From Proteus vulgaris (GTDB lineage Bacteria; Pseudomonadota; Gammaproteobacteria; Enterobacterales; Enterobacteriaceae), in NCBI RefSeq assembly GCF_033708015.1, contig NZ_CP137920.1, positions 2,170,001 to 2,234,000 on the forward strand: a stretch of DNA of 64,000 nt, given 5' to 3'. Made by a program: the position numbers and the translations under genes. Shown in pieces: positions 1 to 64,000 of the stretch. The notes below the pieces were generated by a model. The model ran no database searches. It saw only the letters and a list, made by a program, of their open reading frames with translations, and was not told the DNA's origin. The first letter of the stretch is position 1; every line of letters begins with the position of its first letter.

Positions 1-1101
1 AAGCTGAATTTACGTTTACCTGGTCACTTACCTGCTTTAATCGCAGGGACTGCGGTAATGGGTATTGTGAATATGTTCGGTCATGATGTTGCGACAATTG
101 GCTCACAATTTAGCTATACCCTTCCTAATGGAACAACAGGACAAGGAATTCCGCCTATACTGCCTCAGTTTGTTTTACCTTGGAATTTACCAAGCTCAGG
201 TACATCACTTGAATTAAATTGGAGCACCGTCTCTGCGTTATTACCCGCTGCCTTTTCAATGGCAATGTTAGGTGCCATTGAATCGTTGTTATGTGCAGTT
301 GTCCTTGATGGCATGACAGGCAAAAAACATCACTCTAATGGTGAATTAGTGGGACAAGGGGTTGGTAATATAGTCGCACCTTTCTTTGGTGGTATTACAG
401 CAACTGCGGCCATTGCGCGTTCAGCAGCTAACGTGCGTGCGGGTGCAACATCGCCCGTTTCTGCCATTGTTCACTCATTGCTAGTATTACTGACTTTACT
501 TGTATTAGCTCCCTTTCTTTCGTATTTACCTTTAGCTGCAATGTCTGCACTGCTGTTAATTGTTGCATGGAATATGAGCGAAGCACGTAAAGTGATTGAT
601 CTTATTCGACACGCCCCTAAAGACGATATTATTGTCTTAGTATTATGTTTATCGCTTACCGTTCTCTTTGATATGGTTATTGCAATTACTATCGGTATTG
701 TGTTGGCTTCACTGTTATTTATGCGTCGTATTGCTAATATGACCAAAATAACAGAATCCCCTTATACTGATGATGATAAGCAGTTATTAGTTGTGCGTGT
801 TAATGGCCCATTATTCTTTGCCGCCGCTGAACGTATCTTTAATGAACTACGTGAACGCAGTAAAGGTTACAAAACCGTGATTATGCAATGGGATGCTGTT
901 CCTGTATTAGATGCAGGGGGATTACATGCGTTCCAGCATTTCGTTACTGATGTTAAAGACGATACTCATGTGATTGTGTGTGATATTCCTTTTCAACCCT
1001 TAAAAACGTTGGCAAGAGCAAAAGTGACACCGATTGAAAGTACACTGAGTTTCTATCCTTCATTGCAAAAGGCACTGGATGATTTGGAATTAATTCAGTA
1101 G
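1..1101 (+). CDS. dauA: SulP-family anion/C4-dicarboxylate carrier, C-terminal part (DauA-like), 5' truncated
   Basis: Open reading frame 1 is open from the first base, so the gene starts outside the window. The visible ~367 residues hold the last membrane helices of a SulP transporter (segments around [19 protein letters not shown], then two strongly hydrophobic stretches), followed by a soluble STAS domain that begins near the [17 protein letters not shown] segment and ends in a helix. SulP proteins move sulfate, bicarbonate or dicarboxylates across the inner membrane; DauA of E. coli imports succinate at acidic pH. In E. coli dauA lies between ychH and prs; here it is on the other side of the hemA-kdsA operon. 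The family is sure, the DauA assignment is by resemblance and neighbourhood. Confidence 0.85.
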
Positions 1102-1128
1102 TGGTTTAGATTTTTCAGAGAAAAAATT

Positions 1129-1170
1129 AACGCCTTTAATTAATATTAAATAAAAGTTAAAGGCGTTTTT
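1129..1170. terminator. Bidirectional rho-independent terminator between dauA and yhcC
   Basis: An 11-bp perfect stem (AACGCCTTTAA at 1129-1139 with TTAAAGGCGTT at 1157-1167) is flanked by an A-run on the left and a T-run on the right. It can end transcription of both convergent genes. Confidence 0.8.
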
Positions 1171-1237
1171 AATTCTAAGCGTTAATTTGATAAATGATTA
1201 ACTTCAACCTTTATTGTTAATATAAGAAATAATTCAC

Positions 1238-2161
1238 TTAATAAGGAATAAACGCCTTACCAATTCCACTTCCTTGCACACCCTTTTTTAATAAATCTTG
1301 ATAAAGTGCATTCATACCCAGCCAATGGTTTTCACACCAGTCAGGCGCTAACAAAGTGGGTTTTCTGGCACTAGCACACACACGATGGTAGATCATTTCA
1401 GGAGGTGTATGGCGGATCATCTCACCCGCAGTATAAACATACTGTTCCTGCGTCAATGCATTAACACGCCCTGCTTTCCATGCTTTTGCTATCGTGCTCC
1501 CTTCAACAATATGCAAAGGGTGTAATTTAAGTCCATCAGTACCCGTAGCTACAACACGTTCTAAAGTTTGCATATTAAGCTGATGATCTTCACGTGGTAA
1601 CCCAACAATAAGATGTGTACATACCTTTAAACCTCGCCGACGAGCTTCACGCGTCGTCGCTTGGTAGCATTGAAAATCATGTCCACGATTAATGTGCTTC
1701 AATGTTTTATCATGAGCCGTTTGTAAACCGAGCTCCAACCATACTTCATAGCCTTGATCATGATAACCTTGCAATAAATCCAACACACTAATGGGGACAC
1801 AATCTGGTCGAGTTCCTACACACAACCCGACCATATCTGCTTGTAACAACGCGGTTTCATATAACGTGCGTAAATATTCTACTTCGGCATAAGTACTGGT
1901 ATAGGCTTGAAAATAAGCAAGATAACGACGTGCGCGGTTAATATTTTTAGCTTGTAATGCCACTTGCTCTTCAATGGAGTGATATTGCGTTTGCTCATCA
2001 GCAAAAGAAGAGACATTACAGAAAGTACAGCCTCCCCGCCCCAATGTACCATCTCTATTTGGACAGTTGAAACCGCCATGAAGGGTGATTTTATGGATTT
2101 TTTCGTGATAACGGCGCTGAAGATCAGCGCCGAACATATTAACAACGGTATGCAGCTGCAT
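1238..2161 (-). CDS. yhcC: YhcC-like radical SAM protein (TIGR01212 type)
   Basis: A 307-residue protein that closely resembles E. coli YhcC as remembered (MQL..VNMFG.DL.RRY start, LHGGF.CPNRDGT). It carries a variant 4Fe-4S cluster motif with Cys33, Cys45 and Cys48 (CPNRDG...GGCTFC), unlike the standard CxxxCxxC spacing, and later the family signatures LELGLQ and HLIVGLP. Such proteins cleave S-adenosylmethionine to a 5'-deoxyadenosyl radical; the substrate is not firmly known. The ATG overlaps no other gene and the stop of kdsA lies only 8 bp upstream, so it is probably co-transcribed with kdsA. Family assignment is safe, function is open. Confidence 0.9.
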   Translation of the reverse strand: MQLHTVVNMFGADLQRRYHEKIHKITLHGGFNCPNRDGTLGRGGCTFCNVSSFADEQTQYHSIEEQVALQAKNINRARRYLAYFQAYTSTYAEVEYLRTLYETALLQADMVGLCVGTRPDCVPISVLDLLQGYHDQGYEVWLELGLQTAHDKTLKHINRGHDFQCYQATTREARRRGLKVCTHLIVGLPREDHQLNMQTLERVVATGTDGLKLHPLHIVEGSTIAKAWKAGRVNALTQEQYVYTAGEMIRHTPPEMIYHRVCASARKPTLLAPDWCENHWLGMNALYQDLLKKGVQGSGIGKAFIPY

Positions 2162-2169
2162 AACACATT

Positions 2170-3867
<1,698 letters not shown>

Positions 3868-3887
<20 letters not shown>

Positions 3888-4716
3888 AATTCCAACGACC
3901 TACTGTCACTCGCTCATTACCGCCATAATCGTGGAAAGTTTCCACACAGCAGTAACCCTTATCAATAAAAATATTACGTACACCTTCACCCTGTTGCCAG
4001 CCATGCTCCAGCAATACCCAGCCATTATCCGTTAAAAACTGACGAGCAGTTTCAATGATAATCTCGATATCAGCAAAACCGTTATTACCAGCAACTAACG
4101 CGGTTAAAGGTTCAAAACGAACATCCCCCTGATGAATATGCTCATCATTTTCATCTATATAAGGAGGATTACTAATTATCATACCAAATTGATACCCAGA
4201 GAGTGAACTAAACCAGCAACTTTCCATAAATTCTGTGTTGTTTAATGCTAAGCGAGTCGCATTCTCTTGCGCTAACGCCACCGCTTCAGCTTGAAAATCG
4301 ACACCAATGATAGAGCAATCTGGGCGTTCTGATGCCATTGCTAACGCAATAGCCCCTGTTCCTGTTCCTAAATCAAGAATACAAGTTGGCTCTGAAGGCA
4401 GTTTTTCTAATGCTTTTTCAACAAGGCATTCTGTATCTGGGCGGGGAATTAATGTTGCAGGTGAGACTTTTAAAGGAAGTGACCAAAATTCTCTTTCACC
4501 AACTAAATAGGCAATAGGTTCACCTTTAATACGTCGAGTAAGTAATTGTGATAATTGCGCTAATTCGTCTGACGAAAGTACGGTTTCATTAAAAGCAATT
4601 AAATAAGTGCGGGTACGTTGTGTAACGTACCCAAGTAGAATTTCAGCATCACGTTTAGGGCTGTCACTTTCAATTAATTGCAAGGCTGCTTCACGCAGCC
4701 ATTGTTCATAATTCAT
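3868..4716 (-). CDS. prmC: Peptide chain release factor N5-glutamine methyltransferase
   Basis: Methylates the glutamine of the GGQ motif in release factors RF1 and RF2, which raises termination efficiency. The 282-residue protein has an N-terminal helical release-factor-binding part, a SAM site (LDLGTGTGAIAL from about residue 114) and the catalytic NPPY at residues 183-186. The substrate gene prfA lies just upstream: the prfA stop and the prmC ATG overlap as TAATG at 4714-4718, a typical re-initiation coupling. The 3' end overlaps sirB1 by 20 bases. Confidence 0.96.
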
Positions 4717-5798
4717 TAATTTAACTCAGAAAGTGCAGAAAGCTGATCCGCTTGATATTCGGTCACAATAGGCTGAATTAATGGATCTAATTTTCCTTCC
4801 ATCACTTCATCTAAGCGATAAAATGTAAGGTTGATACGGTGATCAGTGACGCGACCTTGTGGAAAGTTGTATGTTCTAATTCGGTCAGAACGGTCACCAG
4901 AGCCTAATAAGTTACGACGTTCAGAAGCTTCCGCTTCTTGACGTTTTTGTATTTCAGCCGCACGAATACGCGCACCTAATACGGACATCGCTTTGGCTTT
5001 ATTTTTATGCTGTGAACGTTCATCCTGACATTCCACCACAATTCCTGTTGGAATATGTGTAATACGGATAGCAGAGTCGGTTGTATTAACGTGCTGACCA
5101 CCCGCCCCAGAAGAACGGAATGTATCAATACGTAAGTCACTTGGACTGATTTCAGGCAATTCCGCTTCTGGCACTTCCGCTAATACAGCAACTGTACAAG
5201 CAGACGTATGAATACGACCTTGAGATTCGGTTTCTGGTACACGTTGAACACGGTGACCGCCTGATTCAAATTTCAATACACCATAAGCGCCATCACCAAC
5301 GACTTTGGCAATGACTTCTTTATAGCCACCATGCTCACCTTCGTTAGCATTCATGACTTCAATACGCCAGCGACGTGATTCTGCATAACGGCTATACATA
5401 CGGAATAAATCACCTGCAAATAATGCAGCTTCATCTCCGCCTGTTCCCGCACGGATCTCAAGAAAACAGTTAAATTCATCATCAGGATCTTTAGGCAATA
5501 ACAGCACTTGTAGCTGCTGCTCTAAATCATCGTTTAATGCTTGTGCTTCTTTTAGCTCTTCATGTGCCATCTCTTTCATTTCAGGATCATCAAGCATCAT
5601 TTCTGCTGTTTCGATGTCGTCTTGCACTTTTCGCCATTGGCTAAAACAAGCCGTGACGTCAGTTAATTGAGAGTATTCTTTTGAAAGCGCACGAAAACGC
5701 TCCTGAGAGGCAATAACATCGGCTTCTGACAGAAGAGCCTGAATTTCTTCATAACGCTCTTGTAGAGCTTCCAACTTAGCGACAATAGAAGGCTTCAT
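4716..5798 (-). CDS. prfA: Peptide chain release factor 1
   Basis: RF1 reads UAG and UAA stop codons and triggers peptide release on the ribosome. The 360-residue protein has the expected length, the PxT anticodon-like tripeptide as PET at 188-190 (followed by [15 protein letters not shown]), and the catalytic GGQ at 233-235 in [13 protein letters not shown]. The C-terminus ([12 protein letters not shown]) is of the usual enterobacterial type. It follows hemA by 28 bp and is coupled to prmC, whose product methylates this GGQ. Confidence 0.97.
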
Positions 5799-5826
5799 TC
5801 GTAGATTAAGATCCTGTTAGACAAAG

Positions 5827-7089
5827 TTAATTATGGGTAATACCCAAACTTTCACGTAATAGATTCAGGCGTTCAATATCACCATCACTGGCAGCCTGTT
5901 GAAGAGATTTTGTTGGTGTGTGAATAAGACGGTTCATCAATTGATGAGAGAGTTGTTGGATAACTTTTTCTGCATCCGCTCCATTTTGTATCAATGTGAT
6001 GGCTTTTTCTGTCATTTCTGCACGTAAACATTCAGCACTGTCTCGATATTCTCGAATGGCTCCCACAGCACCTTGTGCCCGTAACCAATCCATAAATTGC
6101 CCGCTTTCTTGCTGGACAATATGTTCTGCTTGAATTGCTGCAGCTTGGCGTTGTTCACGATTGTGTTGAATGATCGCTTCTAAATCATCAACGCTATAAA
6201 GATAAACGTTATTCAGCTTTTCAACATCTTGCTCAATATCACGAGGAACAGCAATATCCACCAGCAACATTGGCTGATTACGACGTTTTTTCAGCGCCCT
6301 TTCAACCATACCTTTACCAATAATGGGTAATGGGCTTGCCGTAGAACTGATGACAATATCCGCTTGTGCAAGGCATTCATCAATCTCTGATAATGTAATA
6401 ACTTCGGCATCAACTTCATTAGCTAAACGCTGTGCACGCTCTTTTGTTCGATTAGCAATAATGATTTTTTTGACTTGATGTTCACGTAGATGGCGAGCGA
6501 CTAGCTCTATTGTCTCGCCTGCTCCCACTAATAAAATAGTCAAAGAAGATAACGATTCAAAGATTTGACGCGCTAATGTACAAGCAGCAAAAGCAACAGA
6601 AACAGCATTAGCACCGATTTGTGTCTCTGTTCTCACTCTTTTCGCAACTGAAAAAGATTTCTGAAACAAACGTTCCAGCTCTGAAGAGAGCGAGTGATAG
6701 CTTTGAGAATCGGCGAAGGCTTTTTTAACTTGCCCTAAAATTTGAGGTTCACCTAATACGAGAGAATCTAAACCACTTGCCACTCGCATTAAATGACTGA
6801 CAGCTTGATTATCTTGATGCCAATAAACACTGCTTTTCAGTTCATTTGGCTCTATTTGGTGATATTGGCATAACCAACGAATAAGCTGCTCATGGCTATT
6901 TTCTTTATCTTCCATACTAAGATAGAGCTCAGTACGGTTACAAGTAGACAGCACGACACCGCCTCTGACAGCGGGTTGCTGTAAGAGATTATTTAAGGCA
7001 TCACCCATAGTATCGGGAGAAAAAGAGACTTTCTCACGTAAAGCAACGGGGGCTGTTTTATGATTAATACCTAATGCTAATAACGTCAT
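5827..7089 (-). CDS. hemA: Glutamyl-tRNA reductase
   Basis: Reduces glutamyl-tRNA(Glu) to glutamate-1-semialdehyde with NADPH, the first committed step of C5 tetrapyrrole (heme) synthesis. The 420-residue product has the N-terminal catalytic domain with Cys50 in STCNRTELY, the conserved [18 protein letters not shown] block, a Rossmann NADPH domain ([25 protein letters not shown]) and the C-terminal dimerisation helix. The N-terminus [15 protein letters not shown] contains the segment linked to heme-dependent turnover in enterobacteria. First gene of the minus-strand operon; its 5' region faces lolB, so 7090-7331 should hold divergent promoters. Confidence 0.97.
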
Positions 7090-7331
7090 ATCAACTATAT
7101 CGAGTTATGAATAAATACCGCCTCGCGACTTGACTTAGTGTAAACCTAAAACAGCGCATTTAGTATGGACTCTTCATTTCTCCGTCATTCTACTTGATGA
7201 ACAGATTCAATAAAAGGGCTTACTTGAGTGATAGGAGATTTCTATACACTATTTAACGAAATATCGTTATATCATAAGGTTTATGATACTCTTTTTTTCA
7301 ACTAATAACGAATTAAAGGAATGTCTCAGCT

Positions 7332-7970
7332 ATGCGTTCACGCTTTTTTTCTACCAAACGACTCCTGCGCCTTATCCCGCTAACGGCGTTGTTGCTGAGT
7401 GCCTGTAATCTAAATCAGATAAAGACGCAAGGTTCGGCATCTGATCACGATGTGCAATGGCAAGCTCGCCAACAAGCATTAAAGAATATTTCACAATATG
7501 AAACCCGAGGCGCTTTTGCTTATATCGAAGATACGAGTAAAACCTATGCCCGATTCTATTGGCAAGACAGAGCCGACGAACGTTATCGCTTATTGCTTAC
7601 CAATCCTTTAGGCACCACAGAACTCGATTTAAATGTTATGCCGGGTGTGATTGAAGTTACTGATAATAATGGTAAAAAATATTATAGTGATAATCCTGCT
7701 GAAATGATCTACCAACTTACAGGTATGGTTATTCCTCTCAAAAATCTGCGTGCCTGGCTTATCGGTTTACCCGGTGATGCAACTGATTTCGAATTAGATG
7801 CTAATCATTTATTAAAATCAGTGACATTACCTACACCTGAAGGCGATTGGATTGTGACTTACCAAGCTTATGATTCAAGTACTTCCCCCAACCTGCCACA
7901 GCGCCTTGAATTAAAACAGGGTGAACGCACTATCAAATTAAAAATGGATAACTGGGATATACAGCAATGA
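7332..7970 (+). CDS. lolB: Outer membrane lipoprotein receptor LolB
   Basis: LolB accepts lipoproteins from periplasmic LolA and inserts them into the outer membrane. The 212-residue precursor has a lipoprotein signal peptide with lipobox LLSAC, so Cys25 would be acylated; Asn at +2 fits outer-membrane sorting. The mature part shows the LolB fold markers [25 protein letters not shown] and [12 protein letters not shown]. An AAAGGA precedes the ATG. It overlaps ispE by 4 bases (ATGA), the usual lolB-ispE coupling. Confidence 0.94.
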
Positions 7971-8842
7971 CACTAAGTTGGCCTTCTCCTGCCAAATTAA
8001 ATCTTTTTCTCTACATCACTGGGAAACGCCCTGATGGTTATCACAATCTGCAAACGTTATTTCAGTTTTTAGATTATGGTGACACATTAACGATTACACC
8101 TCGTGATGATACCCAGTTAACGATTTTAACGCCGATTGATGGCGTAGAAGATAAAGATAATTTAATTATTAAAGCGGCAAAATTGCTGCGTGATTATTGT
8201 CAACAACATAATATTGCTTTGCAATATCACGGCGCAGATATCCACGTTGATAAAAAACTTCCTATGGGCGGTGGCTTAGGTGGTGGTTCATCTAACGCAG
8301 CAACAACATTAATTGCACTTAACTACCATTGGCAAGCAGGATTAAGTGATGAAATCTTAGCCGAATTAGGCGTTAGCTTAGGTGCAGATGTGCCCGTTTT
8401 TGTAAAAGGTCATGCAGCGTTCGCCGAAGGGGTTGGTGAAATTTTGACCCCCGCAGAGCCAAAAGAACAATGGTATTTGGTCGCTCATCCCGGAATTTCC
8501 ATTCCAACACCGACAATCTTCACAGATCCAGAATTAAAACGTAATTCTCCTATTCGCTCTCTTGGCGCATTATTAAAGGCTCCGTTCGAGAATGACTGTG
8601 AAATGATCGCAAGAAAACGTTTTCGTGAGGTTGAATATCTGCTTTCGTGGCTGTTAGAATATGCACCGTCACGCTTAACTGGGACAGGTGCATGTGTGTT
8701 CGGTGAGTTCGACTCACAAGTTACCGCTAGTGAAGTGTTAATTAACGCCCCTGAGTGGGTGCATGGGTTTGTAGCGCAAGGCGTCAACATTTCTCCTCTG
8801 CATTTATTCCGCTCAAGGATACCTGTGTTATTGCACCCGTAA
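7967..8842 (+). CDS. ispE: 4-diphosphocytidyl-2-C-methyl-D-erythritol kinase
   Basis: GHMP kinase that phosphorylates CDP-methylerythritol in the non-mevalonate isoprenoid pathway. The 291-residue protein starts with the family hallmark [30 protein letters not shown], has the ATP-binding glycine loop [15 protein letters not shown] near residues 99-112, and the C-terminal [14 protein letters not shown] motif. It is translationally coupled to lolB and lies 87 bp before prs. Confidence 0.96.
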
Positions 8843-9877
<1,035 letters not shown>

Positions 9878-9913
9878 TTTGTTATAACATTCATTGCAAT
9901 TTTGAGATAACTA

Positions 9914-9946
9914 AACCCGCTATAACGATGTTATAGCGGGTTTTTT
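9914..9946 (+). terminator. Rho-independent terminator of prs
   Basis: A 13-bp perfect stem, AACCCGCTATAAC (9914-9926) and GTTATAGCGGGTT (9930-9942), with a 3-base loop and a following T-run. Confidence 0.93.
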
Positions 9947-9962
9947 GTTGTTTTTAGGCAAC

Positions 9963-9987
9963 AAAAAACCCGTTCTCATTAAACGGG
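9963..9987 (-). terminator. Minus-strand terminator of ychH
   Basis: Stem CCCGTT (9969-9974) with AACGGG (9982-9987). The A-run at 9963-9968 becomes a T-run on the minus strand, so it faces the convergent ychH gene. Confidence 0.65.
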
Positions 9988-10097
9988 CTTATAGGTGTGT
10001 ACTGCGACGCATAATGGACAACTATTATTCACTAAACATCAGTTTTTAACTTTATTATTATTTTTATTTATTCTGATAATTATCTGTAATAATAACA

Positions 10098-10376
10098 TTA
10101 TGGATAACGGTGATTGTCATGACGACGATAACGTTCATCATGGTTACGTAACCACCAATATCTTTCTGCTATTGTTTCTCTACCACCGATACGGGCGCCC
10201 GCTAACCAAACCAAAGCACCAACAAAAATCCCCATTAAAGAAATATCTGATAAAAACTCAGGCAATCCTAATGGGAAAATATGGGTAAGAAGCGTATAAC
10301 CAAGACTACCGAGCATGACAATCATCCCCGTAGCCATACATAAATTACCAACTGCAAATGCATGTTTATATTTCAT
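10098..10376 (-). CDS. ychH: YchH family stress-associated inner membrane protein
   Basis: A 92-residue protein similar to E. coli YchH as remembered: N-terminal KxxHAFAVGNLCMA, two membrane segments (about residues 9-30 and 45-64), then GALVWLAGARIGGRE, RYWWLRNHDERYRR and a basic tail. YchH is a small stress-induced membrane protein with no known enzyme activity. GGAGGTGCAACATG gives a strong ribosome binding site. The gene keeps its E. coli place beside pth. Confidence 0.9.
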   Translation of the reverse strand: MKYKHAFAVGNLCMATGMIVMLGSLGYTLLTHIFPLGLPEFLSDISLMGIFVGALVWLAGARIGGRETIAERYWWLRNHDERYRRHDNHRYP

Positions 10377-10720
10377 GTTGCACCTCCAAGCGCGTCGTCA
10401 GACGATTCAACAAAAAAATACATCGAATAACCTTTTATTCTTTGTAGTTATTATAGCCATAAATACTAAAAAGTTATTGTCGAAGGGATCACACCGTTCT
10501 GAAATTTATTGACAAATCTTCACAAAAAATGTGTTTTTTCTTTAAAAAAGAGAAAATAACACTCTTTTTATCCCTTTCGCTCTTTTTGTTAAATTAAATT
10601 AAGGACATTTTCTCAGCTTACCGTTTCTAAAAGTCATTCTATATAATCTATTTTGTGCTTCTGAGCTTAGACAGGTAAACTATGTCCTTTCTTTTAAGAC
10701 GATAACAGTGAAAGGCTATT
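10377..10720. other. Divergent intergenic region ychH / pth
   Basis: No coding sequence seen. The region is AT-rich and must hold the divergent promoters for ychH and pth. A TTGACA occurs at about 10509-10514, but I could not pair it with a convincing -10 box. Confidence 0.5.
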
Positions 10721-11305
10721 GTGAGTAAAATTAAACTTATCGTCGGGTTAGCAAACCCCGGTGCAGATTATGCCCAGACCCGCCATAATGCGGGGGCTTG
10801 GTATGTTGATTTATTGGCTCAACGTCATCAACAATCTCTAAAAGAAGAGAGTAAATTCTTTGGTTACACCGCACGCATTAATTTGAATGGTAATGATGTT
10901 CGATTATTAGTGCCGACTACTTTTATGAACTTAAGTGGTAAAGCGGTACAAGCGATGGCAAATTTCTATCGTATTGAGCTTGATGAAATTTTAGTTGCCC
11001 ATGATGAACTCGATTTACCTCCTGGTGTTGTCAAAATGAAATTAGGTGGCGGCAATGGCGGGCATAACGGATTAAAAGATATTCAAAGTAAGTTTGCTAA
11101 TAATCCGAACTTCTATCGTTTACGTATTGGTATTGGTCATCCTGGTGATAAAAATAAAGTTGTTGGTTTTGTCTTAGGTAAACCCCCAATCAGTGAACAA
11201 AAATTAATTGATGACGCTATTGATGAAGCACTTTCATGCACAGACATTTTAATGCGTGATGGTTATGAGAAAGCAATAAACCGATTGCATAGCTTTAAAG
11301 CGTAA
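10721..11305 (+). CDS. pth: Peptidyl-tRNA hydrolase
   Basis: Hydrolyses peptidyl-tRNAs released from stalled ribosomes. The 194-residue product shows the family start [22 protein letters not shown] with catalytic His22, the [28 protein letters not shown] block and [18 protein letters not shown]. The start is GTG, with GAAAGG about 7 bases upstream, and gives the usual N-terminus. It is followed by ychF in the same direction, as in E. coli. Confidence 0.96.
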
Positions 11306-11367
11306 TCATGATATTGATAAATTAAGTCATTTTAATATTCCGAGGGGCCCCCTCCCTCTTCTTTTAT

Positions 11368-11414
11368 GCAAATACTCCCGGATGATTTAATCAAACGGGG
11401 ATTTGCTCTATAAT
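11368..11414 (+). promoter_or_regulatory. Probable ychF promoter with an imperfect inverted repeat
   Basis: A consensus -10 box TATAAT lies at 11409-11414. Just upstream, GCAAAT..CCCG (11368-11380) can pair with CGGG.ATTTGC (11396-11406) across a 15-base loop, so the repeat covers the -35 area. An additional compact GC palindrome (GAGGGGCCCCCTC) sits at 11342-11354. The promoter call rests on the -10 box; an operator role is a guess. Confidence 0.45.
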
Positions 11415-11487
11415 AGCGCCAATTTTTTTAACCGCGCACAACAGGAATACTCCCTCCTGTTGTTTTTATGTGACAAGGTGAACGTTT

Positions 11488-12579
11488 ATGGGATTTAAAT
11501 GTGGTATCGTCGGTCTGCCTAACGTAGGGAAATCTACACTGTTTAATGCCTTAACTAAGGCAGGTATTGAGGCAGCCAACTTCCCATTCTGTACTATTGA
11601 GCCAAACACAGGTGTTGTTCCAATGCCTGATCCTCGCTTAGATAAACTGGCTGAAATTGTTAAACCACAGCGTATTTTACCAACAACAATGGAATTTGTT
11701 GATATTGCGGGTTTAGTAAAAGGGGCATCTAAAGGTGAAGGTTTAGGTAACCAATTCCTGACAAATATTCGTGAAACTGAAGCGATTGGTCATGTGGTTC
11801 GTTGTTTTGAAAATGACAATATCATTCACGTTGCAGGTAAAGTTGATCCTGCTGAAGATATCGAAACTATCAATACTGAATTAGCCCTTTCTGACTTAGA
11901 CACCTGTGAACGTGCAATGCACCGCAATCAGAAAAAAGCCAAAGGTGGCGATAAAGTTGCTAAAGCAGAAATGGAAGTGTTAGAAAAATGCTTACCGCAT
12001 TTAGAAAATGCAGGTATGTTACGTGCTTTAGATTTAACTGAAGAAGAAAAAGCGACTATTCGTTATTTAAGCTTCTTAACGTTAAAACCAACAATGTATA
12101 TTGCAAACGTTAATGAAGATGGTTTTGAAAACAACCCATATCTTGAAACGGTTCGCAAGATCGCAGAAGCAGAAGGCTCTGTGGTTGTTCCTGTTTGTGC
12201 CGCGATCGAAGCGGATATTGCTGAGTTAGAAGATGCTGAACGCGAAGAATTTATGCAAGATTTAGGCATTGAAGAACCTGGCTTAAACCGTGTTATTCGC
12301 GCAGGTTACGCACTACTGAACTTACAAACTTATTTCACTGCGGGCGTTAAAGAAGTACGTGCATGGACAATCCCTGTTGGTGCAACCGCACCACAAGCGG
12401 CGGGTAAAATCCACACTGACTTTGAGAAAGGCTTTATCCGCGCTCAAACTATCGCTTATAACGATTTTATCACTTACGGTGGTGAACAAGGCGCTAAAGA
12501 AGCAGGTAAAATGCGTGCAGAAGGTAAAGAATATATCGTTCAAGATGGCGATGTCATGAACTTCTTATTTAATGTGTAA
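11488..12579 (+). CDS. ychF: Redox-regulated ribosome-binding ATPase YchF (Obg family)
   Basis: A 363-residue Obg-type P-loop NTPase with G1 GLPNVGKST (9-17), G3 [20 protein letters not shown], a coiled-coil middle part, and the altered G4 motif NVNE (in [11 protein letters not shown]) instead of NKxD, which explains the ATP preference of this subfamily. The C-terminal TGS domain ([29 protein letters not shown]) binds ribosomal RNA. It is the last core gene before the island. Confidence 0.96.
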
Positions 12580-12631
12580 GCCTACACTTAAGTCTCACAC
12601 TGTTTCACAAAGTATCACTTAATAAGAAAAT

Positions 12632-12672
12632 AGCATAAAATTCATGATATTAACTGGGTTTTATGCTTTTTT
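12632..12672 (+). terminator. Rho-independent terminator of ychF
   Basis: Stem AGCATAAAA (12632-12640) with TTTTATGCT (12659-12667), followed by a T-run. Confidence 0.75.
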
Positions 12673-12705
12673 ATGTCTCATTAAGTTTCATAAAAGCTCG
12701 CGATT

Positions 12706-12729
12706 AAATGAGTACATAACTGAGTACAA
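12706..12729 (+). repeat. Left copy of 24-bp direct repeat, candidate attachment or integrase-binding site
   Basis: Reads AAATGAGTACA, three bases TAA, then CTGAGTACAA. The same arrangement with CCG in the middle recurs in the same orientation at 37646-37669. The internal TGAGTACA halves are 12 bp apart, and a weaker third half, GTGAGTATAA, lies at 12752. It stands between the ychF terminator and the integrase gene, where a left end is expected. Confidence 0.6.
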
Positions 12730-12794
12730 CTTATTTATCTTCCCTTTTTAAGTGAGTATAATAATATCAACTTACATAACTAGTTGAACTTATT

Positions 12795-13985
12795 ATGCTT
12801 ACTGATACAAAATGCCGAACTGCAAAACCTAAAGAAAAACTTTATCGTATCAATGATTTCAACGGTTTGTACCTTGAAGTGAAACCTAATGGTAAGAAAG
12901 CATGGCGATTCCGTTTTCAAATAAATGGAAAATCAAGCATGTTCGCATTGGGTAACTACCCATTAGTAACACTAGCTGAAGCCAGATCTAAATGCGATGA
13001 GGCCAGAAAACTCGTATCAGAAGGAATTAATCCAACACAAGCTAAGCAACTAGACAAGATCAGAAAAGCGAACGAATCTGCGAATACATTTCAAATCATC
13101 GCAAAAGAATGGTTACAAATGAAAGATTGGGCTGATGTGACAAAATATCGTCGCCTTGATATGTTGGAGCGCATTGTATTTCCTTCTATCGGTGCATTAC
13201 CAATAAGAGAAATTACATCTCACCACATTCTCAAAATATTGCAGCGTGAAGTTCAAAGAGGCGCTCCAACGGTTGCTGCTGAAGCTAAACGGACGATATC
13301 CTCGATTTTTGAATTTGCGGTTGCCACATTAAGAGCTGATAGTGATCCAGTATGGGCAATAAGAAAAGCTCTCCCAGCAAACAAAACACAACATAAAAAA
13401 GCCCTCACTACGGATCAAATAGGTCAACTACTCAATAACTTTGATAATAGCCGTGGCACCTTTCAACTGAACTATTGTATGTGGTTAATGTGGTGGACGC
13501 TTTCTCGTCCATCTGAAGTCGCTGAGGCTGAATGGTCTGAATTCGATCTTGATAATGCACTTTGGACTATCCCAGCTGAGCGTATGAAAGCACGAAGAGA
13601 ACATATTGTTCCTCTGCCTACACAAGCTATTACGATTCTAAAATCTCTTTATGGTTTTACTGGTAACCGCAAACATTTATTTCCCGGTCGTGATTCTTGC
13701 CATAAACCAATGTCCACTAACTCACTAAGGCAATTTCTTAAAACGAGAGGTTGGAGTGGTATATATAGCCCTCATGCGACACGCACAACAGGCAGCACAC
13801 GATTAAATGAGCTTGGATATAGACCTGATGCTATAGAAGCACAATTAGCCCATATGGACTCAAATAGCGTTAGACGTTCATATAACCATGCAACTTATCT
13901 TGAAGAGCGAAAAATCATGATGCAAGATTGGGCTGATAAACTCGATATTTGGGTAAAACGGGCCAACCTTGAATCAAATTCATGA
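12795..13985 (+). CDS. P4-type tyrosine integrase
   Basis: A 396-residue site-specific recombinase. The N-terminal DUF4102/arm-binding domain is clear (LTDTKCRTAKPKEKLYRINDFNGLYLEV to FALGNYPLVTLAEAR), followed by a core-binding domain and the catalytic domain with Arg in TLSRPSEV, HATRTT, LAHMDSNSVRRSYNH and the nucleophile-region Tyr. The usual GH before the last Arg-region is LAHM here, as in many P4-type integrases. It points into the island from its left end, 65 bp from the direct repeat. No tRNA was seen next to it, so the target is not obvious. Confidence 0.93.
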   Translation: MLTDTKCRTAKPKEKLYRINDFNGLYLEVKPNGKKAWRFRFQINGKSSMFALGNYPLVTLAEARSKCDEARKLVSEGINPTQAKQLDKIRKANESANTFQIIAKEWLQMKDWADVTKYRRLDMLERIVFPSIGALPIREITSHHILKILQREVQRGAPTVAAEAKRTISSIFEFAVATLRADSDPVWAIRKALPANKTQHKKALTTDQIGQLLNNFDNSRGTFQLNYCMWLMWWTLSRPSEVAEAEWSEFDLDNALWTIPAERMKARREHIVPLPTQAITILKSLYGFTGNRKHLFPGRDSCHKPMSTNSLRQFLKTRGWSGIYSPHATRTTGSTRLNELGYRPDAIEAQLAHMDSNSVRRSYNHATYLEERKIMMQDWADKLDIWVKRANLESNS

Positions 13986-14157
13986 TGCATGGGTGTGTTA
14001 TCTTTGATATATAACGATATTTATGAATTTTTTAGCAAAACCTACAATTTAACCTATACTTAATTAATCCTTTGATTTATAGGTAGTTATTATTTATTTG
14101 ATGTTTTTAGCATTATAACGTACAAAATTCATCCCCACACCACAAGTACACGCTTAT

Positions 14158-14775
14158 ATGAATAAATACGACGTGTTTAACAGCGAAGGAAAATTTGCTG
14201 ATGGTTCTGATGAAGAAGTGCTAGCTAATAAGCTAGGGCTTTCAAACGTTGATGATATCAATGATGCAGAGCTTGTCCTGTTAGAAAAACTGTATCAAGT
14301 CATTTTTGAAGAACAATTTCCCACTGAGCAAATTACCGTATCACTTATTCAGCGTTGGCACCGCCAATGGTTAGGGAATGTTTACGAGTGGGCAGGTCAA
14401 TTACGCACGGTGAATATTAGCAAGGGTGGCTTTATGTTTGCCCCTGCGGGTCGTGTTGCAAAGTTACTTGCTCAATTTGAAAAAGAGTATCTAGCGATGT
14501 ACACGCCTTGCATCAATATGAGCCGAGAACAAGTCATAGAGGCTATTGCCACGGTACATGTGGAGTTGATTCTGATACATCCATTTAGAGAAGGTAATGG
14601 GCGCTTATCGCGCTTACTTGCCGATGTAATGGCAGTACAAACTGGTTTCCAGCCGTTGGATTATGAAAGTTGGACTCAACACCCCGAGCAGTATATTGCA
14701 GCAATCCACGCAGGGTTAAACCTTAACTATGAACCCATGAAATATTGGGTTAGCGAAGCCTTAAAAGAAAGCTAA
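14158..14775 (+). CDS. Fic/DOC family protein (probable AMPylating toxin)
   Basis: A 205-residue Fic-domain protein with a complete active-site motif HPFREGNGR at residues 141-149 and the upstream GNVYEWAGQLRTVNISKGGFMFAP flap region. Fic proteins mostly transfer AMP from ATP to Thr, Tyr or Ser hydroxyls of target proteins. No inhibitory S/TxxxE(G/N) motif was found within this protein, so it should need a separate inhibitor if it is toxic (class I). A 54-codon ORF converges on it and overlaps its stop codon; see the next entry. It is the first cargo gene after the integrase. Confidence 0.88.
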   Translation: MNKYDVFNSEGKFADGSDEEVLANKLGLSNVDDINDAELVLLEKLYQVIFEEQFPTEQITVSLIQRWHRQWLGNVYEWAGQLRTVNISKGGFMFAPAGRVAKLLAQFEKEYLAMYTPCINMSREQVIEAIATVHVELILIHPFREGNGRLSRLLADVMAVQTGFQPLDYESWTQHPEQYIAAIHAGLNLNYEPMKYWVSEALKES

Positions 14776-14936
14776 ATCGCCAGTTTCAAATGACCAAACT
14801 TCTCACGCTTTGCTTTCATTTCTTCTTCAAGGCGACGAGACTCCTGCCCTGTTTCAATAGCTGTAGAGGTTGCTACCGAACGAATAAGTTGAGTACGAGT
14901 TGGTCTTGTTGCTTGAATTAATTCATTCTTTTTCAT
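14772..14936 (-). CDS. Small 54-residue protein convergent with fic, possible antitoxin
   Basis: Reading the minus strand from the ATG at 14936 gives MKKNELIQATRPTRTQLIRS..., with a charged helical C-terminal half that contains ESRRLEEEM. This resembles the SRRLEG inhibitory segment of the E. coli Fic antitoxin YhfG (S/TxxxE followed by G or N), except that Glu replaces the final Gly. GTGAGACTACC precedes the ATG, with GTGAG about 6 bases upstream. The stop overlaps the fic stop tail to tail, unlike the usual antitoxin-first order. Coding status and function are inferences. Confidence 0.55.
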   Translation of the reverse strand: MKKNELIQATRPTRTQLIRSVATSTAIETGQESRRLEEEMKAKREKFGHLKLAI

Positions 14937-15340
14937 GGTAGTCTCACTTCAAACTGACGATAGTGCATTTTATCACCGTTAGTTTATATGACAACATAGA
15001 ACACTTTTCTAATCAAAAATTTTACAGCAGAACAATTTAACCAGTGTGTTGTATCCACCGGTTGAACTCACAGCGAATTGCGGACTTAACACCGTGCTCT
15101 ATCGATAGCAGCCCCTTATTACGAGATTTCTAGCTTTCCGCTCGATTTTAGAAAAATACCAGCTTTAAATGCCGCCCAAATTAATGCACACAGTAAAAGC
15201 TCCTAAAAAAAGCCCCATTTTCAAAACGATACAAAATCAAAAATGTTCATCTGGCTAATGGGACTCAAAACGCTTTGATCACCGCTAAATTGCGAACGCA
15301 GCGAATAATTTATCCGTGAGTAGAAACTTGCTAAAAACCA
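14937..15340. other. Intergenic region without recognised gene
   Basis: About 400 bases between the small fic-linked ORF and the next minus-strand module. I see no ORF of note, no RNA gene and no strong hairpin. It probably holds the promoter of the small ORF and the end of the 15.3-16.3 kb transcript. Confidence 0.4.
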
Positions 15341-15736
15341 TTAGCTTAGCAGTTTTCTCAATAACCACAATTTCCAAACCAACACCCACATGTAGCTGGC
15401 AAGCACTATAGATAATATTGTTACGAAGCAATACGCTGTTCGGACCGCATCATACCTATAGAGATCATAATTACTCGAAGCATAAATCAAGAATGATTCT
15501 TTGGTGATTTTAATAGCGTCCGGCAGAAAGATAAGCGCCACTGAAAGTGCCATTATTGCCACCGGTAAGGCTTTACTGAAAATCGTGGTAGTTACTAATT
15601 GTTTGGCCGCTACATTATCCTCACTATGGCTCTTAGGAGATATTTCTAGGGATTTCGAAATATCTCCATACCAAAGACTAAATAAAATTGCCGAAATGGC
15701 CATGAGCAAGCTTGATGCTGAAAGTAAATCACTCAT
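15341..15736 (-). CDS. Small membrane protein of unknown function
   Basis: About 131 residues from the ATG at 15736; a TTG three codons earlier (15745) overlaps the upstream stop as TTGA and could also be used. Three hydrophobic segments are visible (near residues 4-22, 55-75 and 100-128) with a polar loop after the first (SKSLEISPKSHSEDNV). I recognise no family. It directly follows the 189-residue soluble protein and is probably its membrane partner. In a defence-rich stretch a soluble/membrane pair suggests a sensor-effector unit, but nothing in the sequence proves it. Confidence 0.55.
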   Translation of the reverse strand: MSDLLSASSLLMAISAILFSLWYGDISKSLEISPKSHSEDNVAAKQLVTTTIFSKALPVAIMALSVALIFLPDAIKITKESFLIYASSNYDLYRYDAVRTAYCFVTILSIVLASYMWVLVWKLWLLRKLLS

Positions 15737-15741
15737 AGGAA

Positions 15742-16311
15742 TCAAGGTTTCGGCTGGACGTTAAACTTGGCACAAAGGCGATTATAGGAAGAAGGTGATA
15801 TTTCATATGTAGATATGCTTCCCCTCTTCTTTCCAACAGGCGCAAGACTTCCATCAATATCAGAAAGAGCCTTATTCAATTCATCGACTACGTTTTGGCT
15901 ATTAATAACTACAGTATAATCTTGAGTGTTATTCTGTCGGTCAGCTGCCATTAGTGATGAGCTGAGAGTTCTTTCGATGTGCGCCTTCAATTGATATTGA
16001 TATTTTGAAATCACAGATCGAATAAGAGATCGACTTTCTGTCAATGTTGTTTGAAACAGACTGCTGACTGTACGCTCGTCGGGGATTGTGCCATTGAATG
16101 CCGTTTCGATGAGGAGCAACAGCCGATACTCAAGCAAATCGCTCCCTCGTTTAAATACCTTCTGCCCACGAAACATTGCTAAGTACTCTTGGATAGAGGC
16201 AGAAAGGCACGAATTAAGACGAGTATTTAGATCGACAACGTCACAACCTAATATCGCAGATATTTCGGCTTCCTCTGCAGCTGTAAGAGTAAGTTCAGTG
16301 GTTATTTGCAT
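15742..16311 (-). CDS. Hypothetical soluble protein, first gene of a two-gene module
   Basis: A 189-residue protein with a strong ribosome binding site (GGGAGA before the ATG). It looks mostly helical; the C-terminal part has LNKALSDIDGSLAPVGKKRGSISTYEISPSSYNRLCAKFNVQPKP. No family recognised and no signal peptide. The downstream membrane gene starts at its stop, so the two are translationally coupled. Confidence 0.6.
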   Translation of the reverse strand: MQITTELTLTAAEEAEISAILGCDVVDLNTRLNSCLSASIQEYLAMFRGQKVFKRGSDLLEYRLLLLIETAFNGTIPDERTVSSLFQTTLTESRSLIRSVISKYQYQLKAHIERTLSSSLMAADRQNNTQDYTVVINSQNVVDELNKALSDIDGSLAPVGKKRGSISTYEISPSSYNRLCAKFNVQPKP

Positions 16312-17133
16312 ATTTTTCTCCCTGTAGTTTCTAACATTTAATTCATACGTGTGCGTGTTTTCATGTTAGATCAGTAAAAATACGCGCAGTTAACTATATG
16401 TATGCAATGAACTTATCAGCTTTCTATCAAATACACCATATGGAAAAACGAGCATGCATGTTTTTAAAATCTATTAACTAAAAATTAGATATCATAACAA
16501 TATGATTTTATTGTCATTTTTTCAGTGTGGTTAATTCTCACTGGTATTACCTTAAAATTACCCCAAAATTTCTAAATTTAAATACGACTGTATACCCATA
16601 CATTATTAGTCTCTTTACGGTAGGGCCAAGCATAGACGAATAGATGAGAATTTATATGGAAACAGGAGTGGGATCTTTTAATTGAGCTAACGAGTCAAAA
16701 CACGGAATGGGATAATAAGCTGGTAGAGCCTTCATGCAATGACCGCTGTTGGCACAGAACCATCTATTAAATTCAATTTGCTCCATACCGCCGTCGGGTC
16801 AAACCTAAACAATAAAGAAAAGTCCATATTTTTAGGTTTTGTAGTTCTGCTCCCTATTTTTTTACTTATCCAGCTATACGTTTAAAACGTCCAGCCCATT
16901 TCTTAGCTTTTAACTACTGGCAATTCAGCAAAATTTGTGTGCAAGCAGGCGATAACATTTCTCTTTTCATTTTGTATCCGCTATCCCCCTTACTTGCAAA
17001 CCAAACTTTATCCTGCCCACTCTTATTAATGACATCTGATATTTTCATTAACTCATGGCTATTACAAAATGGCTTTTGTGTTGAAAACATATCAATTGGA
17101 TAACTGAATATCCAAGCTATCAATCCACATTTA
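16312..17133. other. 820-bp region without a convincing gene
   Basis: AT-rich sequence between the helicase gene and the two-gene module. A 69-codon minus-strand frame (16914-17123) starts only with TTG, has no ribosome binding site and matches nothing I know, so I do not call it. The base composition and lack of ORFs suggest decayed DNA. Confidence 0.4.
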
Positions 17134-18936
17134 TCATATTAAATTTGAGTCATATGTAAAATTCAACTGGTGTAGGACTTCTGTAGGCTGACGCGCTCTT
17201 CTATATTGACCATAACCAGTCATCCGTCCTGTTTCTGAAATAAGATGTAGGTTCTTTCTAGCTCTAGAGCCAATTACATACAGCAACTTTTTAGCACTTT
17301 CAATCGAAGGGTCATTAAAATTCGGAACCAAATCTTGAAGAAGGCCGAAGGATATCACAACATCATATTCACCGCCCTTTACTCCGTGTATTGTTGACAC
17401 TTTGATACCAGTTCTGGGTTTAAATGCTTTGCGAAACGCCTCAATGTCTGTTGCAAATAATGCATTCTCGTTCCTTAGCCTACAAATCCTATCCTGTGTA
17501 CTATTGAAGAATGATTCGTGATGCTCCTTTAGCATAGGATATAGCATGAAATCTATTCCCAATTCTCCAAATAGTGCTTCAAAGAATGCTCGAAGATAAG
17601 CGATGCCGTCGTCTTCATCTATCGAAATAGAGTTGACAGTCTTTAGAAACTGTTTTGGTGGGATCGAATGAACATCGACAAGTGCAAGTTCCATATCATA
17701 TAAAATATCAGATGCCCATCGAAGACGCTTAACATACATATTAGGCGATGGCTCTGTTAGGATAACTTGAGTCAACTTGAACCAAAAGTTATCTATATCT
17801 CTTGAAAAAGGAACAAGACCAGGTCCATCGAAACTATACTGAGGCAACCTGTTTACCAAGTTACGAGTTAGTGCTGCCAAGTGCATCCACCAAGGTGCAA
17901 TGACGCATATTTCCTTCTCTAAGATGCCCAGATTTTGAACACTATACTCAATGTGTCGGCTGACTTGCTCCACCAAGTTATCCTTATGAGTAATCTGATC
18001 ATAGGTAATAATACTGGGATAATCGCGATGTTCACCTTCAGCAACAGTGGCACTAGGGGTGACATTAAAATTACGATAATAATCTATGATCTTTCTAGAG
18101 CTTCTATAGTTCTTATCTAATGCCATTGGAGTAAATGACACTTCTGCTAACTGCTCAAGTTCCAACTGTGTTATTGCGTAACCACCGAGCGAACCGTAGA
18201 TAGCTTGGTTTGGATCACCAACAATGAAGGTTCTCACCCGACCTTGGCTAGCTTTTATAATACTCGCAACAATTGAATATTGTACCTCCTTGGTATCTTG
18301 ATATTCATCAACAAGAATGTAAGAGAACAAATTTGCCAGTATCTTAGCAATAGATGAATTACTAGATAGAATTTCATGAGCAAAATATAGCATTTGCTCA
18401 AAGTCGATTAGGTCATTTTCTGCAAGATGCCTGTGATAATCATCTAATACTCGTCTTGCTAGTGAAATTTTACTTCCAGCGCAAGTTAAAGTTAATCCTC
18501 GAGGAGTGTAGAAATGGCTACACTCTCCATATCTAATACGTTCAGTACGAATACTAGAGCATATTTGAGATATTATTTCTTCAGAATCATAAGAGTTAAC
18601 TATTTTAAATCCGTTTTTCAGCTTGTCATGATATAGGCCATATGGCTTCAATATCCATTCTAAACAAAATGCATGAATAGTACCGATCCACAACTGAGAT
18701 GTATCTACACCAAGAATTTCAATTCGCTCGCGAATCTCATCAGCTGCTCTATGCGTGTAGGTAATGGCCACAACCCATTTTTTAGGATCCTCTAAACCTG
18801 AAAGCTCAGAAGCTATTTTATAGGTAAGAGTCCTAGTTTTGCCACTTCCTGGACATGCAACCAAAAACACATTATTCGGCTCGTTAATCGCTGCAATTTG
18901 TTCATCGTTTAGATCACCTTCATCCCACATAAACAT
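17134..18936 (-). CDS. UvrD/Rep-family helicase, Gabija GajB-like
   Basis: A 600-residue superfamily 1A helicase: Walker A ACPGSGKT (27-34), motif Ia AITYTHRAADEIRER, Walker B LVDEYQDT (208-215), motif III IVGDPNQAIYG, motif IV NYRSSRKI, motif V VSTIHGVKGGEYDVVI and motif VI VIGSRARKNLHL. All ATPase motifs look intact. The gene follows the OLD-family nuclease gene by 2 bp, with AAGGA before its ATG, the GajA-GajB order of Gabija defence operons. It is longer than the roughly 490-residue GajB of Bacillus cereus, so it may be a divergent subtype. In Gabija, GajB is thought to sense or process DNA ends and activate GajA. Confidence 0.85.
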   Translation of the reverse strand: MFMWDEGDLNDEQIAAINEPNNVFLVACPGSGKTRTLTYKIASELSGLEDPKKWVVAITYTHRAADEIRERIEILGVDTSQLWIGTIHAFCLEWILKPYGLYHDKLKNGFKIVNSYDSEEIISQICSSIRTERIRYGECSHFYTPRGLTLTCAGSKISLARRVLDDYHRHLAENDLIDFEQMLYFAHEILSSNSSIAKILANLFSYILVDEYQDTKEVQYSIVASIIKASQGRVRTFIVGDPNQAIYGSLGGYAITQLELEQLAEVSFTPMALDKNYRSSRKIIDYYRNFNVTPSATVAEGEHRDYPSIITYDQITHKDNLVEQVSRHIEYSVQNLGILEKEICVIAPWWMHLAALTRNLVNRLPQYSFDGPGLVPFSRDIDNFWFKLTQVILTEPSPNMYVKRLRWASDILYDMELALVDVHSIPPKQFLKTVNSISIDEDDGIAYLRAFFEALFGELGIDFMLYPMLKEHHESFFNSTQDRICRLRNENALFATDIEAFRKAFKPRTGIKVSTIHGVKGGEYDVVISFGLLQDLVPNFNDPSIESAKKLLYVIGSRARKNLHLISETGRMTGYGQYRRARQPTEVLHQLNFTYDSNLI

Positions 18937-18938
18937 GA

Positions 18939-21149
18939 TTATATCCTTGCTAATATGTCGTTTTGCTCAGAAGGTAAATCGTTCATTAGGTCGATTTTGA
19001 GTGTAGCTATGTCGCCATCGACTGGATTAAAGGCTTCCCACTTAGGAGTGAATATTAATAAACCAGTCTCATATGGGGTCAAGTATGTTTCCCATTGCTG
19101 CCTTAGAGCCGTATCACCATTTGCATTCAGACTTTCGATAATTTTTCTACCAAATTTGACATGTTCAATGACTGAGTCGTAACGGTGTTTAAGTATTTTG
19201 AAAGTAAGTCCTGCATTGAAGTCTCCATGCGCAAACTTGATGGCATCAAAAATGTACTCTGGAATAGCTACTTTAAAGTCAACCACTTTACCTAGCGTAA
19301 GAGCAAACCAACCTTTACCTTGATAGTTTGCCATAGTTAATGCTCTTGAACCTGAGATAGCAATATCAGTTGAAGATAGTTCAGTTATAGCAGTATTTAT
19401 CGTAGCTTGTTGAGTGTACACATCTCCAACAATGCTCTTGAGGTAATTGCTGTTGGATGACTGTATAAAATCAACCTCAAACGTATGATCTGCATAAAAA
19501 ACCGAAATCCAAGGGTTATTTTGACAGAAGTAATCAAGCCTACTTTTACGAGCAAGGCCAGCTTCTTGAGAGCCAAGGGCTTTCTCTTTCTTCTTTTTAT
19601 CTGAGTCACTATCTGTAGAATAAATCGTTGTATCAAAGAAGGCTTCATCTAGGTCAGTGATAATGCTGCAACGCTTTTTGATTCTTTCATTATCAAATAA
19701 CATTGCAATATTCTCGAAACCAGTACTTCTGATGTTGACTAGAGTGATACCAACTTCATCTAAGCTCAATCCTAAAACTTTTTTCATTAAAATAGGAATA
19801 AGGATCTCTTCGGCATCTCCTTCGACTAAAACAACACTTCGGGCAAATAGTAAGTTACTACGGATGGCATCAAGGTAACGTTGAACGAATCCCACTTTCT
19901 CGTCACTAAGCCCTACGGAAGGTTGAAATACTTCGCAAATACTATCAACAAAACCTATAATATTCATACTCTTAATATTACTCACTTCTGATATGTGAGA
20001 TGAGTGAGTTGAATATATTATCTGAGTGTTTTCATAGTTAATGTTGTCGAAAAGTGATTTTTGAATGTGGGTGTGGATGTGTGCTTCTGGTTCTTCAATT
20101 AGTAAAAAGTTAGCAATAGATTGATTTGCTTTTTGGTATTTGAATTCTAGTAGCTTTAGTGTGAGAAAAAGTAGGTTAGCACCGCCTAAACTCATTTCAT
20201 GTATGGTCCCCTCGTAACCATCATTTGACTCTGCGACAAAGAGTTTTAATGATTGAAATAACTGATCAGACTCGTTACTCAAACTAGAGCGAATAGAGAT
20301 TGAATTAGGTGAATATGTATCTCCTACTGTATCACTAATAGTAGTTACAATATCATCACGAACGTCACAAATGTCTGATAGAGCTTCAATCTCATTATTT
20401 AATGTCTCAATTAAATCTGCAATAGGCTGGAAATCAGTTTGATTAATATTTCCGGATTTACCCTTTAATAGTGTGAGCAAAGGATTGGTTCTATTGCTAT
20501 GGAAATCCGATACTACATCCCTTAGTGCTTTAATAAAGGTAAATGAAACTTCATTCGGCATATTGAGAATGTTCGGCAACCGTATACCAATGTCAGGGTT
20601 ATTTAATACCCTAGGAAAATCGACTCTCTCGAAGTCTCCAACTATACTTTTGTATACAACTGGGTCATTGAAATCAGCGATACTTTTGCCAGTAAGGACG
20701 GTTTCATAATCATCAATAGTTATACAATCCAAATACCTTTCTAGAGCAACTATATCCCCTATTGTAAGTTGTGCCAGTGCTTGACGGATGTTTGCTTTAG
20801 GTCTGAAAATCAGATTGTATGTTGCTCTAGTAACAACTTCATCCTCCGCATTCCCTGCACCATGAAGAAATAAAGACTGACTAGCTTCATCACTAGCAAT
20901 GTCATTAAACTCAATACTAATAACGATCCAGTGACCACGCCAATCACCTAATGTCCTACAAAAGTCGCCTTCAGCAAGCTTAGTTGCCGAGCGAGGCATT
21001 GAATTATCAAGCAGCAATCTCATCGCTCGGAATAAGTTAGTCTTACCAGAACCATTCTCGCCAATAATTGTATTTATTCCCTTATTAAATAGAAACTTTA
21101 CGTTTTTAAAATTTCTGTAATTTACTAGAGAGAGCTTTGTGATGTGCAT
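18939..21149 (-). CDS. OLD-family ATPase/TOPRIM nuclease, Gabija GajA-like
   Basis: A 736-residue protein with an ABC/SMC-like ATPase: Walker A GENGSGKT (30-37), signature MSLGGAN (319-325), Walker B FLLIEEPEAHIH (348-359) and switch STHSSH (380-385). The TOPRIM domain follows, with VLVEGDAEE (440-448) and TDLDEAF (498-504), the metal-binding Glu and Asp residues of OLD nucleases. Nucleases of this type cut or nick DNA and are active only when nucleotide levels fall in GajA. Family length is usually 550-600; here about 150 residues are extra, mainly C-terminal. It is the first gene of the pair; AGAGGA precedes the ATG. Confidence 0.85.
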   Translation of the reverse strand: MHITKLSLVNYRNFKNVKFLFNKGINTIIGENGSGKTNLFRAMRLLLDNSMPRSATKLAEGDFCRTLGDWRGHWIVISIEFNDIASDEASQSLFLHGAGNAEDEVVTRATYNLIFRPKANIRQALAQLTIGDIVALERYLDCITIDDYETVLTGKSIADFNDPVVYKSIVGDFERVDFPRVLNNPDIGIRLPNILNMPNEVSFTFIKALRDVVSDFHSNRTNPLLTLLKGKSGNINQTDFQPIADLIETLNNEIEALSDICDVRDDIVTTISDTVGDTYSPNSISIRSSLSNESDQLFQSLKLFVAESNDGYEGTIHEMSLGGANLLFLTLKLLEFKYQKANQSIANFLLIEEPEAHIHTHIQKSLFDNINYENTQIIYSTHSSHISEVSNIKSMNIIGFVDSICEVFQPSVGLSDEKVGFVQRYLDAIRSNLLFARSVVLVEGDAEEILIPILMKKVLGLSLDEVGITLVNIRSTGFENIAMLFDNERIKKRCSIITDLDEAFFDTTIYSTDSDSDKKKKEKALGSQEAGLARKSRLDYFCQNNPWISVFYADHTFEVDFIQSSNSNYLKSIVGDVYTQQATINTAITELSSTDIAISGSRALTMANYQGKGWFALTLGKVVDFKVAIPEYIFDAIKFAHGDFNAGLTFKILKHRYDSVIEHVKFGRKIIESLNANGDTALRQQWETYLTPYETGLLIFTPKWEAFNPVDGDIATLKIDLMNDLPSEQNDILARI

Positions 21150-21286
21150 ACGTCCTCTGGAATCTGATTACATTATATTTCTAGAAAAATATTGAACTGA
21201 TATATGCCTATTTACTTATTGACTCTAAAGCAGCACTCATTATTTCCGAGTAACACAGGCACTTAACGTCCAACAGCCGCCGCTTG

Positions 21287-21994
21287 TTATGCTTGGCCTT
21301 TTGCAATAGCCAAAACATGGTCAATATTGTCAATTAGCTCTGCGTTTATAGCAGAAAATTGGCTATCTAGCGGCTGCTTTAGTTCTTTATTAGTGCCGAA
21401 ATCATCTTTATTCGCAGTAAAGAATATGAGCTTCTTAGAAAATCCAGAAGCCCTTAATTTTTGGCCAAGCTCCAGAAAACACTCAACAATCTCACAATCT
21501 TTTGGTTCAGGTTTTCCCTTTCTGGCTGGTGCCTCATTTTTTCTAACTCTCTGCATTGCTCGCAATGTGTGAGCATCTTTTCTCTCTAACGAAAGGCATG
21601 TATCTAAGACTGTTTTAGAAAGTGATCGTATATGCGCAGAGATATTTAAAGATGATATTTTCTGTGGCAAAGAGTAAGAAGCATTAAGTAGAGTATTACT
21701 AACCGTGAGCATAGATGAAATATTACGATCTATTTTTAAGACTTCTCTCTCCATAGTTGCAATTACAGAATCTATATTATCGTTCCATTCTTCCCTTACA
21801 TTTTGGCTTGTAGTTAGCCAAATATCATTCCCATGCAGCTTGCTAAGTTCGAGTGCTGAAATAGCGTACCTCTCAGATAAACTGTTCATGTGTAATGAAT
21901 TGATGATATTAAGAATGGAGCAGGTATCAATGAAGAGTACAGGACTCTCTTTTTGCATAATGTCATTACAAATATCACTAACACTTCTACACAT
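21287..21994 (-). CDS. PIN-like domain protein (predicted RNase)
   Basis: A 235-residue protein with the acidic pattern of PIN-like nucleases of the DUF4935 type: FIDTCSILNI (Asp23), NVREEW (Glu68/69), KDCEIVECFLEL (Asp166, Glu168) and FFTANKDDF (Asp197/198). PIN domains cut RNA in toxin-antitoxin systems and other stress pathways. A strong GGAGG lies before the ATG, inside the end of the upstream gene, so the two are coupled. The stop is 137 bp from the Gabija-like operon on the same strand, and both could belong to one defence cluster. Function is predicted from motifs only. Confidence 0.75.
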   Translation of the reverse strand: MCRSVSDICNDIMQKESPVLFIDTCSILNIINSLHMNSLSERYAISALELSKLHGNDIWLTTSQNVREEWNDNIDSVIATMEREVLKIDRNISSMLTVSNTLLNASYSLPQKISSLNISAHIRSLSKTVLDTCLSLERKDAHTLRAMQRVRKNEAPARKGKPEPKDCEIVECFLELGQKLRASGFSKKLIFFTANKDDFGTNKELKQPLDSQFSAINAELIDNIDHVLAIAKGQA

Positions 21995-21997
21995 GGC

Positions 21998-22630
21998 TTA
22001 TCCCTCCATGTGTTTAATAAGATCTCTGCCAAACTCAAATTCAATTATAAGACCCAATGCAATTTCTTCGCTCCAACCTTGTTGCTGTAACAAACGCTTT
22101 AGGTTACCTGTGTCAATATCAATTTTTGAATTACATGCTGCGACAATAAATTCAAGCCATCTATTCCTGTCCGATGGATGCGCACTCCCAGTTGATTTAT
22201 TGGCACAATTAGAAAATGTCTTTAATAATTTAGCGGGAATTTCTCCAACAATATCTTCATCCTTCAGCTCACCAGTGCTTATTTCAACAGTAATATCGTG
22301 CTGAGCGGATAAAGGCATCAAACAGCTTTCGTAGAAGTCTGTAATTATTTCATTATATTCTTCATAACTTAGCTGTCCTGTCTCTATCGGCACAACGTTA
22401 GGGATATACCATGAATTGCCATCTTTTTGAAAAATGCTCAGACCCGCAGCAGGTAATGCTGAATCGCCTTCTCGCTGAAAACAAAAAGCAACTTCACCAA
22501 GATACTTAGAGTTCTCTTCGTTTTCGTAAGCTCGCTTCCAAGGCTTTTTCAGCTCATTCGTTACATCTCTTATATAGTCAATAATCCCCACATCCCCAAC
22601 TCTGATAAATACGTCTTTAAATGTTTTCAT
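21998..22630 (-). CDS. Hypothetical protein paired with the PIN-like protein
   Basis: A 210-residue protein from the ATG at 22630 (MKTFKDVFIRVGD), which has a good GAGGA 6 bases upstream; a longer in-frame reading adds 49 unlikely residues. It is acidic, without signal peptide or membrane segments, and ends in a helical stretch (LKRLLQQQGWSEEIALGLIIEFEFGRDLI). I recognise no family. The tight coupling (stop only 3 bases from the PIN start) fits an antitoxin or a regulatory subunit, which is inference from position. Confidence 0.65.
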   Translation of the reverse strand: MKTFKDVFIRVGDVGIIDYIRDVTNELKKPWKRAYENEENSKYLGEVAFCFQREGDSALPAAGLSIFQKDGNSWYIPNVVPIETGQLSYEEYNEIITDFYESCLMPLSAQHDITVEISTGELKDEDIVGEIPAKLLKTFSNCANKSTGSAHPSDRNRWLEFIVAACNSKIDIDTGNLKRLLQQQGWSEEIALGLIIEFEFGRDLIKHMEG

Positions 22631-23122
22631 AACAATCCTCGATTTCAAAATCTGGGATATTGCCCATCGGGAAGAATAACAGTGTCTTTTCAGCAGACAT
22701 TGTCTATATAATATTTTCATAAAATACAGACACCATGCAGCGACATACTGTTCTATTGGTCTTATATTTCCTTGCACTCACAAATTTCAGAACATATCTG
22801 TATAGTCATAAGTGCTCAACTAAGCTCATAGTCTACTATCAGAGAAAGTTGGTCAAGAATATGACATGAGAAAGTGGTTAGGAGTCTCAAACTAAACGAT
22901 TTTGGGGCAGAAGAGAGCCAGAGTAACATTTCGGATCGGCTGCATCGTGATTTGAATTTGGCGAGTTGAGTCCAGAGTAGTGCAATTCAACTGTATTTTC
23001 TCAGACTTGATCTGATGGCTTTCACTGGCAGCATACAATCAAATCTGACAGTCTGCTTTGAGAGAGAAGCGGGAGTTTGCGTATTCAACAGTGTTACAGT
23101 TGACATTGCTTTGACCGAAAGG
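22631..23122. other. Intergenic region before the PIN pair
   Basis: About 490 bases with no ORF I would support. It should contain the promoter of the PIN pair and the end of the HEPN-like gene. No clear terminator hairpin or repeat seen. Confidence 0.4.
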
Positions 23123-23746
23123 TTAGAAGTCACTCAATAAGGTACGCAGGCTCTTGAAAACTTCTTCATGAGGATTTTCAACAATATATTCCTTTAACTT
23201 CCTTACTTGTGCCATTAGAGCCACAGTGTCATCCTCGTCAGGCGTAATACCATAAGGCTCGCTTGATTCGAACACACCATCTACTCGGCGGAAGAACACT
23301 CTTAACGCTTGCATTATCAATTTCGTCGATAACGGATGAATGTTTTCATAATTTTGATAACCCGTGCTTGCACCTTTTTGCTTTGCCGAATGATGGAAAC
23401 CAATAGTATTTCTGATTATTGTAAGTGGCTTTTCGATTTTTTCCCATTGCTCCAAAACCAAATCCCTAGCCCCATGCGCATCTGGTGGAAGGTGAGGTAA
23501 AATTTCCTCAGTTATTTTTCTGAAGTTGACAGCACTAGGATCAAAGAGACTAAAGATAAATGAGTAGTAAGCAATAAGTAATGTATGAGTAGTCTGGAAC
23601 ACAATAATGTCATTGAGACATGTTTTATCATTTCCTGCAAGTACTTCCCTATTAAGGAAAGTATTATATGCCACCCTCATCTCGATCGTTCGAGAAAAAC
23701 GATGCCTTAGCATCTGAAGAGCTTCAGGCTCAACTAGCTTAGTCAT
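23123..23746 (-). CDS. HEPN-like protein of unknown function
   Basis: A 207-residue, mainly helical protein. Residues 112-118 read RNTIGFH in IIRNTIGFHHSAKQKG, matching the R-(N/D/H)-x4-5-H ribonuclease signature of HEPN domains, and the surrounding helices have about the right spacing for a HEPN four-helix bundle. HEPN proteins act as RNases in toxin-antitoxin, Abi and CRISPR systems. AGGAG precedes the ATG. It is a single gene between the PIN pair and the replication module. The motif is short and the assignment needs a structural check, but the defence-rich setting fits. Confidence 0.55.
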   Translation of the reverse strand: MTKLVEPEALQMLRHRFSRTIEMRVAYNTFLNREVLAGNDKTCLNDIIVFQTTHTLLIAYYSFIFSLFDPSAVNFRKITEEILPHLPPDAHGARDLVLEQWEKIEKPLTIIRNTIGFHHSAKQKGASTGYQNYENIHPLSTKLIMQALRVFFRRVDGVFESSEPYGITPDEDDTVALMAQVRKLKEYIVENPHEEVFKSLRTLLSDF

Positions 23747-24004
23747 ATATACTCCTAACGTTTACAAATCACATTCCCGCATAAACCAACTTCACTCGAA
23801 TTTTATCAAGTTTATACAATACTGAAAAATCCAAGTTTTCATCAAGTGATAATAAAAATATGCACACAAAAAAGTACTCGCAATAGCTATGAGTAACTTT
23901 ACTACCAATTCTGGTACAGAACGCCCATTTAATTAAGTATGATCCTGTGCAGTTAAGATTATACAAGCTATTTCCCCCAAATTAATTTTAGCTTCGATTC
24001 ACGA

Positions 24005-25504
24005 CTAACCGCTATGCTTCAACACTATCTCCAAATACTCGTGCTGCCAATCACCATCAGACAGCTTATGCAAGCTCACAAATCCATCATGTTCTAATGC
24101 ACAAACACCGCTGTGTGAACTCACATAATCATAGACTGCACGGCTTTCTAGTCCTTGAATCATATGGGCAAGCAACTTTCGCTTCATCTTTTTACTATCT
24201 TTAGTCCATTTTTTCCACTCACCGCTATGTAACTTCCTCCACGTTGTGTTAAATGGATGTCCTACCGCATTTGTAACACATAACCCATATCCGTTTTTCT
24301 TTCCTGTATTTAGATACTCGTCAAGAAGCAGGTTTAAACTGTTACAAAGTTCTTTTGTTTCTAATTCCCAATGTTTCAGCATTTCTGATACATAATCGTC
24401 GGAATAAAGCTTTTTTAGCTTTTTCACCATATTCCCCTTAGGCGAAAAATTAACTATTCCAGCATTAAATATAGTGCCGTAGCGGATAGTTTTAACGAGC
24501 GCATCATCTACCCCTAGCGTATCTTTGATAAAGTCGGTTTCTAATACAGATAGTGAATCGGTGCTAATGCCATATTTCTTGAATTCTTGCTCTAAGATAG
24601 CTAACTGACACCCTTTAATATCATAATTGTACCCGTTGGCTAAACATGCCCATTTCATCTTGCTGGGTAAATATTGAAAGCCTGTACCTATCTCAAAAGA
24701 ACGGCTTCCCACTTTGGCGGTTTTATACGCTTGTCGATATTCAATAATCAATGGCGTTTTGCTAATTATCTTGACGCCCACCTCCATCAAATGAGAGATA
24801 AAATTAAAATAAAAGCTCTTATTCTTTGCGGTAGGATGGTCATTACAATATGCTTGTAGTTTATCAAGGTTGATAGGTAATGCTTCGAGTTGTTGATACG
24901 CACTGATAATACGCTGTCTAAAATTGTCATTTTCAATCGCTAGTTTATGCTTAGGCGGCTTTACGTTGTAAGAGCTTTTTAACATCAGTTTATACAGTGT
25001 TTCGGGTTTCTTACGTTTATCAAAAATATTCGTCAAATAGGTATAGCGATCTGTACGTTTAAGATAATCCTTTCGTTTACCGGGAAATAAGGCTTTAAGG
25101 ACACTTTTAGATAAAGCAAATTCTCGGCACTTATGGGTTCCATAGCTATGTTGGATAATTTTAATAATTTTAGCTTGTTCTAAGCACTCTAAACCGCGTT
25201 CTAAGCCTAAATCACGACTTTGCTTAAAAATCATAGGGAATTTCTCTTTCCCTAGTTCAGCAGGAAATGGCACAGAGTACGTCCATTTTTTATTTCCTTT
25301 AAACCTCGCTTTTTTCTTCGTATTTTTGCTAACTGTCGCACTGCAGATAATATGCTGTAAGAACAAAGCAATTGCACGGTGATATTTAGATTTTTGACGT
25401 TGATCGACGGTCTTATCAAAGGGAACACTCAAAACAATCGCTTTATAGGCTTCAACTGTAGCTTCTGTGACAAGAATGTTATCTTCGGTGATATATGCTG
25501 TCAT
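24005..25504 (-). CDS. Family-A polymerase-like protein (PolA/T7-type palm) of a mobile element
   Basis: A 499-residue protein with no exonuclease domain but an ordered set of family-A polymerase motifs in its C-terminal half: motif A as YDIKGCQLAI with Asp295, motif B as KTIRYGTIFNAG (Lys338, Tyr342-Gly343), a GYGLCVTNAVGHPF segment like the pol I GYV.T..GR loop, HMIQGLESRAVYDYV like pol I MQGTAADII, and motif C as LEHDGFVSL with His472-Asp473. Both catalytic Asp residues are thus present. The N-terminal 250 residues are basic and helical and unlike known pol I domains. It lies downstream of a Rep_trans-like initiator on the same strand. DNA polymerase, primase or RNA polymerase activity are all possible. 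Confidence 0.7.
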   Translation of the reverse strand: MTAYITEDNILVTEATVEAYKAIVLSVPFDKTVDQRQKSKYHRAIALFLQHIICSATVSKNTKKKARFKGNKKWTYSVPFPAELGKEKFPMIFKQSRDLGLERGLECLEQAKIIKIIQHSYGTHKCREFALSKSVLKALFPGKRKDYLKRTDRYTYLTNIFDKRKKPETLYKLMLKSSYNVKPPKHKLAIENDNFRQRIISAYQQLEALPINLDKLQAYCNDHPTAKNKSFYFNFISHLMEVGVKIISKTPLIIEYRQAYKTAKVGSRSFEIGTGFQYLPSKMKWACLANGYNYDIKGCQLAILEQEFKKYGISTDSLSVLETDFIKDTLGVDDALVKTIRYGTIFNAGIVNFSPKGNMVKKLKKLYSDDYVSEMLKHWELETKELCNSLNLLLDEYLNTGKKNGYGLCVTNAVGHPFNTTWRKLHSGEWKKWTKDSKKMKRKLLAHMIQGLESRAVYDYVSSHSGVCALEHDGFVSLHKLSDGDWQHEYLEIVLKHSG

Positions 25505-25556
25505 TTCAATTTACCATGTTGTTAATAGTAAATTGAATTACGCAAATGCATTTTTA

Positions 25557-25584
25557 ATGGGGGTTACCGCTAACCCCATTTTTT
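25557..25584 (+). terminator. Hairpin with T-run in the rep-pol gap
   Basis: ATGGGGGTTA (25557-25566) pairs with TAACCCCAT (25571-25579) around CCGC, with one bulged G, followed by six T. It reads best as a plus-strand terminator although the flanking genes are on the minus strand, so it may instead be part of an origin or an attenuator. Confidence 0.4.
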
Positions 25585-25773
25585 AGTAGGTGATTAGAAA
25601 AACCGAGAAAGCGTCAAATACCCGTGCCAGCTACTCAAAACGATCCGTTAAGACGAACAACTCGCGGTCTAGGCGAAAATAGCTACCCCCCAATATCCCA
25701 CGCTATAGCCATATATAGATAACGTTATTATTCATAGCCATTATGCTTATGATGCTTGCTAAAACTTGCTGTT

Positions 25774-25790
25774 ATGCTGGTAACCAGCAT
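25774..25790. repeat. Perfect 17-bp palindrome downstream of rep
   Basis: ATGCTGGTAACCAGCAT is an 8-bp perfect inverted repeat around one A. It lies 83 bp beyond the rep stop codon. Possible Rep nick site, operator or cruciform; function not known. Confidence 0.5.
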
Positions 25791-25872
25791 TGATATATAC
25801 ATATATTATTATGTTGAGTCGCCACACAATACCGCCGCAGCGACCCAACACCATTACCCGTGATACAGGCTA

Positions 25873-26979
25873 CTAATAACCGTGTTTGCGAGCCCACTTT
25901 TCACGCAAACTCTTCTGCCAAAGAGCATCATTGCCAAGAATGCCGAGCTTCTCAACCAATAAATGAAAGTCGTACCAAATTTCATCTTTATCGAAAAGAT
26001 CAACTTGATTGTTTTTCAATCTATTATCTAGACGTTTTAAGATCTTTTTAGCCTCCTTTGGGTTGGTTTTATTCACATAATCGCGTAGCTCAGGTAATAT
26101 CATGCCCGACAGTAACAACTCCCAATCTAAATCCCCTTCTTTGGTACACAGTGGCTTTTTATAGAACCCAATACGTTCCAGCAAATTGTGAAGATTGCGA
26201 ATATCTCGTAATAATAGCGCTTTACATCTCGGTTTATAACGAACTTCTAAGCGCAGGAAGCGGCGGTAATCCTGTATTTCGCGCCAATTAGTGATTATCA
26301 GTTGTAGATCTTTATCATGTAAAGTGTCTAAGTCATCACCAACATCCAGCTTCTCATAGCAAGAGGCGTGATACTCTGATTTATTGCTACCAAGCCGTTG
26401 CCCTTGAAACTCTCCTTCACTTGAGTAACGTTCGCCACAACATGCCCCCTTAAAACCAATATGATAGTCTGAGAGACGCATATCATATATGTCTAAAGCA
26501 TAATCAATGCGAGTCACCCATGCGCTTTTCAATATTTTATACAGATACTTACCTAGGCGCTTCTTCTTTCCTAAATAAAGAACTAATTTATTAATATCAT
26601 CAACAGTAAAATGTTGAGGACTAAATTCAAACCTAACAGCACCTCTTCCTTGATATTTATCTGTTTTCTTAAAATCCATTTCCGTCGGCTTATAATAGAT
26701 CATAAATGCTTGCTTCGGATTATATTTGTTTTTCACCTTAACTTGATAGCGATAAAGTTTCTTAATATATTTACTTTTCGTTTTTCTTCTTCTAATTGAA
26801 TAAAAACGACTGCCTTTCATCTTATTTAATCTATCGAACAATTCATCGGTATCATCAATTTCAAGATCACCTACAATACTAAGTTTATCTATTCTATGCA
26901 TCATTTCGTAATGACCTAATTCATGAGGAATAGCAATTGATTTCTTCAAATTATCAATATTAGGTTTAAGGGTAGACAT
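25873..26979 (-). CDS. Rep_trans-like replication initiation protein
   Basis: About 368 residues from the ATG at 26979, which has GGGGG five bases upstream; ATGs at 26994 and 26991 would add five residues. It shows the pattern of rolling-circle initiators of phage/plasmid type (replication initiation factor family): AVRFEFSPQHF, then VTRIDYALDIYD, LGSNKSEYHASCYEKLD, and FLRLEVRYKPR with the RxExR core. Such proteins nick an origin with a tyrosine and start replication; several Tyr are candidates. The gene is rich in Lys and Tyr codons, unlike the core genes. It stands between the AlpA-type regulator and the polymerase-like gene, all on the minus strand. Confidence 0.7.
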   Translation of the reverse strand: MSTLKPNIDNLKKSIAIPHELGHYEMMHRIDKLSIVGDLEIDDTDELFDRLNKMKGSRFYSIRRRKTKSKYIKKLYRYQVKVKNKYNPKQAFMIYYKPTEMDFKKTDKYQGRGAVRFEFSPQHFTVDDINKLVLYLGKKKRLGKYLYKILKSAWVTRIDYALDIYDMRLSDYHIGFKGACCGERYSSEGEFQGQRLGSNKSEYHASCYEKLDVGDDLDTLHDKDLQLIITNWREIQDYRRFLRLEVRYKPRCKALLLRDIRNLHNLLERIGFYKKPLCTKEGDLDWELLLSGMILPELRDYVNKTNPKEAKKILKRLDNRLKNNQVDLFDKDEIWYDFHLLVEKLGILGNDALWQKSLREKWARKHGY

Positions 26980-27047
26980 AGCTACCCCCATCACTTACTT
27001 GAATATTATTATTCTCTATATAATCATATAAAGGGGTTATAACAGGC

Positions 27048-27260
27048 TTATAGATCCACATAGTTATTGCCCCCTTTTTTCACACACTCGTCGATCCACT
27101 TCTGCACTTCACTAGCTTTCCAACGAGCAGTACGCCCTGATACAGTCAAAGAATATTGCGCAGGGAACCCCCCTGCACGGATCCAGCGGTAAATTGTCGC
27201 GCGTGAGACCTGGGTGATTTCTAAAACCTGTTTCATTGTTAAAAAGTGTTCGTGTTGCAT
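27048..27260 (-). CDS. AlpA-family excisionase/transcriptional regulator
   Basis: A 70-residue winged-helix protein of the AlpA/MerR-like type: FLTMKQVLEITQVSRATIYRWIRAGGFPAQYSLTVSGRTARWKASEVQKWIDE. AlpA-type proteins activate integrase or excision genes in P4-like islands and prophages. AGGAG lies about 11 bases before the ATG. It is the promoter-proximal gene ahead of rep, and its upstream region contains five copies of a GTGAC-N-GTCAC palindrome. Confidence 0.9.
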   Translation of the reverse strand: MQHEHFLTMKQVLEITQVSRATIYRWIRAGGFPAQYSLTVSGRTARWKASEVQKWIDECVKKGGNNYVDL

Positions 27261-27320
27261 GAGACATAACTCCTGTCAGTTTATGGAGTTACTCTTTACA
27301 ATCACTCAGAACGGCTATTT

Positions 27321-27501
27321 TGTGATAGTCACAACAACAAAAAAGCAGATTAAGTGACGGTCACAGTGATTTTCTTGACTAAACCTGCTAAAATTCTTTA
27401 AAATATTAGTGACGGTCACACATAAAAATCACCGTGATGTATGACCGTCACAATTATTGGGTGTTTTTACTAAACTCATGAGAACTACATGACTGTCACA
27501 A
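27321..27501. repeat. Five copies of a GTGAC-N-GTCAC palindrome
   Basis: Copies: TGTGATAGTCACA (27321-27333), GTGACGGTCAC (27354-27364), GTGACGGTCAC (27409-27419), ATGACCGTCACA (27441-27452) and ATGACTGTCACA (27489-27500). The core is an 11-bp palindrome, RTGAY-N-GTCAC. All lie in the divergent gap between alpA and the 27515 gene, the last only a few bases before the latter's ribosome binding site. They look like operators or iterons for a protein encoded here. Confidence 0.75.
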
Positions 27502-27514
27502 AATGGAGCATCTA

Positions 27515-28111
27515 ATGTCTGGAAAAATAGGTCAGAGAAAGAAGATAGAACAAGAAAATAAAAAGGAAGATAATTGCAAAAGGGCAAAAACAAGCAGAGA
27601 GAATAGACTGAAAAAATTAGGCGCACCATTCACCATTAACATGCATGATAAAAATAAAACAAGATTGAGAGAAATCTGTGTTCATTTTGGTCATGATGAC
27701 ATGATGGAAAGAGAAAAAGCCACAGGACGAATTTTCAGCCAAACAATTATGAATGTTATCGATTATTATTATATTACCGCAGTTATTGAGTCTAAAAATG
27801 ACAATGCAAAATTATTAATAAATACGTTTAAAACCATTTGGAAAGAATGTGTTTTAAACAAAAACATTTTCATTCTTAAAAACGAATTTGAAACACTTCC
27901 TGATAATAAAGAAAAGAAAATAATCGAAGGAGAACTAAAATCAATTGCCAAATCCATGACTAAAACAAAGTGTTTCATTCCTCCCTATATATTCAATAAT
28001 AATTTTGATGAAAGAAATATTACAACATGGACACCGTTAGATATTTTATATTTGCTAGATACTCAATCGGTCATTAATAAACTTAAAAAGTTAAATACAT
28101 TGAAAAAATAA
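27515..28111 (+). CDS. Hypothetical basic protein divergent from alpA, possible regulator
   Basis: 198 residues from the ATG at 27515, which has GGAG six bases upstream; an ATG at 27503 would overlap that site. The N-terminal 45 residues are very basic (GKIGQRKKIEQENKKEDNCKRAKTSRENRLKKLG), followed by APFTINMHDKNKTRLREICVHFGHDD.., which reads like a ribbon-helix-helix or related DNA-binding start, then a Lys/Asn-rich helical region. No family recognised. Its position over the palindrome cluster makes it the natural candidate to bind those sites. Confidence 0.65.
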   Translation: MSGKIGQRKKIEQENKKEDNCKRAKTSRENRLKKLGAPFTINMHDKNKTRLREICVHFGHDDMMEREKATGRIFSQTIMNVIDYYYITAVIESKNDNAKLLINTFKTIWKECVLNKNIFILKNEFETLPDNKEKKIIEGELKSIAKSMTKTKCFIPPYIFNNNFDERNITTWTPLDILYLLDTQSVINKLKKLNTLKK

Positions 28112-28116
28112 CCTAT

Positions 28117-28638
28117 TTATAAAGGTGATATTTCAACAAAATAAACAGATTCACTATACAACCGCCGTACTTTGTTACCTCTTAATCCATAGCTGGTGCG
28201 GCTCACTTTCTCTTGCTGGTGGCTATCAAAGAAATAGAGATATTCACTGTCCATATGCTCCACCAGCGACCAATGCCACTGATCACCCAGAAGAATAAGC
28301 CGACGTGACGTTGTATGAGCGCTTAGGAAAGCCTCGCATGCAGACAATATTTTTTGTGTTGTAAGTCCATCTTTGTAACGAAATGGCGTGGTGACGCGTA
28401 GAGGGGCTTGTGATGGGTATTTTGAGGTTAGGCGCTTAATCAAGTAATCCATCTCAGGAACATCAATACCTTGGGTTAAACACTTGTACAGTGACCAGTA
28501 TTGACTGTATTCACGCAGAAGATAGTTAAATAATGGGCGGGACTTAATGCGGTCTCCATAGAACCATGTACCCATATTGACCAGACTGTAAATCCCACAG
28601 AGGCAATCTAAATCCCCTTGCTTGGACGGTATCAACAT
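28117..28638 (-). CDS. Papain-like cysteine peptidase (C39-like), island protein
   Basis: About 173 residues from the ATG at 28638 (a TTG one codon earlier is also possible; AGAAGG lies upstream). Near the N-terminus QGDLDCLCGIYSLVN resembles the catalytic Cys block of C39-type papain-like peptidases; GDQWHWSLVEH with His at about 122 and FFDSHQ with Asp at about 138 could complete a Cys-His-Asp triad. No signal peptide. It lies after a DUF2787 gene in the same direction, 66 bp apart. Peptidase activity is predicted only from the motif order. Confidence 0.6.
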   Translation of the reverse strand: MLIPSKQGDLDCLCGIYSLVNMGTWFYGDRIKSRPLFNYLLREYSQYWSLYKCLTQGIDVPEMDYLIKRLTSKYPSQAPLRVTTPFRYKDGLTTQKILSACEAFLSAHTTSRRLILLGDQWHWSLVEHMDSEYLYFFDSHQQEKVSRTSYGLRGNKVRRLYSESVYFVEISPL

Positions 28639-28707
28639 CAACTCAAACCTTCTATTGATTGTACTGTACTTAATGAGATCACCAGCGCTGGTATTATTTT
28701 TACTTAA

Positions 28708-29142
28708 TTAGTGAGTTTCCCACTGAATACTGACTTCGTAACATTTCATTTTGTGGTATTGAATAAAATTGCGTTGCCACAGTTCAAACAGTGCTCCACC
28801 CTCTTCTTCATCAATATCCCCCATCATAAAATGATAGATATAACCCTGCGACCAACAAATATCGAGTTCCTTTTCAAGCTCAGGATAATAGCTCCCCATG
28901 AATGAAAAATCTGTCACATAATCAAACTGCCATTGCTCATGCAGCCGAAACAAGCGTATTTCAACAGGATGGAAGCCGCCTGTTTCAGCACTATACAATG
29001 GGTCTCGAAAATTCATTGTAACCGCCCGAACAGTGGTTAAATCAATCGCTGAGTTAACAACTGAATTGTCCAGTTCATGTAATAACAATTGGCTAAATAC
29101 TTGTGCGACAGGCAAGTGTAGCCCTGACTGATGAATAGTCAT
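28708..29142 (-). CDS. DUF2787 family protein
   Basis: A 144-residue protein with the DUF2787 core: FRDPLYSAETGGFHPVEIRLFR, WQFDYVTDFSFMGSYYPELEKELDICW and GGALFELWQRNFIQY. DUF2787 proteins are widespread in P4-like and ICE-type islands of gamma-proteobacteria; their function is unknown. It is followed by the papain-like gene, so the two may work as a pair. Confidence 0.8.
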   Translation of the reverse strand: MTIHQSGLHLPVAQVFSQLLLHELDNSVVNSAIDLTTVRAVTMNFRDPLYSAETGGFHPVEIRLFRLHEQWQFDYVTDFSFMGSYYPELEKELDICWSQGYIYHFMMGDIDEEEGGALFELWQRNFIQYHKMKCYEVSIQWETH

Positions 29143-29776
29143 ATAAAGTTGCCTTTAAATAAAAAAGTGGAAATAAACTGTATAAGCACAACCCAATCAT
29201 ATTTTGGACAATAGTGCCATGCTAATATTTTACCATAATCACTAGCAAAGTAAAGTATTTTATTGTTTATAATCAGATAGTTACTGAATTTAGCCATCAT
29301 TGCTATTTTGATATACGTACAGTGATTTTTATTGAAATGAAGACACTATCAACGTTCGCGTTAGCCCAAAACGTAAAATATCCGTACATCAGATTTATTT
29401 GAAACTACCCACTACCCAAAGAATCTCCTATCCCCCTTTATCCTCGCGTTATATCCGGACGTTTATGACAATCCTCCTCAAATTTTCAACTCACATAAGA
29501 ATCTCAATAATCCATGACCGATCGTTTTTAACGATCGATAAATCATTATTGATAGGCGTAATTGATTTTAACAATCGTTTTGATCATATTGATAGATAAA
29601 ACAGATCATATTTTGTAAACTTGTGTTTGATAGGTTCACACGTTGTAGCCCTTTTTAATTAAAATTTTTGTTATTTTGTTCTACAAAAGGTTATCAAGTG
29701 AACCTAATAATCGATGTAACCGCCTATTTTAACAGGCGCTTATCCATTTTTTTCATCAATTAATAAAGATGTCATT
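29143..29776. other. 634-bp leader of the autotransporter gene with clustered GATC sites
   Basis: No ORF supported. Four GATC sites occur within 88 bp (29520, 29533, 29582, 29604), within repeats built on CGATCG and AATCGTTTTGATC. A small hairpin CGCCT..AGGCG lies at 29721-29738 in the probable 5' leader. The layout recalls the Dam/OxyR switch region of agn43, but a true OxyR site was not recognised. Confidence 0.45.
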
Positions 29777-32035
29777 ATGAAAAAACAATTAAATACAAAC
29801 TATCGTCTTGTCTGGAGCGCTGTCCAAAACGCGTTGATTGCCGTCTCTGAACTAACCCATGCAAAAGGTAAGAAAACAGCGGGTATCATCGCACTTTCAG
29901 CATTATCATCACTGGCTTCAATACCTGCCTTTGCCAATGATAGCCGTTGTGTCAATGGCACAACAGTGACCGATAATTGCACCGTTGAGGCTGGGGAAAC
30001 AGTGTCAAATATGACCGTTAAGGAAAATGGCAATTTACGAGTAAACGGTGAATCAAATAATACCGTTTTAACAGGACAGAAAAATCCAACCGGTTCAGGG
30101 TCGTCATTTGATGATGGAAGTCGGTATGATTCAGCGACAGAATGGGTTTATGGCACGGCGACGGGCACCATCATCAATGCAGGTGGGATCCAAAAGGTCG
30201 ACGGTGGTACAGCCGACCAATCAAAAGTCAATTATCACGGTGTATTAGAAGTTAACAACGGGGGCACAATCACTAATTCAACAGTAGGCTCTAATGATGC
30301 CGTTGATGGGTTAAAAACCGATGAAGCCTATATTTCTGTTATCGGTAATGGTAGTTCAGCTAAGAACACCCATATTAACAATGGTGGCGTTCTGAGTGCG
30401 TCAGAAGGAGCTATCGTCACGGATACAACCATCAATGCCGGAGGGCGTCTAGAACTTTCAGTGGATAATGACCTCGATAACAACGAGTTTAGGACGAATG
30501 CAGGCATAACTACAGCTAATGGTGTAACAATTAATAAAGATGGCATACTGGCGCTTGATAAGGATACAAAAGCAACCGATGTGGCCGTCAATGAAGGCGG
30601 CACCCTATGGGCTGAAAATGGCGCTATTCTTGAAAATATAACGACCGTTGGAGGAGAAACTAAAGTTCAAAATGCCACACTCACTGGTAGCAACGTCTTT
30701 AATCAGCAAGGAACATTGACCGTCTCAGGGGATGTATCTGCGGAAATCATTGAGTTGTATGATGCCAATATTCAATTTGAGGGGGCGTCTGTTTCACAAG
30801 CCTCTTATCGCCGTAACACACCAGAGTTCAATGCGGGGCATCTTACCGTGAAAGAACTGAAAGGTGAAGGTGACAATAACAACATTACTCTGCGTATAGA
30901 TGCCACATCGGGAGAGCATGACACATTACAAGTGACTGACGCTATTGACGGGCATTTTAATGTCAATATTAACAGTCAAGGTAAAGAAATAAACACATCG
31001 GCGTTAGATTCAAGTTTCATTGAAGCAAAAGGCAGTGATGCTCATACGTTCTCTGGTGATACTGATATTGGCGCTTACAACTATTCGCTTTACCAAGATG
31101 GCGATGACTGGCGGCTCCAACGCAGCGGCAATTTATCGGCATCTTCGAGCAATGCCATGATGCTCGCAAACGTCACACCAACAATTTGGGCGAGCGAATT
31201 ATCCGTCTTACGCAACCGCCTAGGCGAACTCCACGCAGATTCTGAACAAAATGGTGTGTGGCTGAAATACATAACTGCCCGTAACCGCGTTAATAATAAC
31301 CAGACAAGCTACAAACAGGACATGAACGGGTTTGTCCTCGGCGGCGATCGACAGCTTGATGTAACTAATGGAAAACTGTTCCTCGGCAGTCAGTTCGGTT
31401 ATTCCTACTCATCTCTTGATGCAGCAAGCAGCGACGGACAAGTCAAAAGTTACAGTTTAGGCCTCTATGCGACATGGTTACACAATAGCGGCTACTACGT
31501 CGATGGCGTACTCAAAGGAAATCGATTCTTTAGTGAGAATAATGCACGCTTCAATCAAGGTACATCGAAAGCCAATGATGCGACCAATGGAATTGGATTC
31601 TCTCTTGAAGGAGGGAAACATATTAATATCAATACGTACCAAATTGAACCTTATGTTCAACTCGCTGGATTCCAAGGACAAAAAACACACTACACGTTTG
31701 ATAATGATCTTCATGTTAATGCGAATGCAACCCGCTCTTTAAAAGCTGAGATAGGTACAACATTGGGTAAAGAATTTACACTACCTAATGGCGGTAATGC
31801 AAAACCTTATATTCGTCTGGCGGCAAGCCAAGAGTTTATCAAAAATAATGATGTCACTATCAATAATACCGAACGCTTTACCAATGATATGTCTGGCTTA
31901 ACGGGGAAATATGGTATTGGTATGAATACAAACATTGTTAAAGATCTGGACATGTATGGTGAATTTAATTATGCCAAAGGCAACAAGCTTGAAACACCGT
32001 ACAGTGGCACTGTGGGGATAAGATACAGTTTCTAA
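29777..32035 (+). CDS. AIDA-I/Ag43-type autotransporter adhesin
   Basis: A 752-residue type Va autotransporter. It has an extended signal peptide region (MKKQLNTNYRLVWSAVQNALIAVSELTHAKGKK) and a hydrophobic core ending in IPAFA, with likely cleavage after residue 53. The passenger (54 to about 480) is made of AIDA-like beta-helix repeats (INAGGIQKV.GGTA, VNNGGTITNSTV, INNGGVLSASEGAIVTDTTINAGG, VNEGGTLWAENGAILEN). The last ~260 residues form the membrane beta-barrel, ending GIRYSF. Such proteins mediate autoaggregation, adhesion or biofilm formation. There is no peptidase motif. It is cargo with its own promoter, followed by a hairpin. Confidence 0.88.
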   Translation: MKKQLNTNYRLVWSAVQNALIAVSELTHAKGKKTAGIIALSALSSLASIPAFANDSRCVNGTTVTDNCTVEAGETVSNMTVKENGNLRVNGESNNTVLTGQKNPTGSGSSFDDGSRYDSATEWVYGTATGTIINAGGIQKVDGGTADQSKVNYHGVLEVNNGGTITNSTVGSNDAVDGLKTDEAYISVIGNGSSAKNTHINNGGVLSASEGAIVTDTTINAGGRLELSVDNDLDNNEFRTNAGITTANGVTINKDGILALDKDTKATDVAVNEGGTLWAENGAILENITTVGGETKVQNATLTGSNVFNQQGTLTVSGDVSAEIIELYDANIQFEGASVSQASYRRNTPEFNAGHLTVKELKGEGDNNNITLRIDATSGEHDTLQVTDAIDGHFNVNINSQGKEINTSALDSSFIEAKGSDAHTFSGDTDIGAYNYSLYQDGDDWRLQRSGNLSASSSNAMMLANVTPTIWASELSVLRNRLGELHADSEQNGVWLKYITARNRVNNNQTSYKQDMNGFVLGGDRQLDVTNGKLFLGSQFGYSYSSLDAASSDGQVKSYSLGLYATWLHNSGYYVDGVLKGNRFFSENNARFNQGTSKANDATNGIGFSLEGGKHININTYQIEPYVQLAGFQGQKTHYTFDNDLHVNANATRSLKAEIGTTLGKEFTLPNGGNAKPYIRLAASQEFIKNNDVTINNTERFTNDMSGLTGKYGIGMNTNIVKDLDMYGEFNYAKGNKLETPYSGTVGIRYSF

Positions 32036-32046
32036 CCTTTTCACTT

Positions 32047-32072
32047 AGCCCTCGACTATCAGTTTGAGGGCT
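32047..32072 (+). terminator. Probable terminator of the autotransporter gene
   Basis: Stem AGCCCTC (32047-32053) with GAGGGCT (32066-32072), then a weak T-rich tract. Confidence 0.5.
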
Positions 32073-32265
32073 TATTTAAACCACTTCCACCATGCGATAT
32101 TAAAAATCAGTCTTTAGATGACTTTTTATCTCAATTGCTCCCTTTGGCGTGATTAAACAACGTTGATGATTTTTTTATGGCGGAGAATATTGATGTGGAA
32201 AGTGAATGAAAGAATAGAAACATCAAATGGTAAAATGCCAACCTAATAATAGGCTGGCATAGCAA

Positions 32266-32577
32266 TTAACCGTTGAGTAACGTAACAACAAAACTTTTTT
32301 TATCATCCGCGAGCTGCACGGAATAAATTACCGTGACAGAGCCTGCTTTCCCCGTTGCTTCGGCAGCACAGAGATAAACGCCTCGTTGCGTATTTTGACG
32401 TTGCGTTCGCACATTCTCAAGCTGCTCATACATCGCCCAACCGACATGTTGATTGACCACTTGTAACGCTAATGCTTTTGCACCATCACTGTTACAATTA
32501 ACGGTGCTCTCATTACATCCCGTTAAACCAACCATCGCCGTTAATACGCTTAATTTCATCCACTGGTTAAGTTTCAT
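32266..32577 (-). CDS. Small hypothetical lipoprotein
   Basis: A 103-residue precursor with a lipoprotein signal peptide; lipobox LTGC puts the acylated Cys at position 21, and Asn at +2 suggests outer-membrane sorting. The mature part has AKALALQVVNQHVGWAMYEQLEN, a Cys in VYLCAAEATGKAG and beta-strand-like VTVIYSVQLADDKKSFVVTL. No family recognised. It lies 15 bp after a small membrane protein gene on the same strand, so they form an operon. Confidence 0.7.
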   Translation of the reverse strand: MKLNQWMKLSVLTAMVGLTGCNESTVNCNSDGAKALALQVVNQHVGWAMYEQLENVRTQRQNTQRGVYLCAAEATGKAGSVTVIYSVQLADDKKSFVVTLLNG

Positions 32578-32592
32578 TTTTACATTGTCACC

Positions 32593-32934
32593 TTACAGCA
32601 GAAAATTTACGGTTATTCCTGCTAATATATCGAGTGCAATCACAACCAACGCCGCGTAATACCAAGCACGACGATTCGGTATTTTCACGATAAAGTAAAA
32701 ACAGCAAACATCCCAAATAAGAATCAATGCTTCTACTTTATTCAATGTCACCTTTTTAGTAATAAAAAATTCAACGATATTTAAGAATAAAATCGGTAAA
32801 AACCAAAATAGCCAAAAGGTTTTAGCTAATCCAAAGCCACCGTTGAGCAAACGCTGTTTAAATAAAGCCGGATCATTTAATCCTTTCGCTTCGTTTTCTT
32901 CTCGAATTTTTTGCAATTTATTTTTGATAGACAT
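32593..32934 (-). CDS. Small membrane protein of unknown function
   Basis: 113 residues: a charged N-terminus (MSIKNKLQKIREENEAKG), then membrane segments around residues 38-58, 68-85 and 91-112. No recognised motif. It is the first gene of the pair with the lipoprotein. A surface-linked role beside the autotransporter is possible but unsupported. Confidence 0.65.
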   Translation of the reverse strand: MSIKNKLQKIREENEAKGLNDPALFKQRLLNGGFGLAKTFWLFWFLPILFLNIVEFFITKKVTLNKVEALILIWDVCCFYFIVKIPNRRAWYYAALVVIALDILAGITVNFLL

Positions 32935-33041
32935 GACTGTTCCTTCAATTAAATGAATTAAGGTTTTTTTCCATGATGTTGACGCCAGAATGGGTGCAAT
33001 GCCTTACCGATAGGCAAGGGTAAATATTTAGACTATTTCAA

Positions 33042-33317
33042 TTACCGTCCATGATTATTAGAGGGTGGCTTGTTGATGTAACGACTCGGCCATATTGTTT
33101 CGGGAGCCGTGCCAATCACATCCGCAATGATCTGTTCAGCTCTTGGGTACGCTCGCTCTAGCGCATTATTTAACGTCCGAGAAGAAAGACCATGCTCACG
33201 AGATAATTGCGCTAGTGTGACCCCTTTTTTATGCAAAGCCGCCACAATATCCGCACGGTGCCAATCCGCAGCGCTTCCTTTTCGGGGCTTTTTTTGAGAT
33301 GCTACAGGGTTAGACAT
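33042..33317 (-). CDS. Ner/Nlp (SfsB)-like transcriptional regulator
   Basis: 91 residues from the ATG at 33317, which has GGAGT seven bases upstream; the longer frame adds 20 unlikely residues. The protein matches Mu Ner and E. coli Nlp/SfsB: DWHRADIVAALHKKGVTLAQLSREHGLSSRTLNNALERAYPRAEQIIADVIGTAPETIWPSRY. Ner represses early transcription in Mu. It is divergent from a Mu-type HTH protein, which looks like a phage-style switch. Confidence 0.85.
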   Translation of the reverse strand: MSNPVASQKKPRKGSAADWHRADIVAALHKKGVTLAQLSREHGLSSRTLNNALERAYPRAEQIIADVIGTAPETIWPSRYINKPPSNNHGR

Positions 33318-33381
33318 AGTAATAACTCCACTGTTTAATTCCTCGTCTATTAAAAACCAATTAAAGGGAATTATCAATAGA

Positions 33382-33432
33382 TATCCTTATGATTTTAACA
33401 TCTTTCTAGTGCGGTTATTTTATCCTTTTGAT
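33382..33432. repeat. Direct repeats TATCCTT(A/T)TGAT between the ner-like and Mu-HTH genes
   Basis: TATCCTTATGAT (33382-33393) and TATCCTTTTGAT (33421-33432) in the divergent gap; TATCTTTTGATATCTTTTG recurs at 33872-33890 just after the Mu-HTH gene. Possible operators of either regulator. Confidence 0.45.
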
Positions 33433-33454
33433 ATGTATGGGATTTATAAAAATC

Positions 33455-33871
33455 ATGACTGATAAAAAACAACTAACTGAAATGGATAATGCGCCCAAGC
33501 TCTGGTTTACCAGTGGGGAGCTAGCTGCTATAGGAAAAGAAAAAGCAGACGATCCAACACGTTACCCTGAATATAAAGATATGGATATCCCTACCACCGC
33601 GAAAGGCGTTAGAGTCCGTCTAGAGTCAATCACAGCCCTTCATCCCCACTTTCGCAAGAAGAACCCTAATAAGCGCGGCGACCTCTATCATATTGATGCA
33701 TTTAAGGTGATCCTAAACACGGATGAAAAAGAGCTCATCAAGCAAAACACACTATCTTCTGAAAGTGCAGATCTTAACCTTTTACTTGAAATCTACAAAT
33801 CACTGTCAGTTGAGAAAAGAAAAGCGTTATTAAAAAATGCACTCACAATGAAACAGGAAGAATTAGATTAG
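33455..33871 (+). CDS. Mu-type HTH DNA-binding protein (repressor-like)
   Basis: 138 residues from the ATG at 33455; ATG 33437 or TTG 33428 would extend it by six or nine residues, and no start has an ideal ribosome binding site. The N-terminal part (LWFTSGELAAI...IPTTAKGVRVRLE) follows the Mu-type winged HTH of MuA and Mu c repressors, and the C-terminal 40 residues (ADLNLLLEIYKSLSVEKRKALLKNAL) resemble the end of c repressor-type proteins. Probably a repressor opposing the Ner-like protein. It is followed by the FtsK-gamma-like gene. Confidence 0.65.
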   Translation: MTDKKQLTEMDNAPKLWFTSGELAAIGKEKADDPTRYPEYKDMDIPTTAKGVRVRLESITALHPHFRKKNPNKRGDLYHIDAFKVILNTDEKELIKQNTLSSESADLNLLLEIYKSLSVEKRKALLKNALTMKQEELD

Positions 33872-33932
33872 TATCTTTTGATATCTTTTGTTATTTTAAT
33901 AACTGTATTTTCGTCACTGACTCAGAGGCACT

Positions 33933-34763
33933 ATGCAGTTATCTCACCACAACATGCTAGACAGCAGCTATGACCCATTAACGGCTAAAGCTATTGATTA
34001 TGTCATTCTCATTAACAGAGCATCACCGAGGCGTTTACAGCGCTATTTTCGGATAGGATTTCACCGTGCTGAGCGTATTATTCATCAACTGGAGTATTTG
34101 GGTGTGATTACGCCCTTGAACCAGTATGATTATCGTGAAGTACTCGGATACCCAACTCACTGCGGCTCTTTTGATGCATCGGCCTTTACAGCACCTATTG
34201 AGACATCACAAACACCGTTATTCACTGATTCACCACTAGATACGCAATCACTCGAATACCGCTGCCTAATACAAGCTATCGTCTGGCAACGGATCGTGGT
34301 TTGGGTCGAGGAAATCGAAATTGAAGGTGGAACGGCTAATATATTGAAATCCGCTTCGCCGTTTGAGTACTTAATTGAACCCCACAATGATGAAATTTAT
34401 CAAGATGCACTCCGCAACAACGCTGGCTCTTACCGTTTCCTTGCCACACTGCGCCCTGAAACCCCATTGGATGTGCTACGACAACATGGACGCATTAGCT
34501 ATCAGCCCTGCTGGAAGCTACCCCGTATAGCACAGGAAGAGTGGCAAGGTTTATGGGTGCCGAATGAGGCTGGCTGGGAAAGCCTATCTGAGGAAAATAT
34601 TCATCAGCAAAGAGGAATTGGTGAGTGGCCTGATTTACCCCATAAAAGCATGAAACCCTTGGTGCATGGGCTGCAAGAAGATGGAGGAGATTATTTGCGG
34701 TACTTAATTTATTGGAAAATGAGCATCAAATATAGGCTACAGACTAATCTTAATAAAAAATAA
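33933..34763 (+). CDS. Stand-alone FtsK-gamma-like winged-helix protein
   Basis: 276 residues. Residues 14-72 (DPLTAKAIDYVILINRASPRRLQRYFRIGFHRAERIIHQLEYLGVI..) align closely with the gamma domain of FtsK (DPL..A..FV...[31 protein letters not shown]), which reads KOPS sequences and contacts XerD. There is no motor domain. The remaining 200 residues contain two repeated-looking WE/WQ-rich segments (WKLPRIAQEEWQGLWVPNEAGW) and match nothing I know. It follows the Mu-HTH gene. A role in DNA positioning, Xer contact or regulation is inference. Confidence 0.7.
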   Translation: MQLSHHNMLDSSYDPLTAKAIDYVILINRASPRRLQRYFRIGFHRAERIIHQLEYLGVITPLNQYDYREVLGYPTHCGSFDASAFTAPIETSQTPLFTDSPLDTQSLEYRCLIQAIVWQRIVVWVEEIEIEGGTANILKSASPFEYLIEPHNDEIYQDALRNNAGSYRFLATLRPETPLDVLRQHGRISYQPCWKLPRIAQEEWQGLWVPNEAGWESLSEENIHQQRGIGEWPDLPHKSMKPLVHGLQEDGGDYLRYLIYWKMSIKYRLQTNLNKK

Positions 34764-34825
34764 GTGTCACTATATCTATGATAATATCATAACCCCATTT
34801 ATTACCTTATAAAAAGGAATAGTAT

Positions 34826-36784
34826 ATGAAAGAAGAACATGAAAAAATAATTAAGAAACTCGAAAAGTTCGATGAGAAAGGGATCAAAAAACTAAATGAA
34901 ATTGATGATTCACAACTTGGTAAGATATTAAAATTATCAGTATTAAACAATAAAAGTATTATTATTCATGACATAAAGAAAAGGCAGGTAAGAGATAATT
35001 TTTTTGAAAATCTTATTGCTGAAATACCTAATGATATTTATAAGAAAGATATAATCAAAACCCTTGATATATTAAAAGGCACTGAAGAAATATATGATAA
35101 AATAAAGAATTTCATAAAAAACTCTTACATCTCAAAACATGATATAGAAAAACAAATTTGGGCCCACATAAATAGAGCAGAATCGGAATTTGAATATGCT
35201 TATAATGAAGGAAACAAAAATCTTTTGCATACAATAAGTATGAGTGATGGTTTAACTGGTACTTATATTACAGGTGTGGATGGTTCAGTAGCTCATATAG
35301 ATGTTGCTATAGAAACCTATAATTTTTATCTTTGCATGTATTTGAAAATGTCTGCATATGAAAATAAATTATACGATATAAATGGAACACTTATATTACC
35401 TCCTGAAATCACTATCAGTGAAGAATCTATTTTTGAAGCTGGATCAATATTGGCATCATCAATATCGTGGGCTAAATTAGAAGAGTTCTCTAATAAATCT
35501 CTTTGCTTTGGAGGAAGTTACACTAAAAGTAAAGTAATATTAGATGAAATAGAAAAAAATGATATTAATTTAGATAGCAATGTTAAAGATAGATACGTAC
35601 ATAAATTCAATATAGAAACAGATAATTATTTAGCATCTGACATCATATCTAATGCAAGATATTTCTTCAAAAAATACCAAAATAATATTGAAATAAACTT
35701 TAAAGAAAACATACCTCTCGATATGATAAAAAGTATTGGGCTACAAGATTCTACCGAATTTAGTGCCCTAATGTTTATTCAAAGTACGTTATTCTTGAAA
35801 AATGATGTTATCACAAAAAAATATGGTAAATTAACTTTAATTGAATGGATTATTGGGTATAGCGAGCTTAGTAAGTATGCAAAAGAAAACATAAAAACAC
35901 AAACTTTAATTTTATCAAAAAAAGAAATTTTCAATCTGATAAATAATAGATTAAACTCTTCAGAAAAAACATATTTACTAATAGACTATCTGACTTTTAA
36001 TAAAAAAAGCAAAGACCTATTTGATTCCCCATTAGTCAAAGTAAAAGGTGGTTTATACTACTTATGTAAACCATCACTAGTTACTATATCAATCGATGAA
36101 GCTATTTTATCTACATTTGCAACCTTTAATATAGCTACAGATAAAAAAGGTTATAAATTTGAAGAGTTTATGAATGAAAACCTAGAAAGGTTAAACTTAA
36201 ATCATTCACCTTTAAAGTTTAAAATCAATGATGAAGAATACGAATATGACTGTATTTTGGTTTTAGATTCTAGAGTTTTTATTCTAGAATATAAAAATAG
36301 AACCCCAACTAAAAATTATATAAATAGCATTGTTAATAAAAAATCAGATTTATATGATTATATAGAACAAGTTAAACGCTTAAGAGATGGATTAATTAAC
36401 AACCCACAGAAATTCAAAGAAAAATTCGATGAAGATCTTGATAATTATGAAATAATCCCTGTAGTTCTATTTAATCATACATTTACACATCCAAAAACAG
36501 AGGATAATGTATATATTACAGATAGCTCTATATTTCTTCGATTCTTCAAAAAACCATACATAAGCATGGATATATTGAAAGATGGAAAGGAATACAATAT
36601 ATATAAAAGCGATAAATTTTGGTTAGGAGAATCACCTACTTCAAGTGAACTATTAACCTACATGGAAAATCCACCACAAACAAAGCTATTTATCAATAAG
36701 TTAAAATATGATGAAAGATATTATCCTATCGATCATGAGAATATGCTTACAGGTAATGATTTAATCATCTCAAACTTCTTATAA
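34826..36784 (+). CDS. Large AT-rich protein with PD-(D/E)XK-type nuclease domain
   Basis: A 652-residue protein encoded in DNA far richer in A+T than its neighbours. The last third shows a restriction-endonuclease-like core: GYKFEEFMNENLERL (Glu446/447), EYEYDCILVLDSRVFILEYKNR with Asp475, Glu488 and Lys490 as D..E-x-K, then helix KKSDLYDYIEQVKRLRDGL; this is the layout of NERD-like and Mrr-like nucleases. The first 420 residues are helical and unknown, with no ATPase motif or membrane segment. It has a clear AAAGGA before its ATG and its own terminator, so it is a single-gene unit. Position beside an integrase remnant fits defence cargo; the function is inferred. Confidence 0.6.
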   Translation: MKEEHEKIIKKLEKFDEKGIKKLNEIDDSQLGKILKLSVLNNKSIIIHDIKKRQVRDNFFENLIAEIPNDIYKKDIIKTLDILKGTEEIYDKIKNFIKNSYISKHDIEKQIWAHINRAESEFEYAYNEGNKNLLHTISMSDGLTGTYITGVDGSVAHIDVAIETYNFYLCMYLKMSAYENKLYDINGTLILPPEITISEESIFEAGSILASSISWAKLEEFSNKSLCFGGSYTKSKVILDEIEKNDINLDSNVKDRYVHKFNIETDNYLASDIISNARYFFKKYQNNIEINFKENIPLDMIKSIGLQDSTEFSALMFIQSTLFLKNDVITKKYGKLTLIEWIIGYSELSKYAKENIKTQTLILSKKEIFNLINNRLNSSEKTYLLIDYLTFNKKSKDLFDSPLVKVKGGLYYLCKPSLVTISIDEAILSTFATFNIATDKKGYKFEEFMNENLERLNLNHSPLKFKINDEEYEYDCILVLDSRVFILEYKNRTPTKNYINSIVNKKSDLYDYIEQVKRLRDGLINNPQKFKEKFDEDLDNYEIIPVVLFNHTFTHPKTEDNVYITDSSIFLRFFKKPYISMDILKDGKEYNIYKSDKFWLGESPTSSELLTYMENPPQTKLFINKLKYDERYYPIDHENMLTGNDLIISNFL

Positions 36785-36797
36785 TCTTATATAACCA

Positions 36798-36838
36798 ATG
36801 AAAGACACGATCGCAACATCATGTCTTTCATATTTTTT
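36798..36838 (+). terminator. Terminator of the nuclease-like gene
   Basis: Perfect 10-bp stem ATGAAAGACA (36798-36807) with TGTCTTTCAT (36822-36831), then six T. Confidence 0.85.
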
Positions 36839-36977
36839 AAATATCATATAATTAAAATATCAGCATAACCATACAAATATTATTCACCAAGTAAAACACT
36901 CTTAATATTTAAGAACTAGCTGTAATATCTATTTTGTAGATCGAGGATAAATTTATTTATATAATCACTTCAACGTC

Positions 36978-37475
36978 TCAAGAGAAGTTATCCATATGAT
37001 CTGCCCATTTCTGCAACCACACCTTACATTCACTCTCATAACCATATAAATCATACGTTCCTTCGATACCACTACGTGAATGCCCAAGTATCGCCTCCCC
37101 CACTTCATTGGGGCAACCTAATTTAGCTAGCCCAGTACGTACTGTTCGACGTAAATCATGAGGTGACCAATCAGGGATATCTAGCATCTTGCCTTCTTTG
37201 CGTAAACGCCACGCACATTCTGTTAGATATTTTTGTTGAATCGGCAACTTGGTTACTTGAGATGGGAAAAGATATTTATCGGAGTTCATGCGCATTGATT
37301 TCAAGTAGGTGACTGCTTGCTCGGGTAATTGCACGTATCGTTCAATTCCTGTCTTGGTTTCTTTCAAATGAATAGTTCCTTTTTCAAGATCCACATCATC
37401 CCAAGCCATTGCGCACACTTCACCAGTTCGGCAGCCTGTCCAAAGCGTCAGACGGACTGGTAATATCCGTATCAA
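36978..37475 (-). pseudogene. Tyrosine integrase remnant (catalytic domain only)
   Basis: 165 residues that begin inside the catalytic domain: LTLWTGCRTGEVCAMAWDD (catalytic Arg), HDLRRT, ILGHSRSGIEGTYDLYGY with His and Tyr, and a normal C-terminus. The arm-binding and core-binding domains (about 230 residues) are missing, the only start is TTG, and an in-frame stop lies about 20 bases further upstream. The residual protein differs clearly from the intact integrase at 12.8 kb, so it derives from another element. It faces inward from the right end of the island. Confidence 0.85.
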
Positions 37476-37645
37476 TAGATAGCAAGCTAATCAAGTTAAC
37501 TTTACCTATAATGCTCTTTAGCATATTATCTAAAAAGGAAAATATAACTTTATGCCACTTTATAATAGTCATTGCGAAGTAAATTTATTGTATGGAATTG
37601 TTTAATTTTAACAATAATACGCTATTTTATCAGACACCTTGTTCT

Positions 37646-37669
37646 AAATGAGTACACCGCTGAGTACAA
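37646..37669 (+). repeat. Right copy of 24-bp direct repeat, candidate attachment site
   Basis: AAATGAGTACA, then CCG, then CTGAGTACAA; differs from the left copy (12706-12729) only in the three central bases. Same orientation at both ends of the accessory region, as expected for attachment-site repeats. Confidence 0.6.
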
Positions 37670-37762
37670 AATCAATAACACAAAATTAAATCAATAAAAA
37701 TCAAATAAATACACCCCGAATTAGGGTTTAATGTGTAACGACTTATATTAAATCTCATTACT

Positions 37763-37791
37763 AAACCCACGGTCATTCGTGGGTTTTTTAT
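37763..37791 (+). terminator. Terminator-like hairpin outside the island
   Basis: Stem AAACCCAC (37763-37770) with GTGGGTTT (37779-37786), followed by T residues. No gene ends just upstream, so it may be the tail of a transcript interrupted by the island. Confidence 0.6.
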
Positions 37792-38124
37792 ATTTTTTAT
37801 ACTCACGCACAACTCATTTTATCCATTCAAATAACGCAACAGTAAAACCATCAACCTAACGCTTTATAACTATCACCCTTACCACACATTACATAAAAAT
37901 ATTTTATCAATAAAAATATACCCTATTAAATTATTTTTTAATTAATAAATCACATTAATTAAACAACCACAAAACAATAAGATACATTTAAACTTTAAAT
38001 AAAGAATTATCACCCTCACACTTAATTACAATTAAAACATTTGAAATATTTATGGATTGATACAATACTTAATTTGACGTTCCGTTTATGATTGTTACTA
38101 ATAAAATAAAGGAATTGCTTTACC

Positions 38125-38952
38125 ATGAATAAAAATTTTCAATCTAATGTGCGAGATAATAGTGATATAAAACACAATAAAAGTCATCCTTGCCAATGTG
38201 GGCAGGAAATAATAACTAACATAAACAATTATATTAATAATCATCCCGAATGTACTATTTATCAAAATTCATTAATGAGTAGTTTAATTGCGGGTGTATA
38301 TGATAGCGATGTTACTATTGCTGATTTATTAAAGCATGGTGATTTTGGTTTGGGGACTTTCGAGCAACTTGATGGTGAACTCGTTGCATTCGACAATAAT
38401 GTTTTTCAATTACGCTCCGATGGGAGTGCTCGTGAAGCTTTACATTCTCAAAAATCCCCTTTTGCTGTAATGACATTTTTTAATTGTGATATTGAACATC
38501 ACTTTTCTTATGGTGCATCACAAAAAGAAATACATAATATCATTAATCAGTATGTTCCTTCCGACAATCTATTTTGTGCAATCAGAATTGAAGGTGAATT
38601 TGAATTAGTTAAAACACGCACGGTTCCTCGTCAAGAGCCTCCCTACTTACCCATGTTAGACGCTATCGAAGATCAGCCTCTTTTCACATTTCATCATGAA
38701 ACAGGGATTATTGCAGGTTTTCGTTCCCCACAATTTACTCAAGGGATCAATGTTGCTGGTTTTCATGAACATTATATTAATCAACAACGTCAAGGTGGAG
38801 GTCATGTTCTTGATTACTACTTAAAAAAAGGAATATTAAAAATCGGTATTATTTCCCGCTTTACCATTGACTTACCCAATCAATCATCTTTTCTTCAAGC
38901 TAACTTAATGCCAGACAACCTCCATCAGGCAATAGAACAAGCCGAAAATTAA
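38125..38952 (+). CDS. budA: Alpha-acetolactate decarboxylase
   Basis: Converts 2-acetolactate to acetoin in the butanediol pathway, sparing the cell from acid during fermentation. The 275-residue protein has the family core: YQNSLMSSLIAGVYDSDVTIADLLKHGDFGLGTFEQLDGELVAFD, and GFRSPQFTQGINVAGFHEHYIN..GGGHVLDY with the zinc-binding His residues and the active-site Arg/Glu region. The first 35 residues carry an unusual Cys-containing extension (HPCQCGQEIITN); the family is usually about 260 long. AAAGGA precedes the ATG. It is followed by budB after 67 bp. Confidence 0.93.
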   Translation: MNKNFQSNVRDNSDIKHNKSHPCQCGQEIITNINNYINNHPECTIYQNSLMSSLIAGVYDSDVTIADLLKHGDFGLGTFEQLDGELVAFDNNVFQLRSDGSAREALHSQKSPFAVMTFFNCDIEHHFSYGASQKEIHNIINQYVPSDNLFCAIRIEGEFELVKTRTVPRQEPPYLPMLDAIEDQPLFTFHHETGIIAGFRSPQFTQGINVAGFHEHYINQQRQGGGHVLDYYLKKGILKIGIISRFTIDLPNQSSFLQANLMPDNLHQAIEQAEN

Positions 38953-39019
38953 TTTAAAAACGGCTTCACTTTATTCTCAATCCAATTTTTTATTCACTTG
39001 CAAAATCAAAGAAGGTTAT

Positions 39020-40699
39020 ATGAATACTCCTCATTGGAAATGTGGTGCAGATTTAGTTGTCAAACAATTAGAACGACACGGCATAAAACAAGTATTTGGT
39101 ATTCCGGGTGCGAAAATTGATCGTGTATTTGATTCTCTTGTTGATTCTAGTATTGAAACAGTGGTTGTTCGTCATGAAGCTAACGCGGCATTTATGGCTG
39201 CTGCCGTTGGACGTTTAACTGGTAAAGCGGGCGTTGCTATCGCAACATCAGGGCCGGGTTGTTCTAATCTTACAACGGGCATCGCAACAGCAACGTCAGA
39301 AGGTGATCCATTAGTTGCATTGGGAGGCTCAGTAAAATCCTCTGATAGATTAAAATTAGTTCATCAAAGCATGGATACCGTTACCATGTTTAATCCTATC
39401 ACTAAATTTTGTGCTGAAATTGACTCCTCAAAATCAATTTCTGAAACCATGGCGAATGCCTTTCGTCATGCGGAATCTGGAAGACCCGGTGCGGCTTTTT
39501 TAACTTTTCCAATGGATATTTTAAATAATGAAGTTAATAGCCCAATATTAGTCCCAAAATCAAAATCCAATATTGGTAGTGCAAATAATGAAGCTATTCA
39601 AGAAGCCGTTAAATTGCTATTGAATGCTAAAAGTGCGGTTATTTTATTAGGACTACAAGCGAGTTATCCTGAAAATGCATTAGCATTACAAAAGTTACTT
39701 GATATTTGCCCTCTACCGATTGTAGGTACTTATCAATCAGCTGGAGCAATTGCTCAACGCCATTTTTCTTTATTTGCTGGTCGTATTGGTTTATTTAACA
39801 ATCAGCCCGGTGATGAATTATTATCTCACGCTGATTTAGTCATTACTTTAGGTTATAGCCCTATCGAATATGAACCTTCATTGTGGAATCACAATAACGC
39901 TAATATCATTCATATTGATGAAATTCCAGCTGAAATCGATTTAGCTTACTGCCCTGATTTAGAATTAACAGGAAATATCAAATTAACGATTGATAATTTA
40001 ACTCAATATTTTTCTAAACAATCGGCATCTCAAATGACACTCTCAAATAATACTCATCAGATTTTAGAAAAAATTCGTCACCAAAGAGAAGCTCTGCAAC
40101 AAAACAGTTATTTTCGTCATGGTTCTCCGATTCATCCTTTAACCATCATTTATGAGATGCAAAATATTATTGATAACGATGTAACACTCTGTATTGATAT
40201 GGGAAGTTTTCATATATGGCTTGCACGTTATCTATACAGTTTTAAAGCAAGACAAATGTTAATTTCTAATGGACAACAAACTATGGGCGTTGCATTACCT
40301 TGGGGAATTGGCGCTTCTTTTGTTCGACCTTCAGATAAAATTATTTCTGTTTCTGGTGATGGTGGCTTTATGCAATCGTCCATGGAATTAGAAACTGCCG
40401 TTCGGTTAAATACAAATATCTTGCATATTATCTGGGTAGATAACGCTTACAATATGGTAGAAATGCAAGAGCAAGAAAAATATGGTCGTTATTCTGGCGT
40501 AAAATTTGGTGCAATTGATTTTAAACGTTACGCTGAATCTTTTGGAGCTAAAGGATTTTATGTTGAATGTGCTTCTCAATTACGTACCGTTTTATACGAA
40601 GCAATGGCTGTGACGGGTCCTGCGGTTCTTGCTATTCCTGTCGATTATAGTGATAACGCTAAATTGATGGAACACATTGATTATAATTTGATTATTTAG
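39020..40699 (+). CDS. budB: Catabolic acetolactate synthase
   Basis: Thiamine-diphosphate enzyme that joins two pyruvates to 2-acetolactate for acetoin formation. The 559-residue product has the N-terminal PYR domain with the catalytic Glu in VVRHEANAAFMAAAVGRLTG, the GPGCSNLTTGIATA loop and the C-terminal ThDP motif ISVSGDGGFMQSSMELETAVRLNTNILHIIWVDNAYNM. The context with budA and absence of a regulatory subunit gene point to the catabolic rather than the anabolic enzyme. AGAAGG precedes the ATG. Confidence 0.94.
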   Translation: MNTPHWKCGADLVVKQLERHGIKQVFGIPGAKIDRVFDSLVDSSIETVVVRHEANAAFMAAAVGRLTGKAGVAIATSGPGCSNLTTGIATATSEGDPLVALGGSVKSSDRLKLVHQSMDTVTMFNPITKFCAEIDSSKSISETMANAFRHAESGRPGAAFLTFPMDILNNEVNSPILVPKSKSNIGSANNEAIQEAVKLLLNAKSAVILLGLQASYPENALALQKLLDICPLPIVGTYQSAGAIAQRHFSLFAGRIGLFNNQPGDELLSHADLVITLGYSPIEYEPSLWNHNNANIIHIDEIPAEIDLAYCPDLELTGNIKLTIDNLTQYFSKQSASQMTLSNNTHQILEKIRHQREALQQNSYFRHGSPIHPLTIIYEMQNIIDNDVTLCIDMGSFHIWLARYLYSFKARQMLISNGQQTMGVALPWGIGASFVRPSDKIISVSGDGGFMQSSMELETAVRLNTNILHIIWVDNAYNMVEMQEQEKYGRYSGVKFGAIDFKRYAESFGAKGFYVECASQLRTVLYEAMAVTGPAVLAIPVDYSDNAKLMEHIDYNLII

Positions 40700-40721
40700 T
40701 CTATTCTAAACTAATCACATA

Positions 40722-40757
40722 AAAGCCCTCAGTAATATAAAATACTATTGAGGGCTT
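40722..40757 (+). terminator. Terminator of budAB
   Basis: Stem AAAGCCCTCA (40722-40731) with TGAGGGCTTT (40748-40757), then T-rich sequence. Confidence 0.8.
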
Positions 40758-41172
40758 TCTCATATAGCCTTACTGTTTATTTTAATTTAAATATTCAACA
40801 ACACAAGCTTCAATATTTTTACACTCACACTCTGGTAAATTCATTTTCCTGATCGGGTATTCATCTCTACAAGTTCGCCATCAAACGGTAATAAAGTCTA
40901 TTCTGTATTTCTGCTAGCGCTACCTGATATAGAGCCAATCGTTTCTATCTAGAAAGAAAACCCTGAAATAACAGCGATTAACAAAATAAACATAATCATA
41001 TTGATTATTTCACAAGAAATAATCAATATTTTACTTGTTTGATTTAAGTATCTATTCCCTTATTAATCTATTCCATGAATAATAAAGCGGAGATATTCTA
41101 GATTTAACGAAAATCTATCAATACCTATTTCGTGAATAAATTCAAATCCTTATTAATCTTCAGGATAATACC
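40758..41172. other. Intergenic region before the PPC/ECF operon
   Basis: 415 bases without a supported gene. A 36-codon Cys-rich minus-strand frame (about 40785-40895) could be a decayed gene end but is not called. No TPP, cobalamin or other riboswitch core was recognised. AT-rich inverted stretches around 41000-41030 (TTGATTATTTC / GAAATAATCAA) could be a regulatory element. Confidence 0.4.
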
Positions 41173-41601
41173 ATGCTACAATCGCCTCCTCTTTCTTCTC
41201 ATGCCCGCTTTATTGCACTTCGTCTTCACCCTAATGAGGATGTGATCATCGCATTACGACAGATTATTAAAGAAAAAAAACTGAAATCGGCATTTATTGC
41301 AGGTTGTGTGGGAAGTTTAACAAATGTGGTATTACGTTTTGCAGGACGTGAAGATAATCGCTATCTTACCGGTCAATTTGAGATTGTTTCACTTATTGGA
41401 ACATTAGATGAGCAAGGTGAACATTTACATTTAGCTGTCTCAGATGAAAATGGATTAATGTGTGGTGGACATATGATGCCAGGTTGTACAGTGCGCACGA
41501 CGCTAGAACTCGTTATTGGTGAGTTAGAGCAAGTGACTTTTAGCCGTCAGCCTTGTGAACACTCTGGTTATGAGGAGTTGGTCATCACACCGCGGCAATA
41601 A
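41173..41601 (+). CDS. PPC (DUF296) domain protein
   Basis: A 142-residue single-domain PPC/DUF296 protein: ARFIALRLHPNEDVIIALRQIIKEKKLKSAFIAGCVGSLTNVVLRFAG, then FEIVSLIGTLDEQGEHLHLAVSDENGLMCGGHMMPGCTVRTTLELVIGEL. The HLHLAVSD..GGH segment carries the conserved His residues that bind metal in this family. Bacterial PPC proteins have no settled function; some sit beside vitamin or metal uptake genes. A CAGGA precedes the ATG. The ECF transporter starts 77 bp downstream, so it may supply or sense the transported ligand. Confidence 0.85.
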   Translation: MLQSPPLSSHARFIALRLHPNEDVIIALRQIIKEKKLKSAFIAGCVGSLTNVVLRFAGREDNRYLTGQFEIVSLIGTLDEQGEHLHLAVSDENGLMCGGHMMPGCTVRTTLELVIGELEQVTFSRQPCEHSGYEELVITPRQ

Positions 41602-41678
41602 CCTTATTCTAGAAAGAACGTTATTGACGCAAAATAATAAAACCAATAGTCACTATCCTTTGTAAAGGTTTTTAAACT

Positions 41679-42260
41679 ATGTCTACAACTCCTCTAATTT
41701 CGAGCCGTACGCTTGTGCTCATTGTTGTTTCTATTGCAATTAATATGATCGGTGGTCAAATCACCTCAATGGTCAAACTTCCTATCTTTTTAGACTCTAT
41801 TGGTACGCTTATCTGCGCCTTATTAGGCGGTCCATGGGTTGCATTATTTACGGGATTATTAACCAACCTCTTGTGGGGATTAATAAGTGGCCCAATGGCT
41901 GCTGCATTTGCACCGGTTGCTATGATGATAGGATTGAGTGCAGGTTTATTAGCGCGTGCTGGTGGTTTTCGTTCATTAATTCGTGTTATTGGCTCAGGTA
42001 TTATTATTACTTTAGCATTAACGATTGTCGCCGTTCCAATTCGTACTTATTTATTTGGTGGCGCAACAGGTAGCGGTGCGGATTTCTTTGTTGCTTATTT
42101 CCATGCAGTGGGTGAAGGGCTTATTGAGTCTGTTGCCATTACTGTATTAGGCGTCAATCTCGCAGATAAAATCTTATCAGCAATTATCGCTTGGTTATTA
42201 GTACGTCAGTTACCACAACGAACACAACGTAATTTCCCAGCGATTGCCAAGGTTCGTTGA
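41679..42260 (+). CDS. ECF transporter substrate-binding membrane subunit (S component)
   Basis: 193 residues, about six hydrophobic segments, with the typical S-component beginning (SRTLVLIVVSIAINMIGGQITSMVKLPIFLDSIGTLICALLGGPWVALFTGLLTNLLWGLISG). The LDSIGT and GGP(W)xALFTGL features place it among vitamin-type S subunits, but I cannot name the ligand. An AAAGG lies upstream of the ATG. It overlaps the T component by 4 bases. The substrate should be small and soluble, for example a vitamin or its precursor. Confidence 0.85.
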   Translation: MSTTPLISSRTLVLIVVSIAINMIGGQITSMVKLPIFLDSIGTLICALLGGPWVALFTGLLTNLLWGLISGPMAAAFAPVAMMIGLSAGLLARAGGFRSLIRVIGSGIIITLALTIVAVPIRTYLFGGATGSGADFFVAYFHAVGEGLIESVAITVLGVNLADKILSAIIAWLLVRQLPQRTQRNFPAIAKVR

Positions 42261-42967
42261 CAATGCATCCATTTACCTCATTAGCATTATGGCTTGGGTT
42301 AAGTGCTAGTGTGCTTTTTTTATCATTAGGTTTACCACTGCTGATAATCAGCAGTGGTATTTTTATTAGCTTATTGATTTGGAAAGCATCTCGCTGGCGT
42401 TGGCGTTTTATTGCTTGGTTGATGATCCCCATGGCAATCGGATTATGGTTAGTCCATAGTGGCTGGTTAGCTTATTGGTTAACAGGTGAACCTTTAAATA
42501 CCAGTAAGCAAACTATGGCAATAACACTATGGCTAAGATTATTAGCAATAATAAGTGGCGCTCAATTGTGGTTGCAATACACGTCAACAGAACAATTTAT
42601 TAGAGCGTTATTTGCTAGCCGTTTACCCATGAGTCTTTCCTATTTATTAGCAGGACCTTTGTTACTTGTAGAACAATTGCGCCAACAATTACACAATATA
42701 AAAGAAGCACAATTAGCACGAGGTGTCCCCCTTGATGGATCATTCTGGCAACGACTCATCACATTACCCGCGATTATTCTGCCTCTTATTAGTCATGTAT
42801 TAAGTGATTTAACCATTCGAAGCGCTGCATTAGATATGCGAGGGTTTCGTATTATGGCAAAACGTACCACGCTTTCATCTCCTACCGATTCACCACTACA
42901 AAAAATGTTACGCTATCTTATTTTACTGCTTATCTTTGTTGAAGGAGCTATTTGGCTATGGTACTAA
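42257..42967 (+). CDS. ECF transporter transmembrane scaffold (T component)
   Basis: 236 residues with several membrane helices and the coupling helix signature HNIKEAQLARGVPLDG..RL, plus a second segment LTIRSAALDMRGFRI.AKRT; these Ala-Arg-Gly motifs contact the two ATPases in EcfT proteins. It overlaps the S gene by 4 bases and the first ATPase gene by 10 bases, so the genes are coupled. Confidence 0.88.
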   Translation: MTMHPFTSLALWLGLSASVLFLSLGLPLLIISSGIFISLLIWKASRWRWRFIAWLMIPMAIGLWLVHSGWLAYWLTGEPLNTSKQTMAITLWLRLLAIISGAQLWLQYTSTEQFIRALFASRLPMSLSYLLAGPLLLVEQLRQQLHNIKEAQLARGVPLDGSFWQRLITLPAIILPLISHVLSDLTIRSAALDMRGFRIMAKRTTLSSPTDSPLQKMLRYLILLLIFVEGAIWLWY

Positions 42968-43803
42968 GTCTTCAGCAATTTAGTTTTACCCCTAAAGACA
43001 ACACACAGCCTATTCTTGGTCCTATTGATCTCCAATTAAAACAAGGGGAATGGCTTGTTGTTTTGGGCGGTAATGGTAGTGGAAAAAGTCTTCTAGCCCA
43101 ATTACTCGCAGGTTGGTATCCCGATTTATTAACAGGCTCGGTACAAGGCTTAGGTAGAGTACAAAACATTGCTCTGGATAAAAGCCGATTAGTGTCGCTA
43201 GCTCCAGGGCGACAACTTATTCAACAATCACCACAATTACAACTATCAGGATGTGCCTTCACCGTAGAGCAAGAAATTGCCTTTGGCCCCGAAAATTTGG
43301 GGTTGAGCGATAATGAAATTCAATTCCGAGTAAAAGAAGCCATGGCATTAACGCAATGTGAATACTTACGTTTTCGCTCCCCTTCAACCCTTTCTGGCGG
43401 AGAGGCTCAACGTGTTGTGATTGCCAGTGCACTTGCTATGCGCCCTAAGTTATTACTACTTGATGAAGCATTTAGTCGTTTAACACCCAATGCAACAGAG
43501 CAATTACAACAGCGCATTAAACAGTATGCACAAGCGTGTCAATGTAGTGTGATTATTTTTGAACGCAACCTATTGCCCGCAATAACGCTTAGTGAACAAT
43601 TTTTATTGTTAGAAGCAGGAAAAACAAAAGCAGCAGGTAGCTTAGAAGATATATTTCCTTTCTTATTTACAACCATTAATGCTCCAGATGCATGGCAAGC
43701 TTTAAATTGGTTAATTGAAAATCATCATTGGAATAAGAATATTGTGAATAATGATAAAGCCTTGCTTAATGCGTTTAAGGAATTTTATGTTACAGCTCAA
43801 TAA
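42958..43803 (+). CDS. ECF transporter ATPase subunit A
   Basis: About 281 residues from the ATG at 42958 (a TTG at 42952 is nearer the AAGGAG). ABC ATPase: Walker A GGNGSGKS, Q-loop LAPGRQLIQQSPQLQL, signature LSGGEAQRV and Walker B LLLLDEAF. The signature STLSGGEAQR and the Walker boxes are intact. With the next gene it forms the heterodimeric ATPase pair of a group I ECF transporter. Confidence 0.88.
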   Translation: MVLSLQQFSFTPKDNTQPILGPIDLQLKQGEWLVVLGGNGSGKSLLAQLLAGWYPDLLTGSVQGLGRVQNIALDKSRLVSLAPGRQLIQQSPQLQLSGCAFTVEQEIAFGPENLGLSDNEIQFRVKEAMALTQCEYLRFRSPSTLSGGEAQRVVIASALAMRPKLLLLDEAFSRLTPNATEQLQQRIKQYAQACQCSVIIFERNLLPAITLSEQFLLLEAGKTKAAGSLEDIFPFLFTTINAPDAWQALNWLIENHHWNKNIVNNDKALLNAFKEFYVTAQ

Positions 43804-44608
43804 TGTCACTTATCGCTGGAGCAATGATGTTCCACCTTGTATTTCTCAATTATCATTAAGGTTAAATCAAGGAGAATGGATAGCCTTAGTCGGTGATAAT
43901 GGTGCCGGTAAATCCACCTTATTACGTTTAATTGCAGGATTGTTAACGCCTAATGAAGGTGAGATAAAACTGAATAATCAGCCATTATCTCAAATGAAAG
44001 CCGAGCAGCGCGCCCAATATATTGGTGTATTATTCCAAGAGCCTGAACGACAAATATTTCATAACACCGTAGAAAAAGAAGTCTCTTTTGGTCTGAAACA
44101 ACGCAAATTTTCTAAAGAAGAGATTAAAAAACGAGTAGATGAAACATTAGTACTTTGTGGTTTAAGTGATGTCGCAGATGTTCATCCTTTAGATCTACAT
44201 GCAGGGCAACGCAGAATGGTTGCTGTTGCCAGTTTGAGTATTCTATCACCTCAAATATTACTGCTTGATGAACCGACTCGCGATTTCGACGCACATTGGT
44301 TAGCTTGTTTTGAGAACTGGCTTCAGGTACAAAAAACAGCAGGCACTTCGGTTCTTGCTATTAGTCATGATCTTGATTTTACGGCACGCCATTTTCAGCG
44401 AGTTATCCATTTATCTTCAGGCAAATTAATTGCTGATGGCGCGCCTGAAAATGTATTAATGAGCTCAACTCTGCAATCTCTTTCAGATATACCTGCGCCT
44501 ACGTTATACTCATTAAGCCAAAAATTAAAATTACCGATTAAAAACTCTCCCATTGAATGGGCTACAATGCTCATTGAAATGAATAAAAATCATAAAATTA
44601 ACTCATAA
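43787..44608 (+). CDS. ECF transporter ATPase subunit A'
   Basis: 273 residues from the ATG at 43787, with AAGGA five bases upstream; a longer frame adds 12 residues. Walker A GDNGAGKSTL, Q-loop GVLFQEPERQIF, Walker B ILLLDEPTRDFD. The signature reads LHAGQRRMVAV, so the usual LSGGQ serine-glycine is altered (HAGQ), as happens in one half of asymmetric ECF ATPase dimers. It overlaps the previous gene by 17 bases and closes the operon. Confidence 0.88.
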   Translation: MLQLNNVTYRWSNDVPPCISQLSLRLNQGEWIALVGDNGAGKSTLLRLIAGLLTPNEGEIKLNNQPLSQMKAEQRAQYIGVLFQEPERQIFHNTVEKEVSFGLKQRKFSKEEIKKRVDETLVLCGLSDVADVHPLDLHAGQRRMVAVASLSILSPQILLLDEPTRDFDAHWLACFENWLQVQKTAGTSVLAISHDLDFTARHFQRVIHLSSGKLIADGAPENVLMSSTLQSLSDIPAPTLYSLSQKLKLPIKNSPIEWATMLIEMNKNHKINS

Positions 44609-44666
44609 TAATCTTAAGGTTTATTTCTATAATTGTATTTATTTATATGTGGTAGGAGATAATAAA

Positions 44667-45179
44667 ATGGAAATGATTCACACCCTATTAGACTCATTGA
44701 GTCATTTATCTCCTATTACACTTTTTCTCTTTATTACAGTAATCACAGCAGGAAAATCGACTATTGGTATTTCTTCATTCTTGCCTCCAGCCTCTTTAAT
44801 GCTGATCTTTATTTTTGGTGCCTGTTTACCTCTTTATTCTCCTATCTTTCTTTGGTTAGCAACCAGTTTTGGAGCCTTATTAGGTTCAATTATTAGCTAT
44901 GAATTAGGTCGTTCTATTTATCGATTTCCTCGACTTAAAGCATGGGTTAAACGTTATCAGTCAAAAATTAATCGCGTTCAACAACTATTGAAAAATAAAA
45001 CTCACTATATTTTATTTATTTCCCGATTTCTTGCCGTGTTTCGTTATTTAACACCCTTTAGTGCTGGTTTATTAAAACTACCTATATACGGTATTTATAT
45101 CACCAGTGCTATTTCTGCATTAATTTGGTCAGCCATGTTTGTACTGATTGCGACAGGCGTACTTTCTATTGCTCTATAA
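44667..45179 (+). CDS. DedA family membrane protein
   Basis: 170 residues from the ATG at 44667, with AGGAG eight bases upstream. DedA family features: ITVITAGKSTIGISSFLPPASLMLI, FGALLGSIISYELGRSIYRFPRL and the signature FISRFLAVFRYLTPFSAGLLKLPIYGIYITSAISALIW (family: F.GRF.P..R...P..AG...M....F). DedA proteins help recycle lipid carriers or maintain the membrane potential. It is shorter than the usual ~200 residues. The 58-bp spacing lets it be read with the ECF operon, but a functional link is not evident. Confidence 0.82.
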   Translation: MEMIHTLLDSLSHLSPITLFLFITVITAGKSTIGISSFLPPASLMLIFIFGACLPLYSPIFLWLATSFGALLGSIISYELGRSIYRFPRLKAWVKRYQSKINRVQQLLKNKTHYILFISRFLAVFRYLTPFSAGLLKLPIYGIYITSAISALIWSAMFVLIATGVLSIAL

Positions 45180-45510
45180 GATCCGTCATAACTACTGAAC
45201 CTTACTCATTCTCTTAACGCTAAATGGGTCTATTTTTCTCTTTCTTTATCCTATTATTTATCGATTCTCTGATCTCCCAATTTTTTCATTTTATTTTTTA
45301 ATATCGATAAATTGATTGTTTTTTAGCGCATTTTATCGTTTCTCTAGCAAGTTATTGATATTTTCTTTTGCATTTTATGACTATCACCATAATTATGATT
45401 AAAAATTGCATAATTACTATGTTGATCACAATTTGTTATTTTCTTGTTTTGATTTCATTACTCTGGTTCACAATTTCTTAACGTTCCTTATTTCTATAAA
45501 AGTTGTCATG

Positions 45511-45520
45511 TTGTATACAA
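45511..45520. promoter_or_regulatory. TTGTATACAA palindrome, candidate GntR/FadR-type operator
   Basis: A perfect 10-bp palindrome 48 bp upstream of the TAXI gene start. TTGTNNNNACAA-like palindromes are common operators of FadR-subfamily regulators, and such a regulator is encoded in this operon (48583-49293). Flanks CATG and GTTG do not extend the symmetry. Confidence 0.55.
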
Positions 45521-45567
45521 GTTGGTGTGAAACATTCACCTGCGTTTTTATGTACAGGAACAACATC

Positions 45568-46602
45568 ATGAGAATAAGAAAAACAAAACTTGCCATCGGT
45601 ATTGTTGCTGTTATTGCTGTTGTCTCATTAGCAGTAATCGGCAAAAAAGAGAATGCGAATAAACAATTTCTCTCTGTAGCAACCGCTTCAACAGGAGGAA
45701 CGTATTATCCGATGGGAGTGGGTTTAGCAAACGTATGGAGTACGCATCTTAAGGATAGAGGCATCCAAGTAACAGGGCAATCTTCTGCGGGTTCAATAGA
45801 AAATATCTATTTAATGCAGAAAAATGAAGCTCAACTTTCAATACTACAAAGCCTTTTAGCCGTAGAAGCCTACGAAGGCGTGCGTAATTTTGAAGGTAAA
45901 CCAGAAAAAAATCTGCGCTCCATTTCTATGTTATGGCCGAATGTCGAACACTTTGTATTGATGGATAGCAAAGTGAAAACCGGTACATTAGACGATATTC
46001 GTGCAACAAGTTTTTCCGTTGGTCCTCAAGCCAGCGGTACTGAACAATCTACAATTATTATCCTTAAAGGCGTAAATTTAACGAAAAAAGAGATCACTCC
46101 GGAATATCTTGGGTATGGCGATACCGTTTCTGCTATGCGAGATGGTCGCCTTGATGGGGGCGCATTACCTGCTGGGGTACCCGCGTCTGCGGTAACCGAT
46201 ATGTACGCAAGTGGTGTCAGTGCAAAATTACTTGAGGTCACAGATAAACAACTTGATGATATCAACCATGTGGCAAATTCATGGTTTCGTTTTGAAATCC
46301 CCGCCAATACCTACCCTCGTCAAACTGAAAAGGTCAATACGATTGCTCAACCTAATATCTTAATGGCCACCACCAGCATTGATAATGATCTGGTTTATGA
46401 ATTGACAAAAACCATGTTTGAGAACCTTCCTGAGGTTCATCAAGTTCACAGTGCAGCTAAATACATCACCACAGAAAATGCATTAAAAGGTGTTTCTGTA
46501 CCATTACACTTAGGGGCTTACCGCTACTATCAAGAAATCGGGTTAGAGATCCCTGATTACCTTATTCCACCAGAAGCTCAAACGCAGACTAATAATAAAT
46601 AA
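45568..46602 (+). CDS. TAXI-family TRAP transporter solute receptor
   Basis: 344 residues from the ATG at 45568 with AGGA upstream; a longer frame adds 54 unlikely residues. An N-terminal hydrophobic segment (LAIGIVAVIAVVSLAVIG) without a clear cleavage site may anchor the protein. The binding-protein fold follows: FLSVATASTGGTYYPMGVGLANVWSTHL (TAXI signature), GSIENIYLMQKNEAQLSILQ, VGPQASGTEQ and GYGDTVSAMRDGRLDGG. It should bind a carboxylic acid or amino acid in the periplasm and deliver it to the permease encoded 12 bp downstream. Confidence 0.92.
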   Translation: MRIRKTKLAIGIVAVIAVVSLAVIGKKENANKQFLSVATASTGGTYYPMGVGLANVWSTHLKDRGIQVTGQSSAGSIENIYLMQKNEAQLSILQSLLAVEAYEGVRNFEGKPEKNLRSISMLWPNVEHFVLMDSKVKTGTLDDIRATSFSVGPQASGTEQSTIIILKGVNLTKKEITPEYLGYGDTVSAMRDGRLDGGALPAGVPASAVTDMYASGVSAKLLEVTDKQLDDINHVANSWFRFEIPANTYPRQTEKVNTIAQPNILMATTSIDNDLVYELTKTMFENLPEVHQVHSAAKYITTENALKGVSVPLHLGAYRYYQEIGLEIPDYLIPPEAQTQTNNK

Positions 46603-46614
46603 CAGGAGTGAGTT

Positions 46615-48582
46615 ATGATTAACAATGACCACCTAACTCCGGTAGAGCCACCTGCATTAGATAAAGAAGCAAGCTCCGGCAATCGCCAACTTGCAGGTAT
46701 TTACCTGAAAATTACCACGACTCTTGCAATATTAATTTCGCTTTACGCTATTTATTCCAACGCTTTATCAAATACTCAAGAATTTTACCGTAATACGATT
46801 TTTCTTAGTGGTATTTTAATTTTAGGCTTTATTTTGTTTCCATTCTCTAAGCGTTTTTCAACGCCTAAATTTAATGGATGGGATTATCTTTTTATTGCTT
46901 TAACCTTAATCAGTTATGGTTATTTTTTCTTTAATTACGTTGATCTTCACGTCGTGAGAAAAAGTATTCCAAATACTACTGATTATGCCATGGCTATATT
47001 AGGCATTATTGTACTGTTTGAAGCTGCAAGAAGAACCACTGGATATTTCATTCCTGGGCTTGCAACTTTTGCCATTATCTACGCTTTATTTGGTCAGTAT
47101 TTTATGGGTATTTTCGGTCATGCAGGATTCTCTGTAGAAAGATTGTTATACCGTTTATTTATGACCAGTGAAGGTATTTTTGGGATCACCCTTTCAACCG
47201 CATCAACTGCGATTGTTGTCTTTATTCTTTTTGGCTCATTCTTAAGTGTGAGTGGCGCAACCGCGTTGTTTAATGACTTAGCACTTGCGCTTGCGGGTCG
47301 TCGCCGTGGTGGTCCTGCTCAAGTTGCTGTTATTTCATCTGCATTAACAGGTTCATTAAGTGGAAGTGCTGTCGCCAACGTAGCAACAACAGGGACTTTT
47401 ACCATTCCTTTAATGAAAAGCATTGGATTAACGCCTCGTTTTGCCGGTGCCGTAGAAGCAACCGCATCAACGGGCGGTATGATAATGCCCCCTATTATGG
47501 GTGCTGCTGCATTTATTATGGCGGGCTTTTTAGGTATTTCTTATACCACAATTGTTATTGCCGCGATTATTCCAGCGTTGTTGTATTACGCCGCGTTAAT
47601 TATGGCGATTGATATCGAAGCCAAAAAACAAGGATTAAAAGGATTAAGTAAAGAGAATATTCCACAAGTGAAAGCGGTATTAAAAGCGCGTGGTTTATTA
47701 TTACTGCCTTTAGTTATTGTTATCGGTACCTTATTAGTCGGTAAAACACCTATTTACGCAGGTTTCTTAGGTATTCTAACTATTATTGTTGCAAGTTGGA
47801 TAACGCCTGATAAATCAGTCCGTATGACATTAACGAAAGTCGCTGATGCCTTAGCTGAAGCTGCTCGTGGCTCGGTTCAGGTCACTGTTGCTTGTGCTGC
47901 GATTGGTGTCATTATCTGTGTTGTTACGATGACAGGTATTGGTGCAACATTGGCATTTAATATCGTTTCAATGACAGATAACACATTATGGATGATCTTA
48001 TTAGTCGTGATGCTGGTGTGTATTGTATTAAGTATGGGTTTACCTTCAACGGCGTTATATATTGTTGTAGCCGTTACAGTGTCACCTATCTTAATAAAAG
48101 CAGGTGTAATGCCTTTAGCGGCGCACTTCTTTGTTTTCTGGTTTGGTGCTTTATCCAATATTACACCACCCGTCGCTTTAGCAAGTTATACCGCAGCCAG
48201 CATTGCCAGAGCTGATCCAATGCAAACATCATGGGATGCGGTTCGTTTAGCACTTCCCGGTTTTATTATTCCGTTTATTTTAGTCTATAACCCTGCTTTA
48301 CTGATGCAAGGTGATAATTTAGGTGTACTTTCTGTTGGATTAATGATTATTAGTGCATTAATCGGAATTTATGCGCTAAGTATCGCAACGGCAAACTTCT
48401 GGATGATTAAAACAACGTGGTTTGAGCGTATTGCATTTGCAGCAGCGGCAATTCTAATGATTAAACCGGGATTATATACCGACCTTTTAGGTGTTGCCTT
48501 GATCCTATTAACTGGTGCATTCCATTTATTACGGTCTAAAAAACAGTTAGCCAATATGGAGCATGCATCTGGAGAAAATTAG
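46615..48582 (+). CDS. TRAP transporter fused permease (4TM/12TM type)
   Basis: A 655-residue inner membrane protein in which the small and large TRAP subunits are fused, typical of TAXI systems. Four N-terminal helices are followed by the large-subunit region with RRRGGPAQVAVISSALTGSLSGSAVANVATTGTFTIPLMKSIG, EATASTGGMIMPPIMGAAAFIMA and the mirrored MGLPSTALYIVVAVTVSPIL..FWFGALSNITPPVALASYTAASIA. It uses an ion gradient to drive substrate uptake. GGAG precedes the ATG, and the stop TAG is followed directly by the ATG of the regulator. Confidence 0.95.
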   Translation: MINNDHLTPVEPPALDKEASSGNRQLAGIYLKITTTLAILISLYAIYSNALSNTQEFYRNTIFLSGILILGFILFPFSKRFSTPKFNGWDYLFIALTLISYGYFFFNYVDLHVVRKSIPNTTDYAMAILGIIVLFEAARRTTGYFIPGLATFAIIYALFGQYFMGIFGHAGFSVERLLYRLFMTSEGIFGITLSTASTAIVVFILFGSFLSVSGATALFNDLALALAGRRRGGPAQVAVISSALTGSLSGSAVANVATTGTFTIPLMKSIGLTPRFAGAVEATASTGGMIMPPIMGAAAFIMAGFLGISYTTIVIAAIIPALLYYAALIMAIDIEAKKQGLKGLSKENIPQVKAVLKARGLLLLPLVIVIGTLLVGKTPIYAGFLGILTIIVASWITPDKSVRMTLTKVADALAEAARGSVQVTVACAAIGVIICVVTMTGIGATLAFNIVSMTDNTLWMILLVVMLVCIVLSMGLPSTALYIVVAVTVSPILIKAGVMPLAAHFFVFWFGALSNITPPVALASYTAASIARADPMQTSWDAVRLALPGFIIPFILVYNPALLMQGDNLGVLSVGLMIISALIGIYALSIATANFWMIKTTWFERIAFAAAAILMIKPGLYTDLLGVALILLTGAFHLLRSKKQLANMEHASGEN

Positions 48583-49293
48583 ATGATACAAAAGATCTCA
48601 CGCCAAAAAGCGTCGCATCAAATTCTTGAGCAGATAAAGCAAAATATCAGTAACGGGACTTACCCTATTGGTGAAAAGTTACCCTCTGAAAATGTACTTG
48701 CTGATGCCTTTGGTGTCAGTCGAGTTCCCATCAGAGAAGCATTAGGTGTCTTAGAAGCCAGTGGCATAGTGACCTCACGCCAAGGGGGCGGTCGTCGTGT
48801 TATTGATCACTCTATACTCAGTAAATATGAACCACTGGTTATGGAAATTGCTTGCCCTGAAGAGATAGATTCACTGCTTGAAATGCGTGAGGTCATTGAA
48901 CATGAAGCGGCTGCTATTGCCGCTTTACGTCGAACGCCAGAAGAATTACGCGCTATCGAAAATGCCCACGATGCCTTTGTTTTAGCAACAAGACAAAACA
49001 AAAGTATTGGTCATAAAGAAGACTATCAATTTCATCGCGCTATTATGGTTGCCGCTCATAATCCTTTTTTTGTCCGGATTTTAGATAACTTACACGAACT
49101 TTACCTTGGCGTATTAATGTATTCGTTAAGTAAAAACAGAGGACGAGATACTGAGATTGAGCGAGTGATTGCAGAACATGAGGCAATTGTTGAATCTATA
49201 CGCCAACAAGATCACGATGAAACAAGCCATAGAATGCGTCTTCATTTAACCAATGTACGTGGCAAATTAAAGCGCTTACAACAAGAACCCTGA
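48583..49293 (+). CDS. FadR-subfamily GntR transcriptional regulator
   Basis: 236 residues: N-terminal winged HTH (LPSENVLADAFGVSRVPIREALGVLEASGIVTSRQGGGRRV) and a C-terminal all-helical FCD ligand domain (LLEMREVIEHEAAAIAAL, DYQFHRAIMVAAHNPFFVRI, EHEAIVESIRQQDHDET) whose Asp/His residues usually hold a metal and bind a carboxylate ligand. It starts at the base after the permease stop. It probably represses its own operon through a TTGTATACAA-like site, with the transported acid as inducer; this is inference. Confidence 0.93.
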   Translation: MIQKISRQKASHQILEQIKQNISNGTYPIGEKLPSENVLADAFGVSRVPIREALGVLEASGIVTSRQGGGRRVIDHSILSKYEPLVMEIACPEEIDSLLEMREVIEHEAAAIAALRRTPEELRAIENAHDAFVLATRQNKSIGHKEDYQFHRAIMVAAHNPFFVRILDNLHELYLGVLMYSLSKNRGRDTEIERVIAEHEAIVESIRQQDHDETSHRMRLHLTNVRGKLKRLQQEP

Positions 49294-49323
49294 TAATTTA
49301 AAATTGATAAAATGGATAATATT

Positions 49324-50514
49324 ATGACTTATGACGTGATTATTATTGGTGCGGGATTAGTCGGATTAGGGGTTGCAAGTGCGCTACAAGAGAGCCAACC
49401 TGAACTAAAATTACTCGTGATTGATAAGGAATCAGGCCCTGCGGTTCACCAAAGTGGACATAACAGTAATGTTGTTCATTCAGGTATTTATTATACACCA
49501 GGGAGCCTTAAAGCAAGGCTGGCAAAACAAGGTAACATGACAACCTATGCGTTTTGCCAACAACATAATCTCTATTATGACCGTTGTGGCAAAGTGATTG
49601 TTGCGACCAATGAAAAAGAGTTAGAAGCGTTAGAAAATATCTATCAACGTGGCATTGCAAACGGACTTGAAGTAATCAAAATGACTGAAGCAGAGCTTAA
49701 ATTGAGAGAACCTTACGTTAATGGTATAGCGGCTCTATTAGTTCCTGATGCAGGTATTGTCAATTATCCTGAAATTGCAGCGAAACACGTTGAAATTATT
49801 CAATCACGTCGCGGTGAATTTGCGTTTGGACAAGCGGTTACAGCAATTAATGAAACCGATGATACTGTCACTGTTACAACCTCCAATAACCAATTTACAG
49901 GCAAATGGTTAATTAATTGCGCCGGTTTATTTAGTGATCGTATTGCTAAAATGGCAGGTTATGACACAGGCATGAAAATAGTCCCATTTCGTGGTGAATA
50001 TTTTATGCTTAACGCGAATAAAAACTACTTAGTAAACCATCTTATCTACCCTGTTCCTAACCCTGATTTTCCTTTCTTAGGTGTGCACTTTACACGCATG
50101 TATAACGGACACCGCGACGTTGGGCCTAATGCGGTATTAGCTTTTAAGCGTGAAGGTTATAAAAAAAGCGACATTAACTTAAAAGATCTTGCTGAAGTTC
50201 TCACTTATAAAGGATTTTGGAAAATTGCAGGTAATTATTTAGGTGAAGGAATGGCAGAGCTTCGTCGTTCATATTCCCGTAAATTATTTACTGCAAATGC
50301 ACAAAAACTCATTCCTGATTTACGTGAAGCCGATATTCATCCAGGTCCCGCAGGTGTTCGGGCTCAAGCCTTAACTCGTGAAGGGAAATTAGTGGACGAC
50401 TTCCATTTTGTAAAAGGTAAACGCTCACTGCATGTTTGTAATGCTCCATCACCTGCCGCAACAGCATCTATTGAAATAGGCAGAGAAATAGTCAGAGAGC
50501 ATTTTTCTTTGTAA
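49324..50514 (+). CDS. lhgO: L-2-hydroxyglutarate oxidase-like FAD enzyme
   Basis: 396 residues from the ATG at 49324 (MTYDVIIIGAGLVGLG), with GGAT upstream; an ATG four codons earlier lacks a binding site. The DAO-family FAD site (IIGAGLVGLGVASAL) and LhgO signatures HQSGHNSNVVHSGIYYTPGSLKA, FRGEYF, YPVPNPDFPFLGVHFTRM, VGPNAVLAFKREGY and PGPAGVRAQAL are all present. LhgO oxidises L-2-hydroxyglutarate to 2-oxoglutarate and feeds electrons to the quinone pool. In E. coli it works with GlaH and GabDTP; here it is attached to a TRAP importer and a FadR-type regulator, which suggests use of an external 2-hydroxy acid. Confidence 0.88.
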   Translation: MTYDVIIIGAGLVGLGVASALQESQPELKLLVIDKESGPAVHQSGHNSNVVHSGIYYTPGSLKARLAKQGNMTTYAFCQQHNLYYDRCGKVIVATNEKELEALENIYQRGIANGLEVIKMTEAELKLREPYVNGIAALLVPDAGIVNYPEIAAKHVEIIQSRRGEFAFGQAVTAINETDDTVTVTTSNNQFTGKWLINCAGLFSDRIAKMAGYDTGMKIVPFRGEYFMLNANKNYLVNHLIYPVPNPDFPFLGVHFTRMYNGHRDVGPNAVLAFKREGYKKSDINLKDLAEVLTYKGFWKIAGNYLGEGMAELRRSYSRKLFTANAQKLIPDLREADIHPGPAGVRAQALTREGKLVDDFHFVKGKRSLHVCNAPSPAATASIEIGREIVREHFSL

Positions 50515-50539
50515 TTGAAAAAATATTACGCGTTAAAAC

Positions 50540-50575
50540 AATAAATAGCACTGAAATTAATCGGTGCTATTTATT
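50540..50575. terminator. Bidirectional terminator between lhgO and the LysR gene
   Basis: 12-bp stem AATAAATAGCAC (50540-50551) with GTGCTATTTATT (50564-50575); A/T-rich on both sides, serving two convergent genes. Confidence 0.8.
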
Positions 50576-50580
50576 TTATA

Positions 50581-51459
50581 TCACTCATTACATTCTTTTT
50601 GCGCTTCACTTATTAACCACTGTTGAAATATTTCCATTGAGGCTGTCATTGGCTTTGATTTTAAATAGGTTAGCCAATATTTTCCCATTTCAACTTCTAT
50701 TTTAAAGGGTTGTATTAACTGACCATGTTTAATTTCTCTTGAAAACATTTTTGCGGGTGCTAATGCAACTCCCCCCTCATAAATTGCACTTTCAACCATC
50801 AAGCGGGAAGAGTCAAAAATAGCCCCCGTTATTTTTATCGGCGACATATCTGCTTTTTCAAACCATTGTAACCACTCATCTTCTCGATAAGAACGATAGA
50901 GATTTTCATTTATTAAATCAGTCGGATGCTGTAAACGTTTCGCCGTATTTAATGAACATAACACCGTCAATGGTGCAGAAAATAATGTTTTATTATGCGT
51001 CAATGGCCATAAGCCTTCACCAAATCGGATCGCAAAATCTAATCCTTCAGTAGCCAAATTAACCACATTATTATTAGTTCTTAAATTCACTTCTATTCTT
51101 GGATATAACTGCCTAAATTCAGTCAATCTGGGTAATAGCCATCCCACAGCAAATGTGCCGACAGCCGCAATTGAAACAACATCGCGATATTCACCACGTT
51201 CAAATTGCTTAAACACACGCTCAATATCACTAAAAGCCGTTGTTAATACAGAAAATAAAATCTGAGCATCATCCGTCATTTCTAAGCCCCGAGGTAAGCG
51301 CTTAAAAAGAATAACGCCAAGTCGCTCTTCTAACATTCTCACTTGTTGGCTAACAGCCCCTTGAGTGACATACAGCTCTAATGCTGCTTTGGTGAAATTA
51401 AGGTGTCTTGCTGAAGTTTCAAATGCACGTAATGCATTTAGGGGGAGATGAGTTCGCAT
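50581..51459 (-). CDS. cumR: AmpR-type LysR regulator of the beta-lactamase
   Basis: 292 residues from the ATG at 51459, with AAGGG five bases upstream; an ATG five codons earlier lacks a binding site. N-terminal HTH (LPLNALRAFETSARHLNFTKAALELYVTQGAVSQQVRMLEERLGVILFKRLPRGL) and effector domain match AmpR, including VGTFAVGWLLPRL, EGLDFAIRFGEGLW, SYREDEW and YWLTYLKSKP. AmpR-type proteins sense muropeptides and switch the divergent beta-lactamase gene from repression to induction. Known as CumR in P. vulgaris and HugR in P. penneri; the symbol depends on the species. Confidence 0.9.
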   Translation of the reverse strand: MRTHLPLNALRAFETSARHLNFTKAALELYVTQGAVSQQVRMLEERLGVILFKRLPRGLEMTDDAQILFSVLTTAFSDIERVFKQFERGEYRDVVSIAAVGTFAVGWLLPRLTEFRQLYPRIEVNLRTNNNVVNLATEGLDFAIRFGEGLWPLTHNKTLFSAPLTVLCSLNTAKRLQHPTDLINENLYRSYREDEWLQWFEKADMSPIKITGAIFDSSRLMVESAIYEGGVALAPAKMFSREIKHGQLIQPFKIEVEMGKYWLTYLKSKPMTASMEIFQQWLISEAQKECNE

Positions 51460-51496
51460 AATACCCTTAGTCATTAGATTTTCTATAAGCTAAAGT

Positions 51497-51566
51497 GATT
51501 TATTATCGATTGTCAATAAATCAATTAAATAGGATATTTGCACTTATAAATAAACGGCTCTATATC
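51497..51566. promoter_or_regulatory. LysR-type operator and beta-lactamase promoter
   Basis: An inverted repeat GATTTAT-N12-ATAAATC spans 51497-51522 and contains a T-N11-A type core, in the position expected for the AmpR-like site. A promoter follows: -35 TTGCAC (51538-51543), 17-bp spacer, -10 TATATC (51561-51566), about 64 bp before the bla start. The operator covers the region upstream of -35, which suits activation. Confidence 0.6.
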
Positions 51567-51629
51567 TACTCAATAACTGTCTATTTATATTGATATTTTT
51601 TCATCAACTTAATATGAGCAACAATAACT

Positions 51630-52541
51630 ATGTTTAAAATAACATTTCGCCAAGCAGCCACGATCACAGTTTCATTAATATCTCTATTGGCATCTCCAAT
51701 ACTATGGGCTAACACCAATAATACGATTGAAGCGCAATTAAGTACGCTTGAAAAATATAGCCAAGGTCGTTTAGGCGTTGCTTTAATCAACACGGAAGAT
51801 AACTCACAAATAACATATCGGGGTGAAGAACGCTTTGCGATGGCAAGTACAAGCAAGGTTATGGCTGTTGCTGCTATTTTAAAAGAAAGTGAAAAACAAG
51901 CTGGATTATTAGATAAGAATATTACGATTACAAAATCTGATTTAGTCGCTTACAGCCCTATTACAGAAAAACATTTAGTAACAGGAATGTCTTTGGCTGA
52001 ATTAAGTGCTGCTACATTACAATATAGTGATAATACAGCAATGAACAAAATATTAGATTATTTAGGGGGTCCAGCCAAAGTCACTCAATTTGCACGCTCA
52101 ATTAATGATGTGACATATCGCCTAGATCGTAAAGAGCCTGAATTAAATACAGCAATTCATGGTGACCCTCGTGATACAACATCTCCAATTGCCATGGCTA
52201 AAAGTCTTCAAGTATTGGCATTAGGTGACGCTCTGGGCGGATCTCAACGTCAACAACTGGTTACTTGGTTAAAAGGTAATACAACAGGTGATCACAGTAT
52301 TAAAGCCGGTTTACCAAAACAGTGGATTGTTGGGGATAAAACGGGCAGTGGTGACTATGGTACGACTAACGACATTGCTGTGATTTGGCCTGACAATCAT
52401 GCACCATTAATTTTAGTCGTCTATTTCACACAACAAAGACAAGATGCAAAACACCGTAAAGATATTATTGCTAAGGTAGCAGAAATTGTAACAAAACCAT
52501 TTATCACATCACAAAAAAATAGGAATAACACGCTATTGTAA
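51630..52541 (+). CDS. Class A beta-lactamase, HugA/CumA type (inducible cephalosporinase)
   Basis: A 303-residue precursor with a signal peptide ending near PILWA (residue 27). All class A motifs are present: STSK with catalytic Ser at residue 73, YSDN (132-135), EPELN with the general-base Glu (169) and KTGSG (237-241); the Ser after KTG is typical of extended-spectrum chromosomal enzymes of Proteus. It hydrolyses penicillins and oxyimino-cephalosporins in the periplasm. The divergent AmpR-type gene and operator indicate inducible expression. The C-terminal tail ([12 protein letters not shown]) may be specific to this strain. Exact allele cannot be named without a database. Confidence 0.93.
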
Positions 52542-52555
52542 ACATCAATAACAAT

Positions 52556-52594
52556 AAAAAAGCTGAGTACAAATCTTGTTTGTCTCAGCTTTTT
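52556..52594 (+). terminator. Terminator of the beta-lactamase gene
   Basis: Stem AAAAAGCTGAG (52556-52566) with CTCAGCTTTTT (52584-52594), followed by T-rich sequence. Confidence 0.88.
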
Positions 52595-52678
52595 TGCTTT
52601 ATTTTTTATTTTATCTTTAATCTAACTTTGCTATGCAATGTGTATTAAATCATCTCAAATAAGATAGTTGTTATCATA

Positions 52679-53143
52679 TTAAAGGGGTAAAGCAAAACTC
52701 ACTTTTACCGTTTCCATGGGGACTTCTGTTTTTATACTTTGGATGCTTGGAATTTGCGTTAAATAATCGGCATGAAAGCGGCGATAGGTTGCTAAATCTT
52801 TAGTCACAATTCGAATAAGCGCATCGCATTCACCTGCCATTAAATGACACTCAACCACTTCAGGTAATACCTTGATAGCCTTTACAAATTCTTCAATAGT
52901 TTCCGCATCTTGAGCTCTAAACCAAATTCGAGCAAATAAAGATAATCCTGCATCAACCTTACCACCATCTAATACAGCAACATAGCGAGTGATCACACCC
53001 GACTCTTCGAGTAAACGCACACGACGAAGACAAGGAGAAGGTGAAAGCCCAACCTCTTTTGCTAGCTCAATGTTCTGGATTTTGCCATCACGTTGAAGCA
53101 CCTGCAAAATATGCTTATCTATCTTATCTAATTTTATTGACAT
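52679..53143 (-). CDS. Lrp/AsnC family transcriptional regulator
   Basis: 154 residues from the ATG at 53143 (a TTG one codon earlier is possible). HTH domain LDKIDKHILQVLQRDGKIQNIELAKEVGLSPSPCLRRVRLLEESGVITRYVAVLD and RAM ligand domain with VVECHLMAGECDALIRIVTKDLATYRRFHADYL. Such regulators sense amino acids. It is divergent from a LysE/RhtB exporter gene, the standard arrangement for an exporter switched on by its own substrate. Confidence 0.93.
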   Translation of the reverse strand: MSIKLDKIDKHILQVLQRDGKIQNIELAKEVGLSPSPCLRRVRLLEESGVITRYVAVLDGGKVDAGLSLFARIWFRAQDAETIEEFVKAIKVLPEVVECHLMAGECDALIRIVTKDLATYRRFHADYLTQIPSIQSIKTEVPMETVKVSFALPL

Positions 53144-53304
53144 CAAAGATTAACCTTAATTCTATTTGTGGAATTTTATTGCCAATTAATTCTTTTTGTT
53201 AGCAACAAAGCAACCCGATTTTTTCGAAAACATCATATAATCTTTCCGCTAAATTTCACAGCAAAAACGATATTTCTCTTAAACTCTCTCTATCAGGTGA
53301 AAAG

Positions 53305-53916
53305 ATGGAATTTAACACTTTATTATTATTCGCACTGACGGTTCTACCGCTTATCTGTACGCCTGGGCCCGATATTCTTTTTATTTCATCCCAAGGGCTA
53401 TCGGGTGGTATGAAATCAGCATGGATTGCTAATACTGGCGTTATATCAGGCTATTTAACCCATGCATTACTGAGTGCATTAGGGCTTGCAGCCTTAGTAT
53501 CAGCATCCCCCATTTTATTTCATTTACTCAAATGGGTTGGTGTGTTCTATATCAGTTATCTTGCAGCCAAAATGTTGATATCTGCCTGCAAAAAAGGCCA
53601 ATTAGCCCTTGATGCATCAAAAACCTCTCACCTATTTCGTAAAGGTTTTTTAACCAGTTTTTTAAACCCCAAAGGACTCTTAGTTTATCTCGCTATTTTA
53701 CCAAACTTTATTGATAATCATAATGATATCGCGACACAATCATTACTGTTATCTGGGATATTTATCACGACTTGCTTAATTATTTATGGTCTGCTCGGTA
53801 CCTTTTTTGCTTATATTGGTTTAAAAGGCGGTTTTAGTGAAAAACGTCGCCGCTGTAATGATGGCATTGCAGGTGGATTACTCACTTTTGCGGCAATTAA
53901 TCTGGCTTTAAATTAG
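53305..53916 (+). CDS. LysE/RhtB family amino acid exporter
   Basis: 203 residues, six predicted membrane segments, with the RhtB family start ALTVLPLICTPGPDILFISSQGLSGGMKSAWIANTGVISGYLTHALLSALGLAAL and the GVFYISYLAAKML segment. Exports amino acids or derivatives; the substrate is not clear from sequence. Divergent from the Lrp-type regulator with a 161-bp gap. AGGTG precedes the ATG. Confidence 0.92.
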   Translation: MEFNTLLLFALTVLPLICTPGPDILFISSQGLSGGMKSAWIANTGVISGYLTHALLSALGLAALVSASPILFHLLKWVGVFYISYLAAKMLISACKKGQLALDASKTSHLFRKGFLTSFLNPKGLLVYLAILPNFIDNHNDIATQSLLLSGIFITTCLIIYGLLGTFFAYIGLKGGFSEKRRRCNDGIAGGLLTFAAINLALN

Positions 53917-53972
53917 CCTTAATCCTAAGCACTATTTATTATTCTAGTCAGAATTTGACCACAAGAATGCCT

Positions 53973-54542
53973 CTATTTAAGTGGTCGAATATCTGCCCAT
54001 AATAATTGGCAATTTGTGGTTAACGGTCTTATTTCACCTTCTCGAATATCAGGTAACCACCAAGCCCCCTGTCCTTTTGATAAACGCTGACAAGTCGCGC
54101 CTATTAAAGCCCATTCACCTTGAGTGACATAAATTAATCCAGCATGAGAACTAGGTAAAATAAGCGGTTGTGTGACTAGCGTTGTATCTGCTTTCCAACA
54201 CGTCCGACGTACCATAATATTTAAGCACTTTACGCTACCTTTAATAAGTTCAGATTTAACATGGATATCACCTGAAAAATCAAAAGGCTGATAAGAGTCT
54301 GTAACGGAATGACTAAGAAAACCGGGGCTATTTAAATTGATACCATTACCTTCTAATAGCACCATTTGCCGTTCAATATCAGGAAACTGACCTAATGAGC
54401 TATTCTCTTCGATAGAGGTTAAACACGCTCGCCATGAAAAATCATTATTAACCGGCCAACATACAATTTCTTGCGTTGTGCCTTTTTGATTACTCCATGG
54501 TATAAACGGTAACTCTTGTTGATCAAAACAACGTAGCTTCAT
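53973..54542 (-). CDS. HutD/Ves family protein
   Basis: 189 residues from the ATG at 54542, which follows a perfect AGGAGG by five bases. HutD/Ves cupin-like features: MKLRCFDQQELPFIPWSNQKGTTQEIVCWP (family: W.NGGG.T.EI), FSWRACLTSIEENSSLGQFPDIERQMVLLEGNGINL, and FDFSGD. Here NGGG is NQKG. Ves is a cold- and stress-linked protein of E. coli of unclear activity; HutD proteins lie in histidine-use operons, but no hut genes are nearby. Confidence 0.85.
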   Translation of the reverse strand: MKLRCFDQQELPFIPWSNQKGTTQEIVCWPVNNDFSWRACLTSIEENSSLGQFPDIERQMVLLEGNGINLNSPGFLSHSVTDSYQPFDFSGDIHVKSELIKGSVKCLNIMVRRTCWKADTTLVTQPLILPSSHAGLIYVTQGEWALIGATCQRLSKGQGAWWLPDIREGEIRPLTTNCQLLWADIRPLK

Positions 54543-54655
54543 TGTATCCTCCTGCAATATCTGGCATCAGTCTGATAATGAGGTTAAGAATTAATCATTG
54601 GAGATTACCGTCAATAAATCAATAAATAACTTTTAAAAATGTGCGCTGACGTCAG

Positions 54656-56071
54656 CTATTTACGTCGTAATTTCCTGCACCCTTCACCAATAATTTCCAT
54701 TCCTTTTTCAGTACGATTATTCCATTGAAAAGAGGAATTTAAACGAAAGGCATGATTAAATTGAGAGCTAGTGGAAAACATTGAACCCGGTGCAATACTG
54801 ACACCTCTTTCTAATGCAAAGTGATAAAGTTTATTCGCATCAAATGTTGATTCAAACTCTAACCAAAGAAAATATCCTCCTGATGGAATATTCACTTTCA
54901 CATCTTCTGGTAAATACGTTTGTATCGCCTGCAACATACGATAACGCCGTTGTTCTAATAATAATCTTAATCGGCGAAGATGCGTATCGTAGCCACCTTG
55001 TGACAAATAATCAGCAATAGCTTGTTGTGTTGGCATACTGGCAGACACAGTACTCATCATTTGTAACTGCTGTATTTTTGTTGCATGTTTTCCAGCTGCA
55101 ACCCAGCCCACACGAAACCCAGGTGCAAGACATTTAGAAAATGAAGCACAATGTAAAACGCTATTTGTTTTATCAAAACCTTTTACTGGCATAGGTGCTT
55201 TTTGACTATTATAGAGTTCTCCATAGACATCATCTTCGATTAGCGTTATCTGTTTCCTCGCCAAAATATCCACTAGCCTTATTTTATTTTCATCAGGCAT
55301 TGTCCCACCTAATGGATTTTGACAATGACTCATTAACCAACAGGCTTTAATATCGTATTGTTCAACGACTTTTTCGAGTTCATCTAAACAAATTCCTGTT
55401 ACGGGATCGGTTCTAATGGCAATCGCTTTTAATCGTAAACGTTCAATGGCTTGTAATGCACCATAAAATGCGGGTGATTCAATCACAACCCAATCACCCG
55501 GTTCGGTAACCGCTTGCAAACTAAAACTGAGTGATTCCATTGCACCCGCAGTAATCACAATATCATCAGGAGAGACATGAATTCCTTGTAATGCATAGCG
55601 TTGCGCAATGTTACGGCGTAACTTTTCATTTCCTGGTGGAAGATTGATCACGGAACTTTGAGGTGCTAAATGCCTTGCGGCAGAAGCCAATGCACTACTT
55701 AATTTAGGCTGAATGAATAAACTGGGATCGGGAAAAGCAGAACCAAAAGGAATAATTTCAGGATCTTTACACGCTTGAAGTACATTGAAAATGGAGGTGC
55801 TTATTTCAACATTTTCACTCATGTGTAACCCTTTACTGGCTGTCACTTGACCAAAGCGTGTATTACGATGTGCAACATAATAACCGGATTGTGGTCGCGC
55901 GGTTATCCATCCTTGGCTTTCTAATAACTGATACGATTGCAAAACGGTCATTAAGCTTAAACCTGATTGTTTCACCGTATCCCGCAATGAAGGTAAACGG
56001 TCGCCAGATTGCCAGATATTATCTTCAATTTGTTGGCGTATTTGCGCTGCAAGCTGTTCATATCGAGTCAT
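54656..56071 (-). CDS. MocR-type GntR/aminotransferase regulator
   Basis: 471 residues: N-terminal GntR winged HTH (MTRYEQLAAQIRQQIEDNIWQSGDRLPSLRDTVKQSGLSLMTVLQSYQLLESQGWI) fused to a fold-type I aminotransferase-like domain with LIEDDVYGELY and the PLP-binding Lys in HCASFSKCLAPGFRVGWVAAG. MocR proteins bind PLP and regulate often divergent genes. It is divergent from the bd-type oxidase operon with 136 bp between, which makes that operon a possible target. Confidence 0.92.
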   Translation of the reverse strand: MTRYEQLAAQIRQQIEDNIWQSGDRLPSLRDTVKQSGLSLMTVLQSYQLLESQGWITARPQSGYYVAHRNTRFGQVTASKGLHMSENVEISTSIFNVLQACKDPEIIPFGSAFPDPSLFIQPKLSSALASAARHLAPQSSVINLPPGNEKLRRNIAQRYALQGIHVSPDDIVITAGAMESLSFSLQAVTEPGDWVVIESPAFYGALQAIERLRLKAIAIRTDPVTGICLDELEKVVEQYDIKACWLMSHCQNPLGGTMPDENKIRLVDILARKQITLIEDDVYGELYNSQKAPMPVKGFDKTNSVLHCASFSKCLAPGFRVGWVAAGKHATKIQQLQMMSTVSASMPTQQAIADYLSQGGYDTHLRRLRLLLEQRRYRMLQAIQTYLPEDVKVNIPSGGYFLWLEFESTFDANKLYHFALERGVSIAPGSMFSTSSQFNHAFRLNSSFQWNNRTEKGMEIIGEGCRKLRRK

Positions 56072-56207
56072 ATAAAACTGTTTACCTCAGAACTGTTATA
56101 GTCATTTTTAAACTTATTGTCACTATTATAGTTTACTGTCATATGGTCTACTAATCCACACGATTTACCTGCAATTTACATTTTTATATCTATAAAACGA
56201 GGTTTTT

Positions 56208-57542
56208 ATGCTTGGGTTAAGTGCCTTTGATTTGGCGCGTATCCAATTTGCGTTCACAGTTTCTTTTCATATTATCTTCCCCGCAATTACTATTGGACTG
56301 GCTAGCTTTTTAGCCGTATTGGAAGGTTTATGGTTAAAAACTCGCAATAAGGATTATTTAGCGCTATTCCATTTTTGGTCGAAAATATTCGCTGTTAACT
56401 TTGCTATGGGCGTTGTCTCTGGTTTAGTGATGGCCTATCAATTTGGAACCAACTGGAGTTTCTTCTCTGATTTTGCGGGCTCAATTACAGGCCCTCTACT
56501 CACTTACGAAGTACTTACTGCTTTCTTCTTAGAAGCTGGTTTCTTAGGTGTGATGTTATTTGGCTGGAATAAAGTCGGTGAAAAGCTTCACTTTTTCGCA
56601 ACCTGTATGGTGGCATTAGGCACATTAATGTCTACGTTTTGGATCTTAGCTTCAAATAGTTGGATGCAAACACCTCAAGGGTTTGAAATTATAAATAACC
56701 AAGTGGTTCCAGTAGATTGGATCGCCGTTATTTTCAATCCATCGTTCCCATATCGTCTTGCTCATATGGGTGTTGCTGCTTTCCTAGCGTCTGCCTTCTT
56801 TATTGCTGCATCTGCTTCATGGCATCTGCTCAAAGGTCATAAAACATCCGCCATGAAAAAGATGCTTTCAATGTCTTTATGGATGATTTTAATTTTAGCG
56901 CCCATTCAAGCCTTCATTGGTGATGCCCATGGTTTAAATACCCTAAAACATCAACCCGCTAAAATTGCCGCTATTGAAGGTCACTGGGTAAATGAACCGG
57001 GAGAAGCAACACCGTTAATTCTCTTTGGTGTACCTGATATGAATGCTGAAGAAACGAAATATAAGATAGAAATCCCTTATCTTGGCAGCATGATCTTAAC
57101 TCACAGCTTAGACAAACAAGTTCCAGCATTAACAGAGTTTCCTAAAGAAGATCGACCTAATTCACTTATCGTTTTCTGGTCTTTCCGCATTATGGTTGGT
57201 CTTGGCATGTTAATGATTTTAGTCGGTGTTTGGGGAACTTGGCTGCGATATAAAAAGAAACTGTATGAATCTAAAGCGTTCTTACGTTTAACTTTCTTAA
57301 TGGCACCTTCAGGACTTATCGCTATTCTTGCGGGTTGGTTTACAACAGAAGTAGGACGTCAACCTTGGGTTGTTTATGGCATACAACGAACACGAGATGC
57401 GGTATCTGCACATGGCGAAATGCATATGAGCATCAGCCTGCTGATCTTCTTAGTTGTTTATAGTTCTGTATTCGGTGTTGGATATGCCTATATGTTAAAA
57501 CTGATCCGAAAAGGTACGCCGGAGGTTCATCATGGGAATTGA
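56208..57542 (+). CDS. cioA: Cytochrome bd-type (cyanide-insensitive) quinol oxidase subunit I
   Basis: 444 residues with the CydA family start LGLSAFDLARIQFAFTVSFHIIFPAITIGLA, heme-ligand His and Met regions, and the GRQPW motif (TEVGRQPWVVYG). E. coli CydA has about 522 residues; the shorter length and short quinol loop (HQPAKIAAIEGHWVNEPGEATP) identify the CIO (CioA) subgroup. It oxidises quinol and reduces oxygen to water, with low proton pumping, and tolerates cyanide, NO and peroxide. It overlaps subunit II by 11 bases. Confidence 0.92.
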   Translation: MLGLSAFDLARIQFAFTVSFHIIFPAITIGLASFLAVLEGLWLKTRNKDYLALFHFWSKIFAVNFAMGVVSGLVMAYQFGTNWSFFSDFAGSITGPLLTYEVLTAFFLEAGFLGVMLFGWNKVGEKLHFFATCMVALGTLMSTFWILASNSWMQTPQGFEIINNQVVPVDWIAVIFNPSFPYRLAHMGVAAFLASAFFIAASASWHLLKGHKTSAMKKMLSMSLWMILILAPIQAFIGDAHGLNTLKHQPAKIAAIEGHWVNEPGEATPLILFGVPDMNAEETKYKIEIPYLGSMILTHSLDKQVPALTEFPKEDRPNSLIVFWSFRIMVGLGMLMILVGVWGTWLRYKKKLYESKAFLRLTFLMAPSGLIAILAGWFTTEVGRQPWVVYGIQRTRDAVSAHGEMHMSISLLIFLVVYSSVFGVGYAYMLKLIRKGTPEVHHGN

Positions 57543-58539
57543 TTTACCCGTTATTTGGTTCATTATTATCGTATTTAGTACGTTAATGTATATTGTGATG
57601 GATGGGTTCGATCTGGGTATCGGTATACTTTACCCATTTATTAAAAGTGACCAAGATCGTGACTTAATGATGAATACCGTTGCCCCTGTATGGGATGGTA
57701 ACGAAACATGGTTAGTTCTAGGAGGAGCTGCATTATTTGGTGCCTTCCCATTAGCTTACTCGGTTATTCTTGATGCTTTGGCAATGCCTTTAACCTTAAT
57801 GCTTGTTGCCTTAATTTTTCGTGGTGTCGCTTTTGAATTTCGCTTTAAAGCCGATGACCACCACAAAGGCTTTTGGGATAAATCATTTATCTTGGGTTCT
57901 ATCTTAGCCACCTTTATGCAAGGTGTTGTCGTGGGTAGCGTTGTTCAAGGTTTACCTGTTGTTAATCGCGCTTTTGCAGGTAGTTATTTTGACTGGTTAT
58001 CCCCTTTTGCTCTCTTTTGTGGGGTTGGATTAGTTATCGCCTATTCATTATTAGGGTGTGGCTGGCTAATTATGAAAACCGAAGGTCATTTACAACAGGA
58101 ACTCTATAAGGTTGCTAAACCTCTTACACTTATTATGCTTGCGGTCATTGCCGTCGTCAGTGCATGGACACCATTAGCACAACCTGCGATTGCTGAACGT
58201 TGGTTCACATTACCGAACCTATTCTTCTTTTTACCTGTTCCTCTTTTAGTGTTGTACAGCACTTGGTTAATTTTACGCTCAGTGAAAAAGCGGGGTCATT
58301 ATCTTCCTTTCTTTGGTGCACTGGCTTTAGTTTTCTTAGGTTTTGCAGGATTAGGGATAAGTATTTGGCCTAACATTATTCCACCTACAATTAGTTTTGT
58401 AGAAGCCTCTGCACCACCTGAAAGCCAAGGATTTATGCTAGTTGGCGCACTATTTATTATTCCAATCATTCTCGTTTACACATTCTGGAGTTATTACGTT
58501 TTCAGAGGAAAAACAAATTATGAAGAAGGTTATCACTGA
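57532..58539 (+). CDS. cioB: Cytochrome bd-type quinol oxidase subunit II
   Basis: 335 residues, eight or nine membrane helices; family features IMDGFDLGIGILYPFI and NTVAPVWDGNETWLVLGGAALFGAFPLAYS. Structural partner of subunit I in the inner membrane. GGAGG lies eight bases before its ATG, within the subunit I gene. The 3' end overlaps the small DUF2474 gene by 20 bases. Confidence 0.94.
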   Translation: MGIDLPVIWFIIIVFSTLMYIVMDGFDLGIGILYPFIKSDQDRDLMMNTVAPVWDGNETWLVLGGAALFGAFPLAYSVILDALAMPLTLMLVALIFRGVAFEFRFKADDHHKGFWDKSFILGSILATFMQGVVVGSVVQGLPVVNRAFAGSYFDWLSPFALFCGVGLVIAYSLLGCGWLIMKTEGHLQQELYKVAKPLTLIMLAVIAVVSAWTPLAQPAIAERWFTLPNLFFFLPVPLLVLYSTWLILRSVKKRGHYLPFFGALALVFLGFAGLGISIWPNIIPPTISFVEASAPPESQGFMLVGALFIIPIILVYTFWSYYVFRGKTNYEEGYH

Positions 58540-58681
58540 TCCACAAATACAAAATAAACCCTCATTATTAAAAAAATGGGGATGGTTGATTACTATTTGG
58601 TTTTGTAGTGTATTAGCTTTATTTGCTGTTTCTTCTCTATTTCGTTTTTTAATGACATTAGCGGGAATGAAAGTCAAGTAA
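58520..58681 (+). CDS. DUF2474 small membrane subunit of the bd-type oxidase
   Basis: A 53-residue single-span protein from the ATG at 58520 (MKKVITDPQIQNKPSLLKKWGWLITIWFCSVLALFAVSSLFRFLMTLAGMKVK would be its whole length in segments: basic start, helix 25-47, basic tail). The LKKWGWLITIWF.SV element marks DUF2474 proteins, which follow cioAB operons and probably play a CydX-like role in assembly. GAGGA lies 11 bases upstream, inside the end of cioB. Confidence 0.85.
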   Translation: MKKVITDPQIQNKPSLLKKWGWLITIWFCSVLALFAVSSLFRFLMTLAGMKVK

Positions 58682-58747
58682 AGGCAAAGTCCATACAGCA
58701 ATATAATTAATTAGCATCCAATACGGTAAGCTATGGAATAAAAGTAA

Positions 58748-58777
58748 AAAAGGGCTGGAATTATCTTCAGCCCTTTT
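58748..58777 (+). terminator. Terminator of the cioAB operon
   Basis: Stem AAAAGGGCTG (58748-58757) with CAGCCCTTTT (58768-58777), followed by a T-rich tract. Confidence 0.88.
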
Positions 58778-59342
58778 ATCTTTATTTAAGATAAAGGGTA
58801 CGCTTTAATGTCAGTAAAACTTAAACTATTCTTATTAGATACTTTTTTACAGCTCATTTTATATAAATGACTTTGTTATAAAAGAAAACACAAAAACAAA
58901 TATTTTTATTTTCCTATGATTAACTAAATTTAGATCATACTCCTTGATAAAATCACTTTAAACACATCACTTTTGATTAATAATAAGAGATAAAATCTTT
59001 TTTATGCATTTATTACGATAAATTAAAATATAGATAATCCTATAAAAAGCCATCTTTTCTAGAAATAAGATGGAATGAATGTTGAATTAGGTTTCCAAAG
59101 TAATTATGATATCGCCGCCTAGAGCAGTTATATCTGTCTGTATTTTTAAATAAAAACACGTCAAGTGCGTCATTTAGATATGCCTATATGTTTAATTCAA
59201 GAATTAAATACACTCCCTATTAAAAGGGTGGATAATCTCTGTTAAAAATACAGATTTTGATAATTTAGATTTATCTTAATTGATAAGAAAGATCACTTAC
59301 ACTAGGCTTACGTATTGTTGCTACTAAATTAAGGATGAAGTC
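58778..59342. other. AT-rich intergenic region before the DUF805 gene
   Basis: About 565 bases without a gene. A perfect 7-bp inverted repeat CCATCTT..AAGATGG lies at 59050-59073. The last 100 bases should hold the promoter of the DUF805 gene. Nothing else recognised. Confidence 0.5.
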
Positions 59343-59726
59343 ATGAATTGGTATTTGGAAGTCATTAAAAATAATTACGCTAACTTTTCAGGCCGTGCTC
59401 GCAGAAAAGAATATTGGATGTTTACACTCGTAAATACCATTATTATTACTGTTTTATACGCTATTGTAATTTCATCAATAGATATGAATACGGGTGAAAT
59501 GAGTGGATTAGGTTCAATTGTTGGTATTATTTTAGGCATCTACTCTTTAGCTGTTATCGTACCTAGCATTGCAGTAACTATTCGTCGCTTCCACGACCAA
59601 GATAAATCAGGTTGGATGTTCTTACTTGCATTTATTCCCGCTATTGGTGGATTAATTGTTTTTGTCTTTATGTGCCTTGAAGGTACTAAAGGTGACAACA
59701 GATTCGGCCCAGACCCTAAAGCTTAA
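59343..59726 (+). CDS. DUF805 inner membrane protein (YhaH/YhaI type)
   Basis: 127 residues, four membrane segments, with the DUF805 start MNWYLEVIKNNYANFSGRARRKEYWMFTLVN and the core VIVPSIAVTIRRFHDQDKSGWM ... CLEGTKGDNRFGPDP. Function is unknown. AAGGA lies before the ATG. A hairpin (59750-59788) follows. Confidence 0.92.
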   Translation: MNWYLEVIKNNYANFSGRARRKEYWMFTLVNTIIITVLYAIVISSIDMNTGEMSGLGSIVGIILGIYSLAVIVPSIAVTIRRFHDQDKSGWMFLLAFIPAIGGLIVFVFMCLEGTKGDNRFGPDPKA

Positions 59727-60091
59727 TCTATTGCTGAATTAATATGACAATACAGTGAGTGTACCTATATTAAGTTTACTCACTGTATTAATTGATTTTC
59801 CCCACTTTTATTACGACCATCTGAAAACATGTCCTTTCTTTAAATCACTCCCCCATCTCCTACCGCATTATACTTTGCTATTTTTATTTACCTCTGAATT
59901 CTCTAATTAATGTTACAGAGTTCTTACATCAAACTTATCGCATTGATTCTTAAATTTTTTATTACTCGTTTGGCCCTAATCACACTATATAAGTAAAAAA
60001 TACGTATTCCTTTACTAAATCAATGCTAACGTTGATAATGACTATCATTATTAATTGAAAATGATAATATCTACGTCGAAAAAACAATTAA
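59727..60091. other. Intergenic region DUF805 - siderophore reductase
   Basis: Contains a hairpin (ATACAGTGAGT 59750-59760 with ACTCACTGTAT 59778-59788), likely the end of the DUF805 transcript, and the Fur box upstream of the next gene. No ORF supported. Confidence 0.55.
60034..60052. promoter_or_regulatory. Fur box upstream of the siderophore-interacting protein gene
   Basis: GATAATGACTATCATTATT matches 16 of 19 positions of the Fur consensus GATAATGATAATCATTATC. It is 40 bp before the gene start, and a further partial site AATGATAATAT follows at 60060-60070. Iron-dependent repression is therefore expected. Confidence 0.85.
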
Positions 60092-60955
60092 ATGAGTCAG
60101 GTAAAAAACGTGAGTAACCTAAAAACACCTCAAGAAAAAACGATTTATAAACCAGCGCCTCCTCGTCTAGTTCAAGTAAAGCGCATTACTGATGTGACAC
60201 CAGGAATGCGTTGTATCACTTTTACAAGTGATGATTTAGATACTTACCCAGCAAATACTGCGGGGGCACATTTAAAAATATTCTTACCTTTAGAAGGTCA
60301 AGTTAAACCAACCGTCCCCGGCTTTTCTGAAAAAGGTCCTAAATGGCCTGAAGGCGAACCAAAATCAATCGTACGTACCTATAGTGTTCGAGCTATTCGT
60401 CCTGAACAAAAAGAGTTAGATATTGAATTTGCGGTACATGACGATGCAGGCCCTGCTATTCACTTTGCGCTAAATGCTCAGCAAGGCGACTATATTGGGA
60501 TCACGAATCCTGGTGGCCCTGAGCCTTTATTAGCACCCGCTTCACATTACTATATGGCAGCCGATCCGAGTTCATTACCTGCTTTAATGGCTTTAATTGA
60601 AACCATGCAACCGAATGTTCAAGGAAAAGTCGTTATACGCGTAGAAGACGAAACTCATCGCCAAGAAATTAACCACCCAAGTGGCTTAGAGATAATTTGG
60701 TTAATAGGTTCTGTTGAAGAACAAACTCAAAACTTAATTAATGAATTTATATCATGGGAATTACCTGCTGAAGATGTCGCATTTTGGATTGCCGGTGAAG
60801 ACAAAATTATTCGTGCATTAAGACGTCATATTCGCCGAGATAACGGGTACGATCGTAGCTTGATTTATGCCATTCCTTATTGGCGTTTTGGTTATGACGA
60901 AGAAGGCTATCACGCTGAACGTCACCATGTTATGGATAATGAAGACGTAAGCTAA
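60092..60955 (+). CDS. Siderophore-interacting protein (FAD, NAD(P)H ferric-chelate reductase, YqjH/ViuB type)
   Basis: 287 residues from ATG 60092; a GTG at 60110 with AGGT upstream is an alternative start, six codons shorter. FAD-binding domain with SIVRTYSVRAIRPEQKELDIEFAVHDDAGPAIHFAL (RxYS motif), then the NAD(P)H-binding SIP domain with YMAADPSSLPALMALIETM, FWIAGEDKIIRALRRHIR and the C-terminal PYWRFGYDEEGYHAE. It releases iron from ferric siderophores in the cytosol by reduction. Fur control is indicated by the box upstream. Confidence 0.93.
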   Translation: MSQVKNVSNLKTPQEKTIYKPAPPRLVQVKRITDVTPGMRCITFTSDDLDTYPANTAGAHLKIFLPLEGQVKPTVPGFSEKGPKWPEGEPKSIVRTYSVRAIRPEQKELDIEFAVHDDAGPAIHFALNAQQGDYIGITNPGGPEPLLAPASHYYMAADPSSLPALMALIETMQPNVQGKVVIRVEDETHRQEINHPSGLEIIWLIGSVEEQTQNLINEFISWELPAEDVAFWIAGEDKIIRALRRHIRRDNGYDRSLIYAIPYWRFGYDEEGYHAERHHVMDNEDVS

Positions 60956-60985
60956 GCGATACATTAAAAATTAAGCGTTAACCGT

Positions 60986-61028
60986 CAGGCTGCCTATTAA
61001 CTCTCTCAATAATAAGCAGCCTGTTTTA
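60986..61028. terminator. Terminator between the reductase and fimbrial genes
   Basis: 8-bp stem CAGGCTGC (60986-60993) with GCAGCCTG (61016-61023), then TTTTATT. The reductase and the fimbrial chaperone are convergent here. Confidence 0.8.
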
Positions 61029-61042
61029 TTATAAAAACGTAA

Positions 61043-61750
61043 TTAATGTATATTTTTCTTATTTTGCTGATAACGTCCATCATCATCTATATAGCTGATT
61101 GTAATGTCTTGGTTCATGTCAATTCGCTCTTGATATTGAATTTGCTGTTTTGCAAAAGGAGCAATCATAATAGCATTTGTTAAAAGTTCTTCTTTTTTAT
61201 CATCAAAAGAGAGCTTCGAAATTGTAAAATAATAAGCAGTAGGATTATTTATTTCTAAATATTTTCCATGATGAGTTATCACTATTTGTTTAAAAACCTC
61301 TTCGGTAGTTAACTTAAGTTGTGCGGGACGATAAAAAAGTTTAATACGCGTTTGCAATGCTAATTGCAACGTACTGAAGTTTTCTTTATTTTGGGGTTTC
61401 GGTGCAATATCTAATACATTTAAATAAAAAACAGATTCTCTATCTTTAGGCAACCTATTTTCTAATTGTTGTATTTTTAATTGTAATCCCCCCTTTGCCG
61501 TCATTTTCGCCATCGGGGGAATAACAATAAAAGGGACCGTTGTCGTCTCCGGCGTTGATGCAATATCACCATCATCTATCCAAGCTTGAATTAATGTGGG
61601 TTGTTCACTGTGATTAAAAATTTGCAATGTGCGTGTTGAATTATCCATAGGAAAAATTAGACGAGTACGCTCAAGTACTACACTCGCCTTGGTTATGGAT
61701 GTGATAAGCATAAATAATAAAATAAAAGTCGCATTCATTATTTTTTTCAT
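61043..61750 (-). CDS. Fimbrial chaperone (PapD type)
   Basis: 235 residues with a signal peptide (about 1-22, ending KA-SVV). PapD-like features: VVLERTRLIFPMDNSTRTLQIFNHSEQPTLIQAWIDDGD, FIVIPPMAKM, ESVFYLNVLDIAPKP and RIKLFYRPAQLKL, the last with the subunit-binding Lys region. It caps pilin subunits in the periplasm by donor-strand complementation and hands them to the usher. It is last in the visible operon usher - adhesin - chaperone. Confidence 0.93.
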   Translation of the reverse strand: MKKIMNATFILLFMLITSITKASVVLERTRLIFPMDNSTRTLQIFNHSEQPTLIQAWIDDGDIASTPETTTVPFIVIPPMAKMTAKGGLQLKIQQLENRLPKDRESVFYLNVLDIAPKPQNKENFSTLQLALQTRIKLFYRPAQLKLTTEEVFKQIVITHHGKYLEINNPTAYYFTISKLSFDDKKEELLTNAIMIAPFAKQQIQYQERIDMNQDITISYIDDDGRYQQNKKNIH

Positions 61751-61762
61751 TAGATATACTCT

Positions 61763-62839
61763 TTAATCATAAGACATGACTAACGTCGCCGTGCTTGTTA
61801 TTTTCCCTTGAGTGACGGAGTTAACATTATAAGGATAATAATAAGCTCCCATATTAATAGAGAATGCAGAGGATAAGGTTCCACCTTGATTGACACTAAA
61901 AATGCTAGTCGCACTACCTTGTGTATTAATGTTGTCAGATAAAATAAGCGGACTTGTCGTGTTATCACTTTTTACTATACGAAATCCAATCCCACTCGCG
62001 CCTTGTGCTGTTGTGTTGGTTAATACCGTTTTATCCGTTGCCAATAAATTTTGGCTTGATAAAAACATTTTAATATTACGTGATGTTTTTGAACCACTTA
62101 AAAAGTCTTGGCACGTAAAGTTTAATATAAAGGGAGTATATCCTGCTTTATTTACCGTTTTTGCCTCTTTAATACTAATTAATGGTAATGAAACAACTAA
62201 ACCTGCATTAGAAAAATTACAGGTTGTCATCACTGGGTTATAAGTAATTTGCATCGGCTGTAAAAAAATATCGTTCTGATCAACGGGCCATTGCCAAGTT
62301 AATAAAAATTGAATTAACTTGGTAACAATAGTCAATAACCATTGAACAAGTCCCATACTTGATGCATCTGAAGCTAAAATAACAGGATTTACAATCGCTG
62401 TACTACCACTAACTTCTGTGTAATTGCTTGAGGGTTTACTGCTCAATAAGGTAAATTTCAAGGTAAAATTAGTATCTAAATCTGATGCGGGATGTGTGCC
62501 CGCTGAAATATTCGTTACATTATCTTTTTCTAATGCCGTTAACGTAATAGAGACAAATTGCTTACCACCATTAAAACCAATTGTTCCCGTTCGACCATCA
62601 TTAAAAGGTGAAGCAATTCCTACTGTATTGGGAAATAATCCTCTTGCTGTGCATTTAAATGTACCAGGAAATGTTGTTCTGCTCGTTTTGGTGATTGTTG
62701 TTGAAGTTGCATTTAAATCTGCAGATAAATCAAAACTCACATTGGGTGCAGTAATAGTGCTATCGGGTTTACAGTTAGCAATAGCTTGCTGACTTATTGT
62801 TCCTAATAGCATTAAAAATATAAAGGCAGATGATTTCAT
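61763..62839 (-). CDS. Fimbrial adhesin/tip subunit
   Basis: 358 residues from the ATG at 62839 with AAGGA seven bases upstream; a TTG-initiated extension overlaps the usher. Signal peptide about 1-21 (AFIFLMLLGTISQQAIA). The mature protein has two parts: an N-terminal domain with Cys pairs (CKPDSTIT..FKCTARGLF), and a C-terminal pilin domain (CNFSNAGLVVSLPLISI..FTCQ..MGAYYYPYNVNSVTQGKITSTATLVMSYD) with a final aromatic residue pattern seen in chaperone-bound pilins. The two-domain form and size suit a tip adhesin. An odd hydrophobic stretch (VQWLLTIVTKLIQFLLTW) joins the domains. Confidence 0.8.
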   Translation of the reverse strand: MKSSAFIFLMLLGTISQQAIANCKPDSTITAPNVSFDLSADLNATSTTITKTSRTTFPGTFKCTARGLFPNTVGIASPFNDGRTGTIGFNGGKQFVSITLTALEKDNVTNISAGTHPASDLDTNFTLKFTLLSSKPSSNYTEVSGSTAIVNPVILASDASSMGLVQWLLTIVTKLIQFLLTWQWPVDQNDIFLQPMQITYNPVMTTCNFSNAGLVVSLPLISIKEAKTVNKAGYTPFILNFTCQDFLSGSKTSRNIKMFLSSQNLLATDKTVLTNTTAQGASGIGFRIVKSDNTTSPLILSDNINTQGSATSIFSVNQGGTLSSAFSINMGAYYYPYNVNSVTQGKITSTATLVMSYD

Positions 62840-62850
62840 ATGGCGTTCCT

Positions 62851-64000
62851 TTATCGACAAATATTACTATTTTTATCCATCGTATTAACTAAATGATTAA
62901 TCACACACTCTGTTTTTCCTGTTTCATTTAATTTAATCGAGATAGAAGAAGGTAATGCATCGCTTTTAAAATAAAGTACACTCGATTGCCCCACATAACC
63001 GATACTCTGTTTTTTATTATTTAAAATTTCAGTACCGAAAGGTAAGCTTTCATTATTTTCTAAAGATGCTCTAATAATAAAAGTTTGGCGTTGATCCGTG
63101 GTTAGTGAGAGATGATTAACCGCACCTAAATAAGGCGTAACATGCGTTATATTTCCTACAACTTCTGCATTCGATGGATATTCTGTATTCGTTAACACAT
63201 AGGTGTTAGTACGATAAGGGATCGTATTCGCCACTAAAACAACACCATGATTATTAGTTAATGTCGCTTTATTCCCATTTACCATCATATTATTCGCCAT
63301 AGGGGCTTCAATAATGGTATACGTATTTCCTGTATCTCCAGAAAATACAATATGATTAGGAATAGCGACAATCGTTCCTCTAGTGCCTAATCCTCCTTGG
63401 CGATAATTATTGGCTTCAGTGTAAGAGGCAGATAAGGTGCTATAAGGATGTCGATAACTCATATTCGCGCCGATTAAATTATTGCCACCCGTTTGATTTG
63501 AGCTGGTTAAAGTATAATTGATCAAATCATCTTGACCCGCAGTTCCACTTATACTCAATGTAGATTGCTGATAGCGTGAATCAGTCGCATAAACTGAAGT
63601 ATTAATATTGGCTCTTTTGTCAAAAAATGAAATTGGCACACTGACGTTTAAATAATAACGAGTTTCTTCTTTATTATCGTAATTTCTTAATTTCGATACA
63701 GAAAAATTATAAGCAATATCTTTATAGTTATTTGAATAACCTAACTGATACTCACGATTACTCTCATCCGTATTCCAATAGTTTCGATGTGTTCCTGAAA
63801 GAAAAATAACGCCACGCTGCCCACCTAAATATTGATTAAGATTTACAGTAAACGTATTTTTTGCTCTAGAACCTCGTAATGCATCAAACGTTGTGAGATC
63901 TAAATCAGAAGAAGCATTATTATTCCCCTGCTGTTTAGCAAGATCATGTTGATAATCTTTCCAAGCCTGATAGTTGTCATGAGCGTAAATTGAGTCCACA
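62851..64000 (-). CDS. Fimbrial outer membrane usher, C-terminal part, truncated by the window edge
   Basis: The visible 382 codons are the last part of a PapC/FimD-type usher; the gene continues past the right edge. Beta-barrel strands (FTVNLNQYLGGQRGVIFLSGTHRNYW, YQLGYSNNYKDIAYNFSVSKL, YYLNVSVPISFF) and the C-terminal domains (GTRGTIVAIPNHIVFSGDTGNTYTIIEAPMANNMMVN, VLTNTEYPSNAEVVGNITHVTPYLGAV, LPFGTEILNNKKQSIGYVGQSS) are clear. It secretes and polymerises pilin subunits in the outer membrane. The adhesin gene follows 11 bp later. Confidence 0.92.
   Translation of the reverse strand, partial: VDSIYAHDNYQAWKDYQHDLAKQQGNNNASSDLDLTTFDALRGSRAKNTFTVNLNQYLGGQRGVIFLSGTHRNYWNTDESNREYQLGYSNNYKDIAYNFSVSKLRNYDNKEETRYYLNVSVPISFFDKRANINTSVYATDSRYQQSTLSISGTAGQDDLINYTLTSSNQTGGNNLIGANMSYRHPYSTLSASYTEANNYRQGGLGTRGTIVAIPNHIVFSGDTGNTYTIIEAPMANNMMVNGNKATLTNNHGVVLVANTIPYRTNTYVLTNTEYPSNAEVVGNITHVTPYLGAVNHLSLTTDQRQTFIIRASLENNESLPFGTEILNNKKQSIGYVGQSSVLYFKSDALPSSISIKLNETGKTECVINHLVNTMDKNSNICR

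Follow-up and report, generated by a model that had tools for sequence, protein, structure and literature searches.

By sequence and predicted structure, an integrative island of Proteus vulgaris encodes an intact Rep_trans-type initiator and, downstream on the same strand, an intact, exonuclease-free A-family polymerase that is under selection. We consider it reasonably likely that these two genes form the replication module of the island, in which the polymerase primes and copies the displaced strand; the island is probably able to copy itself. The features concerned are listed below, with positions counted in the window, by which we mean the whole 64,000-nucleotide stretch of DNA that was analysed.

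12568..12579, no strand: left attachment core TTTAATGTGTAA, the last 12 bp of ychF and an exact repeat of 37727-37738.
12795..13985, plus strand: island tyrosine integrase, beside ychF (Pfam Arm-DNA-bind_3 1.5e-26, Phage_integrase 3.7e-23).
24005..25504, minus strand: A-family, TV-Pol-like polymerase of 499 aa (predicted model, Foldseek and VIA matches, conserved residues, dN/dS).
25505..25872, minus strand: structured gap between rep and pol (inverted repeats, fold z -3.8).
Arms 25505-25517 and 25525-25537, minus strand: hairpin immediately ahead of the pol start (inverted repeats).
25873..26979, minus strand: Rep_trans-type rolling-circle initiator, 368 aa from ATG (Tyr208, Lys210, Asp31, Asp159, Glu245).
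27048..27260, minus strand: AlpA-type regulator (Pfam Phage_AlpA, E 2.5e-12).
28708..29142, minus strand: DUF2787 backbone gene (Pfam 8.4e-40), annotated too in the E. coli islands L041, L043, L052 and L100.
37727..37738, no strand: right attachment core TTTAATGTGTAA, an exact copy of 12568-12579.

On the minus strand, transcription runs from the AlpA-type regulator through the 368-aa initiator and a 368-nt gap to the 499-aa polymerase, and the regulator therefore lies upstream, where the earlier note had put it. The same note had assigned these genes to an integrative element, a view borne out by the integrase, the AlpA gene, the 12-bp repeats and the state of the site in relatives. We compared the ychF loci of 11 genomes of the genus for presence or absence of the island. 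Three of them (L090, L092, L095) have empty sites, with ychF running into right-repeat DNA directly or within 2 bases. About 170-580 bp of other DNA separates ychF from the right-hand DNA in L091, L096 and L097; L093 shows a weaker stretch of right-hand DNA further on from ychF, L094 and L099 have no match to it within 3.2 kb at ychF, and related island DNA is present at ychF in L089 and L098.

The island also contains a Fic gene and the Gabija defence pair GajB-GajA (17134-21149), adjoined in Pfam searches by PIN_12 (21287-21994) and a weak HEPN-like match (23123-23746). An autotransporter gene (29777-32035) lies inside the island, and a beta-lactamase-family gene (51630-52541) outside it. 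Unannotated DNA in 8 of 5426 E. coli genomes matches the intergenic stretch 23000-23081 over 73-82 bp at 89-92% identity. The C-terminal piece of a second integrase (36978-37475) lies close to the right repeat, on its inner side, so the island may be composite. An Rfam scan gave no match in the window and, in L043, one chance match below threshold.

Is the 499-residue product a polymerase of family A? Its predicted model (pLDDT 89.4) gives a clear fold match, the best structural matches in Foldseek and VIA being DNA polymerases; the palm fold on which the earlier note had made its proposal depend is present. The match starts near residue 180, and all VIA matches fall within the polymerase domain. 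By sequence alone the protein aligns in register with PolA, though weakly: hhalign gives E 0.009 in local and 0.002 in global mode, as against 0.11-0.68 for decoys (reversed PolA, Rep) and 0.58 local and 0.82 global for T7-type RNA polymerases. The N-terminal half, which had been described as unknown, is partly accounted for: the polymerase match already begins at about residue 180, and residues ~35-132 look like a winged helix, judging by the order of secondary-structure elements and by weak Foldseek matches to CodY and Orc1 (E about 1).

The motifs picked out in the earlier note (Asp295, Lys338, Tyr342-Gly343, MIQG and His472-Asp473) are all in place. We aligned 70 polymerases, the window's own among them, after removing from a set of 71 the sequence of L003, whose frame held stops. 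R268, D295, K338, G451, H472 and D473 are invariant in all 70. D295 and D473 are the predicted catalytic Asp pair of the palm, and R268, flanked by model strands 260-262 and 269-271, is the beta-hairpin Arg before the palm. The signature of family A DNA polymerases (PF00476) comprises a sugar-gate Glu and the O-helix motif R-x3-K-x3-[FY]-x3-Y, and the present family carries neither the Glu nor the full motif. Its sugar-gate position 300 is Gln in 68/70 and Asn in 2/70 (Glu in Pol I); of the fingers RxxxK motif, K338 is kept throughout and the Arg, at position 334, in just 5/70, with Asp in the window; position 342 is F in 43, Y in 25 and H in 2, and position 346 is F in 65 and Y in 5. None of 66 family members matches PF00476. 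Since Arg 334 is so rare, we call the polymerase TV-Pol-like and do not place it as a TV-Pol member. No exonuclease or nuclease domain was matched by Pfam in the 499 aa, in agreement with the earlier note, and searches of Pfam, NCBIfam, PHROGs, PADLOC and PDB sequences returned no useful family, save one unnamed PHROG. The open reading frame is intact, and dN/dS is 0.07-0.17 in seven pairs with at least 78% identity; the gene is under purifying selection.

Against the 70-sequence profile, gp030 of Ma-LMM01, a 506-aa protein encoded next to a transposase, scored 24.3 bits (E 1.5e-6 in a set of 2255 sequences), compared with 7.1 bits for the best of 2000 shuffles and 5.3 for the best other phage ORF. 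By hhalign, the family aligns with gp030 at 81.5% (E 1.1e-5), whereas a Pol I profile fails to match it (0.6%, E 0.09). We infer that gp030 is the TV-Pol member named by Iyer. Against viral models, Foldseek returned virophage replication proteins (Qinghai Lake virophage, E 3.6e-4; Zamilon, 2.2e-3).

The initiator, which had been proposed to be of Rep_trans type and to precede the polymerase, is likewise an intact open reading frame, with an alternative GTG start at 26994. Tyr208, the predicted nucleophile, and Lys210, two residues on, occur in 29/29 Rep sequences and correspond by motif to Y191/K193 of RepDE. The predicted metal ligands are D31 (29/29), D159 (27/29, His in 2) and E245 (29/29). 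A branch with His in place of Asp159 is represented by P0158, P0159 and, by eye, L100:6748-7842. Equivalents of R189, T176, Y178 and E196 are lacking; position 206, where Rep_trans proteins have an Arg two before the Tyr, is Ser or Ala in 29/29, and T-x-Y-x-G is reduced to G197. Pfam Rep_trans (PF02486) matches 10/29 sequences, with a best E of 1e-4, and does not match the window's protein. As the core residues are kept while the Arg and T-x-Y-x-G are lost, we describe the protein as having a Rep_trans fold and core site within a divergent branch. The fold supports the reading of a replication module; the lost residues count against it. For Rep, dN/dS is 0.37 (window versus L006) and 0.14 (L043 versus L045), the two pairs at 88-89% identity.

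Does the pair stay together elsewhere? A survey suggested in the earlier note found conserved co-occurrence: Rep lies directly upstream on the same strand in eight of nine distinct intact polymerase loci (the window, L006, L007, L008, L043, L044, L045, L100). The nine are intact close-family polymerases with HMM E below 1e-100, found via the polymerase. L047 and L006 count as one locus, as do L052 and L041, which carry the same polymerase island; L009, L010, L011, L042, L046, L051, L053 and L054 were left out as broken or partial. L006 and L010 stem from a Proteus penneri record. Neighbouring locus tags of polymerase and Rep are AHYW_003485/003486, GY03_17985/17990 and RG734_000653/000654. A search with Rep alone gave L048, which has the polymerase and for this reason stands outside the count, and L049, which does not; the Rep relative of that polymerase-free island is L049:8841-9890.

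The ninth locus, L041 (with its twin L052), has two genes upstream of the polymerase. One encodes a 280-aa protein that carries a PHFHL motif, looks HUH-like by eye and matches no Pfam or NCBIfam family; the other encodes a DUF927 protein (E 1.5e-28) related to the SCC helicase Cch1 (E 8e-13), with a score of 47.7 bits where the cut-off is 700. In between, on the other strand, lie a restriction endonuclease and one further ORF. L044, L048 and L041 have polymerases that share 90-91% identity, and their initiators are, respectively, a Rep_trans, a Rep_trans 21% identical to that of L044, and the HUH-like type. Since initiators unrelated to one another are served by a near-identical polymerase, this enzyme probably primes and synthesises DNA and does not choose the origin. 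More distant loci L004 and L050 encode divergent 465-aa polymerases (L004:4299-5696, L050:9260-10657) with Asn at the sugar-gate position; upstream lies a 284-311-aa protein of no Pfam or NCBIfam family, and neither locus has a Rep_trans match. At the jumbo-phage loci L001, L002, L003 and L005, no Rep homologue was present among 12 flanking proteins (three each).

Polymerase matches, with broken copies and the window's genome counted, occur in 5/394 genomes of the order, 1/274 of the class (the window's own) and 3/20 of the genus. In Enterobacterales we found 154 polymerase-family proteins, annotated as hypothetical among the best 120 of the 154; jumbo phages contributed 53 records, also annotated as hypothetical, with some genomes represented twice. 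Pieces of the polymerase gene are present in 559/5426 E. coli genomes, the same 194-bp piece in 31 of the 40 records listed. Remnants of its 3' end were seen at L043:8022-8225, just downstream of the intact copy, and, near the ychF integrase, at L054:11986-12141 and L101:9001-9194. The 3' end of the gene may be a junction for cargo exchange.

The gap between the two genes had been called structured, and so it proved: its 368 nt fold with z -3.8 in the coding sense against 60 dinucleotide shuffles, and with -1.5 on the other strand. In six other loci (last 354-420 nt of the gap), the coding sense gives z between -0.9 and -4.2 and the other strand between -0.5 and -3.4; in L043 and L008 it is the other strand that folds more strongly. 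Between polymerase and initiator the coding strand has no ORF of at least 60 aa, and no helicase gene. In other islands a block of about 100 bp precedes the polymerase, 84.6-95.1% identical over 77-104 bp between L041 or L048 and L043 or L045; L044 has shorter or weaker pieces (44-50 bp at 90-91%; 81% over 104 bp versus L041). L041 and L043 share this block although their polymerases are 33% identical and their initiators unrelated, and it is thus common to islands of different initiator types, at the same place before the polymerase. No match to it was reported for the gaps of the window, L006, L007, L008 and L100. In E. coli it occurs in 3/5426 genomes at 4 places (two in NZ_LR536431), and all three genomes also have polymerase matches. 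Both the gap and, in those other islands, the block are candidates for an origin or leader.

How would such a module act? Going by the families involved, the integrase under AlpA would excise the island as a circle; Rep, to judge from its conserved site, would nick a single strand at an origin within or close to rep, and the host replisome or the island's polymerase would extend the 3' end. The winged-helix-like N-terminus would hold the polymerase at the DNA, where it would prime and copy the displaced single strand, as its kin and its swapping between initiators suggest. The island would thereby not need a host-specific single-strand origin; a host helicase would be needed. Several findings count against a replication module: the RxxxK Arg is mostly missing and Gln replaces the sugar-gate Glu, the scanned island proteins include neither a replicative helicase nor an SSB-like partner, the polymerase occurs in jumbo phages without Rep among the tested neighbours, and Rep occurs without polymerase in L049.

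Alternatively, the polymerase could be the leading-strand replicase of the element, which only extends the Rep-made 3' end by strand displacement and does not prime. The order of rep and pol on one strand would suit such an enzyme, as would a fold and register like those of Pol I and T7 DNA polymerase, not T7 RNA polymerase (hhalign values above). We think this unlikely, since a 91% identical polymerase is paired in L041 with a DUF927 helicase and an HUH-like protein, and phage versions lack Rep among the tested neighbours; the polymerase is therefore not bound to nicks made by Rep_trans. That it makes RNA, as a polymerase or as an RNA primase, a reading to which the Gln or Asn at the sugar gate and a mitochondrial RNA polymerase among the Foldseek matches (E 0.011) could point, seems to us improbable: DNA polymerases are the top structural matches. 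A T7-like RNA polymerase was rejected as nearest kin, the profile, of three sequences only, failing to align. That the polymerase is itself cargo, a defence, anti-defence or repair enzyme of islands and jumbo phages, is very improbable, for although it borders variable defence genes (Gabija in the window, restriction-modification in L043 and L100, a retron in L041) and occurs without Rep in jumbo phages, it stays beside the initiator in 8/9 loci while the cargo changes, and no PADLOC family matches it.

We return to a replication module that primes the displaced strand. Its fullest form would be a nick-initiated rolling-circle island whose own winged-helix, TV-Pol-like primase-polymerase primes the displaced strand and converts it at a DNA element of its own, with no host single-strand origin, the polymerase kind being shared with jumbo phages that may carry such islands; this we put forward tentatively, as a possibility with the balance somewhat against it. 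Rolling-circle initiation generally leaves second-strand priming to the host, and element-encoded A-family primases have so far been characterised with helicases, in Bacillota islands. If true, our proposal would join two strategies usually thought apart. It would also provide a family whose members in Enterobacterales and jumbo phages are annotated as hypothetical with a function open to testing, and hint at a way in which some defence islands may replicate and make use of jumbo phages.

Iyer, Abhiman and Aravind (2008, PMC2579912) described TV-Pols, a group of A-family polymerases that mobile elements and small viruses encode, and predicted them to act as both primase and polymerase. Compared with the portion of that paper used here, the window's enzyme is likewise a stand-alone A-family polymerase of 400-600 aa in a mobile element, without exonuclease, whose family keeps the palm Asp pair, the beta-hairpin Arg and the fingers Lys and matches the presumed member Ma-LMM01 gp030; the described link to an integrase, resolvase or transposase, or to a D5-like helicase, is seen here in the island's lambda-type integrase. 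Unlike TV-Pols, it is partnered by a Rep_trans nickase in place of a D5 helicase, of which none was seen in the island, its family has mostly lost the fingers Arg, and its N-terminus looks winged-helix-like where that of Iyer is all-helical. Of the loci examined, L041 alone has a DUF927 helicase. The same portion mentions no Enterobacterales TV-Pol, and we take the E. coli entry in its legend to be Pol I.

CcPol with MP, an enzyme related in kind, primes DNA de novo using dNTPs, and CcPol without its partner cannot prime (Bebel 2020, PMC7581432, in part); the first finding speaks for a priming replication module here, the second against it. PolA-SSB primases extended this kind of enzyme across Bacillota islands (Rice 2023, PMC10061031, in part). 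As in these systems of SCCmec and other Bacillota islands, an A-family polymerase sits in the replication operon of a defence-carrying integrative island, and L041 shares the DUF927 helicase, found in 3/18 rows of Rice's table, all of the reduced RRM polymerase class. The window's island differs in its Gram-negative hosts, in Rep_trans replacing the helicase, and in that no SSB gene is seen beside the polymerase, where PolA-SSB islands have an OB-fold SSB between polymerase and helicase.

The initiator resembles Rep_trans initiators (pT181 RepC/RepD, RepSTK1) and MOBT relaxases, as described in the parts of PMC4797284 and PMC6499999 drawn upon, in fold, catalytic Tyr, Lys, three acidic metal ligands, R-x-D-x-A-x-D and R-x-E; it differs in losing the R189, T176, Y178 and E196 equivalents and in its Gram-negative island. 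The phage divPolA2 enzymes also combine an A-family palm with a new N-terminal domain and no exonuclease (PMC11348598, in part); one member, AUR84708, scored no higher than shuffles against our family in hmmsearch and 1.5%, not significant, in hhalign. With the IntY/AlpA/RadC defence islands moved by jumbo phage (PMC12595487, in part) the window's island shares an end integrase, AlpA, defence cargo and an involvement of jumbo phages, and its E. coli relatives L041, L043, L052 and L100 share RadC. Those islands, unlike the window's, are in Pseudomonas, use a tmRNA site and encode an inovirus Gp2-like protein; the word "polymerase" is absent from the main text of that paper. A-family polymerases of mobile elements are thus already described, as TV-Pol, CcPol-MP and PolA-SSB primases, and to that extent the novelty claimed in the earlier note does not hold. 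Among the matches listed in a literature search by title or abstract start, no paper paired Rep_trans with such a polymerase, and it is this pairing, together with this branch of the polymerase, that looks undescribed.
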